A stretch of 64,000 nucleotides of DNA, from contig JAEELF010000001.1 of assembly GCA_016288815.1 (NCBI GenBank), positions 1 through 64,000 on the forward strand, given 5' to 3'. Below the pieces are notes generated by a model. The model saw only the letters and a list, made by a program, of their open reading frames with translations. It did no database searches and was not told where the DNA came from. This document shows positions 1 through 64,000 of the stretch, piece after piece. The DNA comes from Ruminococcus sp. (lineage in GTDB: Bacteria > Bacillota > Clostridia > Oscillospirales > Ruminococcaceae). The position numbers were made by a program, and so were the translations under genes. Within the stretch, counting starts at the first letter, position 1. Each line of letters begins with the position of its first letter.

Positions 1-762
1 CTTCTTTGCGAGAGCCTCGTTGTTAGTGAGGATAAGACCGCCTCTCGGTCCGCGGAGGGTCTTGTGGGTAGTAGTTGTAGTGATATCCGCATACGGAACA
101 GGGGACTCGTGGCAGCCTGCCGCAACAAGACCTGCGATGTGAGCCATATCCACCATGAGCATAGCGCCCACGGAATCAGCTATCTGACGGAGCCTCTTGA
201 AGTCGATAGCTCTGGGGTAAGCGCTTGCGCCGGCAACGATGAGCTTGGGCTTGTGCTCGTTTGCGAGAGCCTGAACGGTATCGTAGTTGATAGTCTCGGT
301 CGTATCGTCGAGACCGTAGGAAACGAAGTTGAAGTACTTACCGGAAAGGTTTACCGGCGAGCCGTGTGTGAGGTGTCCGCCGTCCGCAAGGCTCATGCCG
401 AGAACGGTATCGCCGGGCTGGAGAACTGCGAAGTAAGCTGCAGTGTTAGCCTGAGCGCCGGAATGGGGCTGAACGTTCGCGAACTTAGCGCCGAAGAGCT
501 CGCAGGCGCGGTCGATAGCGATCTGCTCAACGACGTCAACGCACTGGCAGCCGCCGTAGTAGCGCTTGCCCGGGTAGCCCTCAGCATACTTGTTTGTGAG
601 AACGCTTCCCATAGCAGCCATAACAGCAGGGGAAACGATGTTTTCGCTCGCGATGAGCTCGAGGTTGCGCTGCTGACGAGCGAGCTCCTGAGCCATAGCC
701 TCGCCGACAGCCTTGTCGTAGCCGGTCACGAAGCCGATAGAATCCATAAGATCGTTATACAT
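1..762 (-). CDS. glyA: Serine hydroxymethyltransferase, 3' part truncated by window start
   Basis: Reverse-strand reading from ATG at 762 gives [18 protein letters not shown]...[14 protein letters not shown]...[10 protein letters not shown]...[14 protein letters not shown] (PLP-lysine motif); SD AAAGGAG upstream. Not in the ORF track because it has no stop inside the window. Confidence 0.97.
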
Positions 763-806
763 TTGAAAGCACTCCTTTAAGTTTTAACGTAAATAGTTAC
801 TATAAC

Positions 807-835
807 ATTATACAGCATTTCCCGACAGATTTCAA
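807..835 (-). promoter_or_regulatory. Sigma-A-type promoter of glyA
   Basis: TTGAAA-17 nt-TATAAT on minus strand. Confidence 0.7.
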
Positions 836-854
836 TAGGAAATCAAAATTTTTA

Positions 855-1829
855 TCAGCTCAGTATCGTTGCCCACGTCGTATCGGGGTTATCGGAGAGC
901 TCAGCCTGATACTTTAGTACCAGTGAAGCGTCAGCGCCGTCAACAAGACCGTCGTTATTGACGTCCCAGTAGGGCATTTCCGCAGCAGGGATCTTTTCAG
1001 CGGATTCATCGGTAGCGTTAGCGTTATATACGAGTATAGCCGAAGCGTCAACGCCGTCCACGAGCCCGTTGCCGTCAACGTCGCCGATGCCGCGCTCATA
1101 CTTGATAGTGTACTTGAGGATAGGCTTGGTGTCGCCGATCGGGAGGACAGTTATCGCAGCGGTATCGCTGTTCTTGAAAGCCTCATCGAGCGTAGCCGGA
1201 CTTGCAGTGCAGCTCGACGTGATCTCGACGGTGGATTCGGTGACTATGTAATTGCCGTCGGCGTCCTTCTCGGGGGTCTGAGTGGTGAGCGTGATGAACA
1301 CGTTCAGCCCCGAAATATCAACGCTTCCGGACTTTCTGTTGTAAACGGTAGTTTTGGGCTCGCCGGTGTGGGAGATGACAGCAGTCTGCGAGAGAGCGTG
1401 TATGGTGACGTCAGCAGTAGCTGTCTCCGGCTGGATATCCCACTGATAGAACTCGCGCTCTGTATCCACGCTGAGGTGCTTGTGGAGCACGCTCGTATCC
1501 ACGAGGGAGTAGTCAATGGCCGCGCCTTCCTCGACGTTCATCACAGCAATCTCCTCGCCCTCGAATCCGAGGAATGTCACCTTGTAAACGACAGGCTGCG
1601 GCTCAGTTGAGGGCTCAGTGGAAGGCTCTGTCGAGTGGTCTGTGGAAGGTTCAGTGGTATCAGCCGCACCCGTTGTGGTTGTGGGGTCAGTCGAAGCGGC
1701 AGTGGACGAGGTGTCCCCGGCTCCCGCGGCGGGAGCAGTGCCGTCCGACTCCGCATAAACGAGCATAGGCACAGTGGAAGCCGTGAGCAGTGCTGAAGCT
1801 ACGGCAGCCAGTATCTTACTTTTTTTCAT
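855..1829 (-). CDS. Secreted dockerin type I protein with STEP-rich linker and InlB-B-repeat-like module
   Basis: Signal peptide MKKSKILAAVASALLTAS; two Ca-binding dockerin repeats GDVDGNGLVDGVDAS / WDVNNDGLVDGADAS; STEPSTEPSTEP linker; SD GGAGG before ATG at 1829. Confidence 0.85.
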   Translation of the reverse strand: MKKSKILAAVASALLTASTVPMLVYAESDGTAPAAGAGDTSSTAASTDPTTTTGAADTTEPSTDHSTEPSTEPSTEPQPVVYKVTFLGFEGEEIAVMNVEEGAAIDYSLVDTSVLHKHLSVDTEREFYQWDIQPETATADVTIHALSQTAVISHTGEPKTTVYNRKSGSVDISGLNVFITLTTQTPEKDADGNYIVTESTVEITSSCTASPATLDEAFKNSDTAAITVLPIGDTKPILKYTIKYERGIGDVDGNGLVDGVDASAILVYNANATDESAEKIPAAEMPYWDVNNDGLVDGADASLVLKYQAELSDNPDTTWATILS

Positions 1830-2136
1830 GTTTTTCCTCCATTTTCTTCTGTTCTCTTGGTTTTCTCCTGAAGCACATACGGCACCCCTTCGAGAGCTTT
1901 GAATAGGTCTCGAGGTAGGTCTCATACGGCATACGGAGCGTCATGAAGTCAGCAGAGATGAACCTCTCCGAGTCCTCCTCGAACAGCAGGATAGCGAACA
2001 GCACTATCTCGCCGTCGTCGAGCTCTGGGACTATCTCGCAGGCACGCCTTTCGTACTCCCTGTAGAACCTGTCTATCGTCGGGAGCGTCTGAAAGCCCAT
2101 ATACTTTGAGTCAATATACATATCAACGTCAGCCAT
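1816..2136 (-). CDS. Hypothetical protein, 106 aa
   Basis: ORF MADVDMYIDSKYMGFQ...; overlaps start of dockerin gene by 14 nt, consistent with co-translation. Confidence 0.6.
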   Translation of the reverse strand: MADVDMYIDSKYMGFQTLPTIDRFYREYERRACEIVPELDDGEIVLFAILLFEEDSERFISADFMTLRMPYETYLETYSKLSKGCRMCFRRKPREQKKMEEKHEKK

Positions 2137-2148
2137 GGCGAACCTCCG

Positions 2149-2328
2149 TCAGTCCTTGTCGTCTTTGCTGTGCTCATCGGAAGAAGAGCCCCTGCCGCGC
2201 GACTTCATCTTATATGTCACAAACGCCGATATAACGGCGGCCGAGATGAACAGAACTATCATCAGGACAATGGTCAGCGTCTTTGCCGGAGCTGCCAGAG
2301 CAGCGCAGATATCACCGTAAAACAGCAT
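2149..2328 (-). CDS. Small single-TM hypothetical protein
   Basis: MLFYGDICAALAAPAKTLTIVLMIVLFISAAVISAFVTYKMKSRGRG...; SD AAAGGAG 5' of ATG. Confidence 0.6.
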   Translation of the reverse strand: MLFYGDICAALAAPAKTLTIVLMIVLFISAAVISAFVTYKMKSRGRGSSSDEHSKDDKD

Positions 2329-2419
2329 CAGCTCAACTCCTTTCCGAATGATTATACCATACTTTACGGAAAAATGCAACCTCCGCAGCGCAATAATAAT
2401 GAAAGTCCGGTGAAACGTC

Positions 2420-2448
2420 TTGACAAGGGCGGTCTGTTATGGTATAAT
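2420..2448 (+). promoter_or_regulatory. Consensus promoter of the aro operon
   Basis: TTGACA-17 nt-TATAAT, exact consensus. Confidence 0.85.
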
Positions 2449-2503
2449 TTTAAATGATTTACTGGAATTTTACGGGCAAATTGCGCCCTTCGGAGGCATT
2501 GGC

Positions 2504-3544
2504 ATGAGAAAAATCAACGTAAGGACAAGCTCCCCTTATGAAGTGCTCATCGAGCGCGGACTCATAAGCAGGTGCGGGGAGCATATCGCGCAGGTGACTA
2601 AGTCCCGCAAGGCAGCGGTCATCACCGACGATATCGTCGGCGGACTGTACGCAGATACGGTCACAGCTTCGCTCAGGAGCGCCGGATTTGAGGTCAGCGT
2701 CTTTACGTTCCCGAACGGAGAGCAGTCGAAGAACCTCTCTGTGCTCGGCAGCATTTTTGATTTTCTCTGCGAGAGCGGCCTCACCCGCAGCGACATCATC
2801 GTAGCGCTTGGCGGCGGCGTAGTCGGCGACATTACCGGCTTTGCAGCGGCTTCATATCTCCGCGGCGTGGACTTTGTTCAGATCCCCACGACCCTCCTTG
2901 CACAGGTCGATTCCTCAGTCGGCGGCAAGACGGCTATCGACATAACCGGCGGCAAGAACCTCGTTGGCGCATTCAAGCAGCCCGCGCTCGTCATCTGCGA
3001 CAGCGACATTCTCCGCACTCTCCCGCAGGAGACCCTTTCCGACGGCATGGCGGAGGTCATAAAGTACGGCATGATACGCGACGAAAAGCTCTTTGAGCTC
3101 CTCGAAAAGCATGATATATCAGACATCGACTCCGTAATGGACGAGATAGTCTATACCTGCATAGACATAAAGCGCGACGTCGTCGAGCACGATGAATTCG
3201 ACCGCGGCGAGCGCATGATACTCAACTTCGGACACACGCTCGGTCACGCCCTCGAGGGCTGGCACCACTACACCGACTACACCCACGGAATGGGCGTAGC
3301 TGCGGGAATGTGCCTTATCACCGACCGTCTCGCGCCGCACCTCTCGGAGCGCCTGAAGCGCTGCGTGGAGGCGTATAAGCTCCCCACGGGCACCGCTATC
3401 CCGATGAGCGAGCTGCTGCCGTTCTGCTCAAAGGACAAGAAGCGCGAATATTCGAGCATAAGCTACATCGTCTGCCCGACAGTAGGCAGAGCGGAGATAA
3501 GAAAGGCTGCGGTCGCGGAATTCGACCGTATCATGGAGGGATAA
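2504..3544 (+). CDS. aroB: 3-dehydroquinate synthase
   Basis: GGGVVGDITGFAAASYLRGVDFVQIPTTLLAQVDSSVGGKTAID; SD CGGAGG. Confidence 0.95.
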   Translation: MRKINVRTSSPYEVLIERGLISRCGEHIAQVTKSRKAAVITDDIVGGLYADTVTASLRSAGFEVSVFTFPNGEQSKNLSVLGSIFDFLCESGLTRSDIIVALGGGVVGDITGFAAASYLRGVDFVQIPTTLLAQVDSSVGGKTAIDITGGKNLVGAFKQPALVICDSDILRTLPQETLSDGMAEVIKYGMIRDEKLFELLEKHDISDIDSVMDEIVYTCIDIKRDVVEHDEFDRGERMILNFGHTLGHALEGWHHYTDYTHGMGVAAGMCLITDRLAPHLSERLKRCVEAYKLPTGTAIPMSELLPFCSKDKKREYSSISYIVCPTVGRAEIRKAAVAEFDRIMEG

Positions 3545-3546
3545 GA

Positions 3547-4773
3547 ATGGATATGTGTGTCAGACCGTCGGTGCTGCGCGGGAGCGTTAGCATACCGGCG
3601 TCGAAGAGCTGTGCCCACAGAGCCCTCATCTGCGCGTCCCTTGCCAACGGCGAATCCGCCCTTACCGGCGTCACCATGTCGAAGGACATCGATGCCACGA
3701 TAGGCGCGATGACCGCGCTCGGCGCCTCGTTCGAGGTCAGCGGCGACATCATCTACGTCAGGGGCATATCACAGGTCCAGGGGACTGCCGTCATAGACTG
3801 CAATGAGAGCGGCTCCACGCTCAGATTCGTTATGCCGGTCGCAGCAGCGCTCGGCGCCGAGACTGAATTCCTCGGCAGAGGACGTCTCCCGGATCGCCCG
3901 ATCGACATCTACAAGCGCGAGCTGACCCGCAGGGGAGTGCGCTTCCTCACTGAGACCATGCCCTATAAGCTGGGCGGAATGCTGTGCGGCGGCACCTTTG
4001 AGATAGAGGGCGACGTCTCCTCGCAGTTCGTCACGGGACTGCTCTTTGCGCTCCCGCTGCTTGAGGAGGATTCCGATATCGTCCTGACCTCACACCTCGA
4101 ATCGCGCCCGTATGTTGATATAACCCTCGATATGCTGCGAAAGTACGGCATTTCCGTTGAGGAGACCCCGACCGGCTTCCACATTCCCGGCGGACAGATA
4201 TACATACCTCATGACGAGCAGATTGAGGGCGACTATTCGCAGGCAGCATTTTTTTGCGTCGCGAACGCGCTCGGCTCCGACGTCGAAATAGGGAATCTCG
4301 CCCCGGAAAGCGTTCAGGGCGACAAACGCATACTTGAAATAATCTCCGGAATGTGCTATAATGGGAGTGTGAGGAGCTTCCGCGCGGACTGCTCCGATAT
4401 CCCCGACCTCGTCCCGATACTTGCCGTGCTCGGCACCTTCGGCAGCGACCGTTCCGTGATATACAATGCCAAAAGGCTCAGGATAAAGGAAAGTGACCGC
4501 CTCGCGACCACAGCCGCCATGCTGAACGCTCTCGGCGGAAAGGTCACCACGACCGACGACGGTCTCATCATCGACCCCGTGACCTCGCTCCACGGCGGTG
4601 TCATTGACAGCGCCGGCGACCACCGTATCGCTATGGCAGCCGCGATAGCCGCTCTGCGCGCAGACGACGAGGTGGTGATAAAGGGCGCGGACGCGGTGAG
4701 CAAGTCCTATCCCGGATTTTTCAAAGACTACACACATCTTGGAGGTAAAGCAAATGTCATCGATCTGGAATAA
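3547..4773 (+). CDS. aroA: 3-phosphoshikimate 1-carboxyvinyltransferase
   Basis: ESGSTLRFVMPVAAAL, KESDRLATTAAML, GDHRIAMA motifs. Confidence 0.95.
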   Translation: MDMCVRPSVLRGSVSIPASKSCAHRALICASLANGESALTGVTMSKDIDATIGAMTALGASFEVSGDIIYVRGISQVQGTAVIDCNESGSTLRFVMPVAAALGAETEFLGRGRLPDRPIDIYKRELTRRGVRFLTETMPYKLGGMLCGGTFEIEGDVSSQFVTGLLFALPLLEEDSDIVLTSHLESRPYVDITLDMLRKYGISVEETPTGFHIPGGQIYIPHDEQIEGDYSQAAFFCVANALGSDVEIGNLAPESVQGDKRILEIISGMCYNGSVRSFRADCSDIPDLVPILAVLGTFGSDRSVIYNAKRLRIKESDRLATTAAMLNALGGKVTTTDDGLIIDPVTSLHGGVIDSAGDHRIAMAAAIAALRADDEVVIKGADAVSKSYPGFFKDYTHLGGKANVIDLE

Positions 4774-5851
4774 CCGGATATCTATATCAATGTTCGGCGA
4801 GGCGCACGGTCCGGCGATCGGCGTTACGATCGACGACCTTCCTCCCGGTGAATTCATAGACGCCGAGGAGATTGCACACTTCATGGCGCGCAGGACTCCC
4901 AAGAACGACGGCACAACGCCGTTTCGCACCGAGAACACCATGCCCCACATCATGTCCGGCATCTATAACGACCGCACAACGGGCTCCCCGCTCTGTGCCT
5001 TCATACAGAACTCTGAAGTCATGGCAGCCGAGCCTGAGTATCCCGAGCTCGACAATCTCGTGCGTCCCGGACACGCTGATTATACAGGCGCTGTCCGCTA
5101 CAGAGGCTTCAACGACATTCGCGGCAGCGGACATTTCTCCGAGCGCCTGACAGCGCCCCTCTGCTTCGCGGGGGCTATCGCAGCCCAGATACTCGAGCGC
5201 CGCGGCATCTACACCGGTTCCCACATCGCCCAGATACACAACATCAAGGACAACCCCTTCGACCCCGTCCATATCACCCGCGACGGCGTGCTGAGTGTCC
5301 GCATGAAGAGCTTCCCTGTCATCAACGACCGCAAGGGCTGGGCGATGACAGAGGATATACGCAGGGCGGCCGAGGGCGGAGAGTCGCTCGGCGGCGTCAT
5401 CGAATGCGCCTCCGTGAACGTCCCCGCCGGCATCGGCTCACCGATCTTCAACGGACTCCAGAACAACATCGCGCAGCTCGTCTTCGGTATCCCCGGAGTA
5501 AGCGGACTTGAATTCGGCGCAGGCTTCTCCGCAGCGAAAATGGTCGGCAGCCAGAACAACGACGATTTCTACGTTGACGACCACGGACACGTCCTCACGA
5601 AGACCAACAACCACGGCGGCATACTCGGCGGTATATCGTCCGGAATGCCGATAACTCTCCGTGTGGGCATACGTCCCTCCCCGAAGATAGCCCAGCCGCA
5701 GGAGACCGTCGATCTCTCAGGCATGACCAACGAGACCATCAACTCCGCGATATGCGACCCCTGCACAGTTCCCCGCGCAGTACCGTGCGTCGAGGCTGCT
5801 GTGAACATCGCACTGCTCTCGCATATGCTCGATTACCCGAACTTCTGCTGA
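4754..5851 (+). CDS. aroC: Chorismate synthase
   Basis: SISMFGEAHGPAIGVTIDDLPPGE, RPGHADYTG; SD GGAGG; overlaps aroA end by 20 nt. Confidence 0.95.
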   Translation: MSSIWNNRISISMFGEAHGPAIGVTIDDLPPGEFIDAEEIAHFMARRTPKNDGTTPFRTENTMPHIMSGIYNDRTTGSPLCAFIQNSEVMAAEPEYPELDNLVRPGHADYTGAVRYRGFNDIRGSGHFSERLTAPLCFAGAIAAQILERRGIYTGSHIAQIHNIKDNPFDPVHITRDGVLSVRMKSFPVINDRKGWAMTEDIRRAAEGGESLGGVIECASVNVPAGIGSPIFNGLQNNIAQLVFGIPGVSGLEFGAGFSAAKMVGSQNNDDFYVDDHGHVLTKTNNHGGILGGISSGMPITLRVGIRPSPKIAQPQETVDLSGMTNETINSAICDPCTVPRAVPCVEAAVNIALLSHMLDYPNFC

Positions 5852-5861
5852 GGTGACAAGA

Positions 5862-6455
5862 ATGCAGGAAGAAAACATCAGGAAAATAGCCACGAGCGCC
5901 GATACCGAGATAAAGGACGTCCCCACGCTGAATATCCTCATCTGCTATCTGCTCTACAAGATAGACCGTCCTGTAGAGCCCGAGCAGCTCTACGACATCG
6001 CGATCGGCACGGGCGTGATAAATTTCTTCTACTACCAGGACGCTATCTCCTACCTCATCTCGAATGGCTTGATATCGCTTTCCACGGGCAAGAACGGCGC
6101 TGAATGCTACGTCCTCGAGCCCAAGGGCAGGGAGTGCGCGAAGCAGCTCAAGAGCTACGCACCGAAGTCCTACCGCGACAAACTTGTGCTCGCTGCGCTG
6201 AGGTACTTCACCCGCCTGAAATACGAGCAGGACGTCAAGATAGAGTATGAGCCCGCCGGAAAGGGCTATTACACCCACGTCCGCTGCCTGGACGTCAGCT
6301 CCGACCTCATGGATCTGCGCCTCTACGCGCCTGACATGACGCAGGCAAAGCTGATAGGGGAGCGCATAATGCTGAATCCCGCCGGCTTCTACGGCAAGGT
6401 CGTTGAGCTCGCTCTCAACAACGAGGAGCTGCCCTACGATCTCTCCGACAACTGA
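5862..6455 (+). CDS. DUF4364 family protein
   Basis: LNILICYLLYKIDRPVEPEQLYDIAIGTGVINFFYYQDAISYLISNGLI. Confidence 0.75.
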   Translation: MQEENIRKIATSADTEIKDVPTLNILICYLLYKIDRPVEPEQLYDIAIGTGVINFFYYQDAISYLISNGLISLSTGKNGAECYVLEPKGRECAKQLKSYAPKSYRDKLVLAALRYFTRLKYEQDVKIEYEPAGKGYYTHVRCLDVSSDLMDLRLYAPDMTQAKLIGERIMLNPAGFYGKVVELALNNEELPYDLSDN

Positions 6456-6531
6456 ACACGACCACTCATGGACTGCTTCGCCCGCGGAGCGGTCCTTTGT
6501 CATTTCTGCCCGACCCTGCGCATAGACTTAT

Positions 6532-8097
6532 ATGACGGAGGTGAGGGATATTTTCATCAAGAGCAAAATGGTACGCGATACGCTGCTGCTGACCGCTATG
6601 CAGCTCACGCTCGACACAGCCGCGCTGCTGCTTAACGTCTTCATCACGCGCCGACTCGGAGCCTCCGCGATTGGGATACTCACCCTCACCGGCTCGTTTC
6701 TCGGCTTTGCGGGGATACTCTCCAACGGCAACGCATTCCTCTGCACGAGCCGCCTCATCTCGGAGGAGCTCGGCAAGCCGCGACCCGCCCCTGACCGCGT
6801 GCTGCTCTACGCATTGACCTTCTGCGGACTGCTCAGCACTGCCGTTTCGGCGTTCATACTGCTTTTTGCCGAGCCGATAAGCGAGCGATTCTTCAGCGGC
6901 GCACAGATGACCCGCGCGATACGTCTTATGCCTGTGGCTCTGTGCGCGGGAGCGTGTTCAGCCTGCTTCAAGGGCTACTTCAATGCCTGCCGCAAGGCAG
7001 CAGTTGCTGCAGCAGGGGACATCGCCGAATTTGCAGTCCGTGCCGGAGTCATAACGACCCTCACCCTTACCGCAGACCACACCGGAGAGGCGCGCGTCTG
7101 CGGGATAATGATAGCGGGTATCATCGCGGGGAACGTCTTCTCCCTCGCGTACTGCATATGTGCGTTCCTGCGGGTAAGAGTCAGCAGGTGCGGAAGGTGC
7201 TCGATAAAGTTCCGGGACTATGCGATGTTTGCATTCCCGATAATGGGCGGGAGCGTGCTTACGGCCGCCCTCAGTAGTACCAACGACGCACTCATACCGG
7301 TCTGCCTGCGCCAGTACGGGGACTCTGTGAGCGCCGCACTGAGTATGTTCGGGATATTTGAAGCGATAGTGATACCGACGCTGTTTTTCCCGTCGGTGGT
7401 GCTGTGTTCGATGTCGGGTATCATCGTCAGCGAGACCGCCCGTGCCTCAGCCGCCGGCGACCTTGAACGCATACGCAGCCTGACCTTGCGCCTCATGCAG
7501 CTGACGCTCATGTTCTCGATATTCGCGGCGGCAGTGATAATGCGCTTCGGGCACGAGATAGGGGAGCTCCTCGGCGGGGGAGAGCTCGCAGGACGCATGA
7601 TAACGCTCATCGCGCCGGTCGTGCCGTTCATCTACATGGAGATAATCCTCGAAGCGGAGATAAAAGGCATGGGACATCAGGCGTTCTCGTCGCTGAATTA
7701 CCTTGCCGAGTACGCCGTCCGCATAGCGATCGTGCTGATATTCGTACCGCGGATAGGCTTTTACGGCATAGCCGCCTCGTACTACGCGAGCAACATCGTC
7801 GGCAACTGCTCCCGCCTTGTGAAGATACTCCGCGTGACCCGCGCGAGGTTCAGCATAGTGCGATATATCGCAGCACCGCTCCTTTACGTAGTGATGACCA
7901 TGTTCGCCGCGGAGCTGCTGACCCGCCTCCTGCGCGCCGACGGAGATTCCCTCCCGGAGATTATATTCTTCACGCTTATCTGGGGAGCGGCTTATGCGGC
8001 GTTCTGCACACTTTCCGGCAAATGTTCACCTTCTGTGACGAAAAAAGGGACTGACATTGTTGGAAATGTACAATTATCCACTTTAAAACTGTTATAA
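6532..8097 (+). CDS. Oligosaccharide flippase / SpoVB-like MATE-MOP transporter
   Basis: Multi-TM ORF, ITRRLGASAIGILTLTGSFLGFAGILSNGN; start codon uncertain. Confidence 0.8.
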   Translation: MTEVRDIFIKSKMVRDTLLLTAMQLTLDTAALLLNVFITRRLGASAIGILTLTGSFLGFAGILSNGNAFLCTSRLISEELGKPRPAPDRVLLYALTFCGLLSTAVSAFILLFAEPISERFFSGAQMTRAIRLMPVALCAGACSACFKGYFNACRKAAVAAAGDIAEFAVRAGVITTLTLTADHTGEARVCGIMIAGIIAGNVFSLAYCICAFLRVRVSRCGRCSIKFRDYAMFAFPIMGGSVLTAALSSTNDALIPVCLRQYGDSVSAALSMFGIFEAIVIPTLFFPSVVLCSMSGIIVSETARASAAGDLERIRSLTLRLMQLTLMFSIFAAAVIMRFGHEIGELLGGGELAGRMITLIAPVVPFIYMEIILEAEIKGMGHQAFSSLNYLAEYAVRIAIVLIFVPRIGFYGIAASYYASNIVGNCSRLVKILRVTRARFSIVRYIAAPLLYVVMTMFAAELLTRLLRADGDSLPEIIFFTLIWGAAYAAFCTLSGKCSPSVTKKGTDIVGNVQLSTLKLL

Positions 8098-8121
8098 AAT
8101 GTAGAAAATATTGTTAAACTA

Positions 8122-8150
8122 TTGCAATTTGTACAAAATTATTTTATAAT
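8122..8150 (+). promoter_or_regulatory. Promoter of EF-G-like gene
   Basis: TTGCAA-17 nt-TATAAT. Confidence 0.65.
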
Positions 8151-8201
8151 TATAATTGCAGTTTTAATATCTGCGCATATTCATTAAAGAGGAGAATCCA
8201 A

Positions 8202-10283
8202 ATGAAAGACTATGATGTAAACAAGATAAGAAACATTGCACTCGCCGGCCATAACGGCTCCGGTAAGACTTCTCTTGCTGAAGCTATCCTCTATAAGACA
8301 GGAGCTTCCGACCGTCTCGGCAAGACTGCCGACGGCACAACTGTCTGCGACTACGACTCTGAGGAGATAAAGAGAGGCATATCCATCGGTACGTCTCTTG
8401 CTTCATTTGAATATGACGGACTCAAGATCAACCTCCTCGATACCCCCGGACTGTTTGATTTTGCGGCAGAGATGATAGAGGGTATCCGCGCGGCTGACAC
8501 CGTGATGATAACAGTTTCCGCGAAATCCGGCGTAAAGGTCGGCGCCCGCAAGGCATACGACGAAGCCGTGAAGCAGGGCAAGTCCAAGATGTTCGTTGTC
8601 ACAAAGATCGACGACAAGGACGCTAACTTCTTCAATGTCCTCACTGAGCTCAAGACCGTCTTCGGACCTACCGTATGCCCGGTAGTAGTCCCTGTAATCA
8701 GCGGCGGACAGATAGTTTCATTTGTAAATCTCATCGAGATGAAAGCTTATAAATATGACGGCAAGGGCAACCCGGTCGAGACCGAGATGCCCACCGCTGA
8801 GATATCCGAGAAGTTCGAGTACCGTATCGACGGACTTGTTGCCGCAGTCTCCGAGGCTGTAGCCGAGACCTCCGACGAGCTCATGGAGAAGTTCTTCGAG
8901 GGTGAGCCCTTCACTCAGAAGGAGCTCATCGACGGTATCCACGACGGTATGAACCGCGGTATCATCACCCCTGTGGTATGCACCTCCGCATCTGATCTTT
9001 CGGGAATAGATATGCTCCTGAAGGAAATAGAGCTCCTGCTCCCGGCTCCCGACGAGGTCTACCCTGCAGAGGCTTACAATCCCGCAAAGAATGTCATGGA
9101 GATAAAGTGCGACGCTTCCGAGCCGCTCGCAGCATATGTCTTCAAGACTATTGCAGACCCATTTGTAGGCAAGATGTCCATGATAAGGGTAATGTCCGGC
9201 AAGCTCGTTTCCAACGCCGACGCAGTCAACTCCGCGACCGGCAACGTTGAAAAGATAGGCAAGCTCTACAGTCTCCTCGGTAAGAAGCAGACCGAGGTCG
9301 CGAGTGCTTCCGCAGGCGATATCGTGGTAGCCTCCAAGATCTCCGCTAACACCGGCGACACGCTCTCCGAAGCTTCGAGGATAATCGAGTTCGCCCCCAT
9401 GGAATTCCCGCACCCCTGCTATTCGATGACCGTCAAGGCGAAGGCACAGGGCGACGAGGCTAAGATATCTACCAGCATCCAGCGTCTCATTGAAGAAGAC
9501 CCGACCCTCACATACGTTCAGGACGACAGCACCAAGGAGCAGATCCTCTCCGGACTCGGCGAGCAGCACCTCGAGGTTGCTGCGGCTAAGCTGAAGGGCA
9601 AGTTCGGCGTTGACATCAACCTCACAGTGCCGAAGATCGCATACAAGGAGACCATACGCAAGAAGGTAAAGGTCGAGGGCAAGCACAAGAAGCAGTCCGG
9701 CGGCCACGGACAGTACGGCCATGTATGGATCGAATTCGAGCCCTGCGTAAGCGACGAGCTCGTATTTGAGGAGCGCGTATTCGGCGGAGCAGTTCCGAAG
9801 AACTACTTCCCGGCAGTTCAGAAGGGACTCGAGGAATCCGTAAAGAAGGGCGTCCTTGCAGGCTGCCCCGTAGTCGGACTCAAGGCTATCCTCGTTGACG
9901 GCTCCTACCATCCTGTTGATTCCTCGGAAATGGCATTCAAGACCGCTGCTTCCATTGCATACAAGGAGGGCCTCCGTCAGGCTGACCCCGTAATGCTCGA
10001 GCCTATCGGCGAGCTGAAGGTAACTGCTCCCGATGATAAGACCGGCGACATCATGGGCGAGCTCAACAAGCGCCGCGGCAGAGTACTCGGAATGGAGCCT
10101 GTTTCGCACGGCGTAACGCTGATACAGGCGGAAGTCCCGATGCGCGAGATGCATGACTTCGCGATGTATCTCCGCCAGACCACAAGAGGTCTCGGCAGCT
10201 TCACGTTCGACTTCATGCGCTACGAGCAGCTCCCGGCGAACCTGCTCACAGAGGTCATCTCGGCAGTAAACTCAGAGGAATAA
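8202..10283 (+). CDS. EF-G-like translation GTPase (FusA2-type paralogue)
   Basis: GHNGSGKTSLAEAIL P-loop, DTPG, VVTKIDD; full EF-G domain set; SD AGAGGAG. Confidence 0.92.
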   Translation: MKDYDVNKIRNIALAGHNGSGKTSLAEAILYKTGASDRLGKTADGTTVCDYDSEEIKRGISIGTSLASFEYDGLKINLLDTPGLFDFAAEMIEGIRAADTVMITVSAKSGVKVGARKAYDEAVKQGKSKMFVVTKIDDKDANFFNVLTELKTVFGPTVCPVVVPVISGGQIVSFVNLIEMKAYKYDGKGNPVETEMPTAEISEKFEYRIDGLVAAVSEAVAETSDELMEKFFEGEPFTQKELIDGIHDGMNRGIITPVVCTSASDLSGIDMLLKEIELLLPAPDEVYPAEAYNPAKNVMEIKCDASEPLAAYVFKTIADPFVGKMSMIRVMSGKLVSNADAVNSATGNVEKIGKLYSLLGKKQTEVASASAGDIVVASKISANTGDTLSEASRIIEFAPMEFPHPCYSMTVKAKAQGDEAKISTSIQRLIEEDPTLTYVQDDSTKEQILSGLGEQHLEVAAAKLKGKFGVDINLTVPKIAYKETIRKKVKVEGKHKKQSGGHGQYGHVWIEFEPCVSDELVFEERVFGGAVPKNYFPAVQKGLEESVKKGVLAGCPVVGLKAILVDGSYHPVDSSEMAFKTAASIAYKEGLRQADPVMLEPIGELKVTAPDDKTGDIMGELNKRRGRVLGMEPVSHGVTLIQAEVPMREMHDFAMYLRQTTRGLGSFTFDFMRYEQLPANLLTEVISAVNSEE

Positions 10284-10293
10284 TAAAGAATAC

Positions 10294-10327
10294 CAGACCG
10301 GGGGAGCGATCCTCCGGTCTGATTTTT
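10294..10327 (+). terminator. Intrinsic terminator after EF-G-like gene
   Basis: CAGACCGGgGGAgcgaTCCtCCGGTCTG followed by T-run. Confidence 0.75.
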
Positions 10328-10387
10328 CCCTGTTTTAAGCCGGAAAAGCCCGCTGAAAAAATATTTCTGATTTTTTTGAAAAAACGC

Positions 10388-10416
10388 TTGACAACTAATG
10401 AAGTTTGTGATATAAT
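10388..10416 (+). promoter_or_regulatory. Consensus promoter of tRNA cluster
   Basis: TTGACA-17 nt-TATAAT. Confidence 0.8.
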
Positions 10417-10458
10417 AATTAAGTCGTCGGAACTGACTCGGCGGCAGATGAAAAAAGT

Positions 10459-10534
10459 GGGGGTTTAGCTCAGCTGGGAGAGCATCTGCCTTACAAGCAG
10501 AGGGTCATAGGTTCGAGCCCTATAGTCCCCACCA
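10459..10534 (+). tRNA. tRNA-Val (anticodon TAC)
   Basis: Cloverleaf; loop CTTACAA; encoded CCA. Confidence 0.95.
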
Positions 10535-10541
10535 ATTTTTT

Positions 10542-10618
10542 GGCCCGGTAGTTCAGTTGGTTAGAACGCTAGCCTGTCACGCTAGAGGTCGTGAGTTCGA
10601 GCCTCATCCGGGTCGCCA
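10542..10618 (+). tRNA. tRNA-Asp (anticodon GTC)
   Basis: Cloverleaf; loop CTGTCAC; GGCCCGG/CCGGGTC acceptor; encoded CCA. Confidence 0.95.
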
Positions 10619-10666
10619 GCGCGGGCGGACGCAGGTAAGCGTCCGCAGCCAGCTATACCGAACAAT

Positions 10667-10742
10667 GCGGATTTAGCTCATCTGGTAGAGCGCCACCTTG
10701 CCAAGGTGGAGGTAGCGAGTTCGAGCCTCGTAATCCGCTCCA
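10667..10742 (+). tRNA. tRNA-Gly (anticodon GCC)
   Basis: Cloverleaf; loop TTGCCAA; GCGGATT/AATCCGC acceptor; encoded CCA. Confidence 0.95.
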
Positions 10743-10747
10743 TATGA

Positions 10748-10821
10748 GGCGCTATAGCCAAGTGGTAAGGCGTGGGACTGCACCTCCCTGATCCCCAGTT
10801 CAAATCTGGGTGGCGCCTCCA
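10748..10821 (+). tRNA. tRNA-Cys (anticodon GCA)
   Basis: Cloverleaf; GGCGCTA/TGGCGCC acceptor; loop CTGCACC; encoded CCA. Confidence 0.92.
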
Positions 10822-10822
10822 G

Positions 10823-10853
10823 AAAAAAGCATCTGCTTAGCAGGTGCTTTTCT
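10823..10853 (+). terminator. Terminator after tRNA cluster
   Basis: AAAAGCATCTGC-TTA-GCAGGTGCTTTT. Confidence 0.8.
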
Positions 10854-10924
10854 GTTGTCCGAATGTTTTAACACTGAACACGGACATATTTCCTTATATT
10901 TCCATAATTATTTATCAAAAAGTC

Positions 10925-10953
10925 TTGAAAAAGCCGTTGCAATCATATATAAT
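10925..10953 (+). promoter_or_regulatory. Promoter of rnf operon
   Basis: TTGAAA-17 nt-TATAAT. Confidence 0.7.
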
Positions 10954-11011
10954 ATAAAGGATAGTGTTTTATAAACGAACGCAGCGACGTGCTGCGGAGA
11001 AGGAGCAGAAC

Positions 11012-12289
11012 ATGAAAAAACTCAACGGGATAAGGCTGGATCACCGTAAGAACACGGAAAACAGCGCAACAGTCGATTTTCCGCTGCCGGCGAAGGTCAG
11101 GATACCTATGTCCATGCACATGGGCGCACCCTGCCAGCCTATCGTAAAGGTAGGCGACGAGGTCAAAGTCGGACAGAAGATAGGGGATTCCGATGCCGCA
11201 TTCAGCGCCCCCGTACACTCGGGCGTGTCCGGCAAGGTCACAGCGATAACCGACTACCGTTCCGCAATGGGCGCAGTCTGCAAGGCTGTCGAGATCGAGA
11301 CCGACGGTTTCCAGACCGTTTCCGAGGAGGTCGTGCCACCGGTCGTTACCGACAAGGAGAGCTTCCTTAAAGCAGTCCGTGAGAGCGGCGCGTGCGGACT
11401 CGGCGGAGCCGGCTTCCCGACGCACATCAAGCTCAACCCCAAGACACCGATAGATACGCTCATCGTCAACGCAGCAGAGTGTGAGCCCTACATAACCGCC
11501 GACTACCGCGAGATGATCGAGTGCCCGGACGACATAATCGGCGGCATAAACCTCGTGAAGAATATGCTCGGCATAAAGAACTGCAAGCTCGCTATCGAGG
11601 CAAACAAGCCCGAGGCGATAAAGAACTTCACCGAAATGGCCGCGAATGACGACACGATAGACATTCTCACGCTTCCCTCGAAGTACCCGCAGGGCGCCGA
11701 GAAGGTCATCATCTATAACTCCACCGGACGCATCGTCAAGGAGGGTGAGCTCCCGTCAGATGAGGGCGTCATCGTCATCAACGTCTCGACCGTGGCTTTC
11801 CTGTACCGCTACGTCCAGACCGGTATGCCGCTCGTTACGCGCCGCCTTACAGTTGACGGAAACGCCGTAGCAGAGCCGAAAAACGTCCGTGTCATCATCG
11901 GAACGTCCTTCCGTGAGCTGCTCGAATTCTGCAAGACCGACATCGATGCGATACGCAAGCTCATCGGCGGCGGACCCATGATGGGAATGTCCATTCCGGA
12001 CATTGATATGCCGATCGTCAAGACCTCGAATGCGGTCCTCGCAGTGAAGAAATACGACCAGCGCAAGACCTCGTCCTGCATACGCTGCGGACGCTGCGTG
12101 CGTGTCTGTCCGCTCGGACTCATGCCCGCCGACATCGACCGCGCATACCGCATAAAGGACATCGAGGAGCTCAAGAAACTGAAGGTAATGCTCTGCATGA
12201 ACTGCGGAAGCTGTACATATGTCTGCCCGGCGAACAGAAAGCTCGCCGAAACGAATCAGCTCGCGAAAGCGCTGATACCGCGAAAGTAA
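11012..12289 (+). CDS. rnfC: Rnf electron transport complex subunit C
   Basis: LGGAGFPTHIKL, two CxxCxxCxxxCP clusters near C-terminus; SD AAGGAG. Confidence 0.95.
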   Translation: MKKLNGIRLDHRKNTENSATVDFPLPAKVRIPMSMHMGAPCQPIVKVGDEVKVGQKIGDSDAAFSAPVHSGVSGKVTAITDYRSAMGAVCKAVEIETDGFQTVSEEVVPPVVTDKESFLKAVRESGACGLGGAGFPTHIKLNPKTPIDTLIVNAAECEPYITADYREMIECPDDIIGGINLVKNMLGIKNCKLAIEANKPEAIKNFTEMAANDDTIDILTLPSKYPQGAEKVIIYNSTGRIVKEGELPSDEGVIVINVSTVAFLYRYVQTGMPLVTRRLTVDGNAVAEPKNVRVIIGTSFRELLEFCKTDIDAIRKLIGGGPMMGMSIPDIDMPIVKTSNAVLAVKKYDQRKTSSCIRCGRCVRVCPLGLMPADIDRAYRIKDIEELKKLKVMLCMNCGSCTYVCPANRKLAETNQLAKALIPRK

Positions 12290-12301
12290 GGAGGCGGAAA
12301 A

Positions 12302-13261
12302 ATGAATAGATTAGTTGTTTCTCCGTCGCCGCACGACGAAAACTACCTCAAGACCTCAATGATAATGCTCAATGTCATCATCGCGCTCATGCCTGCCCTC
12401 TGCGCCGGAGTTTACTTCTTCGGCTGGAGAGCTCTCGCACTGACCGCTGTATGCGTACTGAGCTGCGTCGTATTCGAGTTCCTGTGCAGAAAGATAATGA
12501 AGCGCGAGAACACGATAGGGGACCTTTCCGCAGTCGTTACCGGCGTTATCCTCGCGATGAACCTCCCCGTGACACTCCCGCTGTGGATAGCTGCTATCGG
12601 CTCTTTTGTCGCTATAGTGATAGTAAAACAGCTCTTTGGCGGTATCGGACAGAACTTCGCGAACCCCGCGATAACCGCTCGAATCGTCCTCATGGTTAGC
12701 TTCCCGTCAGCGATGACGAACTGGGTGCTCCCTGCAAAGTTCGGCGTTGACGCAGTATCCGGCGCGACACCGCTCCGCCTTGTCGGAATGACCGCAGACG
12801 AGCTTGCAAAGGCTGGGCAGACCGTCCCCGGCTACAAGGAGCTCCTTCTCGGAAACACAGCCGGCTGTCTCGGTGAGACCTGCGCCCTCGCGCTCCTCAT
12901 CGGCGGACTGTACCTTGCTGCACGCCGCATAATTTCTCTTGCAGCGCCGGTGTCCTTCATCGGCAGCCTTGCGCTCCTCTCGCTTATCCACGGCGACGAC
13001 CCGCTCTACCAGATACTTGCAGGCGGCGTCTTCCTCGGAGCATTCTTCATGGCGACCGACTATGCCACCACCCCCATCAGCACAAAGGGCAAGGTCATCT
13101 TCGGTCTTGGCTGCGGCATAATTACCTTCGTTATCCGCGCATTCGGTTCGTACCCGGAGGGCGTGTCGTTCTCGATACTGCTGATGAACGTCCTCACGCC
13201 TTACATCGAGCAGATGACCCGCACCAAGGTATTCGGAGCAAAGGAGGCTGTCAAGGAATGA
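12302..13261 (+). CDS. rnfD: Rnf complex subunit D
   Basis: Multi-TM, FANPAITARIVLMVSFP, DAVSGATPL; operon position. Confidence 0.93.
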   Translation: MNRLVVSPSPHDENYLKTSMIMLNVIIALMPALCAGVYFFGWRALALTAVCVLSCVVFEFLCRKIMKRENTIGDLSAVVTGVILAMNLPVTLPLWIAAIGSFVAIVIVKQLFGGIGQNFANPAITARIVLMVSFPSAMTNWVLPAKFGVDAVSGATPLRLVGMTADELAKAGQTVPGYKELLLGNTAGCLGETCALALLIGGLYLAARRIISLAAPVSFIGSLALLSLIHGDDPLYQILAGGVFLGAFFMATDYATTPISTKGKVIFGLGCGIITFVIRAFGSYPEGVSFSILLMNVLTPYIEQMTRTKVFGAKEAVKE

Positions 13262-13791
13262 AAGACAAGATAAAGCCCACCCTCGTGCTCACGGTTATAT
13301 GCATTATTTCGGCGCTGCTGCTCGTTTTCGCATACGAGCTCACCAAGGACAGAGTTGCCAAGCAGAAGGAGCAGAAGTTCAGCAAGAGCGTTGAAGCGCT
13401 CTTCGGCAAGAGCGACATCACCATCCTCGACACTAACTTCGGCAGCGACGAGATAGAAGCGATAGCAGTCACATCAGACGGCAAGACCGCAGTTCAGGTC
13501 TGCACGGACGGCTATTCCAAGGACGGCATCAACGTCCTCATCGGTATCGACGAGAACGGGGCTCTCTCCGGCATTGAGTTCGTGTCCCTCGGCGAGACGC
13601 CGGGTCTCGGCTCGAAGGTGCGCGATGTAGCTTCCTTCCGCGAGCAGTTCATCGGGCTCACAGCTCCCACGGAGCAGCTTGACGCTATCAGCGGCGCGAC
13701 GTTCTCCTCGAAGGGAATGCGCCGCGCAGTAGACACCGCTATGTCGGTCTATAATGAGAACAAGGAGGCGATACTGAGTGGCAGAGAATAA
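13258..13791 (+). CDS. rnfG: Rnf complex subunit G
   Basis: DAISGATFSSKGMRRAVD FMN-attachment motif; ATGA overlap with rnfD. Confidence 0.93.
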   Translation: MKDKIKPTLVLTVICIISALLLVFAYELTKDRVAKQKEQKFSKSVEALFGKSDITILDTNFGSDEIEAIAVTSDGKTAVQVCTDGYSKDGINVLIGIDENGALSGIEFVSLGETPGLGSKVRDVASFREQFIGLTAPTEQLDAISGATFSSKGMRRAVDTAMSVYNENKEAILSGRE

Positions 13792-14461
13792 GAGATCGCT
13801 CGGCAGCGAGATAAGCAAGGGCATTATCAAGGAAAATCCGACCCTCGTCATGCTGCTCGGAATGTGCCCGACCCTCGCGGTCACCACGCAGGCTTTCAAC
13901 GGCATAGGCATGGGACTTGCGACTACCTTCGTGCTCCTCGGCTCTAATATCGTTATCTCCGCGCTGAGAAAGGTCATTCCCGACAAGGTTAGGATCCCCG
14001 CATTCATCGTAGTTATCGCCAGCTTCGTAACGCTCATCGGCTTCCTGCTCGAGGGATTTGTCCCGAGCCTTTACGACAGTCTCGGCATATACCTCACCCT
14101 TATCACCGTAAACTGCATAATCTTCGGACGCGCAGAGATGTTCGCGAGCAAGAACGGCGTTCTCGCCTCGGCGTGTGACGCGATAGGCATGGGTATAGGC
14201 TTCACGCTCGCGCTGTTCCTCATGGGCTCGGTGCGTGAGATCATCGGCTCCGGACAGTGGCTCGGCACGAGCCTGCCCGTCCTCAGCAAGAACCCCATGC
14301 TCATCTTCATCATGCCCGCGGGCGGATTCTTCACCCTCGGCGTAATAATCGCAGCAGTTAACAAGCTCGCTAAGCGCAAGCCCCCGCTCGAGATATCCTG
14401 CGGAGACGGATGCGGCGAATGTCCCATGGCGGACAAATGCGCAGGAAAGGCGGGTGAGTGA
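13778..14461 (+). CDS. rnfE: Rnf complex subunit E
   Basis: NPTLVMLLGMCPTLAVT; GTG start. Confidence 0.93.
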   Translation: MAENKRSLGSEISKGIIKENPTLVMLLGMCPTLAVTTQAFNGIGMGLATTFVLLGSNIVISALRKVIPDKVRIPAFIVVIASFVTLIGFLLEGFVPSLYDSLGIYLTLITVNCIIFGRAEMFASKNGVLASACDAIGMGIGFTLALFLMGSVREIIGSGQWLGTSLPVLSKNPMLIFIMPAGGFFTLGVIIAAVNKLAKRKPPLEISCGDGCGECPMADKCAGKAGE

Positions 14462-14463
14462 GC

Positions 14464-15042
14464 ATGAAAAGCATACTTGTGATAGTTCTCTCAGCAATGC
14501 TCACCGACAACTTCGCTCTCTCGAAGTTCATGGGAATATGCCCGTTCCTCGGCGTATCGAAGAAGCTCGACAGCGCGACCGGTATGGGCGTAGCAGTAAC
14601 GTTCGTCATGATCTGCGCGACCCTCGTCACATACCCCATTCACTACGGCATACTCGTCCCGAACAGCCTTGAATACCTTGACACAGTCGTGTTCATACTC
14701 GTTATCGCGCTTTTCGTTCAGCTCGTCGAGAACTTCCTGAAGAAGTGCATACCGGCGCTGTATAAGTCCCTTGGAGTCTACCTCCCCCTTATCACGACCA
14801 ACTGCGCTGTGCTCGGCGTGACTGTTCTCAACATCGACAACGCATACAATTTCGGCGAGTCGATCATCAACGCGCTCTGCGGCGGACTTGGCTTCATGCT
14901 TGCGCTCGTTATCTTCTCGGGCGTCCGCAGGAAGCTCGAATACGCCGATATCCCTGAGACCTTCAAGGGCGTTCCCGCGACCCTTATCGCCGCCTCGATA
15001 GTTTCCGTGAGCTTCATGGGCTTCTCGGGACTGTTCAACTAA
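14464..15042 (+). CDS. rnfA: Rnf complex subunit A
   Basis: MLTDNFALSKFMGICPFLGVSKK; multi-TM. Confidence 0.93.
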   Translation: MKSILVIVLSAMLTDNFALSKFMGICPFLGVSKKLDSATGMGVAVTFVMICATLVTYPIHYGILVPNSLEYLDTVVFILVIALFVQLVENFLKKCIPALYKSLGVYLPLITTNCAVLGVTVLNIDNAYNFGESIINALCGGLGFMLALVIFSGVRRKLEYADIPETFKGVPATLIAASIVSVSFMGFSGLFN

Positions 15043-15054
15043 GGAGGTGCGGAC

Positions 15055-15843
15055 ATGACGACTTATCTTGTACCTGTACTTATCCTTGCCGGCTGCGGCA
15101 TACTCGCAGGCGTGCTGCTGACAGTCGCCGCGAAGGTGTTTTACGTCAAGGTCGATGAGAGGATAGAGAAGATATCCGCTTCTCTTCCGCAGGCGAACTG
15201 CGGTGCGTGCGGATATGCCGGCTGTGCGGACTACGCCTCCGCGATAATCAACAGCGGCGCCCCGACCAATCTCTGCCGTCCCGGCGGAGCGGACGCTGCC
15301 GGAAAAATAGCCGAAATACTCGGCGTTGCTGCCTCTGAGGTAGTCCCTATGGTTGCTGTAGTCCGCTGCAACGGCGACTGCAATGCGACAACTCCCGCAT
15401 TTGACTTCGACGGCGTGCAGTCCTGCAAGGCTGTCAAGCGTTTCTACGGCGGAAACGGCTCATGCAAGTACGGCTGTATCGGTCTCGGAGACTGTCTCGC
15501 AGCCTGTGACCGTGATGCTATCAAGCTTGAAAACGGCGTAGCCAAGGTGATACCGCTCCTTTGCGGAGCGTGCGGACAGTGCGTGGCAGTCTGCCCGAAT
15601 CAGCTCATCGAGATACGCCCGCTCAACAAGCACGTCGAGGTACTGTGCTCCTCCGCCGCGAACGGCAAGGAGACCAAGCTCAGCTGCAAGAACGGCTGTA
15701 TCGGCTGCAAGATCTGTGAGAAGAAGTGCCCCGAGGGCGCTATCACCGTCACCGACTTCCACGCCGCCGTCGACCACGACAAATGCACGAACTGCGGCAC
15801 CTGTATCGAGGCTTGTCCCGTCAAGGTGATACACCGCGTATAA
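15055..15843 (+). CDS. rnfB: Rnf complex subunit B (ferredoxin)
   Basis: ANCGACGYAGCADYA and several 4Fe-4S cysteine clusters. Confidence 0.95.
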   Translation: MTTYLVPVLILAGCGILAGVLLTVAAKVFYVKVDERIEKISASLPQANCGACGYAGCADYASAIINSGAPTNLCRPGGADAAGKIAEILGVAASEVVPMVAVVRCNGDCNATTPAFDFDGVQSCKAVKRFYGGNGSCKYGCIGLGDCLAACDRDAIKLENGVAKVIPLLCGACGQCVAVCPNQLIEIRPLNKHVEVLCSSAANGKETKLSCKNGCIGCKICEKKCPEGAITVTDFHAAVDHDKCTNCGTCIEACPVKVIHRV

Positions 15844-15851
15844 AAAGAAAT

Positions 15852-15884
15852 CTCCCCCGGAGCGGATCCGGGGGAGTTCCTTTT
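15852..15884. terminator. Bidirectional terminator between rnfB and 16-aa peptide gene
   Basis: CTCCCCCGG-agcggat-CCGGGGGAG with T-runs on both sides. Confidence 0.85.
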
Positions 15885-15933
15885 ATCTGCAGCAGCCGAA
15901 GAGCCTGCAGAGCATTGCAAAAAGATCACACAT
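15883..15933 (-). CDS. 16-aa Cys-rich small peptide MCDLFAMLCRLFGCCR (not in ORF track)
   Basis: ATG...TAA on minus strand, perfect GGAGG SD 9 nt upstream, dedicated promoter and terminator. Confidence 0.6.
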   Translation of the reverse strand: MCDLFAMLCRLFGCCR

Positions 15934-15975
15934 AACTAAGTACCTCCAAATATTTTTCCCTTTCGGGATAATTCT

Positions 15976-16004
15976 ATTATAGCAGAGGTATATAGTAAAA
16001 TCAA
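15976..16004 (-). promoter_or_regulatory. Promoter of 16-aa peptide gene
   Basis: TTGATT-17 nt-TATAAT on minus strand. Confidence 0.65.
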
Positions 16005-16041
16005 TGAATAATTGCTGGAAGAAATTCTGACAATTTCTTCA

Positions 16042-16515
16042 TCAGTTCAGTATACTGAATCCCACCGACAGATACGCCGCGAACAGTGCCCACACGAGAT
16101 AGGGGACATTGAGCCACGCTGCAATGGGTCTGACCTTCCTGAACGAGAGTATCATCGCCAGAACCAGAATGAACAGCAGTATCGCCACGAACATCGCCGC
16201 GCCGATGAGCCTGAACCGGAAGAATATCAGCGTCCACGAAAAGTTGACTGCGAGCTGCGTGACATACAGCCCGAGCGCCGTGCTGCGTTCTGTTGAGCTG
16301 TCATACGAAGCGTAGATGATGTACGCCGAAATGCCCATGAGCGCATATAGTATCGCCCATACCACGGGGAATACCGCGTGCGGCGGAGCAAGCGGAGGCT
16401 TCACGAGCTCGGAATAGAAGTCCCTGAAGCTCCCGGAAAGAAGTGCCGCAGCAGCCCCGACGAGCTCCGCGGCGACTATTGAAATGATAACGTCCGTTAA
16501 ACTGAATTTTTTCAT
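16042..16515 (-). CDS. TspO/MBR family protein
   Basis: VKPPLAPPHAVFPVVWAILYALMGISAYIIY; 5 TM. Confidence 0.92.
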   Translation of the reverse strand: MKKFSLTDVIISIVAAELVGAAAALLSGSFRDFYSELVKPPLAPPHAVFPVVWAILYALMGISAYIIYASYDSSTERSTALGLYVTQLAVNFSWTLIFFRFRLIGAAMFVAILLFILVLAMILSFRKVRPIAAWLNVPYLVWALFAAYLSVGFSILN

Positions 16516-16573
16516 AGCTGCACCTCAGTAAAAATACTTATGGTACATATTATGAGCAGAAACAGCCCGAATA

Positions 16574-17239
16574 TTACTTCAGCGGCGTGACATTACCGAA
16601 AACAGCGTAGAATTTGACGGGAATGTTCTTATCAATGTGGCATTTGCCGAAAAACCATTTTTTGTATTCGCAGGTCTTTATCATATCCTCGAAGAATGCG
16701 TGTACCTCGAGCCGCTCGAAGACATCTACCCCGAGGCAGTCCTTGAGAGACGCCGGCGGCTCATGCGTCACGACGTAATCGACCTTATTGCCGCAGCTGT
16801 CGAGGTTGCGGATAGCCTCGATTATCTCAGCGTGGGTGGGCTGCTCACGCTCCCACCATCGCTCGCCGTCGCGCCGGAAGTCATAATCCTGACTGTGACC
16901 GCCGCCGAAGGTGAAAATCCTTTTGTCCTCTATCTGGTAGACCTGCCCGCGCATGAGGTGGACGAGGTTTTTGCCTATTCTATGAATCTTTCCGCCCTTC
17001 CACTGCTCGACTGGGTAGCTCTCGAGGATATCGAAATTCTCGTGGCAGCCGTCGAGGAAGGCGATAGTGTAGCTCTTGGACTCGAGCTTTTTCAGCACAG
17101 CCTCCTCGCGCTTTGAGCCGTCCCAGATGAAGCCGAAGTCCCCGCAGACTATCAGGGTGTCGCCGCGCCTGAGCTTTTTTATTTCAGGAGCGTGGAATCT
17201 CCCGATATCACCGTGTGTATCGCCGGTCACATATATCAT
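16574..17239 (-). CDS. Metallophosphoesterase
   Basis: MIYVTGDTHGDIGRF, CGDFGFIWDG, DGCHENFD, VTHEPP motifs. Confidence 0.9.
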   Translation of the reverse strand: MIYVTGDTHGDIGRFHAPEIKKLRRGDTLIVCGDFGFIWDGSKREEAVLKKLESKSYTIAFLDGCHENFDILESYPVEQWKGGKIHRIGKNLVHLMRGQVYQIEDKRIFTFGGGHSQDYDFRRDGERWWEREQPTHAEIIEAIRNLDSCGNKVDYVVTHEPPASLKDCLGVDVFERLEVHAFFEDMIKTCEYKKWFFGKCHIDKNIPVKFYAVFGNVTPLK

Positions 17240-17321
17240 GCTGATCGCCTCCGTTGTATCTATATCACTATTGTAACATATCTTCGCAAAAAGGTAAAGA
17301 GCGCGGGGAAGTTTTTTTCGG

Positions 17322-17350
17322 TTGACAAATCCCGGCGGATAATGTATAAT
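17322..17350 (+). promoter_or_regulatory. Consensus promoter of glmS
   Basis: TTGACA-17 nt-TATAAT. Confidence 0.85.
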
Positions 17351-17405
17351 GAAAATATATGTATCGTTTTTTAACTGATACTTTGCTATATTGGAGGAAA
17401 TACAT

Positions 17406-19244
17406 ATGTGTGGAATAGTTGGATTTACAGGAACTGCGCAGGCAGCTCCCGTGCTCCTCGACGGACTTTCCAAGCTCGAGTACAGAGGCTATGACTCTGC
17501 TGGTATCGCAGTCCGTGACGGAGAAAAGGATACAGAGATAGTCAAAGCCAAGGGCAAGCTCAAGGTGCTCAAGGAGATGACCAACGACGGCGCCGCCGTA
17601 AAGGGCAGCTGCGGTATCGGACACACCCGCTGGGCGACCCACGGTGAGCCCTCGACCCTCAATGCACACCCTCATTCGAGCGACGACGAGAACGTCATCG
17701 CAGTCCACAACGGTATCATCGAGAACTACCAGGAGCTCAGCGCGAAGCTCACCAAGAGCGGTTACACCTTCAATTCCCAGACAGATACCGAGGTCGCAGT
17801 TAAGCTCATCGACTACTACTACAAGAAATACGGTCTGGGACCCGTTGACTCTATCGCAAGAGCGATGATCCGTATCCGCGGCTCGTATGCGCTCTGTGTT
17901 ATGTTCAAGGACTACCCCGGCGAGATCTATACAGCCCGCAAGGATAGCCCCATGATAATCGGCATCTCCAACGGCGAGACCTTCGTTGCGTCTGACGTTC
18001 CCGCGATACTTAAATACACCCGCAATGTCTACTACATCGGCAACATGGAGATAGCGAAGCTCGAAAAGGGCGCAGTTACCTTCTACAACATCGACCGCGA
18101 GGAGATAACGAAGGAGCTCACCGAGATAAAGTGGGACGCAGAAGCAGCCGAAAAGGGCGGCTATGAGCACTTCATGCTCAAGGAGATACATGAGCAGCCC
18201 AAGGCGGTCCGCGACACTATCAACTCCGTTGTCCGCGACGGCGTCATCGACTTCACCGGCATAGGTCTCACAGACGAGGAAATGCAGAAGATAAGCCAGA
18301 TATACATCGTTGCGTGCGGCTCGGCATACCACGTCGGAATGGCAGTACAGTACGTCATCGAGGACCTCGCGGGAGTGCCTGTCCGTGTGGAGCTCGCCTC
18401 AGAGTTTAGATACAGGAAAATGCCCTTTGTCAAGGACAGCCTTGTCATCATAATCAGCCAGTCCGGCGAGACCGCAGACTCTCTCGCAGCCCTGCGTGAA
18501 GCCAAGGAAAAGGGCATAAAGACGCTCGGTATCGTGAATGTGGTCGGCTCTTCCATAGCCCGCGAGGCGGACAACGTGTTCTATACGCTTGCGGGACCCG
18601 AGATATCCGTTGCGACCACCAAGGCGTACAGCACCCAGCTCATCGCAGGATACCTGCTCGCCATGCAGCTCGCAAAGGCACGCGGAACTCTCGCAGACGA
18701 GATATACTCCTCCCTCATCAATGAGCTCTACACCATCCCTGAGAAGATCGAGAAGATACTTGATGACAAGGAGCGTATCCAGTGGTTCGCGCACAAGCTT
18801 GCAGCCGCAAAGGACGCATTCTTCATCGGACGCGGTATCGACTACGCCATCTCGCTCGAGGGCAGCCTCAAGATGAAGGAGATAAGCTATATCCACTCCG
18901 AGGCATACGCAGCCGGCGAACTCAAGCACGGACCTATCAGCCTCATCGAGGACGGCATACTGGTCATCAGTGTGCTCACGCAGAAGGATCTCTACGAAAA
19001 GACCGTCAGCAACATGGTCGAGGTCAAGAGCCGCGGAGCGTCCCTCTTCGGACTGACGACCTACGGCAACTACAGCATGGAGGACACCGCTGACTTCACC
19101 GTCTATATCCCGCAGACCGACCCGCACTTTGCAGGCAGCCTTGCAGTAGTCCCGCTCCAGCTCCTCGGATACTATGTTTCCGTCGCGAAGGGCTACGACG
19201 TAGACAAGCCGCGCAATCTTGCAAAGAGCGTTACAGTTGAATAA
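17406..19244 (+). CDS. glmS: Glutamine-fructose-6-phosphate aminotransferase
   Basis: MCGIVGFTG N-terminal Cys; GHTRWATHGEPS; C-terminal DKPRNLAKSVTVE. Confidence 0.97.
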   Translation: MCGIVGFTGTAQAAPVLLDGLSKLEYRGYDSAGIAVRDGEKDTEIVKAKGKLKVLKEMTNDGAAVKGSCGIGHTRWATHGEPSTLNAHPHSSDDENVIAVHNGIIENYQELSAKLTKSGYTFNSQTDTEVAVKLIDYYYKKYGLGPVDSIARAMIRIRGSYALCVMFKDYPGEIYTARKDSPMIIGISNGETFVASDVPAILKYTRNVYYIGNMEIAKLEKGAVTFYNIDREEITKELTEIKWDAEAAEKGGYEHFMLKEIHEQPKAVRDTINSVVRDGVIDFTGIGLTDEEMQKISQIYIVACGSAYHVGMAVQYVIEDLAGVPVRVELASEFRYRKMPFVKDSLVIIISQSGETADSLAALREAKEKGIKTLGIVNVVGSSIAREADNVFYTLAGPEISVATTKAYSTQLIAGYLLAMQLAKARGTLADEIYSSLINELYTIPEKIEKILDDKERIQWFAHKLAAAKDAFFIGRGIDYAISLEGSLKMKEISYIHSEAYAAGELKHGPISLIEDGILVISVLTQKDLYEKTVSNMVEVKSRGASLFGLTTYGNYSMEDTADFTVYIPQTDPHFAGSLAVVPLQLLGYYVSVAKGYDVDKPRNLAKSVTVE

Positions 19245-20130
19245 AAGCCGAAAGACCTCCGGGAAACCAGAGGTCTTTCTTTATTATGTCCTTTGCAGGC
19301 GTGGAATCAAGGTAAGCGAAAAGACAGTCGAGCAGCTCCTGATAGCAGTGCTCAGCAAGGTGCATACCGTCCCCCGCGGAATTATCTTCCCGCAGCGCGA
19401 GTGTCTCCTCGTCCGCGACCACAGAATATGCGTCGAAGTACCACACATGGTCGTCGTTGAGACTGTTGACTGCCTCCTCAAGCGCAGAATTGAACTTCCT
19501 TATCTCCTCGTTGCTGGTGAAATCGTTGGAATCAAAAATGGGGGTCGTAGCAGCGGCGATGAAGACCGTATTCGGCGAGATCTTGCGTATGCGCAGTATC
19601 ACGCGCAGATAGTTCTCCGCGTACTCTTCGGCAGTGTACATATTCACATCATTCATGCCGACCGAGAAATACAGCAGCGCCGGCTTTATGTACGCGACAG
19701 CCCCGTAGGTATCGACTTCACCGCAGCCGTAATCGTAGGTAAAGTAATCGAGATTCCAGATAGAGACCGCCGACTGTGCGATGTTATGGCCGCTGTCGAT
19801 GAGCCCGTAGTGACGGAACCCCGATGCAATTGAATCTCCCGCGACCGCAAGATCACTCATGTACATCTTTTCGTTCGGGGATTTTTCCGCACCGATAAAC
19901 TCAGCGGAGCTCCTGCGCGGTTCAGGCTCGTGTGGCTCCTCCGGAACGACCTCGAGCGGCGGCAGAGCAGGCTCCTCGGACGCAGCCCTGATGACAGGCT
20001 CCGGCACGGCTTCTACGGGAGCAGCAGTCCTCATCGGAGGCACCTGATGCAGCGTGACCGACATCAGCATAGCACAGGCGGCAGCGATAACGAGCAGCAG
20101 ACTCACCCGCTGCACCAATTTGTGTTTCAT
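19231..20130 (-). CDS. Secreted/anchored SGNH (GDSL-like) hydrolase
   Basis: Signal anchor; AVAGDSIASG, FSVGMNDVN, GDGMHLAEH. Confidence 0.8.
   Translation of the reverse strand: MKHKLVQRVSLLLVIAAACAMLMSVTLHQVPPMRTAAPVEAVPEPVIRAASEEPALPPLEVVPEEPHEPEPRRSSAEFIGAEKSPNEKMYMSDLAVAGDSIASGFRHYGLIDSGHNIAQSAVSIWNLDYFTYDYGCGEVDTYGAVAYIKPALLYFSVGMNDVNMYTAEEYAENYLRVILRIRKISPNTVFIAAATTPIFDSNDFTSNEEIRKFNSALEEAVNSLNDDHVWYFDAYSVVADEETLALREDNSAGDGMHLAEHCYQELLDCLFAYLDSTPAKDIIKKDLWFPGGLSAFIQL
19251..19284 (+). terminator. glmS terminator (lies inside convergent SGNH CDS)
   Basis: AAAGACCTC-cgggaaacca-GAGGTCTTT-CTTTATT. Confidence 0.75.
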
Positions 20131-20258
20131 GTTTCACTTCCCGACTTCAGTGTCACCTTATTTTACCACATCTTTCCGGGCTTGTAAAGGCTCTGGCTTG
20201 ACAAAATAGGGAATTAGTGCTAAAATACAATAAAATACACAGCATAGGAGATACTGCG

Positions 20259-20924
20259 ATGAATAACGTCAGAATAACCGAACTCTACGATCTTTCCCAT
20301 ACGGCTGCAAGCGACTACCTCAGCCGTTTCACATACCCGTGGGAGGCGCTGAAGGGCATAAGCGACATGATAATCGCCCTCGGCAAGACCCTTGACCCTG
20401 ACGAATACTACAACCCCAGCGAGAATGTATGGGTACACAAGACCGCCAAGGTCTTCCCGTCCGCATACCTCGGCGCACCGTGTATCATCGGCGCAGGAAC
20501 TGAGGTCCGCCACTGTGCCTTCATCAGAGGTAGCGCTCTTGTCGGCGAGAACTGTGTTGTCGGCAACTCGGTCGAGCTGAAAAACGTCATCATCTTTGAT
20601 AATGTTCAGACCCCGCACTACAACTACGTCGGCGACAGTATCCTCGGTTACAAGTCCCACATGGGAGCAGGCTCTATCACTTCCAATGTCAAGTCTGACA
20701 AGACCAATGTCGTTATCAAGTCAGGCGCGGAGACAATCGAGACCGGCATCAAGAAGATAGGCGCAATGCTCGGCGACTACGTCGAGGTAGGCTGCAACAG
20801 CGTGCTCAATCCGGGCACGGTCATCGGCAGGAACTGCAATGTATACCCCACAAGCTGCGTCAGGGGAGTCATCCCGGAGGGCAGTATCTGGAAGAACGAC
20901 GGAACAGTTGTAAAAAAACACTGA
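20259..20924 (+). CDS. Left-handed beta-helix acyltransferase-like protein (GlmU C-terminal-like)
   Basis: Hexapeptide repeats APCIIGAGTEVRHCAFIRGSALVGENCVVGNSVELKN. Confidence 0.8.
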   Translation: MNNVRITELYDLSHTAASDYLSRFTYPWEALKGISDMIIALGKTLDPDEYYNPSENVWVHKTAKVFPSAYLGAPCIIGAGTEVRHCAFIRGSALVGENCVVGNSVELKNVIIFDNVQTPHYNYVGDSILGYKSHMGAGSITSNVKSDKTNVVIKSGAETIETGIKKIGAMLGDYVEVGCNSVLNPGTVIGRNCNVYPTSCVRGVIPEGSIWKNDGTVVKKH

Positions 20925-20940
20925 TATGATACAGAGCTCG

Positions 20941-20975
20941 AACCACCCATTAATTGGGTGGTTTTGATTTTGTGT
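20941..20975 (+). terminator. Terminator
   Basis: AACCACCCA-TTAAT-TGGGTGGTT-TTGATTTT. Confidence 0.8.
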
Positions 20976-21000
20976 GCTTATTTTTATTGATGTATGATCT

Positions 21001-21062
21001 GCAGGCGGACACATGAGTCCGCTCCTGCAACCTGAAACCTAACCCCTGACACCTGAAACCTA
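21001..21062. repeat. Hairpin plus degenerate CCTGAAACC(T)-type short tandem repeat
   Basis: GCAGGCGGAC-acatga-GTCCGctCCTGC then CAACCTGAAACCTAACCCCTGACACCTGAAACCT. Confidence 0.6.
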
Positions 21063-21151
21063 AATAATGCTTGCAAATATCCGGAAAATATGGTATCATA
21101 TAAAGGAATGCTATTTTTGGAAAGGAGAAGCCGCATCTGCGGCGGGAACAA

Positions 21152-23131
21152 ATGGCAAAAAAGAACGATTACGGCAACGAAAGCATTACAATGCTGAAGG
21201 GCGCCGACAAGGTAAGGAAGCGCCCGGCAGTAATATTCGGCTCGGACGGCCTCGACGGCTGTGAGCACTCGATATTCGAGGTCATCTCGAACTCTATCGA
21301 CGAGGCTCGTGAGGGCTACGGAAATAAGATAATCATCACCCACTACCGCAACCACGACATCGAGGTCGAGGACTTCGGACGCGGCTGTCCCGTGGATTTC
21401 AACAACAACGAGCAGCGCTATAACTGGGAGCTCGTCTACTGCGAGCTGTACGCCGGCGGAAAGTACGACGACGCTGCCGATACCTACGAATACTCCCTCG
21501 GACTGAACGGTCTGGGACTCTGTGCAACGCAGTTTTCGTCCGAGTTCATGGACGTTCAGGTAGTCCGCGACGGCTTCAAGTACGACCTTCACTTCGAGAA
21601 GGGCGATAACGTCGGCGGATTGAAAAAGGAGCCCTGCAAGCGCAAGCAGACCGGTACAAAGACCCGCTGGCGCCCAGACCTTGAGGTCTTCACCGACATC
21701 GACGTGTCTGACGATTATTTCTGCGATATCCTGAAGCGTCAGGCTGTCGTGAACCCGAATATCCTTTTTGTGTTCCGCTCTGAGAATGAAGCAGGCGGCT
21801 TCAACGAGCAGGAGTTCATCTACGAGAACGGCATAACGGACTACGTCACCGAGATAGCCGGCTCCAACGCCATGACCTCTATCCAGCACTGGACCGCCGA
21901 GAAGCGCGGCAAGGACCGTGAGGACAAGCCCGAATACAAGGTCAAGCTCGACGTCGCCCTGACCTTCTCGAACAAGGTCAAGCAGATAGAATACTACCAC
22001 AACTCGAGCTTCCTCGAGCACGGCGGCTCGCCGGAGGACGCAGTAAAACGCGCGTTCGTGGCGCAGATTGACACCTACCTCAAGCAGAACAACGCCTACC
22101 AGAAGAACGAGGGCAAGATAAATTACAACGACGTCGAGGAATGTCTCGTGCTCGTGTCGTCGTCCTTCTCGACGCAGACTTCCTATGAGAACCAGACCAA
22201 AAAGGCGATAACGAACAAATTCATACGCGAGGCGATGACTGAGTTCCTGAAGCACCAGCTCGAGGTCTACTTCATAGAGAACCCCGACGAAGCCCAGAAA
22301 ATAGCGGAGCAGGTGCTCATCAACAAGCGCAGCCGCGAGAACGCAGAGCGAGTCCGTCTAAACGTCAAGAAGAAGCTGACAGGCACTATCGACCTCGCGA
22401 ATATGGTCGAGAAGTTCGTGGACTGCCGCACAAAGGACGTCACACGCCGCGAGATATACATCGTGGAGGGCGATTCAGCGCTCGGTTCGGTAAAGCTCGC
22501 CCGCGACGCTGAATTCCAGGCAGTCATACCGGTCCGCGGAAAGATACTCAACTGCCTCAAAGCGGACTACGCCAAGATATTCAAGAGCGAGATAATCACC
22601 GACCTCATCAAGGTGCTGGGCTGCGGCGTGGAGGTAACGTCCAAGGCGAACAAGGAGCTCTCTACCTTCAACATCGAGAATTTCCGCTGGAACAAGATAG
22701 TCATCTGCACCGATGCGGACGTAGACGGCTTCCAGATACGCACGCTCATACTCACCATGCTCTACCGCCTGACGCCGACTCTCATCAGCGAGGGCTACGT
22801 CTATATCGCGGAGTCGCCGCTGTTTGAGATAAACACCAAGGAGAAGACCTACTTCGCCTATACGGAGCAGGAAAAGCAGCGCATACTCAATGAGATAGGC
22901 GACAAAAAGCACACCATACAGCGCTCGAAGGGCCTCGGCGAGAACGAGCCCGACATGATGAGCCTAACCACCATGAACCCCGACACCCGCCGCCTTATCA
23001 AGGTCACGGTTGATGACATCGCCGAGTCCGCGGAGATATTTGAAATGCTCCTCGGCGACGACCTGCAGGGACGCAAGGACTACATCTCCGAGTACGGCGC
23101 CGACTACCTTGATCTTGCTGACATAAGCTGA
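21152..23131 (+). CDS. Divergent type IIA DNA topoisomerase B subunit (ParE/GyrB-like)
   Basis: VRKRPAVIFGSDGL...EVISNSIDEAREGYG GHKL, TOPRIM EGDSALGS / DADVDGFQI, RSKGLGE. Confidence 0.88.
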   Translation: MAKKNDYGNESITMLKGADKVRKRPAVIFGSDGLDGCEHSIFEVISNSIDEAREGYGNKIIITHYRNHDIEVEDFGRGCPVDFNNNEQRYNWELVYCELYAGGKYDDAADTYEYSLGLNGLGLCATQFSSEFMDVQVVRDGFKYDLHFEKGDNVGGLKKEPCKRKQTGTKTRWRPDLEVFTDIDVSDDYFCDILKRQAVVNPNILFVFRSENEAGGFNEQEFIYENGITDYVTEIAGSNAMTSIQHWTAEKRGKDREDKPEYKVKLDVALTFSNKVKQIEYYHNSSFLEHGGSPEDAVKRAFVAQIDTYLKQNNAYQKNEGKINYNDVEECLVLVSSSFSTQTSYENQTKKAITNKFIREAMTEFLKHQLEVYFIENPDEAQKIAEQVLINKRSRENAERVRLNVKKKLTGTIDLANMVEKFVDCRTKDVTRREIYIVEGDSALGSVKLARDAEFQAVIPVRGKILNCLKADYAKIFKSEIITDLIKVLGCGVEVTSKANKELSTFNIENFRWNKIVICTDADVDGFQIRTLILTMLYRLTPTLISEGYVYIAESPLFEINTKEKTYFAYTEQEKQRILNEIGDKKHTIQRSKGLGENEPDMMSLTTMNPDTRRLIKVTVDDIAESAEIFEMLLGDDLQGRKDYISEYGADYLDLADIS

Positions 23132-23143
23132 CGGAGGGCAGGA

Positions 23144-23368
23144 ATGAAAAAGATCAGGATAACACAGTGCCGCTTCTGCGGCGGCACAGAATTCATCACA
23201 GCATATCATTCAGGCTACGCGAGAGTGCAGAGCGCGGAGAGCTTCATGAAGACCGCTAACCTGTACCACACTATCTGCCGCGACTGCGGGAGCGTGCTCA
23301 GGAGCTTTGTCAAGGAGCCCGAAAAGCTGCTGAAAAAGAGTGAAAGAAGACAAGAGGGAGAATCGTAA
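23144..23368 (+). CDS. Small zinc-ribbon protein, 74 aa
   Basis: CRFCGG...CRDCGS; between the topoisomerase subunit genes. Confidence 0.7.
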   Translation: MKKIRITQCRFCGGTEFITAYHSGYARVQSAESFMKTANLYHTICRDCGSVLRSFVKEPEKLLKKSERRQEGES

Positions 23369-25609
23369 ATGCCAAGGAAAAAGGAACCCGAAAAGAAAAA
23401 GCCGGCGTTCAGGCACGAGGCTTACATCGAGGGCTCGGGAAGCGTCGTTAACGAGCAGATAGCCGACGTCCTCAAGAACAACTATATGCCCTACGCGATG
23501 AGTGTCATCGTGTCGCGTGCGCTGCCGGAGATAGACGGCTTCAAGCCCTCGCACCGCAAGCTGCTGTACATGATGTACAGAAGGGGACTGCTCTCCCTGG
23601 ACAAGGAGCGCTCGAAGTCCGCTAACGTAGTCGGCGAGACCATGAAGCTCAACCCGCACGGCGATCAGGCGATATACGAGACCCTCGTCCGCATGACCCG
23701 CGGCAACGAGGCGCTGCTGCACCCCTACATCGACTCCAAGGGCAACTTCGGCAAGCAGTATTCGAGCAAGATGCACTTCGCCGCGCCGCGATACACCGAG
23801 GTAAAGCTCGAGAAGATATGCGGTGAGCTCTTCCGCGACATCGACAAGGAAACGGTCGATTTCGTCCCGAACTATGACAACACCATGCAGGAGCCCACGC
23901 TCCTTCCCGCGACCTTCCCTACGGTGCTCGTGAACTCGAACACAGGTATCGCGGTATCCATGGCGAGCAACGTCTGCCCGTTCAATCTCGAGGAGGTCTG
24001 CGAGACGACTATCGCCCTGATGAAGAACCCTCAGCACGACATACTCAGCACGCTGAAGGGACCCGATTTCCCCGGCGGCGGGCTTATGCTCTACGACGAA
24101 GCCGAGCTGAACAAGGTCTACGAGACTGGCCGCGGTAGCATAAGGGTGCGGGCGAAGTACAGCTACGATAAGGCTGCTAACTGCCTTGAGATAACGCAGA
24201 TACCCTACACCACGACCGTCGAAGCGATAATCGACAAGATAATCGAGCTCGTAAAGGCGGGCAAGATACGCGAGATATCGTATATCCGCGACGAGACCGA
24301 CATCGACGGTCTGAAGATAGCGATAGACCTCAAGCGCGGCATAGACCCCGACAAGCTCATGCAGAAGCTCTACAAGCTCACGCCCCTGCAGGACAGCTAC
24401 CCCTGCAACTTCAATATCCTCATCGCCGGAACACCGAAAGTCATGGGCGTGCGCGAGATACTCATTGAGTGGACAGCCTTCCGCGAGGAGTGCATACAGC
24501 GCCGCACCTACTTCGACCTCCAGAAGAAGAAGGAGAAGCTCCACCTCCTCGAGGCTCTCTCGAAGATACTCCTTGACATCGACAAGGCAATAAAGATAAT
24601 CCGCGAGACAGAGAACGAAGCGGACGTTGTCCCGAACCTCATGATAGGCTTCGGTATCGACGAGGTACAGGCGGAATACGTCGCTGAGATAAAGCTGCGC
24701 AACATCAACAAGCAGTACATTCTCCGCCGTATCGAGGAAGTAGACCAGCTGAAAAAGGACATCGCCGAAATGGAGGAGATACTCCGCGACAAGAAGAAGA
24801 TACGCAAGATCATCGTCAATGAGCTCCGCGACGTTGTAAATAACTACGCCCAGCCCCGCCGCACGCTGTTCTACTACCAGTCCGACGTAGACGACGAGGA
24901 GGAGGTAGACGATACCCCCGATTATCCGGTAAATCTGTTCGTTTCGTCCAGCGGCTACTTCAAGAAGATCACCCCGCAGTCTCTCCGCATGAGCGGCGAG
25001 CAGAAGCTCAAGGAGGGCGACTTCATCAGCCAGAGCTTTGAGGCGACGAACAAGACCGAGCTCGTGTTCTTCTCAGACAAGGCTCAGGCATACAAATCGA
25101 AGGCGAGCGCGTTCGACGACACCAAGGCGAGCGTCATGGGCGACTATATCCCCGCGAAGCTCAGCTTCGACGACGGCGAGAACCTGAAAACTCTCGTTCC
25201 CACTACCGACTACAGCGGCTACATCGTGTTCTTCTTTGAGAACGGCAAGGCTGCAAAGGTTCCGATGAAGTCCTATGAGACCAAGACCAACCGCAAGAAG
25301 CTCGCAAACGCCTACTCCGACAAGAGCCCGCTCGTTGCGGCGCTGTACGTCGGCGAGGACGCAGACATCCTCCTGCGTACGTCGAGCGGTCACGCACTGG
25401 TGTTCAATACCGGCATGATACTGCCGAAGGCTACCCGCGATTCGCAGGGCGTACAGGTCATAAATCTCCGCAAGAACGCTTTACTTGCTTCCGCAGAAAT
25501 CATCGTTCCCGAGGAGAGCGCCGACCTCGAAAAGTACCGCGCTAAGTCAGTTCCCGCGGCAGGCAAGCCCGCGAAGGAGCTCGGCGACACCAACCAGCTG
25601 ACATTATAA
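23369..25609 (+). CDS. Divergent type IIA DNA topoisomerase A subunit (ParC/GyrA-like)
   Basis: YAMSVIVSRALPEIDGFKPSHRKLLYMMY; AAPRYTEVKL catalytic Tyr; no obvious GyrA box. Confidence 0.9.
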   Translation: MPRKKEPEKKKPAFRHEAYIEGSGSVVNEQIADVLKNNYMPYAMSVIVSRALPEIDGFKPSHRKLLYMMYRRGLLSLDKERSKSANVVGETMKLNPHGDQAIYETLVRMTRGNEALLHPYIDSKGNFGKQYSSKMHFAAPRYTEVKLEKICGELFRDIDKETVDFVPNYDNTMQEPTLLPATFPTVLVNSNTGIAVSMASNVCPFNLEEVCETTIALMKNPQHDILSTLKGPDFPGGGLMLYDEAELNKVYETGRGSIRVRAKYSYDKAANCLEITQIPYTTTVEAIIDKIIELVKAGKIREISYIRDETDIDGLKIAIDLKRGIDPDKLMQKLYKLTPLQDSYPCNFNILIAGTPKVMGVREILIEWTAFREECIQRRTYFDLQKKKEKLHLLEALSKILLDIDKAIKIIRETENEADVVPNLMIGFGIDEVQAEYVAEIKLRNINKQYILRRIEEVDQLKKDIAEMEEILRDKKKIRKIIVNELRDVVNNYAQPRRTLFYYQSDVDDEEEVDDTPDYPVNLFVSSSGYFKKITPQSLRMSGEQKLKEGDFISQSFEATNKTELVFFSDKAQAYKSKASAFDDTKASVMGDYIPAKLSFDDGENLKTLVPTTDYSGYIVFFFENGKAAKVPMKSYETKTNRKKLANAYSDKSPLVAALYVGEDADILLRTSSGHALVFNTGMILPKATRDSQGVQVINLRKNALLASAEIIVPEESADLEKYRAKSVPAAGKPAKELGDTNQLTL

Positions 25610-25615
25610 AACACA

Positions 25616-25643
25616 AAAGACCCACTCGCTGTGGGTCTTTTTC
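25616..25643. terminator. Terminator between convergent genes
   Basis: AAAAGACCCAC-TCGCT-GTGGGTCTTTTT. Confidence 0.8.
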
Positions 25644-25644
25644 T

Positions 25645-27123
25645 TTATCTGTATTCAACTTTGAGATCAGTGAACTCCGCGGTGCAGCCATCCAGCTGTG
25701 CGAAAAGCCCTGTCATCACGCCCGTGAAGCCACCCGCGACCTCGGATGAAAGATATCTCGTCTGCGCGGAGCCGAGCTGAGTCTGAGCATCCCCGTCACT
25801 GACTGAAAAACTGTAGCTGCAATTACTCATTTTAGCGGACAGCCTCGCCCTGCCGGAGCTGAGCTGAACGACGCACTGCTCGTGCCTGATGTCGCCGATA
25901 TTCAGCTTCAGCACGCATTCAGCTCCCTCATCGGAGCGCCGTATCATGAGGTCATAGTGGTGGTTCTCGTCCATGAAGAACGTCAGCCCCGCCTCACCCT
26001 TGTCGATAGAAACGTCAACGCTGACCTCGCCCGTGAAATCACGCTGCCGCAGAGCAATGAACGTCGGTGAAGTGATATCGCCGAGAGTCTTGTCACCAGC
26101 ATGAAGGACAAATTTTTCCTCTGAAAGCTCATACCTGCTGTAGTCCGGGTGCCTCAGATAGCACCAGTCCACTCCGGGCACAGTGTCAGCGAACGTATAG
26201 ACCTTCTTTTCCTCCTGCGAAAAGTCACCGCTTATCTCATACCGGAGCTCAGTAGTGCCGTTGTTCCCACAGGTGAACCACCCGTCCCCACTGAAATCCA
26301 CAGGCGTCATGAACACCTCGCGCCCGAGGTGGTGGTACTGCATCCAGCGGTCGATCTGCCGGAATCCGAGGTGTATTACGAACCACTCCCCGGAAGCACT
26401 CTGCACGAGGTCGCCGTGACCCACTCCCTGTATCATGAATCCGCCGAGGTTGCGGTTGGTTAGGACAGGATTCTGAGGGTAATTCACGAACGGTCCCCAC
26501 AGGGAATCGCCCTTGCCGTAGACTATCATGTGCCCGTACTCGGTACCTCCCTCAGCCGCCATAATGTAGTACGAGCCGTCGATCTTGTAAAGGTGCGGAG
26601 ATTCGAGAAAGCGCCCGCCGGCACCGTGCCATATCGCCTTGCTCGGGGAGAGCTTTTTGCCGGTTTTTATGTCTATCTCGCACTGCAGGATAGCGAGAGC
26701 ACCATCCTTGTCAACGCCGTTGCTCATGAAATACGCATGACCGTCCTCGAAGTACAGTGAGGGGTCTATGCCGCCCTGATCGACGTATATCGGCTCGGAC
26801 CACTCCCCATATATGTCATCGGTCGTGATGTAGAAATTCTTTTCGACGGACGTGTTCGTCGTCACCATGTAGAACGTGCCTTCGTTGTAACGGATAGTTG
26901 CCGCATACACTCCAGCCGAGCTGCCCGCGCCTTCGAGCATGACCTGACTCTTTCGTGTAAGACAGTGACCTATCTGCTTCCAGTTCACGAGGTCGGAGCT
27001 TTCAAAGAGGGGAACTCCGGGGAAGTACTGGAACGAACTGCACACCATGTAGTATCTGCCGTCCGCACAGCAGACGCTCGGATCGGGGTAGAAGCCCTTC
27101 ACCACAGGGTTAGTGTAAATCAT
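25645..27123 (-). CDS. Glycoside hydrolase family 43 (beta-xylosidase/arabinofuranosidase type)
   Basis: NPVVKGFYPDPSVCCADGRYYMVCSSFQYFPGVPLFESSDLVNW; C-terminal beta-sandwich-like region. Confidence 0.9.
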   Translation of the reverse strand: MIYTNPVVKGFYPDPSVCCADGRYYMVCSSFQYFPGVPLFESSDLVNWKQIGHCLTRKSQVMLEGAGSSAGVYAATIRYNEGTFYMVTTNTSVEKNFYITTDDIYGEWSEPIYVDQGGIDPSLYFEDGHAYFMSNGVDKDGALAILQCEIDIKTGKKLSPSKAIWHGAGGRFLESPHLYKIDGSYYIMAAEGGTEYGHMIVYGKGDSLWGPFVNYPQNPVLTNRNLGGFMIQGVGHGDLVQSASGEWFVIHLGFRQIDRWMQYHHLGREVFMTPVDFSGDGWFTCGNNGTTELRYEISGDFSQEEKKVYTFADTVPGVDWCYLRHPDYSRYELSEEKFVLHAGDKTLGDITSPTFIALRQRDFTGEVSVDVSIDKGEAGLTFFMDENHHYDLMIRRSDEGAECVLKLNIGDIRHEQCVVQLSSGRARLSAKMSNCSYSFSVSDGDAQTQLGSAQTRYLSSEVAGGFTGVMTGLFAQLDGCTAEFTDLKVEYR

Positions 27124-27173
27124 ATTTTACCTCCAGATGCGTGTAATGCCGCCACGCATATTTTTACACAGAA

Positions 27174-27202
27174 ATTATAGTATAACTTTCCTGTTTTGTC
27201 AA
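27174..27202 (-). promoter_or_regulatory. Consensus promoter of GH43 gene
   Basis: TTGACA-17 nt-TATAAT on minus strand. Confidence 0.8.
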
Positions 27203-27271
27203 TGGATTATCCGGACAACCATCCGAAGAAATAAGACAAAAAAACCGGGAGCTTAAACTCCCGGGCAAGTA

Positions 27272-28123
27272 TTACCTTAGAAGCGAGAAATACGCGATGA
27301 CCAGCGCACCAAGTATGATACGGTACCAGCCGAACACCTTGAAATCGTGCTTCTTGATGTAGTCCATGAGGAACTTGATGACGAATATCGAAACGGCGAA
27401 CGCGACTATCATTCCGGTCGCGAGAATGCCTATCTGCATGGACGAGAATCCGCCGTCGTACTTGACGAGCTTCAGCAGACTTGCCCCGAACATTACGGGT
27501 ATCGCGAGGTAGAATGTGAACTCAGCGGCAACGGTACGCGAGATACCGATGAGCAGCGCACCCACTATAGTAGCACCGGAGCGCGATGTTCCGGGGAATA
27601 TCGCGGCGATTAGCTGGAACATACCGATTATCAGCGCCGCCTTGTAGGTCAGTTCATCAATCGTATTGACCTTGGGCTTTCTGTCTTTGTTCCAGTTCTC
27701 GACGATGATGAACGCGATACCGAATACGATGAGCGCTATCGCTACAGTCCACGGATTGTAGAAATGCTCATCTACCCAGTCGTCGAGCAGGAAACCGATG
27801 ACCGCAGCAGGTATGCACGCCACGAGCACCTTGAACCACATCTGGAAGATGTCGGTCTTTATGTACGCGCCGAAGCCTTCGTTTTTGAGCGGGTGGGGAT
27901 TGTTCTTTTTACCGAAGGGCCAGAGCTTGCTCCAGAAGATAACGACAACAGCCATTATCGCGCCGAGCTGAATGACAACATCGAACATCTCCTTGAAGTC
28001 CTCGGACTCTTTCAGCTTGAGGAACTCGTCAACGAGGATGAGGTGTCCGGTGCTGCTTATCGGCAGCCATTCGGTGATGCCCTCTACGATGCCGAGGACG
28101 ACGGCTTTAAGTATTTCTATCAT
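27272..28123 (-). CDS. uppP: Undecaprenyl-diphosphatase
   Basis: GIVEGITEWLPISSTGHLIL; PGTSRSGATI. Confidence 0.95.
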   Translation of the reverse strand: MIEILKAVVLGIVEGITEWLPISSTGHLILVDEFLKLKESEDFKEMFDVVIQLGAIMAVVVIFWSKLWPFGKKNNPHPLKNEGFGAYIKTDIFQMWFKVLVACIPAAVIGFLLDDWVDEHFYNPWTVAIALIVFGIAFIIVENWNKDRKPKVNTIDELTYKAALIIGMFQLIAAIFPGTSRSGATIVGALLIGISRTVAAEFTFYLAIPVMFGASLLKLVKYDGGFSSMQIGILATGMIVAFAVSIFVIKFLMDYIKKHDFKVFGWYRIILGALVIAYFSLLR

Positions 28124-28183
28124 GTCTATGTATCCTTTCCTGACAGTGTCACTTATATATAATACCACATCGCACGGGATATG

Positions 28184-28852
28184 TCAAATCTCGTCCTCAT
28201 CGCGCCTGATGAGCCTGAATTTCCGTTTGGACATCGTGAGCAGGCCCTCACTTTTCAGCTTAGTCATCTCCCTTTGCAGAGCGCTCCTGTTGACGCAGAG
28301 ATAGTCCGACAGAGCGGTCGTGGAGAATGGTATCTGCGGAACCTGACCGTTCGGGGTCTTGTCCTCGAATATTTTGAGGCAGCTCAGCAGCTTGTCTCCG
28401 ATAGACCGCTGACTCAGTACCTCTATCCGCTCGCTCAGGGAAATAGCCTTCTCGGACATAAGCATGAGCAGGTTTTCGACTACCCGCGAATGGCACTGAC
28501 AGGCGTTCTCGCATCTCTTGGTGATCTCGGACTGGTGCATGAACATTATCTCGCAGTCGGACTCTGCAACGATCTCGATACTGTTCCGCTGCGCACCGGA
28601 GAAGGTGAAATATTCCCCGAAAATGCTCTGTTCACCAAGAGCCTCGATTATCGTCCTCACGCCGTTGATGTCGTACCTGACCATAACAGCGTTCCCGGAC
28701 AGCATTATGCCTATCTTGTCGCTCGGCTCGCAGAAATCAGCGATGATACTCCCCGCCGTGAATTTCCTTATCTCCGGCTTGAAGCACGACATCATACGCC
28801 TGCACTCCTCACGGCTGACGCCTCTGAAGAGGACGTTTTCCTCCGGCAGCAT
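28184..28852 (-). CDS. Crp/Fnr family transcriptional regulator
   Basis: cNMP-binding-like N-terminus, C-terminal HTH TTALSDYLCVNRSALQREMTKLKSEGLL; SD GGGAG. Confidence 0.9.
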   Translation of the reverse strand: MLPEENVLFRGVSREECRRMMSCFKPEIRKFTAGSIIADFCEPSDKIGIMLSGNAVMVRYDINGVRTIIEALGEQSIFGEYFTFSGAQRNSIEIVAESDCEIMFMHQSEITKRCENACQCHSRVVENLLMLMSEKAISLSERIEVLSQRSIGDKLLSCLKIFEDKTPNGQVPQIPFSTTALSDYLCVNRSALQREMTKLKSEGLLTMSKRKFRLIRRDEDEI

Positions 28853-28866
28853 AAAAATCACTCCCT

Positions 28867-28882
28867 TGTTGCAATTGCAACA
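28867..28882. promoter_or_regulatory. Perfect 16-bp palindrome, candidate Crp/Fnr operator
   Basis: TGTTGCAATTGCAACA immediately 5' of the regulator gene. Confidence 0.55.
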
Positions 28883-28954
28883 GACTTTTCCATATGACTA
28901 TGATACAATAATTACAGACGAAAGTCAATAGATAAATAACAGGAGGTAATAGAA

Positions 28955-29218
28955 ATGAAGATAAACGTTATAGGCGAGAGCCTTTCACAGCAGGAGATAG
29001 ATGCATATATCGCCTACGGACGCAGAAAATACAAGGGCAGGGAGATCGAGGAGATGACTGTAAAGACCGACGGTGACTACGCCGACCTTCAGTTCCGCTT
29101 CGCAGATGTCCCGTTCGACCGTATCCGCAGGATAACCGGCTATCTCGTCGGCACCCTCGACCGCTTCAACAATGGCAAGCGCGCAGAGGAGCACGACCGC
29201 GTAAAGCACTCGGTATGA
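28955..29218 (+). CDS. Standalone NrdD C-terminal (glycyl-radical-loop)-like small protein, 87 aa
   Basis: RIRRITGYLVGTLDRFNNGKRAEEHDRVKHSV matches NrdD C-terminal motif; SD GGAGG. Confidence 0.75.
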   Translation: MKINVIGESLSQQEIDAYIAYGRRKYKGREIEEMTVKTDGDYADLQFRFADVPFDRIRRITGYLVGTLDRFNNGKRAEEHDRVKHSV

Positions 29219-29230
29219 ACAATTAGCTCG

Positions 29231-29269
29231 GGAAAGACTGGCGAAAGCACAATTTCGCCGGTCTTTTTT
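29231..29269 (+). terminator. Terminator
   Basis: AAAGACtGGCGAAA-gcacaa-TTTCGCCgGTCTTTTTT. Confidence 0.8.
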
Positions 29270-29298
29270 ATTTTACAGATAAAAATGCACGATACCAC

Positions 29299-29327
29299 TT
29301 GAAATTTTTGTTGGATTTTGATATAAT
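29299..29327 (+). promoter_or_regulatory. Promoter of GH3 gene
   Basis: TTGAAA-17 nt-TATAAT. Confidence 0.7.
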
Positions 29328-29360
29328 ACTAATATATCACCTACGAAATGAGGTAAAACT

Positions 29361-32126
29361 ATGAACAGAATTCTCGACTGGAACAAATATCTCGAAATTG
29401 CTGCAAAGACTGTCTCCGAGGGTATCGTCATGCTGAAGAACCGTGACCGCGCCCTACCTCTCAGAAAAGACGACGTTGTGTCTGTGTTCGGGCGTATACA
29501 GCTCGATTACTATAAGAGCGGAACTGGCTCGGGCGGTATGGTGAATGTATCCAAGGTGACTGGCATAGTTGACGGGCTCCTCAAGGCCGGAGTGAAGCTC
29601 AACGAGGAGCTACTTGGCATATACAGGAAGTGGACGGAGGAGAACCCATTCGACCTCGGAGGAGGCTGGGGCGGCGAGCCGTGGTCTCAGGCAGAAATGC
29701 CCCTCGACGGCGAAACAGTAAGCAGGGCTGCAAAGTCGAGCACCTGCGCGGTAGTTATCATCGGCAGGACAGCCGGCGAGGAAAACGAGAACAAGGAGGA
29801 GCCCGGCTCCTACCTCCTGACCGACGCCGAAAAGGATATGATGAAAAAGGTCACATCAGCGTTTGACCGCGTCATCGTGCTGCTGAACGTCGGAAACCTC
29901 ATAGACCTCGGCTTCATCGAGAGCTGCGACCCAGCCGCGATACTTTATATCTGGCAGGGAGGAATGACTGGTGGAACAGGCACAGCTGACGTCCTCACGG
30001 GCAGGATCAGCCCCTCGGGAAAGCTCCCGGACACCGTCGCTTACAGCATTGCGGACTATCCCTCCGCGCCGTATTTCGGCGACAGAGAGCGCAATTTCTA
30101 CTGCGAGGACATCTACGTCGGCTACCGCTGGTTCGAGACCTTCGCCCGCGACAAGGTCCGCTACCCCTTCGGCTTCGGGCTTTCCTACACGACCTTTGAC
30201 GTCCGGATACTTTCTGCGCATGAGAAATCCGGTACGCTGACCGTTAGGGTCATCGTCGAGAACACTGGCAGCATGAGCGGCAAGGAGGTCGTCCAGCTAT
30301 ACTGCGAAGCTCCGCAGGGCAGGCTCGGCAAGCCGCTTCGCGCGCTCTGTGCTTTCGCCAAAACAAGGGAGATCGCGCCCGGCGAGTCTCAGGATACCGA
30401 GTTCACAGTGAAGCTTTCCGACCTCGCTTCCTACGACGATTCCGGTGCGACCGGACATCGTTTCTGCTATGTCCTCGAGGAAGGAGAATACAACTTCTAC
30501 GCCGGTACAGACGTCCGCTCCGCAAGACCAATCTACACGGTCACAGTACCCGAAACGACGGTCGTCCGCCGCTGTGTTCAGGCAATGGCACCGGTATTGC
30601 CGTTTAGGCGCCTTAGACCTGTTCCCGCAGGCAACAGCTATGTCCCCGTTGAGGAGGACGTCCCGCTGAATGAGGTCGATGAAGCAGCCCGCCGCATTGG
30701 AATGCTTCCGCCCGATATCCCGCAGACCGGCGACCTCGGCATAAAGCTCGCGGACGTCCTTTCGGGTAAGAACGCGATGAACGACTTCATCGCGCAGCTC
30801 TCCGACTACGACCTGACCTGCATCGTCCGCGGCGAGGGAATGGGCAGCCCGAAGGTCACACCCGGAACGGCTTCTGCTTTCGGCGGAGTGACTGACAGCC
30901 TTGTTTCATTCGGAATCCCTGCGGGCTGCTGCGACGACGGTCCCTCCGGAATGCGCCTTGATACCGGCACAAAGGCGTTCAGCCTGCCTAACGGCACACT
31001 CATCGCCTCCACCTTCAACATCGAGCTCGTGACCGAGCTTTACGAGTACATGGGGCTCGAAATGACGGCAAACAAGGTCGAATGTCTGCTCGGTCCCGGC
31101 ATGAATATACACAGGCACCCGCTCAACGGTCGCAATTTCGAGTATTTCTCTGAGGATCCATACCTCACGGGAACTATCGCCGCAGCAGAGCTGAGAGGTC
31201 TTCACAGCGCTGGTGTTACGGGAACTGTCAAGCATTTCAGCGCCAATAATCAGGAGACCTGCCGCCACACGCTCGACGCCGCAGTCTCTGAGCGTGCGCT
31301 CCGCGAGATCTACCTGAAGGGCTACGAGATAGCCGTCAGGGAGGGCGGTGCAGACTCAGTGATGACCACCTACGGCTCTGTCAACGGCTTATGGACCGCC
31401 GGATACTTCGACCAGAATACGGTCATTCTGCGAGATGAATGGGGGTTTGACGGCTTTGTCATGACGGACTGGTGGGCGGACATAAACACCCGCACGACAC
31501 CTCCCGGCAGGACTGACCTTGCGGCAATGGTGCGCGCTCAGACGGACGTTTACATGGTGTGCGCTGACAGCGGTAACAATGACGACAACTTAGCCGCCTC
31601 GCTCGCTGACGGTACACTCACCCGCGGCGAATTGCAGCGCAGCGCAGCGAATATCTGTCGCTTCCTCATGCACACTAACGCCATGAAGCGTCTGCTTGGC
31701 TCAGCCGACACAATCGAGGTGATAAACCGCCCCGACGAAGGCTCCGGTTCTGACGAGCCTGTCGAGTACCATGAGGTAAAGAAATCGTTTACCCTCGACC
31801 TCACCCGGGTAAAGGCGGAAAAAGGCGGAAGCTACAGCTTCGGGCTCATCATCTCCGAGCAGAACTGGTTCCGGATCACGATCACGGCTTCCTCGAAGCA
31901 GAGCGAGCTCGCGCAGCTGCCGGTCACGATATACGTCACGGGCATACCGTTCGGTACATTGACCTTCAGCGGGACCGGCGGACAGACAGTCTCCCGCAGC
32001 GTCGATATCCCGATGTATTCGCGGTTCTGTGCTGTGAGACTTTACTTTGCCCAGAGCGGGCTCGACCTTGAGAGTATAACATTCGAGAACATCGGCAGAG
32101 CAGCCGATGCAGCAGAACTGAGTTGA
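29361..32126 (+). CDS. Glycoside hydrolase family 3 with inverted domain order (beta-glucosidase type)
   Basis: GH3 C-terminal domain and Fn3-like region first; then TIM barrel LLGPGMNIHRHPLNGRNFEYFSEDPYL, GTVKHFSANNQE, GFVMTDWWAD. Confidence 0.92.
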   Translation: MNRILDWNKYLEIAAKTVSEGIVMLKNRDRALPLRKDDVVSVFGRIQLDYYKSGTGSGGMVNVSKVTGIVDGLLKAGVKLNEELLGIYRKWTEENPFDLGGGWGGEPWSQAEMPLDGETVSRAAKSSTCAVVIIGRTAGEENENKEEPGSYLLTDAEKDMMKKVTSAFDRVIVLLNVGNLIDLGFIESCDPAAILYIWQGGMTGGTGTADVLTGRISPSGKLPDTVAYSIADYPSAPYFGDRERNFYCEDIYVGYRWFETFARDKVRYPFGFGLSYTTFDVRILSAHEKSGTLTVRVIVENTGSMSGKEVVQLYCEAPQGRLGKPLRALCAFAKTREIAPGESQDTEFTVKLSDLASYDDSGATGHRFCYVLEEGEYNFYAGTDVRSARPIYTVTVPETTVVRRCVQAMAPVLPFRRLRPVPAGNSYVPVEEDVPLNEVDEAARRIGMLPPDIPQTGDLGIKLADVLSGKNAMNDFIAQLSDYDLTCIVRGEGMGSPKVTPGTASAFGGVTDSLVSFGIPAGCCDDGPSGMRLDTGTKAFSLPNGTLIASTFNIELVTELYEYMGLEMTANKVECLLGPGMNIHRHPLNGRNFEYFSEDPYLTGTIAAAELRGLHSAGVTGTVKHFSANNQETCRHTLDAAVSERALREIYLKGYEIAVREGGADSVMTTYGSVNGLWTAGYFDQNTVILRDEWGFDGFVMTDWWADINTRTTPPGRTDLAAMVRAQTDVYMVCADSGNNDDNLAASLADGTLTRGELQRSAANICRFLMHTNAMKRLLGSADTIEVINRPDEGSGSDEPVEYHEVKKSFTLDLTRVKAEKGGSYSFGLIISEQNWFRITITASSKQSELAQLPVTIYVTGIPFGTLTFSGTGGQTVSRSVDIPMYSRFCAVRLYFAQSGLDLESITFENIGRAADAAELS

Positions 32127-32137
32127 CGGAGGCAGCA

Positions 32138-32479
32138 ATGAACATACAGATATTCGGCACCAAGAAGTGCTTCGATACGAAAAAAGCAGAGCGCTGGTTC
32201 AAGGAGCGCCGCATAAAGTACCAGATGATCGATATGAAGGAAAAGGGCATGAGCAGGGGAGAGCTGACCAGTGTAGCGCAGGCGGTCGGCGGAATGGACA
32301 GGCTCATAAACGAAAACGCAAAGGACAAGGACACCCTTGCGCTGCTGCGGTATCTCTCCGACAGTGACCGCGAGGAAAAGCTCCTTGAGAATCCGCAGCT
32401 CATAGTTACCCCGGTCGTCCGCAACGGAAAGAAGGCTACCATAGGATTCGCCCCCGAGGTCTGGGAGACGTGGGAATGA
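32138..32479 (+). CDS. ArsC/Spx-family thioredoxin-like protein
   Basis: IQIFGTKKCFDTKKAERWFKERRIKYQMIDMKEKGMS; TPVVRNGKKATIGF. Confidence 0.85.
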   Translation: MNIQIFGTKKCFDTKKAERWFKERRIKYQMIDMKEKGMSRGELTSVAQAVGGMDRLINENAKDKDTLALLRYLSDSDREEKLLENPQLIVTPVVRNGKKATIGFAPEVWETWE

Positions 32480-32539
32480 ACTTTGATTGGTTAAATAATA
32501 AAAATATATTGTTTTTATTAAAAAATATCCTAAAAGGTA

Positions 32540-32568
32540 GTGCAATTTCCGGAAATATATGGTATAAT
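32540..32568 (+). promoter_or_regulatory. Promoter of SPFH gene
   Basis: GTGCAA-17 nt-TATAAT with ATGG preceding -10. Confidence 0.6.
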
Positions 32569-32667
32569 TACAATGTGTTAGTTGAAAACTGACAGAAATT
32601 TAGCGGAAATCCCCCTTTCCGTCCTAAATATCATTCTAAGGGTCAATACCCGAAAGGAGTCTTAATT

Positions 32668-34080
32668 ATGGGTCTTATCCAGGCAGCTCTCGTAGGAGCA
32701 AGCTCAACACTCGCCGATACATGGCTGGAATTCTTCACTTGTGAGTCTATCCCCACCGACGTTCTCGTCGTAAGAGGAAAGAAGCAGCTCGGCAAGCATT
32801 CCTCCAACACCAAGGGCAACGAGAACGTTATCTCTGACGGAAGCGGTATCGTTGTTCACGAAGGTCAGGCAATGATCATGGTAGATCAGGGCGTTGTTAC
32901 CGAGATAGCTACTACCCCCGGTGTCTACAAGTACGAGTCCGGCACGTCCCCGAGCCTTTTCTCGAGCTCGTTTGGCGCAGGACTGAAGAACACATTCAAG
33001 GAAATGTGGGATCGTATCAAGCACGGCGGCGACGCAGCAAAGGATCAGAGAATCTACTACTTCAACATGAAGGAGCTGCTCGATAATAAGTTCGGCACGC
33101 AGAACCCCGTTCCTTTCAGGGTTACATATCAGGATCTCGGCAGGAGCTTCACTGTAGGCGTTCGCTGCAACGGTATCTACTCCTATAAGATCGCGGATCC
33201 TGTACTCTTCTATGCTAACGTATGCGGTAATGTTACCGATAAGTATATGCGCTCTGAGCTCGACAATCAGCTCAAGAGCGAGTTCCTCGATTCTCTCCAG
33301 CCTGCTTTCACCACGATCTCGGGCTCGGGTATCAGATACGATGAGCTCCCCGGCAGACAGCGTGAGGTCAAGTCCGCTATCGAGACCGAGCTCAACCCCG
33401 AGTGGAAGGAGAAGAGAGGTCTCGTTATCGAGAAGGTAGCTATCAACTCCGCTACTATCTCCGAAGCTGATACAAAGCGTATCCAGGAATTTGAAGACAG
33501 AGCCTGGAATCGTGACCCCGGCAATGCTGCTGCATCTCTCGTTGAGGCTCAGGCAACTGCAATGCAGAACGCTGCAAACAACCCCAACGGAGCTGCAATG
33601 GGCTTCTTCGGCATGGGCATGGCTCAGCAGGCTGGCGGCATGAACGCTCAGCAGCTGTTCGGTATGGCTCAGCAGAATCAGGCTGCACAGCAGCAGGCTG
33701 CTCCTGCGGCTGCCGGCGGAGCTGGTTCATGGAAGTGTGATTGTGGTACATCCAATACAGGCAAGTTCTGCGCTAACTGCGGAAAGCCCATGCCTGCACC
33801 GGCAGGTGAGTGGAAGTGCGAATGCGGCACGTCCAACACAGGCAAGTTCTGCGCTAACTGTGGAAAAGCTAAGCCCACTGTTTCCGCTGACGGCTGGACC
33901 TGCGAGTGCGGCGCCGTAAATAAGGGCAAGTTCTGCGCTGAGTGCGGCAAGCCGAAGCCGGCTGGAGCACCTCTCTACCGCTGCGACAAGTGCGGCTGGG
34001 AGCCTGCAGATCCGTTCAATCCGCCTAAGTTCTGTGCTGAGTGCGGAGACCCCTTCGACGATTCAGACATCGTTAAGTAA
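32668..34080 (+). CDS. SPFH-domain (virion-core/YdjI-like) protein with four C-terminal zinc ribbons
   Basis: SPFH region; three WKC(D/E)CGTSNTGKFCANCGK-type repeats plus YRCDKCGWEP...KFCAECGD. Confidence 0.85.
   Translation: MGLIQAALVGASSTLADTWLEFFTCESIPTDVLVVRGKKQLGKHSSNTKGNENVISDGSGIVVHEGQAMIMVDQGVVTEIATTPGVYKYESGTSPSLFSSSFGAGLKNTFKEMWDRIKHGGDAAKDQRIYYFNMKELLDNKFGTQNPVPFRVTYQDLGRSFTVGVRCNGIYSYKIADPVLFYANVCGNVTDKYMRSELDNQLKSEFLDSLQPAFTTISGSGIRYDELPGRQREVKSAIETELNPEWKEKRGLVIEKVAINSATISEADTKRIQEFEDRAWNRDPGNAAASLVEAQATAMQNAANNPNGAAMGFFGMGMAQQAGGMNAQQLFGMAQQNQAAQQQAAPAAAGGAGSWKCDCGTSNTGKFCANCGKPMPAPAGEWKCECGTSNTGKFCANCGKAKPTVSADGWTCECGAVNKGKFCAECGKPKPAGAPLYRCDKCGWEPADPFNPPKFCAECGDPFDDSDIVK
33730..33951 (+). 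repeat. Three tandem zinc-ribbon coding repeats
   Basis: 33730-33789, 33811-33867, 33895-33951 encode near-identical C-x-C...CxxC ribbons. Confidence 0.8.
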
Positions 34081-34147
34081 TAATTACCGGACCGAGCCGC
34101 CGAGGTGCGCCTGAAGCGGCTCGTTTCGTTATTTATGAGGTGGTATT

Positions 34148-35233
34148 ATGTCAGATCTGTTGGAATATAAATGCCCGTGCTGCTCGGGAAAGCTCGAGTT
34201 CAACAGCACGGTGCAGAAGATGAAATGTCCCTTCTGTGAATCTGAATTCGATGTCGATACAGTCCAGAATTACAATAACGAGATCAGCAACGCTTCCGGA
34301 GACAATATGAGCTGGGACACTCAGGCGGGAAGCGAGTGGGTATCGGGCGAAACGAACGGCATGAACATCTACAAGTGTCAGTCCTGCGGCGGCGAGATCG
34401 TCGCGGATCAGACCACAGCAGCTTCAGCCTGTCCCTACTGCGACAATCCGGTCGTGATGACAGGCAGCTTCTCCGGCGACCTCCGCCCGGATAAGGTCAT
34501 TCCGTTCAAGCTGGACAAAAACGCAGCCAAGGCAGCGCTCAGCAGGCACCTCGAGGGCAAGCGCCTCCTTCCGAAGGTCTTCTGCGAGCAGAACCACATC
34601 GACGAGATAAAGGGCGTTTACGTCCCTGTGTGGCTTTTTGACGCAGAGGCTGATGCTCGTATCATTTACAAAGCCGAAAAGCGCAAGACGTGGAGCGATA
34701 ACAACTTCAACTACGTCGAGAAGAGCTTCTATTCGGTAATACGTTCGGGCGGACTAGGCTTCGAGCTCGTCCCTGTTGACGGTTCCTCCAAAATGCCCGA
34801 CGACCTCATGGAATCCATCGAGCCGTTCGATTTCAAGGACGCCGTGGACTTCAAGACTGCTTATCTTTCCGGATATCTCGCAGACCGCTACGACGTTTCC
34901 GCAGACGAGAGCATTGAGCGTGCGAACCAGCGTATCAAGAAGAGCACTGAGGAAGCCTTTGCTTCGACGGTGACCGGATATGCCTCCTTCACCACGGAGA
35001 ACAGCAGCGTTCATCTCAACAACGGCAAAGCAAAGTATGCGCTATATCCCGTGTGGATACTTAACACAACATGGAACGGCAATAAATACACATTCGCAAT
35101 GAACGGTCAGACGGGCAAGTTCGTGGGTGACCTTCCCGTTGACAAAGCAGCGGCAAGGAACTGGTTCCTGGGCATAACTGCGGGAGTCACCGCAGCACTG
35201 TTCGGACTCTCGCTCCTGATCAATCTGCTGTAA
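34148..35233 (+). CDS. TFIIB-type zinc-ribbon membrane protein (YdjG-like)
   Basis: CPCCSGKLEF...CPFCES; CQSCGGEI...CPYCDN; C-terminal TM. Confidence 0.75.
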   Translation: MSDLLEYKCPCCSGKLEFNSTVQKMKCPFCESEFDVDTVQNYNNEISNASGDNMSWDTQAGSEWVSGETNGMNIYKCQSCGGEIVADQTTAASACPYCDNPVVMTGSFSGDLRPDKVIPFKLDKNAAKAALSRHLEGKRLLPKVFCEQNHIDEIKGVYVPVWLFDAEADARIIYKAEKRKTWSDNNFNYVEKSFYSVIRSGGLGFELVPVDGSSKMPDDLMESIEPFDFKDAVDFKTAYLSGYLADRYDVSADESIERANQRIKKSTEEAFASTVTGYASFTTENSSVHLNNGKAKYALYPVWILNTTWNGNKYTFAMNGQTGKFVGDLPVDKAAARNWFLGITAGVTAALFGLSLLINLL

Positions 35234-35245
35234 GGAGGTACGGAC

Positions 35246-35689
35246 ATGATACTGAAAAAGTTAGCAGCGGCAGCTGCCGCATTCGTGCTCATTTCCGCTC
35301 CCGCAGCGATAGGACGTGTCACCAGCGCTCCTGCGGCTCCGATGACTGCCTGTGCAGAGTATGAGGAGACCGACGGCGAGATCATTGCACTTTCGGCTAA
35401 GGCTTCTGATGAAAATGAGGAAGAAGCCGACGAAGACGCGCCCACGAAGAGCAAGTCTGAGAAAGCAGACTTCAACCCCGTCCCGAGCCTGATAATAAGC
35501 CTGATAATAGGGCTTATCGTCGCGTTTGTCGCTGTAGCCTCTATGAAGTCAAAGCTCAAGACAGTCCGCAGCAAGACCGGCGCTTCCGACTACAAAAAGA
35601 AGGACAGCTTCAAGCTCGACGAGAAAACGGATACCTTCCTTTACAAGAAGCTCGAAAAGACTGCCAAAGCGCAGCCAAACCGCAGATAA
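35246..35689 (+). CDS. Signal peptide plus TM-tail protein, candidate TPM-less relative of TPM-domain membrane proteins
   Basis: Signal peptide, acidic linker, SLIISLIIGLIVAFVAVASMKSKLKTVRSKTGASDYKKKDSFKL...TDTFLYKKLEKTAK. Confidence 0.6.
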   Translation: MILKKLAAAAAAFVLISAPAAIGRVTSAPAAPMTACAEYEETDGEIIALSAKASDENEEEADEDAPTKSKSEKADFNPVPSLIISLIIGLIVAFVAVASMKSKLKTVRSKTGASDYKKKDSFKLDEKTDTFLYKKLEKTAKAQPNRR

Positions 35690-35697
35690 ACACCATT

Positions 35698-35733
35698 ATC
35701 CGCCCCTGCACACATCGGGGCGGATTTTTTTGC
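35698..35733 (+). terminator. Terminator
   Basis: ATCCGCCCC-tgcacacatc-GGGGCGGAT-TTTTTT. Confidence 0.85.
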
Positions 35734-35820
35734 TTGTGATGTTGCATTTTTTGCAAGTATATGGTATAATAAGCTTTAGATTATTTGCGGGAACTCCCGC
35801 TCACCCATAAAGGAGATACC

Positions 35821-37260
35821 ATGAAAAGAATACTTGCGGCTGCTGCTGCCGTTCTTATGATGCTTCCGCTCGCAGTGATACCGAGCGCCTCAGCGATCAA
35901 TTTCCAGATGGATAATCCTATCCACAGCGAGTTCGGCATACTCATCAACCTTGACACCGATACCGTCATCAATGAGAAAAACGCCGATACTGTGTGGAAT
36001 CCCGGTCCGCTCGTCAATATAATGACTGCCGTGGTAGTTCTCGAGAACACCACCGACCGCAACGAGAAGCTCACCCTCGACCCCGAGGTCTACAGCTCAT
36101 ATTTCGCCGACGGATACCCGTACTACATGGATATCCCTGAGGTCGATTACCCCTACGTTCCCACCACTGAGAACATTGCCGACGGCGATACTCTCACGGT
36201 CAACGATCTTCTCTACTGCATGATGCTTACCTCATCGGTCAAGGCATCGCAGACTCTCGCATACCATGTCGGCGGCGAGAGCGTGAGCAATTTCGTTGAC
36301 ATGATGAACGCAAAGGCAGCCGAGCTCGGCATGACGAACACCAATTTCACCAACCCCACGGGAATGTTCGATTCCGAGCAGTACACCACTGCCCGCGATC
36401 TCGCGACGCTCACGCAGTACGCGGTCGATAACGTACCTTACTTCGAGACTATCGCCACAACGTACTCCTACCACCCGTCTGTCCCGAACGACCAGAACCA
36501 TGAGAATTACGCGAGCTGGTACTGGACGCATTCAAATATCATGATGAACTCCGAGAGCGAGTACTTCTACCCCGGAGCAAAGGGCATAAAGACGGCTAAC
36601 CTCGAGCAGATAGGTAGAAACATCGTAGTTATGGCGAGCAAGGACTCCAAGAACTACCTTGCAGTGCTGCTGAATGCGCGCTTCGACGACGGAGAGGGCA
36701 ACATGACCTTCTACCATATCGACGACGCCACCGCGATGTTTGACTGGGCGTTCAAGCACTTCTCCTACAAGACTATCCTCGCAGAGAGCACGGAGGTCGG
36801 CTCACTCCCGGTAACACTTGCCGACGGCAATGATTTTGTCATCGCAAGACCCAAGGAGGAATTCAAGCTCTTCTGGTACGACGGCGTAGATGAATCTCTT
36901 ATCCGCAAGGAACCCGAGAACATTGTCTGGTACAAGGACTCGCTTCAGGCGCCGGTCAAAAAGGGAGAGCCGCTTGGTGTCCTCACTCTTGAATACAACG
37001 GCGAAAAGCTCGGTGAGGTCGAGGTCGTAGCTGTCTCGGACGTAAAGCGCTCGACGGTGAAGTACAACCTCTACGCAGTGAAGATGTTCCCAAAGTCGAA
37101 ATGGCTGAAGAAATCGCTGCTGATAGCCTGCATACCGTGCGCGCTGTATATACTCATATGCATTTATTCGTTCATAGTCTTCAGGAGCAAGGCGAAGCCG
37201 ATAAAGCCTGTGTATGCAGTCCCGAAGGTAGAAAAGAAAAAGCGCAAGAAAAAACAGTAA
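35821..37260 (+). CDS. D-alanyl-D-alanine carboxypeptidase-like (DacF-type) protein, probably catalytically degenerate
   Basis: Signal peptide; DacF-like LLYCMMLTSSVKASQTLAYHVGGESVSNFVDMMNAKAAELGMTNTNFTNPTG; C-terminal TM. Confidence 0.85.
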   Translation: MKRILAAAAAVLMMLPLAVIPSASAINFQMDNPIHSEFGILINLDTDTVINEKNADTVWNPGPLVNIMTAVVVLENTTDRNEKLTLDPEVYSSYFADGYPYYMDIPEVDYPYVPTTENIADGDTLTVNDLLYCMMLTSSVKASQTLAYHVGGESVSNFVDMMNAKAAELGMTNTNFTNPTGMFDSEQYTTARDLATLTQYAVDNVPYFETIATTYSYHPSVPNDQNHENYASWYWTHSNIMMNSESEYFYPGAKGIKTANLEQIGRNIVVMASKDSKNYLAVLLNARFDDGEGNMTFYHIDDATAMFDWAFKHFSYKTILAESTEVGSLPVTLADGNDFVIARPKEEFKLFWYDGVDESLIRKEPENIVWYKDSLQAPVKKGEPLGVLTLEYNGEKLGEVEVVAVSDVKRSTVKYNLYAVKMFPKSKWLKKSLLIACIPCALYILICIYSFIVFRSKAKPIKPVYAVPKVEKKKRKKKQ

Positions 37261-37264
37261 AACG

Positions 37265-37293
37265 AAAAGCCACCCGTCAAGGGTGGCTTTTTT
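37265..37293. terminator. Terminator between convergent genes
   Basis: AAAAGCCACCC-gtcaa-GGGTGGCTTTTTT. Confidence 0.85.
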
Positions 37294-38031
37294 CTATACG
37301 AAGATGAACTCGCTGCTCGCGTAGCCGATGATGTTGTTGTAGCTCACTACGTACCAGTCGCCTGTCTCGCCGTTTATCATGACATTGGTACCGTCCGGAA
37401 TAGACCCGATAACAGTCCCGCTGAGCGAGGGATAGCTGCGTATCCTCAGATTTGAGCCATCAGTAACAACAGTTCCCCAGCGTATAGCAGAGGGCTCCAC
37501 GAGCGGTATGCCAAAATAGTCGCAGAGGGACTGCACGATGTTCTGCGCGATAGTTTCAAGGTTGTTTTTCAGCCACGCCTCATCAGCGTAGTTGTCGTGA
37601 TAACCGAGCTCACATAGCACAGCTACCGCCTTTGTACGCAGTACCTCTCCGAGCGTGGAAGTCGGGACAGCTCGCACCTTGTCCGGCAGGGGATAGATAC
37701 TTTTCAAGTTATTGGCGATAGTATTCGCGAGCAGCTCGCTGTCGTAGCTTGACGGCGCATAGTATATGTCGATGCCGCGAAGTCGTCCGGTAAGGGACTC
37801 AGGTGCGGCATTTGAATGCAGCGCAAGGTGGACATCGTAGCTGCCCGCATTTGAATCCTTGATCGCACCGTTGACGTTTCTTGTGGGATCGTTGCGGACC
37901 CAGCTTATACCGCTCGCACGCAGATACGGCTCGATACGGTCAGCGAGCAGGTTCATATACAGCTCCTCGTTCCCGCTGGAGGCATAGGGATTCCACTCCT
38001 GGGTAGAGGGGCTCAAAAATATCTTTGGCAT
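37294..38031 (-). CDS. N-acetylmuramoyl-L-alanine amidase-like protein with SH3 domain
   Basis: FLSPSTQEWNPYASSGNEE, VHLALHSNAAP, VLCELGYHDN; SH3 TDGSNLRIRSYPSLSGTVIGSIPDGTNV; no signal peptide seen. Confidence 0.85.
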   Translation of the reverse strand: MPKIFLSPSTQEWNPYASSGNEELYMNLLADRIEPYLRASGISWVRNDPTRNVNGAIKDSNAGSYDVHLALHSNAAPESLTGRLRGIDIYYAPSSYDSELLANTIANNLKSIYPLPDKVRAVPTSTLGEVLRTKAVAVLCELGYHDNYADEAWLKNNLETIAQNIVQSLCDYFGIPLVEPSAIRWGTVVTDGSNLRIRSYPSLSGTVIGSIPDGTNVMINGETGDWYVVSYNNIIGYASSEFIFV

Positions 38032-38092
38032 AGGACACTTCCTTTCTTGGGATCGAGAAAACATTCTCACAGTATCCTATGCCGAAAAAGCG

Positions 38093-39277
38093 TTATTTGT
38101 TACTTAAGAGCCCGTCGAAGACTATCCTGTCGAGCTGTTCCGCCTGCCAGGTAGTACCCCCGCCGGCTATCTGCGTAAAGAACAGGACGACTATACCGCT
38201 GTCCGGCTCGGCGCAGAAGTACGTCCCCGTCCAGCCGTCCCAGCCGAACTCACCGTTCGCAGTCTTTATCTGCGCGATCTTCTCATCGGTCATGATGCGC
38301 ATGAGGCAGGCATAATTGTACCCGTCGAGCCTGTCCCAGAGCCCCTCTGCCTGTTTGCCGCTTAGCTTGGGAGCGGTCATATACCGGAACGCCTCTCCGC
38401 TCATTATCCTTACTCCGTCAAACTCACCGCCATTGCAGAGCATTCGCGCGAACTTGGAGTAATCCTCAATAGTGGAGACAAGTCCCGCACCGCCTGATTC
38501 AAACGCCGGGGGAGCGGTGTAATCTGTCAGCCCGAGGTAATTATTCCTGTCGCGGACAAAACCACCGTCCTCCCAGCGGTAAAGCGCCGCAAACCTGTCC
38601 CGCTTTTCCGCCGGGACATAAAACCCTGTGTCGTGCATTCCGAGCGGGTCGAATATGTATTTTTTCAGGAACTCACTGAGCTTCATTCCCGAGACACGCT
38701 CAACGATACCCCCGAGGATATCAGCAGAGATACCGTAATCCCACTTCTCGCCGGGTTCCCACATCAGAGGTATCTGAGCCGCGCGTTTTGTGAATTCCTC
38801 GGTGGTGAACTCGTTTGTTCTGGAATCGCGGTCGTGTTCAACTTCATCGAAAAGCCTTGCCGCAGCACGTACTGGCTCGCACCAGTTGTGTGCGTAGGGG
38901 ATACCAGAGGTCATCGTCAGCAGGTGTGAGATGAGCAGGGGACGTGTGCAGTCTGCGAGGGTATCCTCGCCGTCAGGGTGGTATTCAGCAACGTACCGGA
39001 GGTTCTTGTACTCAGGAAAGAACTGTGAGACCTCGTCCTCCGGGGAGAGCTTCCCCATGTCCATGAGTATCATGACTGCCGCGGCAGTGACAGGCTTGGT
39101 AAGCGAAAACAGCCGGCAGATCGTGTCGCGCCTCATCGTCAAGCCATTTTCGCGGTCGGCGAGCCCTGAAAAGCACGAGCAGAGCTCTTTCCCCTCCTTG
39201 AAAACAAGGCAGCCCGCGCCTACGAGCGCCCCGCTGTCCACGCTTCCGCCCAGAAGCTCTGAGATATTATTCTCCAT
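38093..39277 (-). CDS. Beta-lactamase family serine hydrolase
   Basis: RLFSLTKPVTAAAVMILMDMGKLSPEDEV (SxxK); WDYGISADILGGIVE (YxI/S). Confidence 0.9.
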   Translation of the reverse strand: MENNISELLGGSVDSGALVGAGCLVFKEGKELCSCFSGLADRENGLTMRRDTICRLFSLTKPVTAAAVMILMDMGKLSPEDEVSQFFPEYKNLRYVAEYHPDGEDTLADCTRPLLISHLLTMTSGIPYAHNWCEPVRAAARLFDEVEHDRDSRTNEFTTEEFTKRAAQIPLMWEPGEKWDYGISADILGGIVERVSGMKLSEFLKKYIFDPLGMHDTGFYVPAEKRDRFAALYRWEDGGFVRDRNNYLGLTDYTAPPAFESGGAGLVSTIEDYSKFARMLCNGGEFDGVRIMSGEAFRYMTAPKLSGKQAEGLWDRLDGYNYACLMRIMTDEKIAQIKTANGEFGWDGWTGTYFCAEPDSGIVVLFFTQIAGGGTTWQAEQLDRIVFDGLLSNK

Positions 39278-39326
39278 AGGGTCATTCTCCTTAATTTAAA
39301 TAAAAAATAAAATTATAGCGCCGGTA

Positions 39327-39355
39327 TTGATTTTCATTATTTAAAGTGTTATACT
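39327..39355 (+). promoter_or_regulatory. Promoter of prephenate dehydrogenase gene
   Basis: TTGATT-17 nt-TATACT. Confidence 0.6.
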
Positions 39356-39368
39356 TTAAATAATGAAA
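39332..39368. repeat. Perfect 16-bp inverted repeat with 5-nt spacer (candidate operator)
   Basis: TTTCATTATTTAAAGT-GTTAT-ACTTTAAATAATGAAA. Confidence 0.85.
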
Positions 39369-39388
39369 GATTGAAAGGAACCATGCAT

Positions 39389-40240
39389 ATGAACATTCTC
39401 GTTGTCGGACTCGGACTCATCGGCGGCTCGCTGTGCAAGGCGCTGAAAAAATACACCTACCACACGGTCTATGGCTCGAACCGCAGCCCGGAGGTCGAGG
39501 AAGCCGCAATGCGCGACATCGCTATCGACTACCGCTTTGAGGGCGATTTCAGCGATATCGACCTCGTCGTCATCTCACTGTACCCTGAGGGAACTGAGAA
39601 ATACTTCACCGAAAACGCTCCCAAGATGAAGAAGGGCACGCTCGTCACCGACGTCTGTGGAATCAAGGGAGTTTTTGCTGCAAGAATGCGTAAAATAGCC
39701 GAGGACAACGGTCTGCGCTACGTCGGCATACACCCCATGGCTGGCAAGGAATTCGGCGGCTACCAGAACAGCACCCCCGACCTCTTCCAGCGTGCGAATT
39801 TCGTCGTCACCGCTTTTCAGAACGACCGCGAGGAAGACGTCAGGACCCTTGAATCGCTCTCTAAGGAGGTCGGCGCAGGAAAGGTCGTTATCACCTCGCC
39901 CGAGAATCACGACAAGATGATCGCTTACACCTCGCAGCTCGCGCATATCGTTTCCAGCGCCTATGTCAAGAGCCCCGAGATAAAGCTTGAATGCGGCTTC
40001 AGCGGCGGCAGCTTCCAAGATATGACCCGCGTCGCCACGATGAACGAAAAGATGTGGACAGACCTCTTCCTCCAGAACAGGGACAATCTCCTGTTCGAGC
40101 TCGACACTCTCATTCAGAATCTTCTCGAATACCGCAACGCGCTCGATGCCGGCAGCGAGGAGGAGCTCCTCCGTCTTATCGCGGACGGCAGAAAGATGAA
40201 GGAGGACAATCTCCGCCACAGAGTCGGTCAGCCCAACTGA
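39389..40240 (+). CDS. Prephenate dehydrogenase
   Basis: MNILVVGLGLIGGSLCKAL; VTDVCGIKG; GIHPMAGKEFGGY; TSQLAHIVSSA; ATG at 39383 also possible. Confidence 0.88.
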   Translation: MNILVVGLGLIGGSLCKALKKYTYHTVYGSNRSPEVEEAAMRDIAIDYRFEGDFSDIDLVVISLYPEGTEKYFTENAPKMKKGTLVTDVCGIKGVFAARMRKIAEDNGLRYVGIHPMAGKEFGGYQNSTPDLFQRANFVVTAFQNDREEDVRTLESLSKEVGAGKVVITSPENHDKMIAYTSQLAHIVSSAYVKSPEIKLECGFSGGSFQDMTRVATMNEKMWTDLFLQNRDNLLFELDTLIQNLLEYRNALDAGSEEELLRLIADGRKMKEDNLRHRVGQPN

Positions 40241-41181
40241 TATTTCTTCTCGAAATCCGGCTTCGGAGCGTCTATCCGAAGCTCATTCAGGTAGTGCAGG
40301 GGAGAATCCTCCGGCAGCTCAAATGCGAGCGAATACGCGCAGAGCGCCTGCCGGAACACTCCGAACCGCTTGTTTGCCGCGACGTCGCCGTACTTTCCGT
40401 CCCCGAGGACAGGCAGCCCGACGTGCGAAAGGTGCGCTCTTATCTGGTGAGTACGCCCGGTATATAGTCTTACTTCCAGCAGCGAAAGCCCGCCTTTCGA
40501 CGCAAGCACGCGGTATCCGGTCTTTATGGGCTTGAAGTCTTCAGCCGGTTCATCGAGTATCCTCACGGTGTTCCTTGACTCGTCCTTTTTGTGATATGCC
40601 GTCAGCACCGCAGAGTTCTGCTTCGGAACGCCTACCGCGATACAATGATATATCTTATGCATATCGCCGTTTCTTATCGCCGAGTTCAGCTCGCGCAGGG
40701 AAGCGGCGTTTTTCGAAGCGGTGACGAGCCCGCAGGTGTTGCGGTCGAGTCTGCTGCACAGAGCTGGCGCGAACGAGCTCTCCTCGTCGGGGACGTACTC
40801 GTGCTTTTTATAGAGGTACAGCTTTATACGGTTTATCAGTGTATCGGCTGAGGCCTCACCGTTGGAGTGTGAATCCAGCCCTACAGGCTTGTTCACCACG
40901 ATGATATCCTCATTCTCGAAGACTATCTCCAGCTCCTCCCCGGCGCCGAGGAAGCTCATATCGTGCTTTTTCTCCGCAGCGACTTCGTCCTTGACGTAGA
41001 CCGTCACGATATCACCGACTTCAAGCCGCGTGGAGATATCGCAGCGCTTGCCGTTGATCTTGATATCCTTCTTGCGTATGAGCCTGTACATCATACTTTT
41101 CGGCAGCTCAGGCATGGCTTTTGAGATGAATTTATCCAGTCTCTGACCCTGATCGTTCTCATTTATCTCGAATTTTTTCAT
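40228..41181 (-). CDS. RluA-family pseudouridine synthase with S4 domain
   Basis: S4-like N-terminus; SRLDRNTCGLVTASK; GRTHQIRAHLSHVGLPVLGDGKYG. Confidence 0.93.
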   Translation of the reverse strand: MKKFEINENDQGQRLDKFISKAMPELPKSMMYRLIRKKDIKINGKRCDISTRLEVGDIVTVYVKDEVAAEKKHDMSFLGAGEELEIVFENEDIIVVNKPVGLDSHSNGEASADTLINRIKLYLYKKHEYVPDEESSFAPALCSRLDRNTCGLVTASKNAASLRELNSAIRNGDMHKIYHCIAVGVPKQNSAVLTAYHKKDESRNTVRILDEPAEDFKPIKTGYRVLASKGGLSLLEVRLYTGRTHQIRAHLSHVGLPVLGDGKYGDVAANKRFGVFRQALCAYSLAFELPEDSPLHYLNELRIDAPKPDFEKKYQLG

Positions 41182-41294
41182 CTTAACGCTCCGTTCGGTA
41201 TTGGCGATGTATGTAAATTATACAAATTGGAATCATCATTTTCACGAAAATTAACAAAACAAGTGTTTTTTATCGACTTTTTTCGTAATAATGG

Positions 41295-41323
41295 TTGAAA
41301 TCCGGAAAAAGCTGTGTTATAAT
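41295..41323 (+). promoter_or_regulatory. Promoter of tandem GH25 gene
   Basis: TTGAAA-17 nt-TATAAT. Confidence 0.7.
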
Positions 41324-41399
41324 TTACAAAAAGGTTACATATTGTACAGACCTGGGGGACAGGTCTCTTATTATCTTAGAAGATAAGGAGTGTTGTGCC

Positions 41400-43049
41400 A
41401 TGAAGCATTTTTCGAGATTTCTCTCGGCAGTAATTTCATGCGCTATAGCCGGATCGGGGATAATTCCGGCGTCAGTTACAGCTGCAAGTGCTGCGGTCGC
41501 TGACGATACTTCCTCACCTATAGTATATGATACCACAGAAACAGAAGAAAGTAAAGCACCTGAAGCTGAAGTACCCGCAGCGGAGACTCCAGCTGTAACA
41601 ACTGTTGCCGTACAGGCTAAGTCTCCCGAGGTGACGACCACAGAGGTGCCTTATAACGTTTTTGACATCTATAACGCTCATCAGGGCTTTATAGCTCAGA
41701 CAACCACCGAGCCAGCGGCACCTCCTGTCATCAGCCTTGACCGTGAATCCTTCGGCATCGACGTTTCACAGTGGCAGGCTGACATCGACTGGAAGGCTGT
41801 CAAGGACAGCGGTGTGGAGTTCGCGATAATCAGAGCCGGCTACGGAAAGATGTCGTATCAGGAGGATCCTAAGTTCGATACGAATATGCAGCAGGCTCAG
41901 GCTCAGGGCATCGCCTGCGGTACATACTGGTACAGCTATGCGACTACAGTCGAGGACGCCTACACAGAAGCAATGACCTGCTACGAGGTCATCAAGGACT
42001 ACGACTTCACATATCCTGTGTACTTTGATATCGAGGACTCCTGCCAGAGCCGTCTTACCACAGCTGAGGTATCGGCAATAATCGAGACCTTCTGTTCGAC
42101 TCTTCAGGACAAGGGCTACTATGTCGGTATATACAGCTATGCTAACTTCCTCACGACCCGTGTTTTCGAGAACGTTCTTGACAAATACGACGTTTGGGTA
42201 GCGCATTTCAACGTTGATAAGCCGGCGTACAGCCGCGACTACAAGATGTGGCAGTACACGAGTACAGGTCACGTCAACGGCATAAACGGCAATATCGACC
42301 TCGACCACTGCTACTATAACTATCCGTACATCATATCTCCCGATACATATGTAGAGCCCCAGACCACTGCACCGCAGGGCGGCACTACCGTTACCACTAC
42401 AACGACCACAACAGCCGCTGTTTCTACGACTCAGTACATCAAGCACGGCGTGGACGTTTCCGAGTGGAACGGCAATATCGACTGGAGCGGCGTAAAGGGA
42501 GTTGACTTTGCAGTTATCCGCGCAGGCTATGGAAGATACGCTTTCCAGAAGGACAAGTGCTTCGAGCAGAACATTGCCGGCGTAAAGGCTGCGGGTATCC
42601 CATGCGGAGTATACTGGTACAGCTACGCAGATTCTCCCGAGGACGCAGTCCTTGAAGCTGAGACGTGCTATTCGATAATCAAGGATTATCAGTTCGAGTA
42701 TCCGGTGTTCTACAACATCGAGGACCCGATGTACGCAAACTACACCCGCGAGCAGATCACGGCGATAACTGACGCATTCTGCTCAACAATGCAAAGTAAG
42801 GGTTATTACGTTTCGATACAGACCTACGCGAACTTCCTGAAGAACAGTCTTGACGATTCTGTGAAGAACAAGTTTGACGTATGGGTAGCGCATTTCGGTG
42901 TCAGCTCGCCTGCATACACAGGAAACTACGGAATGTGGAAGTACACGAACAGCGCGTCTGTTTACGGTATCAGCGGAAACGTCAATGCAAGCTACAGCTA
43001 CCTTGACTACCCGACAATAATGAAAGAAAAACACCTGAACGGCTTTTGA
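41400..43049 (+). CDS. Secreted protein with two tandem GH25 (lysozyme) domains
   Basis: Signal peptide; FGIDVSQWQADIDWKAVKDSGVEFAIIRAGYG and HGVDVSEWNGNIDWSGVKGVDFAVIRAGYG joined by Thr-rich linker. Confidence 0.92.
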   Translation: MKHFSRFLSAVISCAIAGSGIIPASVTAASAAVADDTSSPIVYDTTETEESKAPEAEVPAAETPAVTTVAVQAKSPEVTTTEVPYNVFDIYNAHQGFIAQTTTEPAAPPVISLDRESFGIDVSQWQADIDWKAVKDSGVEFAIIRAGYGKMSYQEDPKFDTNMQQAQAQGIACGTYWYSYATTVEDAYTEAMTCYEVIKDYDFTYPVYFDIEDSCQSRLTTAEVSAIIETFCSTLQDKGYYVGIYSYANFLTTRVFENVLDKYDVWVAHFNVDKPAYSRDYKMWQYTSTGHVNGINGNIDLDHCYYNYPYIISPDTYVEPQTTAPQGGTTVTTTTTTTAAVSTTQYIKHGVDVSEWNGNIDWSGVKGVDFAVIRAGYGRYAFQKDKCFEQNIAGVKAAGIPCGVYWYSYADSPEDAVLEAETCYSIIKDYQFEYPVFYNIEDPMYANYTREQITAITDAFCSTMQSKGYYVSIQTYANFLKNSLDDSVKNKFDVWVAHFGVSSPAYTGNYGMWKYTNSASVYGISGNVNASYSYLDYPTIMKEKHLNGF

Positions 43050-43128
43050 TCCAATCGACGGGGCTGCTGCACTAAAATGCGGCAGTCCCTATTTTGGGTT
43101 ATGGAAATGATGATACGAGGTAACGATA

Positions 43129-46100
43129 ATGGTTGAATTCATCACAGGACCTGCCGGAAGCGGGAAGACAACACTGCTGCTCGAACGGATCAGCGCAGGC
43201 GAACCGGCAAAGCAGATAGTACTTGTTCCTGAGCAGTACTCCTACGAATTTGATAAAACGCTGTACAGCCGTATAGGTGCAGCGAGGTTCAATGAAATGC
43301 TCTCACTCAGCTTCACGAGCCTTGCAAGGCACCTTTTCCAGCTCTACGGTGACCCCGACCGCCGCAGCGAGTACGCAGATGAGCTTGCGCGCATGATAAT
43401 GATATATCAGGCGATAAACGCAGTACGCAGGTCTCCGGAGCAGCTCAAATATTTTCGCCGACAGAGCGACCAGAGCGGATTTGCCGAGGAGGTGCTGAAG
43501 CTCATCAGCGACATGAAGCGTTCAGGCATCGAGCCACATGACCTCACTGACAAGTCAGTTTTCTTCGAGCGCCGCCTCATGGACAAGACCAACGACATCG
43601 CCGCGATATATGACGAATACGAGCGCCTGATGACAGAATACGGCTTCAAGGATCACCTCGACAACATCAGGGAAGCCGCGAAGGTCGCTGATATTCAGCG
43701 TTATTTCCGGGGAAAGGATATTTACCTCGACTCCTTCGAGAGCTTCACCGGCGACCAGATTGGAATGCTCAGCCTGATGATAGCAGAGGCTGATAACGTC
43801 TATATCACGCTCTGTACGGACAATGTCGCAGCGGGGGAGTTCACCCTGTTTGAGACCGTGAACGGAACGTACCGCAAGCTCGTCCAGATATGCCGCGACT
43901 GCGGTGCGCCGACCAAGATAACAGAGTGCCGGGAGAGCTATCGCTTCAGACACCCTGAGCTTGCGTATCTCAGCTCGCATATCCTGCGCAACACTCGCCC
44001 GGACGCCTCCAGCGCGCCCGCGCCTGAGAATATCCGCATACATGAAGCCCGCGATATGTACAGCGAGACCGAGTTCATATGCGCGACCATAAAGCGCCTC
44101 ATCTACGAGGACAAGTCGCTGAGATTCCGCGATATAGCGGTCATCTCCAACAGTATCGACCAGTACAGTGACGTCCTGAGAGCCGCATTTTCGCGCTATG
44201 ACATACCATTTTTTCTCAGTGTGAAGCGCGCTGTGACGCACACCTCGATAATGGTGTTCTTCACCTCTCTTCTTGACATTATCACAGCGCGCAAGCTCCG
44301 CACGGAGCAGATCTTCCGGATGCTAAAATGCGGCGTCACCGACATCTCCGTCACGGACATCTCCCTCCTCGAGAATTATTGCTATAAATGGGGGATAGAC
44401 GGCGATATGTGGCGCAGCAGCTTCACTGCGCCCGACACCGACCTCGAAAAGCTCGAGAAGCTCCGCACGGACTACATCGTCCCGTTTCTCGACCTCAAAA
44501 AGAAGCTCGCTCGCAGCCAGAGAGCTTCACAGGTCTGCGAGCAGCTATACACCTACCTCAGAACGTGCAGCGCCGAGAAAAATGTCTGCCGGATCATGAC
44601 TGACCTTATTCGCAGCGACCGCGATCACGACGCTGCGGAGCTCAAAAGGCTCTGGGGCTGCCTGATAGACATTCTCGACAGTATAGCCGATACGCTCGGC
44701 GATCGCGAGATATCGCTTTCCGAGATATCACGCATGATAAAGTCGATGATAGGCAGGATAGAGTACTCCGTTCCGCCGCAGACACTCGATTCAGTCATAG
44801 CTGCGCCCGCTCTAACAGCGAGACTGAACGCACCGAAGGTCGTATTCGTAATAGGTGTTACAGACGGCGATTTCCCGGCGCGGGTAACCATTCATGGTCT
44901 GTTCTCGGAATCCGACAAGCAGAAGCTCTGCGACAAGGGAATAGAGCTGTCCCGCCCATTGTCAGATCTCATCGCAGCTCAGCGTCTTGTGGTCTACAAG
45001 TCACTTTCAGCGGCTTCCGAAAAGCTGTTTCTGACCTACCCGCTGTCAGACTTGTCCGGTGAGGCGAAGTATCCTTCGCAGATAGTGAGCGCAGTCAGGA
45101 GGATGTTCGGCAGTCCCGATATCTTCACGACCGACGACTCTCTGCCCCCTGACTATTACTCCGTGACCTTCCATTCCGCATTCTACCACTATATGCAGGA
45201 CAGCACTCGTCGCGACAGCATCATGGCGACTCTCAGGAAGTTGCTCATGAGCGAGCCTGAGTACAGCCGTCGGCTTGCCTATGTCTACACCCGCTCCGAC
45301 AACTCCCGCAGCTACAGGATAGACACCGAAGTAATGGAAAAGCTCAGGAGCTTCACGCCTCTCCAGCTTACGTCAACGGGTCTGGAGGAGTACGACACCT
45401 GCCACTTCAAGTTCTTCTGCGATAAATGCATGAATCTGCGCAAATGCGAGAAGATAGACCTCGATCCGCGCCTTGCGGGAGAGCTCACGCACGAGTGCTT
45501 CTACGGGATACTATCTTCGCGGTCGAAGAACGAGTTCATCAATATGTCCTACGACGACCTCCGCAGCGAGATACAGTTGCGTGCGGAAAAATACAAGGAG
45601 ACGAAGTTAGCCGGAGATTTCGGCAAATCTCCGCGCTTTGACCTTATTTTCAACAAGCTCACGGAACGCCTTTCGGGAGTTTTCCTCCACGCACAGCAGG
45701 AGCTCATGGCAACGAGCTTCACGCCCCGAGCCTTCGAGCTCAACACCCGCGAGAGCCACCCAGTATCACTCAGCTTTGGAAACGGACGCTCACTGTCCTT
45801 CGGCGGTGTCATCGACAGAGTCGATACCTGCCGCATAAACGGCACAGACCACGTCCGTATCATCGACTACAAGAGCCGAAAAAAGCAGATAGACGCCTTC
45901 AATCTTGCGACGGGAACGAACCTGCAAATGCTCCTGTACCTGTTCTCTGTGACCGAGCCCGGCGGCTTGTTCGAGGGCCATGTCCCAGCTGGAGTATTGT
46001 ATTCACCGGTGCAGATATCGAGCGTCAAGGCTGACGATTCACGAACCGATACCCTCAACAGCAAGCTGATCGACGCGAGTCTGAAAACAGACGGTCTCAT

Positions 46101-46470
46101 CATCGACGACCCAGACGTGCTCGAGGCTATGGAGTGCGGTGTTTCGGGGAATTATATCCCCGCAAAGCTGACTTCGGCCGGCTCGCTCAGTAAGGGCTCG
46201 AGCTGCATTTCCTCAGAAGCTATGTCCCTTCTGAAGGATTACACCTATGGCAAGCTCACGGAAATGGCGGACTCCCTACTGAGCGGAAACGCCGAGGCAG
46301 TTCCGCTTTACAGCAAAGACGGACTTCCATGCGATCTTTGTGATTACATCAATATATGCGATAATTCGCGGAAGGAACGCTTCCGCACGGCAGACGCCGA
46401 GGCTCTTGCAGAGGCGGAGCGTCTGCTTGGGATAACGTCAGAAAAGGAGGACAGCAATGGCTTGGACTGA
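43129..46470 (+). CDS. addB: ATP-dependent nuclease subunit B
   Basis: GPAGSGKTTLLLERI; PEQYSYEFDKTL; C-terminal Fe-S-type CDLCDYINIC. Confidence 0.9.
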   Translation: MVEFITGPAGSGKTTLLLERISAGEPAKQIVLVPEQYSYEFDKTLYSRIGAARFNEMLSLSFTSLARHLFQLYGDPDRRSEYADELARMIMIYQAINAVRRSPEQLKYFRRQSDQSGFAEEVLKLISDMKRSGIEPHDLTDKSVFFERRLMDKTNDIAAIYDEYERLMTEYGFKDHLDNIREAAKVADIQRYFRGKDIYLDSFESFTGDQIGMLSLMIAEADNVYITLCTDNVAAGEFTLFETVNGTYRKLVQICRDCGAPTKITECRESYRFRHPELAYLSSHILRNTRPDASSAPAPENIRIHEARDMYSETEFICATIKRLIYEDKSLRFRDIAVISNSIDQYSDVLRAAFSRYDIPFFLSVKRAVTHTSIMVFFTSLLDIITARKLRTEQIFRMLKCGVTDISVTDISLLENYCYKWGIDGDMWRSSFTAPDTDLEKLEKLRTDYIVPFLDLKKKLARSQRASQVCEQLYTYLRTCSAEKNVCRIMTDLIRSDRDHDAAELKRLWGCLIDILDSIADTLGDREISLSEISRMIKSMIGRIEYSVPPQTLDSVIAAPALTARLNAPKVVFVIGVTDGDFPARVTIHGLFSESDKQKLCDKGIELSRPLSDLIAAQRLVVYKSLSAASEKLFLTYPLSDLSGEAKYPSQIVSAVRRMFGSPDIFTTDDSLPPDYYSVTFHSAFYHYMQDSTRRDSIMATLRKLLMSEPEYSRRLAYVYTRSDNSRSYRIDTEVMEKLRSFTPLQLTSTGLEEYDTCHFKFFCDKCMNLRKCEKIDLDPRLAGELTHECFYGILSSRSKNEFINMSYDDLRSEIQLRAEKYKETKLAGDFGKSPRFDLIFNKLTERLSGVFLHAQQELMATSFTPRAFELNTRESHPVSLSFGNGRSLSFGGVIDRVDTCRINGTDHVRIIDYKSRKKQIDAFNLATGTNLQMLLYLFSVTEPGGLFEGHVPAGVLYSPVQISSVKADDSRTDTLNSKLIDASLKTDGLIIDDPDVLEAMECGVSGNYIPAKLTSAGSLSKGSSCISSEAMSLLKDYTYGKLTEMADSLLSGNAEAVPLYSKDGLPCDLCDYINICDNSRKERFRTADAEALAEAERLLGITSEKEDSNGLD

Positions 46471-49400
46471 ACAACAGCAGACCGCGATAGAAGCCCGCGG
46501 GACGTCGCTTATAGTGTCTGCGGCGGCAGGGAGCGGAAAGACTGCTGTCCTCACAGAGCGTCTTGTGCAGCTCATCGCTGACCCGACATCTGGCGTCCGC
46601 GCTGACAGAATGGTCGTCGTGACGTTCACGAACGATGCTGCCTCCGAGCTGAAAAGCAGACTTGATTCAAAGCTCCGCTCTATGCTTAATGACCGACCGG
46701 ACGACGCCCACCTCCTGAAACAGCAGACCCTTCTCCAGAACGCGAAGATATGCACTATCAACGCATTCTGCTTCGACCTCCTCCGCGACAACATCGCTGA
46801 CGAGGGCATAACGTCCGGCTTCAGCGTTCTCGACGACACCGACGATCTCGTGCTGAGAGCGCAGGCAATGGATGAACTGATAAGCTGGTACACCGAAAAC
46901 GACTACGAGACTATCTCCTACCTCTACGACAAATTCTGCGTGAAAAACGAGTCGTCGTTCATCGAGGTGATTACGTCTGTGGATTCTTTCCTTTCCTCGG
47001 TCACTATGAGCGATGTATGGCTCGACAGAGCCGTTGCTGAGTACAAAAAACCTCTCCGCAGCACCGCTTATTTTAAACGTTTCATAGCGGGAGCGTCCGC
47101 ACGTCTCAGGCGTGCGGCGGACATCGCAAACGACTGCGTCTCCATGATCGGGAAGATATTCCCCGACACAGAAAACGTCCCGCAGGCAGTCAAATCCCTC
47201 GCACTCGCAGAGGAAGATCTCGCGACCGTAAATGCACTGATCGTCATGCTCGGAAACGGCGAGCTCCCCACAGGCGAGTTCCTGAAATTCCCGAGCAACG
47301 TTACCGTCAGGGACAACGTTACCCACAATAAACCCCTGCGCGAGATCTATAAAAAGAAGCGTGCCCTCTTCATCGACGAGGTGAAGAGCGTTGTCGCGAG
47401 CGCCACGACTCTTGAAGCAGAACACGCAGAATCGGCGAAGGTCACGGAAGCAGTCGCGGGAGCTGTCCGCAGGTATCAGCAGCTTGTCTGGGAGCGCAAA
47501 TGCGAGAAAAACGCAATCAGCTTCGACGACGGCGAACGTCTCGTGCTCGGTATGCTCGCGTCAGTTGACACCGAGGGGAATATAGTCCGCACCGAGACTG
47601 CGGAACGCATCTCAGCGTCATATGACATCATCATGATAGACGAGTATCAGGACTCCAACAACAAGGAAGACCTCATTTTCAAGCTGCTCTCAAAGGACTA
47701 TAAGACCGCGCTGGACGGCACCCCGATGTACGGCTCAAACGCATTTCTCGTCGGTGACGTCAAGCAGTCGATATACAGATTCAGGCTCGCCAACCCGAAA
47801 AACTTTATCAGAACAGTGCAGGACTCCGTGCCTTATGCCTCTGACAGCCCGAGCGTCAACAGGTCTGTTTTTCTCAACAAGAACTTCCGCAGCTCGCCGG
47901 AAGTCATCGACTTTATAAACTTCCTCTTCGGACAGATAATGAGCCCGGAATGCGGCGATATCGACTACAACGAAGACGAAATGCTGTATTTCGGCGCAGA
48001 GGAATACACTCCCGACGATTCACAGCCGCGGAAGACTCACATCACACTCATAAACGACGACGAGGAAGCTCCCGACGAAAGCGTTCCGAAGGCGCTCCGG
48101 ACGTCGGTCAACAAGGAGGCTGTATTCACCGCGAGACGTATCGCAGATATGTTGAAAAACGGCACTGAGGTCACCTGCAAGGACGGAACGAAGCGCAGGT
48201 GCCGCCCCTCGGATTTCGGCATTCTTGTCCGCACGAACGCGTATATAAACGTCTACGCGGCGGAGCTCCAGAAGCTCGGTGTCCCGGTAAAGGGCAGCGA
48301 AGAGAGCGGATACCTCAAAGCACGCGAAATAGCCGTTCTGACTGATCTCTTGCGCGTTATCGACAATCCGCTCCTCGACATTCCCATGGCTGCGGTCATG
48401 ACCTCCCCGATGTATATGTTCAGCATACAGGAGCTCGCATATATCCGCTCGCTCGGAAATGACCGCCCGATATTCACAGTCCTGCGCGAAATATGCTCCG
48501 GCGAGACAGAGTGCAGCGATATGTTTTTAGTGCAGCGCTGCGAGGACTTCCTTGCGTCGATAGACCGCTTCAGGCTCGACTCGGTTACGATGACGATAGG
48601 CGAGCTCATCAGCTCGATATACGACATGACCGACTTCATCTCGGTCATGCAGCTGTGCAGCGACGGCGACAAAAAACGCGCAAACCTTCGTGCGCTCATA
48701 CAGTATGCACGCAGCTACGAAGCCTCGACCGCATTTGAGGGCGGGGGAGGACTTGGCGGGTTCCTGCGCCACATCGACCGTGTCGCTGAGAAAAAGGGAG
48801 ACTACTCACAAGGCAGGGTATCCGCCGCCTCTGGCGACCACGTCACGATACAGACCCTGCACGGCTCAAAGGGACTTGAATACCCCTTTGTCTTCATCTG
48901 CGAGACCTCACACAAATTCAAATTCGACTCCAAGACAGTCATGTGCTCTCCGGACAACATGATCGGATACGTCCTGTACTCTCCGGAGTACGTCAGAAAG
49001 TACCGCACCTTCCAGCAGCGGATGCTGTGCAGTGACTCAAAGCGCGACACTCTCAGTGAAGAAATGCGTCTGCTCTACGTCGGACTGACCCGCGCTAAGC
49101 AGCAGCTCTTCATCAACCTGAAATGCGGCGAAAAAGCGCTGAAACGCCTCTCTGCGCACATTCAGAGCTGTATCCTGCGCAACGGTCTGACTACGGACAT
49201 CATCAGGGACGCCGCCTCCTTCTCGGACTGGCTGTGGGCAGGTCTCATCAGGCATGAAGCGTTCGCGGAGATAGCTGAAAAGCTCAGAGTTTCGACGGAA
49301 TTCGGCTCGCTCCCTGCACCTGAGCACCACGCCTCTCTCTTTACATACGAGATAGCGGAAAACGTTGTCGAAACAGACTTTGAAGAAGCTGACAAGCTTG

Positions 49401-50092
49401 AAGAGGCACTTCCGGACGATTCTCTCTATGCGGAGCTGACGGACATCGTCCACTCCGGCTATGACCGCACCCTGTCCGAGATGCCGTCGAAGCTGAGTGT
49501 CACACAGATATCAAAGAAGTTCAAACAGGAGGATGAGAGCTTCGATTTCGAGCTCAAACGCCCCCGCTTCATCTCCGACACGAAGAAGCTGACCGGAGCC
49601 GAGCGCGGAACTGCTATCCACACCTTCTTCCAGTACTGTGACTTCACCAGCGCCGTCACCGACGCCGACAGCGAGATATGCAGAATGGTTGATATGGGCT
49701 ACATCACCCCGGCTCAGGCGGATTCCATAGACCGTGAGAACGTTGCCGCATTTTTCCGCAGCGACATTTATGCACGAATGTCGTCCGCTCAGAGGGTATG
49801 GCGCGAGAAGAAATTCATGGTCGCGGTGTCCGAACTCGGTCTGGGAGAGATGTTCAGGCTCTCCGACGGAATGATTAAGGGTATCGTCGATCTCATGTTT
49901 GAGGAGAACGGCAGCCTTGTTATCGTAGATTACAAGTCCGACAGGGGAGTCTCTGCGGAAAAGCTGCGTGAGCGCTACGAGATGCAGCTCAGGCTGTACA
50001 AAGCCGCGATAGAGCTCACCTCCGGACAGAACGTTTCTGCAGCGTACCTCTACTCATTCGAGCTGCAAAAAACGATCGAAATTGAGATATGA
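46457..50092 (+). CDS. addA: ATP-dependent helicase/nuclease subunit A
   Basis: [36 protein letters not shown]; UvrD-type motifs; [10 protein letters not shown] nuclease motif; 14-nt overlap with addB. Confidence 0.94.
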   Translation: [1211 protein letters not shown]

Positions 50093-50100
50093 AAGCAGAG

Positions 50101-50137
50101 AAAGCCGGCTGACGGAGAATATCCGCCAGCCGGCTTT
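50101..50137. terminator. Strong hairpin terminator between convergent genes
   Basis: AAAGCCGGCTG-a-CGGAgaataTCCG-c-CAGCCGGCTTT. Confidence 0.8.
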
Positions 50138-50165
50138 CGAGGTATAGTAAGGAGAAGTTGTGTTA

Positions 50166-51548
50166 TCATGTCTCGTCAAGGTCGTCCGGATCGTTCACGC
50201 TCGGGGAGAATTCCTCATTTTCGGTGCCACCGTTCGCCTCCTGTAAAGTGAGCTCTATCTCGATATCCTTGCCGTCTCGGTTGACTATCAGCGTGATAGT
50301 GTCGCCGACGCTGTACTGGTTCTTGATCCTGTTGAGCTCCGCAGCAGTGGTAACGACATTACCCTCGATGTCAATGATGATGTCCTTGACCTTCAGCCCC
50401 GCCTTTTCAGCAGCGCTGCCTTCCTGAATGGAGTATATATACACACCCATGGGGATGTTGTTGTAGATAGAAACGGACTCAGTGATGTCGACTGAGGAAA
50501 TGCCTATCTGTGGTCTGCCCTTGACGTACTTATAGTTTATGAGGTCGTTTATGATGACGCTCGCCTCGTTGATCGGGATAGCAAATCCCAGACCCTCAAT
50601 GCTTGCTGAGTTGCTGTAGCTTCTGGACATCTTTGCAGAGTTTATTCCGATGACCTGCCCGCAGTCGTTGAGCAGCGGACCTCCCGAGTTGCCGTTGTTG
50701 ATAGCAGCATCAGTCTGAATGAGCGTCATGCTCTTATCGTTAATTGTTATCTCACGGTTCAGCGCGGAAACTATACCGCAGGTAACTGTACCGAACAGCT
50801 CAAACCCGAGCGGATTACCGACCGCTATCACCATTTCTCCGACTCTCAGGTCGTCGCTGTTCCCGAAAGTCGCAGGCGTGAGTCCGGTCTGATTGACCTT
50901 CAGCACAGCGAGGTCAGTCTCGCGGTCATACGCAACGACGCTCGCGTCACACACGGATTCATCGTAGAAAAGCACAGAGACCTCAACAGCCTCCCCACAT
51001 CTGTAATCGCTCTCGTCGTAGACAACGTGGGAGTTTGTGATGATATAGCCGTCCTCGGTCATGACGATACCCGTACCGGTAAAGCCGATCTTGGACACCT
51101 CAGTCTGCGTGCTGCCTCCCCATGTCATGTAGGTCTGCTTGTACTCAAAGGTAGCAGAGACACCGACGACCGAAGGTTCTATCTCGTCAACGATGTCCGG
51201 GAGGTACTTGGCGTCTGTCCGCGACGCAGTCTGAAGCCACGTCGGGTAATCTATATCGTAGCGCTCGTCCTCGGCTTCGGTCTCGGACGCTTCGTCCTCA
51301 GAGTTTGCCGATCTTTCTGAGGCGGTGAACTCAGTGACCTTAGGGTTCTTTCCGCTGAATATCTTGTACGCCTGAACAGAGACACCGCTCACTACCGCAA
51401 GACAAAGTATAAAAATGACAATCCCTAATCCTATGTGGCTCTTCTTTTTAACATTCTTATGTGAATTTTCGGAAACATATGCATATGAAGCGCGCTCCTG
51501 CTGTTCACTGTCAGGCACGCGGCTGTCGTCATCAAAGTTCTCAGGCAC
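50166..51548 (-). CDS. HtrA/DegP-like serine protease with PDZ domain
   Basis: N-terminal TM; ITNSHVV, DLAVLKV, NNGNSGGPLLN; C-terminal PDZ. Confidence 0.93.
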   Translation of the reverse strand: MPENFDDDSRVPDSEQQERASYAYVSENSHKNVKKKSHIGLGIVIFILCLAVVSGVSVQAYKIFSGKNPKVTEFTASERSANSEDEASETEAEDERYDIDYPTWLQTASRTDAKYLPDIVDEIEPSVVGVSATFEYKQTYMTWGGSTQTEVSKIGFTGTGIVMTEDGYIITNSHVVYDESDYRCGEAVEVSVLFYDESVCDASVVAYDRETDLAVLKVNQTGLTPATFGNSDDLRVGEMVIAVGNPLGFELFGTVTCGIVSALNREITINDKSMTLIQTDAAINNGNSGGPLLNDCGQVIGINSAKMSRSYSNSASIEGLGFAIPINEASVIINDLINYKYVKGRPQIGISSVDITESVSIYNNIPMGVYIYSIQEGSAAEKAGLKVKDIIIDIEGNVVTTAAELNRIKNQYSVGDTITLIVNRDGKDIEIELTLQEANGGTENEEFSPSVNDPDDLDET

Positions 51549-51656
51549 TCTTACCACCCTTTCTGTTATCCCTATATCTTATATTATAAACATTAATGTG
51601 ATAGTATTATGATAAAGGGCAGAAAAAATGTCAAGTTCTCATATTTTTTCAGAAAA

Positions 51657-51688
51657 AAGCTGCCACACCTGGGCGTGGCAGCTTTTCG
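51657..51688 (-). terminator. Terminator
   Basis: AAGCTGCCAC-acctgggc-GTGGCAGCTT. Confidence 0.75.
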
Positions 51689-52081
51689 TTACTGTTTTTT
51701 TGCGTTAGCCTTTTCCATGAATCTCTCGCCGTAAACAAGGAACCTCTTGTGGAGTCCCTTCCCGATGAGACCGGATTCGTCCTCAGCCATGACACTGAAC
51801 ACCAGCTCGCGACCGTCCAGTGAAACGAGCTCTGCGACAGCCTTTACCTTCATACCCTCGGGAGTTGCAGAGACGTGCTTTACGTCGAGCTCAGTGCCGA
51901 CTGTTGTCTCGTCACCTTCAAAATAGGGTGCGATACACTCGCAGGCAGCTTTTTCCATGAGCATTATCATGACAGGCGTAGCGAGCACATCGAGGCAGCC
52001 GCTCCCGACTGCGGAGGCAAGCTCATTCTTTGTTACGGTCAACTCAGCGCTGCCCTTGATGCCTTTTTCAAGCTGTTTCAT
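51689..52081 (-). CDS. Hotdog thioesterase (FlK-like)
   Basis: LATPVMIMLMEKAACECIAPYFEGDETTVGTELDVKHVSATPEGM. Confidence 0.85.
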   Translation of the reverse strand: MKQLEKGIKGSAELTVTKNELASAVGSGCLDVLATPVMIMLMEKAACECIAPYFEGDETTVGTELDVKHVSATPEGMKVKAVAELVSLDGRELVFSVMAEDESGLIGKGLHKRFLVYGERFMEKANAKKQ

Positions 52082-52090
52082 AGTATCTCC

Positions 52091-54040
52091 TTAATCAGAC
52101 GTGAGGACTTCCTCGGGTATCGGCGACGGCGAATAAACATCGCCTATAACGCGGTCGTATGTGAGCATATCGAGCTCCTCGTCACGCGGTACCTCGCTGT
52201 CGTACTCCTCGGAGTAAACCGGCAGCTTCTCCATGTAATCGTTCATGGTCTGGATGAAAGCGTCACGCGGCGCGTCGATGATATTGAGCAGAACGAACGG
52301 CATATAGAAGAATGATACCTGCTCATCGGGAACAGACGAGAAATCCGCGTCGTAGTTGCTCCAGATGAAGTAATGCTGCTCGTAGAGCGGCGAGCAGTTC
52401 TCACCGGTAATGCCGAGCTGTTCATAAACGCTCGTCTCAGCCTTGAGTGACGGGAAGTGGTCGCCGACAAAGAAGACGATAGTGTGCTCATCGATATTTT
52501 TGAGCTCGTTGAGGAAATCGTCCAGCCCCTCATTGGTGTGCTTGACCCATGTGAGGTAGTTGCCGAACTCGTCGTCAGGATCCTCACCCTGATCGTAGGG
52601 CTGGTGGTTCTGCATGGTAGTCGCGTGCGAGTAAACAGGCTGATCGTTCGTCCTGATGAGGTCGATGAGCTGATCGTATACCACGGAATCGTCCACATAA
52701 GTACCAAAGGTCTTTATCGGCACGGTGAATGTTGTCTCACCGGTATCCTTGTCGTAGAACATCATATCGTCGAAGCCGAAGTAACCGTAGATACGGCTCC
52801 TGCTGTAGAATGTCTGCGTGAACGGGTGAACATAAGCTGTGTGGTAGCCCCAGCTCTTGTAGTACTGAGCGAGCGCAGGCTGCTCACGGTCTGCAAGCTC
52901 ACGCTGCGGCATATTTGGGGTATTCAGACCGCGTACCGGGAGACCGAACAGCAGCTCGAACTCCGCACGGACGGTCCAGCTCGCAAAGGTAGGAGTGATA
53001 GCTGTTCCGGCATAGCCTTCGGAGCGTGCCTTGTCGAAGTATTCATAAACATCGTCGCCGATCTCCAGCTCGTCGAATACGCGGAAATCCGCATAGGACT
53101 CGCTCATGATGACGATAACGTTGGGCTTGTCGCCGCCGTTGAAGTATTCGCCGGTGTCGATGTTGTTGTCGATGATGCTGTTGACGTGGTCGTCGTCGTA
53201 ATCCTTGGGCTTTTTGAGACGGTTAGCAAAGCTCTCGGAGGACGTCTGCACGATGAAGGCAAGGAAGCTGTTGTTGTTGAATTTATTCCTTAGCTTGAAG
53301 GAATTTGTCGCGGGAGTCGTATCCACGCCGAAGACTTTGTACACAGGGTTGTAAAAAGCCGGGAGCATGACCATGAGCGCTCCGATGACGATACACGATA
53401 TTATCGCCGCCACCCTCGGCTTCACATTTCTGAACTCGAACTTGGGGTTCAGGTAAAATATCAGCAGCACAACGGCTACGACCAGCGCACAGTAGATGAT
53501 GAGCCGCGGAGTGATCTTGATATACGCGAACGACGAAAGGCTCTTTACGCTGCGGACAAGCTTCATGTCCGAGAGGATAAGGTGGTTTCCGTTCGTGCCG
53601 AATTTGAAGAGCTCCGTGATACTGAGAGCCATGTAAACGAAGCTATGTACCGCGGAGGCTATCCAGCCGCGCTTAAAGATAGAAATGAGGAAGAAGAATA
53701 CGAGCTCCGCAACGAGTATGTCGAAGAGGATCACTCTCGGGTGCTCAGTGCAGAAACTGAGGAACCTTGATATCTTCTTGCCCTGATTTATCTCAGCCAT
53801 AGCCATGATGAAAACCGGAAACATCAGCATTATCCAGCGGTTGAGAGCGCTGTGCTGTGTCGTGTTTTTCTCACGCTTGGCTTTCAGGCGCTTGTACCAC
53901 GGCAGCTTCTGAACAGCCGGTTCAGGCGACGGAGCACCTCCGAAAAGATCGGAGCTTTTCTCGCCCTCGTCCGAAATATCTAGAATATCCATTTCTTTCC
54001 CTGCCGTATCATTCAGTAAATTTGTCTCTTCTGTCGGCAT
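52091..54040 (-). CDS. LTA synthase family sulfatase-like membrane protein
   Basis: 5-TM N-terminus; PNVIVIMSESYADF; TPTFASWTVRAEFELLFGLP; HTIVFFVGDHFPSL. Confidence 0.9.
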   Translation of the reverse strand: MPTEETNLLNDTAGKEMDILDISDEGEKSSDLFGGAPSPEPAVQKLPWYKRLKAKREKNTTQHSALNRWIMLMFPVFIMAMAEINQGKKISRFLSFCTEHPRVILFDILVAELVFFFLISIFKRGWIASAVHSFVYMALSITELFKFGTNGNHLILSDMKLVRSVKSLSSFAYIKITPRLIIYCALVVAVVLLIFYLNPKFEFRNVKPRVAAIISCIVIGALMVMLPAFYNPVYKVFGVDTTPATNSFKLRNKFNNNSFLAFIVQTSSESFANRLKKPKDYDDDHVNSIIDNNIDTGEYFNGGDKPNVIVIMSESYADFRVFDELEIGDDVYEYFDKARSEGYAGTAITPTFASWTVRAEFELLFGLPVRGLNTPNMPQRELADREQPALAQYYKSWGYHTAYVHPFTQTFYSRSRIYGYFGFDDMMFYDKDTGETTFTVPIKTFGTYVDDSVVYDQLIDLIRTNDQPVYSHATTMQNHQPYDQGEDPDDEFGNYLTWVKHTNEGLDDFLNELKNIDEHTIVFFVGDHFPSLKAETSVYEQLGITGENCSPLYEQHYFIWSNYDADFSSVPDEQVSFFYMPFVLLNIIDAPRDAFIQTMNDYMEKLPVYSEEYDSEVPRDEELDMLTYDRVIGDVYSPSPIPEEVLTSD

Positions 54041-54233
54041 TTTACCCCTCCGTTAAGTCATTGTTTATATATAAACATTGTAATTGTGATAATATGTTAC
54101 ATTTAAATGATATCACAGTTCAGCCGAAAGTTCAAGTAATCGCGGGAACTTTCACACATTCACCTCAATTTTCAGCGTATTGGTAATAGTGCACGTTAAC
54201 TGCTTGGCATTTTTGTGCAAATTGTCCCCGGTG

Positions 54234-54818
54234 TTATTTTAGCCAGCCTTTGTCGGCAGCGTCATCGATGACCTCGCGAATAAGCTCTGCAAGGTCGTCC
54301 GAAGCGTCAAAATAGGGCATATTCCGCGCCAATACCTGCTCCTTGCAGATACCGTGCTCCTGCCACGCCTGTCCATGCTTTGTGTAGTTGAGCAGCATAG
54401 GCTGGAGCCTGTCGAGCACCGTCGCAAAGCGTGACTCGGGAGTCTCACGTTCCTCGAATTGGCGCCAGAGAGCATAGTATTCATCCCGCTGATCCTCAGG
54501 GAGTATGCTGTAGATACGCTGAGCAGCCTTTTCCTCGCGCTCCGCCTTGGACTTGTTCGCCTCGGTGTCGTAGCAGTATGTATCCCCTGCGTCTATCTCG
54601 ACCACATCATGCAGCAGCACCATTTTCATGACGTGCGCGATGTTGACCTCTTCGTTGGCGTGCTCCGCAAGGAGAAACGCCATGACAGCGAGGTGCCAGC
54701 TGTGCTCGGCGTCGTTTTCCTTCCTGTCCTCATTGAGGACGTAGGTCTGCCTGTACAGCGCCTTCATTTTGTCGAGCTCGATAATAAAATCTATCTGTTT
54801 TTTCAGCCTGTCATTCAT
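54234..54818 (-). CDS. HD-domain protein (YfbR-like)
   Basis: DAEHSWHLAVMAFLLAEH; VLLHDVVEIDAGDT. Confidence 0.9.
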   Translation of the reverse strand: MNDRLKKQIDFIIELDKMKALYRQTYVLNEDRKENDAEHSWHLAVMAFLLAEHANEEVNIAHVMKMVLLHDVVEIDAGDTYCYDTEANKSKAEREEKAAQRIYSILPEDQRDEYYALWRQFEERETPESRFATVLDRLQPMLLNYTKHGQAWQEHGICKEQVLARNMPYFDASDDLAELIREVIDDAADKGWLK

Positions 54819-54827
54819 ATCAGCACC

Positions 54828-55547
54828 TCATATCACCATTCCGCCGTTCACGGCGAGGACCTGACCCGTTATGAATTCCGCCTGCCCGGACACAAGGAAA
54901 GCCACCGCGTCCGCAACGTGTTTCGGCTCACCGAAAATACCGAGCGGTATCTCATCGCGTATCGCTTCCAGCTCCTCAGCAGTGAAGCGGCTGTTCATCT
55001 CTGTCATTATAAAGCCCGGTGACACGCAGTTCACCCTTATCCCTGACGGTGCGACCTCTTTGGCAAGAGCCTTTGTGAAGCCGATGATCCCAGCCTTTGC
55101 AGCGGAGTAATCCACCTCGCATGACGCCCCGACCTGTCCCCACATTGAGGAGATATTGACGATATTTCCGCTTTTGCGGCTTATCATCGCCGGGAGCACC
55201 GCCCGAGAGCAGTTGAGCGTCCCCACAAGATCGACCGACATTATCCTGTCCGCCGCTGACTGTGAAATGGAGGTGAACAGGTCTATCTCCGAGACTCCCG
55301 CGTTGTTTACGAGCACGTCCGGGGCGCCGCTTTCCTTTGTTATAGCCTCCACAGCAGACCTTACCGCCTCGACGTTTGCAACGTCGAAACCGACAGCCTT
55401 CCCGCTGATCTCAGCTGCAAGAGCCTCAGCCTTTCCCGCAGAATGCGCATATCCGACCCATACAAAGTACCCGTCAGCAGCGAGTCTGCGGCAGACCGCG
55501 CTCCCTATCCCGCCGGCTCCTCCTGTGACAAGAGCTGTTTTGTTCAT
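54828..55547 (-). CDS. SDR family oxidoreductase (FabG-like)
   Basis: ALVTGGAGGIGSAVCRRLA; NNAGVSE; YSAAKAGIIGFTKALAKE. Confidence 0.93.
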   Translation of the reverse strand: MNKTALVTGGAGGIGSAVCRRLAADGYFVWVGYAHSAGKAEALAAEISGKAVGFDVANVEAVRSAVEAITKESGAPDVLVNNAGVSEIDLFTSISQSAADRIMSVDLVGTLNCSRAVLPAMISRKSGNIVNISSMWGQVGASCEVDYSAAKAGIIGFTKALAKEVAPSGIRVNCVSPGFIMTEMNSRFTAEELEAIRDEIPLGIFGEPKHVADAVAFLVSGQAEFITGQVLAVNGGMVI

Positions 55548-55683
55548 CTATAAGACCTCCTTTTCGTATCAAGCTCTTCCATTATACCACACCGCGGGAC
55601 AAAAATCCAGTGGAAATACTTGAAATCTTTCCTGATCCATGTTACAATAATGTTATATTAAGAGGATCACGGAGGATCAGTCA

Positions 55684-55893
55684 ATGGATCAGAAGAAGAT
55701 AGACCGTATAAACGAGCTTGCCCGCAAATCAAAGTCGGAGGGACTTACCGATGCTGAAAAAGCAGAGCAGACCGAGCTCCGCAATGAGTACAGAGCTTCC
55801 GTCACCGGCAACCTCATGCAGCAGCTCGAGAACACCTACATCATGACGCCGGACGGCAGAAAAGTCAAGGTCGGAAAGGGCGGCAGAAAATGA
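55684..55893 (+). CDS. DUF896 (YnzC) family protein
   Basis: INELARKSKSEGLTDAEKAEQTELRNEYRASVTGNLMQQLENTYIMTPDGRKVKV. Confidence 0.92.
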   Translation: MDQKKIDRINELARKSKSEGLTDAEKAEQTELRNEYRASVTGNLMQQLENTYIMTPDGRKVKVGKGGRK

Positions 55894-56282
55894 CGAACAA
55901 CGATTTCTTCCAGATGGCTGTGAGAGCCGCAGAAAAGTCCTACTCACCGTATTCGCATTTCCGCGTGGGAGCAGCCCTGCTCACTGAGGACGGACAGGTG
56001 TTCACCGGCTGCAACATCGAGAACTCGTCGTATTCGCTCACGGTCTGTGCCGAGCGCACGGCAGTTTTCAAGGCGGTATCAAGCGGCTTCTGCGACTTCA
56101 AAGCGATAGCTATAGCCGGCAGCGCTGACGGCGACTTCTCCCGGCCGTGTTACCCTTGCGGAGCCTGCTTGCAGGTCCTCAGCGAGTTCTGCGGCGACGA
56201 CTTTCTCATAGTCCTGTCCGACGGCGCACACACGCTTTCGGACTTCCTTCCCAAACGATTCAGCGAGGAGAACATCAAGTGA
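55890..56282 (+). CDS. cdd: Cytidine deaminase
   Basis: FTGCNIENSSYSLTVCAERTAVFKAVSSG; PCGACLQVLSEF. Confidence 0.95.
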   Translation: MTNNDFFQMAVRAAEKSYSPYSHFRVGAALLTEDGQVFTGCNIENSSYSLTVCAERTAVFKAVSSGFCDFKAIAIAGSADGDFSRPCYPCGACLQVLSEFCGDDFLIVLSDGAHTLSDFLPKRFSEENIK

Positions 56283-58141
56283 ATTTACGAGAAAAGATAG
56301 AAAAACACCTGCTGTCTGTACAGAAGCCCTCCCGCTACATCGGCGGAGAGGTTGGCAGCGTGATAAAGGACAAGTCCAAGGTAGATGTCCGCTTCGCATT
56401 TTGCTTCCCGGACACCTACGACATCGGAATGTCGCACCTTGGCATAAAGATACTGTACTCGCTCAAGAATTCGCGTGAGAATTACTGGTGCGAGCGCTGC
56501 TTTGCGCCATCGGAGGACTTCGAGGCTATAATGCGCGAGAACGATATCCCGCTCTACGCGCTCGAGAGTCTCGACCCGATAAGCGAGTTCGACTTCATCG
56601 GCTTCACTATGCAGTACGAGCTCTCCTATACGAACGTGCTGAATATGCTCGACCTTGCCGGTATACCGATATTCGCGAAGGACCGCTCCGACGAGCTTAA
56701 AAACATCGTCGTTGCGGGAGGACCCTGCGTCTGTAACCCTGAGCCTCTTGCGGACTTCTTTGACATCTTCATACTCGGCGAGGGCGAGGAGGTCAACCTC
56801 GAGCTCATGGATCTCTTCTGGGAGATGAAGCAGCAGGGCGCGACGAAGCACGAATTCCTGCTCAGAGCCTCACATCTTGAGGGTATCTACGTCCCCAGCT
56901 TCTATGAATTCAGCTACAAGGATGACGGCACGATCGCCGCAGTTACGCCGCTCAACGGCGCTCCCGCGACCATAAGGAAGCGTATCATCAGGGACATCGA
57001 CAAGGTCTTCTACCCGGAAAACTTTGTCGTCCCGTTCACCGAGATAGTCCACGACCGTATCTCCGTCGAGGTACTTCGCGGCTGTATCCGCGGGTGCCGG
57101 TTCTGTCAGGCGGGCTTCATCTACCGCCCGTTCCGAGAGAAGACCTCCGACACTATAGTCGAGGAGGCGAAGCTCCTTTGTGAGAACACCGGCTACGATG
57201 AGATCTCCCTCGCCTCGCTCAGTACCAGCGACCACTCTGACATCGACAATATGCTCACAAAGCTCCTTGACTACACAGAGAAAGCGCGTATAAACCTGTC
57301 GCTCCCGTCCCTGAGAGTGGACAATTTCTCCGAATCCCTGCTTGAAAAGATCAAGAAAGTTCGCAAGAGCGGACTCACCTTTGCCGCAGAGGGCGGTACA
57401 CAGCGCCTCCGCGACGTCATAAACAAGAACGTCACCGAGGAGGAGATAATGAACACCTGCCGTATAGCCTTCGAGGGCGGATATTCGGCGGTCAAGCTTT
57501 ATTTCATGATGGGACTCCCGACCGAAACTGACGAAGACATCGTGGGTATCGCAGAGCTTGCCCAGCGCGTTGTGGACCTCTACTACAGTATCGAGAACCG
57601 CCCCAAGGGCAGGGGAGTGCAGGTCTCGGTCAGCTGCGCGACATTCGTCCCGAAGCCGTTCACGCCGTTCCAGTTCGAGCCGCAGGATACTCAGGAAATG
57701 ATCGAGCATAAGCAGAAGCTGCTGCTCGACTCCGTCAAGACCAAGAAGGTCAAGGTCAGCTACCACGACCCGAGCGTCAGCAAGCTCGAGGTCATACTCG
57801 CAAAGGGCGACCGCAGATTGTGCAAGGCAGTCTACACAGCATGGAAAAAGGGTTGCAAGTTCGACAGCTGGGGAGAGTACTTCCACTTTGACCGCTGGCT
57901 CGAAGCCTTCGAGGAGTGCGGCATCGATCCGGCATTCTACGCGAACAGGCGCTTTGGCTACGACGAGATACTTCCGTGGGATCACCTCGATTACTTCGTG
58001 TCCAAGGAGTTCTTTGTCCGCGAGAACAAGACTGCGCATAACGCAGTAACGACGCCGAACTGCCGTCTGCGCTGCTCCGGCTGCGGAGTAAATAAGTGTG
58101 TAGGGAGGGAGTGCTTTGATAAAAGTCAGGGCCGTATTTGA
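56279..58141 (+). CDS. TIGR03960-type B12-binding radical SAM protein
   Basis: FCFPDTYDIGMSHLGIKILY; RGCIRGCRFCQAGF; GTG start with SD GGAG. Confidence 0.9.
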   Translation: MNLREKIEKHLLSVQKPSRYIGGEVGSVIKDKSKVDVRFAFCFPDTYDIGMSHLGIKILYSLKNSRENYWCERCFAPSEDFEAIMRENDIPLYALESLDPISEFDFIGFTMQYELSYTNVLNMLDLAGIPIFAKDRSDELKNIVVAGGPCVCNPEPLADFFDIFILGEGEEVNLELMDLFWEMKQQGATKHEFLLRASHLEGIYVPSFYEFSYKDDGTIAAVTPLNGAPATIRKRIIRDIDKVFYPENFVVPFTEIVHDRISVEVLRGCIRGCRFCQAGFIYRPFREKTSDTIVEEAKLLCENTGYDEISLASLSTSDHSDIDNMLTKLLDYTEKARINLSLPSLRVDNFSESLLEKIKKVRKSGLTFAAEGGTQRLRDVINKNVTEEEIMNTCRIAFEGGYSAVKLYFMMGLPTETDEDIVGIAELAQRVVDLYYSIENRPKGRGVQVSVSCATFVPKPFTPFQFEPQDTQEMIEHKQKLLLDSVKTKKVKVSYHDPSVSKLEVILAKGDRRLCKAVYTAWKKGCKFDSWGEYFHFDRWLEAFEECGIDPAFYANRRFGYDEILPWDHLDYFVSKEFFVRENKTAHNAVTTPNCRLRCSGCGVNKCVGRECFDKSQGRI

Positions 58142-58769
58142 GAAAAAGGGGAGAGCAAAGTACATCTCCCACCTCGACCTCAACCGCTGTATGCTGAGGA
58201 CATTCCGCCGCTCGGGACTGCCGATATGGTACACCGAGGGCTTCAATCCGCACCCTTACTACTCCTTTGCGCTCGCGCTTTCGCTCGGCTATGAGAGCAG
58301 CTGCGAGATACTCGACTTCAACCTAAATGAGGAGATACCGTACAGTGAGGTCATGGACAAGCTGAACGCCGTAATGCCGGAGGGCATGAGGATAACGTCT
58401 GTCACCGAGCCGAAGCTCAAGATAACCGCGATAGCCAAGGCAGAGTACACATTTTCGCTCGTGACAGATGTCACGGACAAGCTGTTTGAGGACATAAAGT
58501 CAATGCTCGGAGGAGAGGAGATACTCATCGAGAAAAAGACTAAAAAGGGCGTCAAGACAGTTGACATCAAGCCCGAAATGGAGGTCACAGGACTTGAATG
58601 CTCCGCCGACTCAGTGGATGTTTCAATGCGCCTGCCAGCCGGCACCCAGACCAACTACAACCCCTCGCTGTTCTTCGAGGCATTGAGAAACACCGGCACG
58701 GTACCCTTTGAGCCGCGTATTATCTGCCGCACGGCGATACTCTGCGAGGACAACTCCGTGTTCGCGTAA
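58116..58769 (+). CDS. TIGR03936 / DUF2344 family protein
   Basis: KGRAKYISHLDLNRCMLRTFRRSGLPIWYTEGFNPHPYYSFALALSLGYES. Confidence 0.92.
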   Translation: MIKVRAVFEKKGRAKYISHLDLNRCMLRTFRRSGLPIWYTEGFNPHPYYSFALALSLGYESSCEILDFNLNEEIPYSEVMDKLNAVMPEGMRITSVTEPKLKITAIAKAEYTFSLVTDVTDKLFEDIKSMLGGEEILIEKKTKKGVKTVDIKPEMEVTGLECSADSVDVSMRLPAGTQTNYNPSLFFEALRNTGTVPFEPRIICRTAILCEDNSVFA

Positions 58770-58780
58770 AAGGTGATAAT

Positions 58781-59572
58781 ATGGACATTTTCAGAAAGAA
58801 CATAGACGGCGGAAAAGCCTTTGACTGGGGACGCACGTCGTCGGATTACGCTAAATACCGCGATATCTACCCGGACATTTTCTTCGCGAAGGTCGCCGAA
58901 AGGGGACTGTGCGTGAACGGTCAGAACGTCCTCGACCTCGGTACAGGAACAGGCGTCGTGCCGCGTAATATGTACAGATACGGGGCAAAGTGGACAGGCG
59001 CGGACATCTCGCCCAATCAGATAAGGCAGGCAGAGCTGCTCGCGGAAAACTCAGGCATGGACATCAGCTTCATCGCCTCGCCGGCTGAGAAGATAGACCT
59101 CCCAGATGGCACCTTCGATGTCGTTACTGCGTGCCAGTGCTTTTTCTACTTCGATTACGGGACCGTTATCCCGAATATCGCACGTCTGCTCAAAGACGGC
59201 GGACGGCTCGTGATACTTTTCATGGCATGGGTGCCCGCCGACGACCCTGTAGCGAGAGCCAGCGAGGAGCTCGTGCTAAAATACAACTCCGAATGGACCG
59301 GCGGCGGATATACCCGTGCCCCTGTGTTCATTCCCGAGATCGCACACGAATATTTCGACATCGAAGCGCAGGAGGACTACGATCTCATGGTGCCGTTCAC
59401 GCGCGACAGCTGGAACGGACGCATGAAAGCCTGCCGCGGGGTGGGAGCCTCCATGCCTCCGCAGGACATAGCCGCGTGGGAGCACGAGCATAAGGAAATG
59501 CTCGGTAAACTCGTCCCCGACGAGTTTGAGATACTCCACCACGCAGCAATGGCTGTGCTCAGAAAGAGGTAA
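58781..59572 (+). CDS. Class I SAM-dependent methyltransferase
   Basis: NVLDLGTGTGVVPRNMYRYGAKWTGADISPNQI; FDVVTACQCFFYF. Confidence 0.9.
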   Translation: MDIFRKNIDGGKAFDWGRTSSDYAKYRDIYPDIFFAKVAERGLCVNGQNVLDLGTGTGVVPRNMYRYGAKWTGADISPNQIRQAELLAENSGMDISFIASPAEKIDLPDGTFDVVTACQCFFYFDYGTVIPNIARLLKDGGRLVILFMAWVPADDPVARASEELVLKYNSEWTGGGYTRAPVFIPEIAHEYFDIEAQEDYDLMVPFTRDSWNGRMKACRGVGASMPPQDIAAWEHEHKEMLGKLVPDEFEILHHAAMAVLRKR

Positions 59573-59604
59573 AAATATTAATTTTATATTTTTTGAAAAA
59601 ACAC

Positions 59605-59633
59605 TTGCATTTTCTCTTAAAGTATGGTATAAT
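59605..59633 (+). promoter_or_regulatory. Promoter of rplS
   Basis: TTGCAT-17 nt-TATAAT with ATGG preceding -10. Confidence 0.7.
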
Positions 59634-59649
59634 ATCAAAGCATTTGAGT

Positions 59650-59830
59650 TCCGTCTGCCCATGCGGCAGATGAGCGTTAATGCCGAAAGACATTAAATCG
59701 GACAGTCCGCTGCCTGCTTTTCGGCTCTCAGGAGCCTTTGCGCTTTGCGCCTTGTATTATTATTCCCGCGGCCGCTGGATGCTGAACAGCCCCCGCAGGA
59801 CAGGTAAGAATGTTCGGAAATTTTAGGAGG
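59650..59830 (+). promoter_or_regulatory. Structured 5' leader of rplS (candidate L19 autoregulatory leader)
   Basis: About 200 nt between promoter and ATG; three-way-junction-like and alternative hairpins visible by eye. Confidence 0.5.
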
Positions 59831-59838
59831 AAAATAAA

Positions 59839-60183
59839 ATGGATGCACTCAAAATGATCAGCAACTCAAGCATGAAGGAAAATGTTCCGCAGTTCAATGT
59901 CGGCGACACCGTTAAGGTACACGTTCAGATCAAGGAAGGCGACAAGAGCCGTATCCAGGTCTTCGAGGGTACTGTTATCGCAAAGAAGCACGGCGGCATC
60001 AGCGAGACCTTCACCGTTAGACGTGTAGCTCACGGCTGCGGTATCGAGAGAGTTTTCCCGCTCCACTCTCCTGTCGTTGACAAGGTAGAGGTCATCAGAA
60101 GCGGTAAGGTTCGCAGAGCTAAGCTCTACTACCTCCGTGACAGAGTCGGCAAGGCTGCTAAGGTCAAGGAACAGCTCCGCTAA
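59839..60183 (+). CDS. rplS: 50S ribosomal protein L19
   Basis: [60 protein letters not shown]. Confidence 0.97.
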
Positions 60184-60192
60184 GAGAATGCA

Positions 60193-60262
60193 TTACGAGT
60201 TCAGGCAGGTCTCCTGCCTGACTCGCAAAAACTCCTTGAAGGGACTTAAAGTCCCTTTTTTG
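60193..60262 (+). terminator. Tandem hairpins/terminator after rplS
   Basis: CGAGTtCAGGCAGG-tct-CCTGCCTGaCTCG then AAGGGACTTAAAGTCCCTTTTTT. Confidence 0.8.
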
Positions 60263-60303
60263 CTAATCAGAACCAAATTTTAGTACAGAGCCGAGGTGTC
60301 AGC

Positions 60304-61044
60304 ATGGAAGAAAATAAGGAATTATTGGAAGAAACAGAGGCAGATGATGCGCTGACTGAGAATGCTTCCGAAGTTCAGGAGGAAGCCCGGGAAGACGAGA
60401 ACGGAGAAGAGGAAGAGACTGCCGAAACAGAGGCGGAAGGCGATGACAGCGCCCTCATAAAGGATATCCTCGAGATAGTCGAATCCACTCTCGTTACAGT
60501 TTTCGTCATCGTTCTGCTGTTCACATATATACTTCACCCGGTGAATATAGTCGGCGGCTCGATGGAGAACACACTCAAGACCAACGACCGTATCTTCATG
60601 TCCACAGTATACTTCGATGTGTCATACGGTGACATCATCATAATCGACAATAATATGTCCTACCTCTTCGATGACAGGGGACAGGTTTACGAACGCAATA
60701 TCGACAACTCCCCGCTGAAGGAGTGTATAATCAAGCGCGTTATCGCCTGCGGAGGACAGACCCTCGACATCGTTGACGGCGTTGTCTATGTAGACGGCAA
60801 GGCGATCGACGAGCCCTACGCGAACGGCTTCACGGGGCAGGGCACTGCTTTCAACTTCCCGATAACGATCCCCGAGGGGTACTATTTCGTAATGGGCGAC
60901 CACAGAAACGCCTCCACAGACAGCCGTTTCGACACAGTCGGATTAATAAAGAAGGATCAGATATACGGCAAGGCGATAATCAGATATTCGCCGTTCAGCA
61001 GTTTCAAACTCCTTTTCAACTCGTGGAAGAAGTCATCTGAATGA
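60304..61044 (+). CDS. lepB: Signal peptidase I
   Basis: GGSMENTLKTNDRIFM; IIKRVIACGGQTLDI; MGDHRNASTDSR. Confidence 0.94.
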   Translation: MEENKELLEETEADDALTENASEVQEEAREDENGEEEETAETEAEGDDSALIKDILEIVESTLVTVFVIVLLFTYILHPVNIVGGSMENTLKTNDRIFMSTVYFDVSYGDIIIIDNNMSYLFDDRGQVYERNIDNSPLKECIIKRVIACGGQTLDIVDGVVYVDGKAIDEPYANGFTGQGTAFNFPITIPEGYYFVMGDHRNASTDSRFDTVGLIKKDQIYGKAIIRYSPFSSFKLLFNSWKKSSE

Positions 61045-61643
61045 AAAATAGAGAACAAAGAATAACGGATACAACAAAAGAGATCTTCGCGCTTTTAGAA
61101 ACAATTCTGGTATCGCTCTTCATTGCCTGCCTTGTCTTCACATATATATTCAGACTTGCAACGATAAAGGGCGAGTCCATGTGCAATACGCTCCAGCCCG
61201 GCGACAGGGTAGTGTTCACCACATGGTACGGCGAGCCCGAACAGGGAGATATCGTCATCATAAACGCAGACCAGTCTGTAACGTTCACGGATAGCGGAGA
61301 GATCGAAACAAAGCCCGGACTTGAAAAAACTATAGTAAAGCGTATTATAGCCGTTGAGGGTCAGACGATCGACATTGATTTTTACAGGGGATCTGTCAAG
61401 GTAGACGGAAAACTATTGAATGAAAAGTATATAAAAGAACTGACCCATAATGACGGCGGTGCGTTTACATTTAAATATCCGATTACCGTCCCGGAGGGGT
61501 ATGTGTTCGTGATGGGCGACAACCGCAACAGATCAAAGGACAGCAGATACTCCGATATCGGTCTCGTCCCGGAGGACGATATCGTCGGCGAGGTCGTATT
61601 CAGGGTACTGCCGCTCAGCAGGTTCGGCTCGCTCGCAAAATGA
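61041..61643 (+). CDS. lepB: Signal peptidase I (second copy)
   Basis: GESMCNTLQPGDRVVF; IVKRIIAVEGQTIDI; MGDNRNRSKDSR. Confidence 0.94.
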   Translation: MKNREQRITDTTKEIFALLETILVSLFIACLVFTYIFRLATIKGESMCNTLQPGDRVVFTTWYGEPEQGDIVIINADQSVTFTDSGEIETKPGLEKTIVKRIIAVEGQTIDIDFYRGSVKVDGKLLNEKYIKELTHNDGGAFTFKYPITVPEGYVFVMGDNRNRSKDSRYSDIGLVPEDDIVGEVVFRVLPLSRFGSLAK

Positions 61644-61656
61644 ACAGGAGGCATTC

Positions 61657-62550
61657 GTGGAAAACACCGATATGAAGCAGATCCAGTGGTTTCCGGGTCA
61701 TATGGCGAAGACCCGCAAGCTCATCGCTTCAAATCTGAAGCTCGTTGACGCCGTGGTCGAGATAGTCGATTCGCGCACACCGCTGAGCAGCCGCAATCCC
61801 GAAATGGACAGGCTGACCTCTGGCAAGCCGCGAATGGTGCTCCTCAACAAGAGCGACCTCGCGGACGAAAAAGCTACACAGCGCTGGATAAACTATTTCA
61901 GTAGCATAGGTGTCACAGCGATCGCCGTGGACTGCAAGTCTGGCAAGGGACTCAAAAGCCTCATGCCCACGCTGAAGGCAAAGGTACTGCGCGAGCTCAT
62001 GGAAAAGCGCGAACGAAGCGGAATGAGCGGTGCTGCGATAAGGCTCATGATAGTGGGTATACCGAACGTGGGCAAATCCTCGCTGATAAACCGACTTGCC
62101 GGCGGAAAGCGCGCGAAGGTCGAGGACAGACCCGGCGTTACCCGCACTAAGCAGTGGGTGAAGATAGACACCGGCGCGGAGCTGCTCGATATGCCGGGAG
62201 TTCTGTGGCCTAAGTTCGACGACCAGAGCGTCGCGATAAGGCTCGCGTTCACAGGTGCGATAAGCGACGATATCCTCGACATCGAAACGCTCGCTATGAA
62301 GCTGCTGAAATTCCTTTCAGAGAGCTACCCTCAGTCTCTCAGGGAAAGGTATAAGATAGAGTTCGACGATAGCGACGACGGTCTCTCGCTGCTTGAAAAG
62401 GTTGGCAGGAAGCGCGGAATGGTCGTTTCCGGCGGAGAGATAAACACTGAACGCGCGGCTATAACCGTTATAGATGAATTCAGAAGCGGCAAGCTCGGCA
62501 GGATAACACTTGAGCTACCGCCCGCAAAGGAAAAGCTATGCCAAGAATAA
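61657..62550 (+). CDS. rbgA: Ribosome biogenesis GTPase YlqF/RbgA
   Basis: IQWFPGHMAKTRKLI; circularly permuted GTPase NKSDLA...GIPNVGKSSLIN. Confidence 0.95.
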   Translation: MENTDMKQIQWFPGHMAKTRKLIASNLKLVDAVVEIVDSRTPLSSRNPEMDRLTSGKPRMVLLNKSDLADEKATQRWINYFSSIGVTAIAVDCKSGKGLKSLMPTLKAKVLRELMEKRERSGMSGAAIRLMIVGIPNVGKSSLINRLAGGKRAKVEDRPGVTRTKQWVKIDTGAELLDMPGVLWPKFDDQSVAIRLAFTGAISDDILDIETLAMKLLKFLSESYPQSLRERYKIEFDDSDDGLSLLEKVGRKRGMVVSGGEINTERAAITVIDEFRSGKLGRITLELPPAKEKLCQE

Positions 62551-63152
62551 CGCTCCACAAGGAGCTTTTCGACTATGACTCCCAGCTCCGCCGTGAATAT
62601 CCCGTGATATGCGGCGTAGATGAAGCGGGCAGAGGTCCGCTCGCGGGAGATGTATACGCAGCGGCTGTTGTACTGAGCGACGGCACGCTGATAGACTACC
62701 TTAACGACAGCAAGAAGCTGTCCGAGAAGCGCCGCGAGGAGCTTTTTGACGTTATAATAGAGAGAGCGGACGCATACTCAATAGCCACGGCTTCCGTCGA
62801 GGAGATAGACTGCATGAATATCCTCAACGCTACAATGCTCGCCATGAGACGCGCTGTTGAGGAGCTTGATATCAATCCTGACCTTGCCCTTGTGGACGGC
62901 AACAGGCTCCCCGAGCTCCCGTGCGAGGCGAGGACAGTCATCAAGGGCGACGCGACATCGGCTTCGATAGCCGCAGCGTCAGTGCTTGCAAAGGTCGCGA
63001 GGGACAGATACATGAAAGTCCTTGCGGAGATGTACCCGCAGTACTGCTTCGACCAGCACAAGGGCTACGGTACGAACTTGCACTACGAAATGCTTGAAAA
63101 GCACGGTATCTCCGAGGTCCACAGGAAGTCCTTCCTGAAAAAGCTTTTATGA
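62538..63152 (+). CDS. rnhB: Ribonuclease HII
   Basis: ICGVDEAGRGPLAGDVYAAAVVL; LNDSKKLSEKRREEL. Confidence 0.96.
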   Translation: MPRITLHKELFDYDSQLRREYPVICGVDEAGRGPLAGDVYAAAVVLSDGTLIDYLNDSKKLSEKRREELFDVIIERADAYSIATASVEEIDCMNILNATMLAMRRAVEELDINPDLALVDGNRLPELPCEARTVIKGDATSASIAAASVLAKVARDRYMKVLAEMYPQYCFDQHKGYGTNLHYEMLEKHGISEVHRKSFLKKLL

Positions 63153-63529
63153 TGACAAAAAGCGAGACAGGAAAACTCGGCGAGGAACAGGTCTGCACAT
63201 ACCTCACAGACCGCGGCTACACTATCCTCGCGAGGAATTACCGCATAAGGGGCGGGGAGATAGACATCATCGCCGAGAACGGCGATTTTATAGCCTTTGT
63301 TGAGGTCAAGACCCGCAAGCCCGACAGCCTTGTGACAGGCTTTGAAGCAGTCAACAAGCGCAAGCGCGGGCTCATAATCAAAACTGCCGCTGATTATTGC
63401 TGCAAGCACCCGACCATGCTCCAGCCAAGATTCGATGTCGCACAGGTCATCGCGTCCGGGGGCAGAGTGCTCAGCATTGATTATATACAAAACGCCTATG
63501 ATACCACAGGCTACAATTACAATTTCTGA
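63149..63529 (+). CDS. YraN family (UPF0102) protein
   Basis: KLGEEQVCTYLTDRGYTILARNYRIRGGEIDIIAENGDFIAFVEVKTRK. Confidence 0.93.
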   Translation: MMTKSETGKLGEEQVCTYLTDRGYTILARNYRIRGGEIDIIAENGDFIAFVEVKTRKPDSLVTGFEAVNKRKRGLIIKTAADYCCKHPTMLQPRFDVAQVIASGGRVLSIDYIQNAYDTTGYNYNF

Positions 63530-63540
63530 AGGGTGATACT

Positions 63541-64000
63541 ATGTTCTACAACAGCACAAGAAACAGCGATGTCAAGGTAAAGAGCGCCGAGGCGATCACA
63601 CAGGGCATATCTTCCGAGGGCGGACTTTTCGTTCCCGAGAGCATACCGGAGCTGTCTCTTGCTGACATAAAAGCTATCGGCGAGATGTCCTATGCGGACA
63701 GAGCAGCTTTCGTGTTCTCGAAGTTCCTTACAGACTTCACGGACGCCGAGATACACTACTGCACCGATAACGCCTACAGCACGAAGAATTTCGAGTCTGA
63801 GAGCATTACCGAAATAGCGCATCTCTTCGACGGCACATATATGCTCGAGCTCTGGCACGGACCTACCTGCGCCTTCAAGGATATGGCGCTCCAGATACTC
63901 CCGTACTTCCTCACGACCTCCGCGAAGAAGATCAACCTCGACAAGAAGATAGTCATTCTCGTTGCTACCTCCGGAGACACCGGAAAGGCTGCGCTCGAGG
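63541..64000 (+). CDS. thrC: Threonine synthase, truncated by window end
   Basis: MFYNSTRNSDVKVKSAEAITQGISSEGGLFVPE...LWHGPTCAFKDMALQ...VATSGDTGKAALE. Confidence 0.93.
   Translation, partial: MFYNSTRNSDVKVKSAEAITQGISSEGGLFVPESIPELSLADIKAIGEMSYADRAAFVFSKFLTDFTDAEIHYCTDNAYSTKNFESESITEIAHLFDGTYMLELWHGPTCAFKDMALQILPYFLTTSAKKINLDKKIVILVATSGDTGKAALE

Follow-up and report, generated by a model that had tools for sequence, protein, structure and literature searches.

Comparative evidence for a free-standing 16-codon gene of a cysteine-rich micropeptide in Ruminococcus and for related genes in other members of its order and class

Introduction

The described systems closest to the locus reported here are the staphylococcal phenol-soluble modulins, SpoVM of Bacillus subtilis, the type I toxins of Gram-positive and enteric bacteria, and the cysteine leader peptides that act as attenuators. 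Phenol-soluble modulins are about 20-45 aa long, compared with 16-27 aa in the micropeptides described below, and the 16-aa member on which this analysis was based lies below the usual modulin range. SpoVM has 26 aa, does not carry the cysteine pattern seen here and belongs to a sporulation regulon. Polycysteine leader peptides have been described in mycobacteria (PMC9094748). Genes of 16 codons are expected to be skipped by annotation pipelines; microbiome smORF catalogues such as GMSC list ORFs from 30 nt, low enough for such peptides (PMC11364881). In the literature we found no description of this micropeptide family, its promoter box or its leader, the entries of the smORF catalogues themselves not being searchable.

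Results

A complete expression unit on the minus strand

The window, that is, the whole 64-kb stretch of Ruminococcus DNA analyzed here, had been proposed in a sequence-only reading to contain a complete minus-strand unit for a 16-residue peptide. Every part named in that reading was found in its place: a -35 and a -10 hexamer separated by a 17-nt spacer, a Shine-Dalgarno (SD) sequence 9 nt before an ATG at 15933-15931, 16 codons, a TAA and a terminator. Two parts that it did not mention were added by the present analysis, namely a box upstream of and including the -35 hexamer and a 5'-terminal hairpin. The features of the locus, with the evidence for each, are as follows.

16574-17239, minus strand: metallophosphoesterase gene, upstream of tspO (Pfam Metallophos, E 1e-6)
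16042-16515, minus strand: tspO, the upstream context gene (Pfam TspO_MBR, E 4e-43)
16001-16018, minus strand: upstream box that extends into the -35 hexamer, here CCAGCAATTATTCATTGA with consensus CCAnnATnTTTGCATTGA (column conservation in 44 near and 9 distant units)
15999-16004, minus strand: -35 hexamer TTGATT (sequence; TTGA conserved in relatives)
15976-15981, minus strand: -10 hexamer TATAAT (sequence)
15957-15968, minus strand: 5'-terminal RNA hairpin UCCC-GAAA-GGGA, at or adjoining the predicted transcription start (folding of leaders)
15943-15947, minus strand: SD sequence GGAGG (sequence; conserved in relatives)
15883-15933, minus strand: ORF MCDLFAMLCRLFGCCR, 16 codons plus TAA at 15885-15883 (codon selection, in-frame indels, homologues)
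15842-15876, minus strand: intrinsic terminator, a GC-rich hairpin with a T-run, abutting the rnfB stop codon at 15843 on the plus strand (sequence)

The terminator is probably bidirectional and common to the micropeptide gene and the convergent rnfB. No other ORF of 10-30 aa in the whole window is preceded by a GGAGG SD. Across 40 Markov-simulated windows, ORFs of this size and SD with at least three cysteines arose at 0.05 per window, and none of these also had a TATAAT. The simulations failed to reproduce the combination, which the sequence-only reading had called hard to explain as noise. Chance co-occurrence of the signals was rejected on these simulations together with the BLASTN recurrence and codon-level selection described below.

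Occurrence in Ruminococcus and beyond

When the 171-bp unit served as BLASTN query, 28 of the 60 Ruminococcus genomes gave matches (E<=1e-3), and nearly all of these matches had the same type of ORF; a weak second match in genome G018 (L030) was the coding sequence of another gene. In the aligned matches the conserved stretch began some 15 nt before the -35 hexamer and ran through the stop codon. A sequence profile detected the unit in 40/60 genomes, and in 26/33 of those of good quality; the sequences used to build the profile match it by construction, and the BLASTN result is independent of it. About one third of the genomes, including 7/33 of good quality, had no profile match: either the gene is not universal in the genus, or it is too diverged there for the profile model. 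Second matches were obtained in seven genomes. Some loci had two ORFs behind one promoter with no terminator between them, and others had two whole units.

A DNA pattern derived from the leader was then scanned over one genome per species (85,462 species) and returned 55 contigs, all but a handful with a true unit. Matches in Gelidibacter (L067), Tissierellia (L073) and L052 were rejected as chance. The carriers included R. flavefaciens FD-1, ATCC 19208, Y1 and YAD2003. Among profile matches, with each ORF read by eye, units were present in other genera of the same family (L089, L094-L098, L100, L102, L106, L108), in further families of that order (L116, L117, L119, L120, L123, L145) and, outside the order, once in another family of the class (L151). 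Only inspected ORFs were counted, as profile matches below about 30 bits were mostly background from unrelated genes and raw tallies of the profile search overstate the spread of the family. Distant members had the same gene layout with different peptides (MCNIFTRLCELLSYFCA, MCCNSWFQSLCAMLRNICGGCC, MNCKDLLELLRKCLGLC, MCNFDCGSLWQLLCLLFGRCC, MCNFDFASVLEILRQLCGFGC), which have little in common beyond an early cysteine, an amphipathic middle and a late cysteine. The homology of the most distant members is probable and rests on layout and box. By comparison of these loci, the predicted micropeptide family is spread through Ruminococcus and has relatives elsewhere in the order and class.

One contig labelled Alistipes senegalensis (L066, JAMPEF010000001.1) carried a Ruminococcus-type locus with phosphoesterase, tspO and two peptide ORFs; this MAG or its label is probably wrong.

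Selection on the ORF

Eighteen disjoint pairs of related genes were compared. Their differences were distributed 25:9:61 over the first, second and third codon positions (p = 2e-10), and pN/pS was 0.20 in the frame of the ORF but 1.5 and 5.5 in the two alternative frames. Third codon positions varied freely (pS 0.47), and length changes among relatives comprised whole codons. From the low in-frame pN/pS and the codon-position bias, the comparison therefore shows the 16-codon ORF to be under purifying selection as a predicted peptide. The sequence-only reading had looked to synonymous-biased substitutions as the mark of a gene; the bias was strong, and indels were in frame. The ATG, SD and cysteine positions were also kept, as were promoter and terminator, which bears out the view of the locus as a self-contained gene encoding a cysteine-rich peptide. 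On these comparisons we regard a real stand-alone peptide gene as nearly certain, and we infer that its ORF is translated.

Promoter box

The spacer measured 17 nt in 53/53 anchorable units (44 near and 9 distant), a count that is not fully unbiased, as a length of 17 was tried before any other and the pattern that gathered the units contained the -10 hexamer. The -10 TATAAT was invariant in both A1 and A2, again among units collected with TATAAT in the pattern. The box CCAnnATnTTTGCATTGA, 18 bp ending in the -35 hexamer, was kept in these units also where the remainder of the spacer varied. In the 60 genus genomes the box pattern occurred 36 times, vs 4 for its reversed form as control, and each inspected occurrence that had a correctly spaced TATAAT stood before a micropeptide gene. 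A general promoter of strongly expressed genes was rejected for the genus, where the inspected boxes at promoter spacing stood only before the micropeptide gene. The box is probably the binding site of a putative dedicated regulator.

Leader hairpin and terminator

A 5'-terminal hairpin was present in most of 71 leaders (mean folding z = -1.86). Relatives had different stem sequences (UUGUUCC/GGAACAA, UUGUC/GACAA, UCCGUUAC/GUAACGGA), the pattern expected where an RNA stem is under selection. In Gram-positive bacteria, hairpins at the 5' terminus protect mRNAs against decay from that end. Between the hairpin and the SD, the leader sequence varied among relatives. Downstream of the ORF a strong terminator was found in 37/52 loci, and its sequence was not conserved.

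The predicted transcript of about 130 nt, with its conserved 5' hairpin and terminator, could be taken for a small regulatory RNA with an incidental ORF, or for a dual-function RNA. We consider this improbable: selection in the ORF follows a codon pattern, whereas the hairpin-SD segment and the third positions vary, and an Rfam search of the window and 14 loci matched only tRNAs, with no family at the micropeptide loci.

Two loci in distant Clostridia showed a 5' hairpin and AAATA leader before other genes, both near position 1500: L147, with a box-like upstream sequence, before an apparent secreted-protein gene, and L103 before a PspA-like gene. The 5'-hairpin leader design may be used by other genes there.

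Neighboring genes

The unit lay directly downstream of tspO on the same strand in 31 loci, and a metallophosphoesterase gene stood directly upstream of the peptide, on the same strand, in six loci without tspO at that place. Outside the genus, units followed tmRNA (L037, L075) or tRNA operons (L047, L108, L117), on the same strand in these cases, or stood beside unrelated genes. A helper peptide of TspO, with its tetrapyrrole binding, or of the neighboring metallophosphoesterase would account for the 31 and six loci within the genus. This is an unlikely reading, as the unit has its own promoter and stands after or beside other genes outside the genus, and the linkage fits vertical inheritance of a single locus. 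The adjacency to tspO pointed out in the sequence-only reading is thus real within the genus, as is that to the metallophosphoesterase, but it says little about function, because the peptide persists without tspO.

Downstream neighbors varied, and convergent Rnf genes were found in about a quarter of the loci. An Rnf-linked function was therefore rejected, the adjacency being incidental, and the redox role that the Rnf neighbor had seemed to hint at is not supported. The predicted peptide by itself still makes a role at the membrane or in thiol chemistry plausible. Judged by gene order, the unit is self-sufficient and inherited in place, and is not part of a fixed operon.

The next gene was on the opposite strand in 35/46 loci, in the window the convergent rnfB. 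This bears on a cysteine-responsive leader peptide, in which ribosomes stalling at Cys codons by the terminator would control a downstream gene. Several Cys codons do stand immediately before the terminator, but gene orientation rules out an attenuator in most loci; moreover, conservation of the amino acids is not limited to the Cys codons, and one promoter can serve two copies. We consider such a leader peptide very improbable.

In the R. flavefaciens group (L034, L048, L059 and relatives), the gene after the peptide differed between genomes and the tspO side was constant; rearrangements therefore seem frequent just past the peptide terminator. In the window, four tRNA genes are clustered at 10459-10818 on the plus strand, upstream of the Rnf operon.

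The peptide

The family ORFs have 16-27 codons and the general form MC...LC.LF.CC, or more precisely MC, 0-2 residues, N(I/L)(F/W)xxLCxLF and, close to the end, C or CC. For 46 distinct peptides the helical hydrophobic moment exceeded that of composition-preserving shuffles with z = 13.5, a value inflated by the relatedness of the peptides though clear in direction; against the same shuffles there was no excess at beta-strand periodicities. Cysteine made up 22% of residues and net charge ranged from -1 to +2. Cysteines were often about seven residues apart, and in several members they occupied positions 2/9/16, a spacing of two helical turns. The peptide is predicted to be an amphipathic helix. 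Ten longer members had no match in Pfam or NCBIfam, the 16-aa window peptide being too short to scan, and the longer members tried had no match in the PDB.

These properties bring in two further explanations. The stronger, and the strongest rival overall, is a secreted, leaderless, membrane-active peptide resembling phenol-soluble modulins and serving as surfactant, antimicrobial or signal. A predicted leaderless amphipathic helix of 16-27 aa, a charge of about -1 to +2 and tandem copies under one promoter would fit, and strong stand-alone promoters would suit high output. The cysteine content of 22% is nevertheless unlike that of the modulins, and no transporter or quorum-sensing neighbor recurs outside the genus, leaving secretion a minority possibility. 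The second is a membrane peptide that inhibits its own cell, in the manner of a type I toxin or otherwise, and is restrained by an antisense RNA or by tight control of transcription. The tiny hydrophobic or amphipathic product, the strong SD and local tandem duplication would agree with it; however, the free turnover of third positions (pS 0.47) speaks against an overlapping antisense RNA, and the peptide is too short and polar for a typical membrane-spanning toxin. We regard this explanation as rather unlikely.

Discussion

The reading we prefer, and hold with about equal belief and doubt, is that of a leaderless, amphipathic thiol micropeptide that would work inside the cell under a regulator of its own, either at the inner membrane surface or through a partner protein. 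A regulator binding the box would set expression, and the 5' hairpin would shield the short mRNA from decay at its 5' end. The peptide, made without a leader, would fold as a short amphipathic helix with its cysteines along the helix, and would most likely act inside the cell. Its target would be the inner surface of the membrane or a single membrane or metal/thiol protein, with the cysteines binding metal or partner thiols. It would act alone, because no partner gene follows the unit outside the genus.

More tentatively, and with doubt outweighing belief, the family as a whole might consist of amphipathic helices with cysteines about two turns apart (2/9/16), forming membrane-bound peptides that can be bridged by metal ions or thiols and constituting a one-gene regulon under a single-target factor that recognizes CCAnnATnTTTGCATTGA, with a range beyond one order of gut Clostridia. 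If true, the family would amount to a membrane device of 16-27 residues that responds to metal or redox state and has a regulon to itself.

At this locus in abundant cellulolytic gut and rumen bacteria, a free-standing protein gene of very small size bears clear evidence of selection on its codons. It shows that conserved promoter and leader architecture can expose such genes where a protein search cannot, and function is directly testable with cultured strains and synthetic peptides of 16-20 residues.

Compared with known systems, the micropeptides resemble the staphylococcal phenol-soluble modulins (alpha type, delta-toxin) in being leaderless, about 20 residues long and predicted amphipathic alpha-helices, with several copies per short operon; the modulins, however, have no cysteines, no agr-like genes or dedicated exporter were seen at the micropeptide loci, and the ten longer members scanned had no profile match to modulin families. 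The type I toxins (Fst/TxpA, Ldr, Ibs) are likewise very small and hydrophobic, with a strong SD and frequent local duplication, whereas the micropeptides are rich in cysteine and show no sign of a conserved antisense RNA and no typical membrane-spanning segment. With the cysteine leader peptides they share a short ORF with consecutive Cys codons by a terminator, but they usually lack a downstream gene on the same strand and are conserved over the whole peptide. SpoVM is similar in being tiny and leaderless, and in having a single amphipathic helix for which a position along the membrane is proposed.
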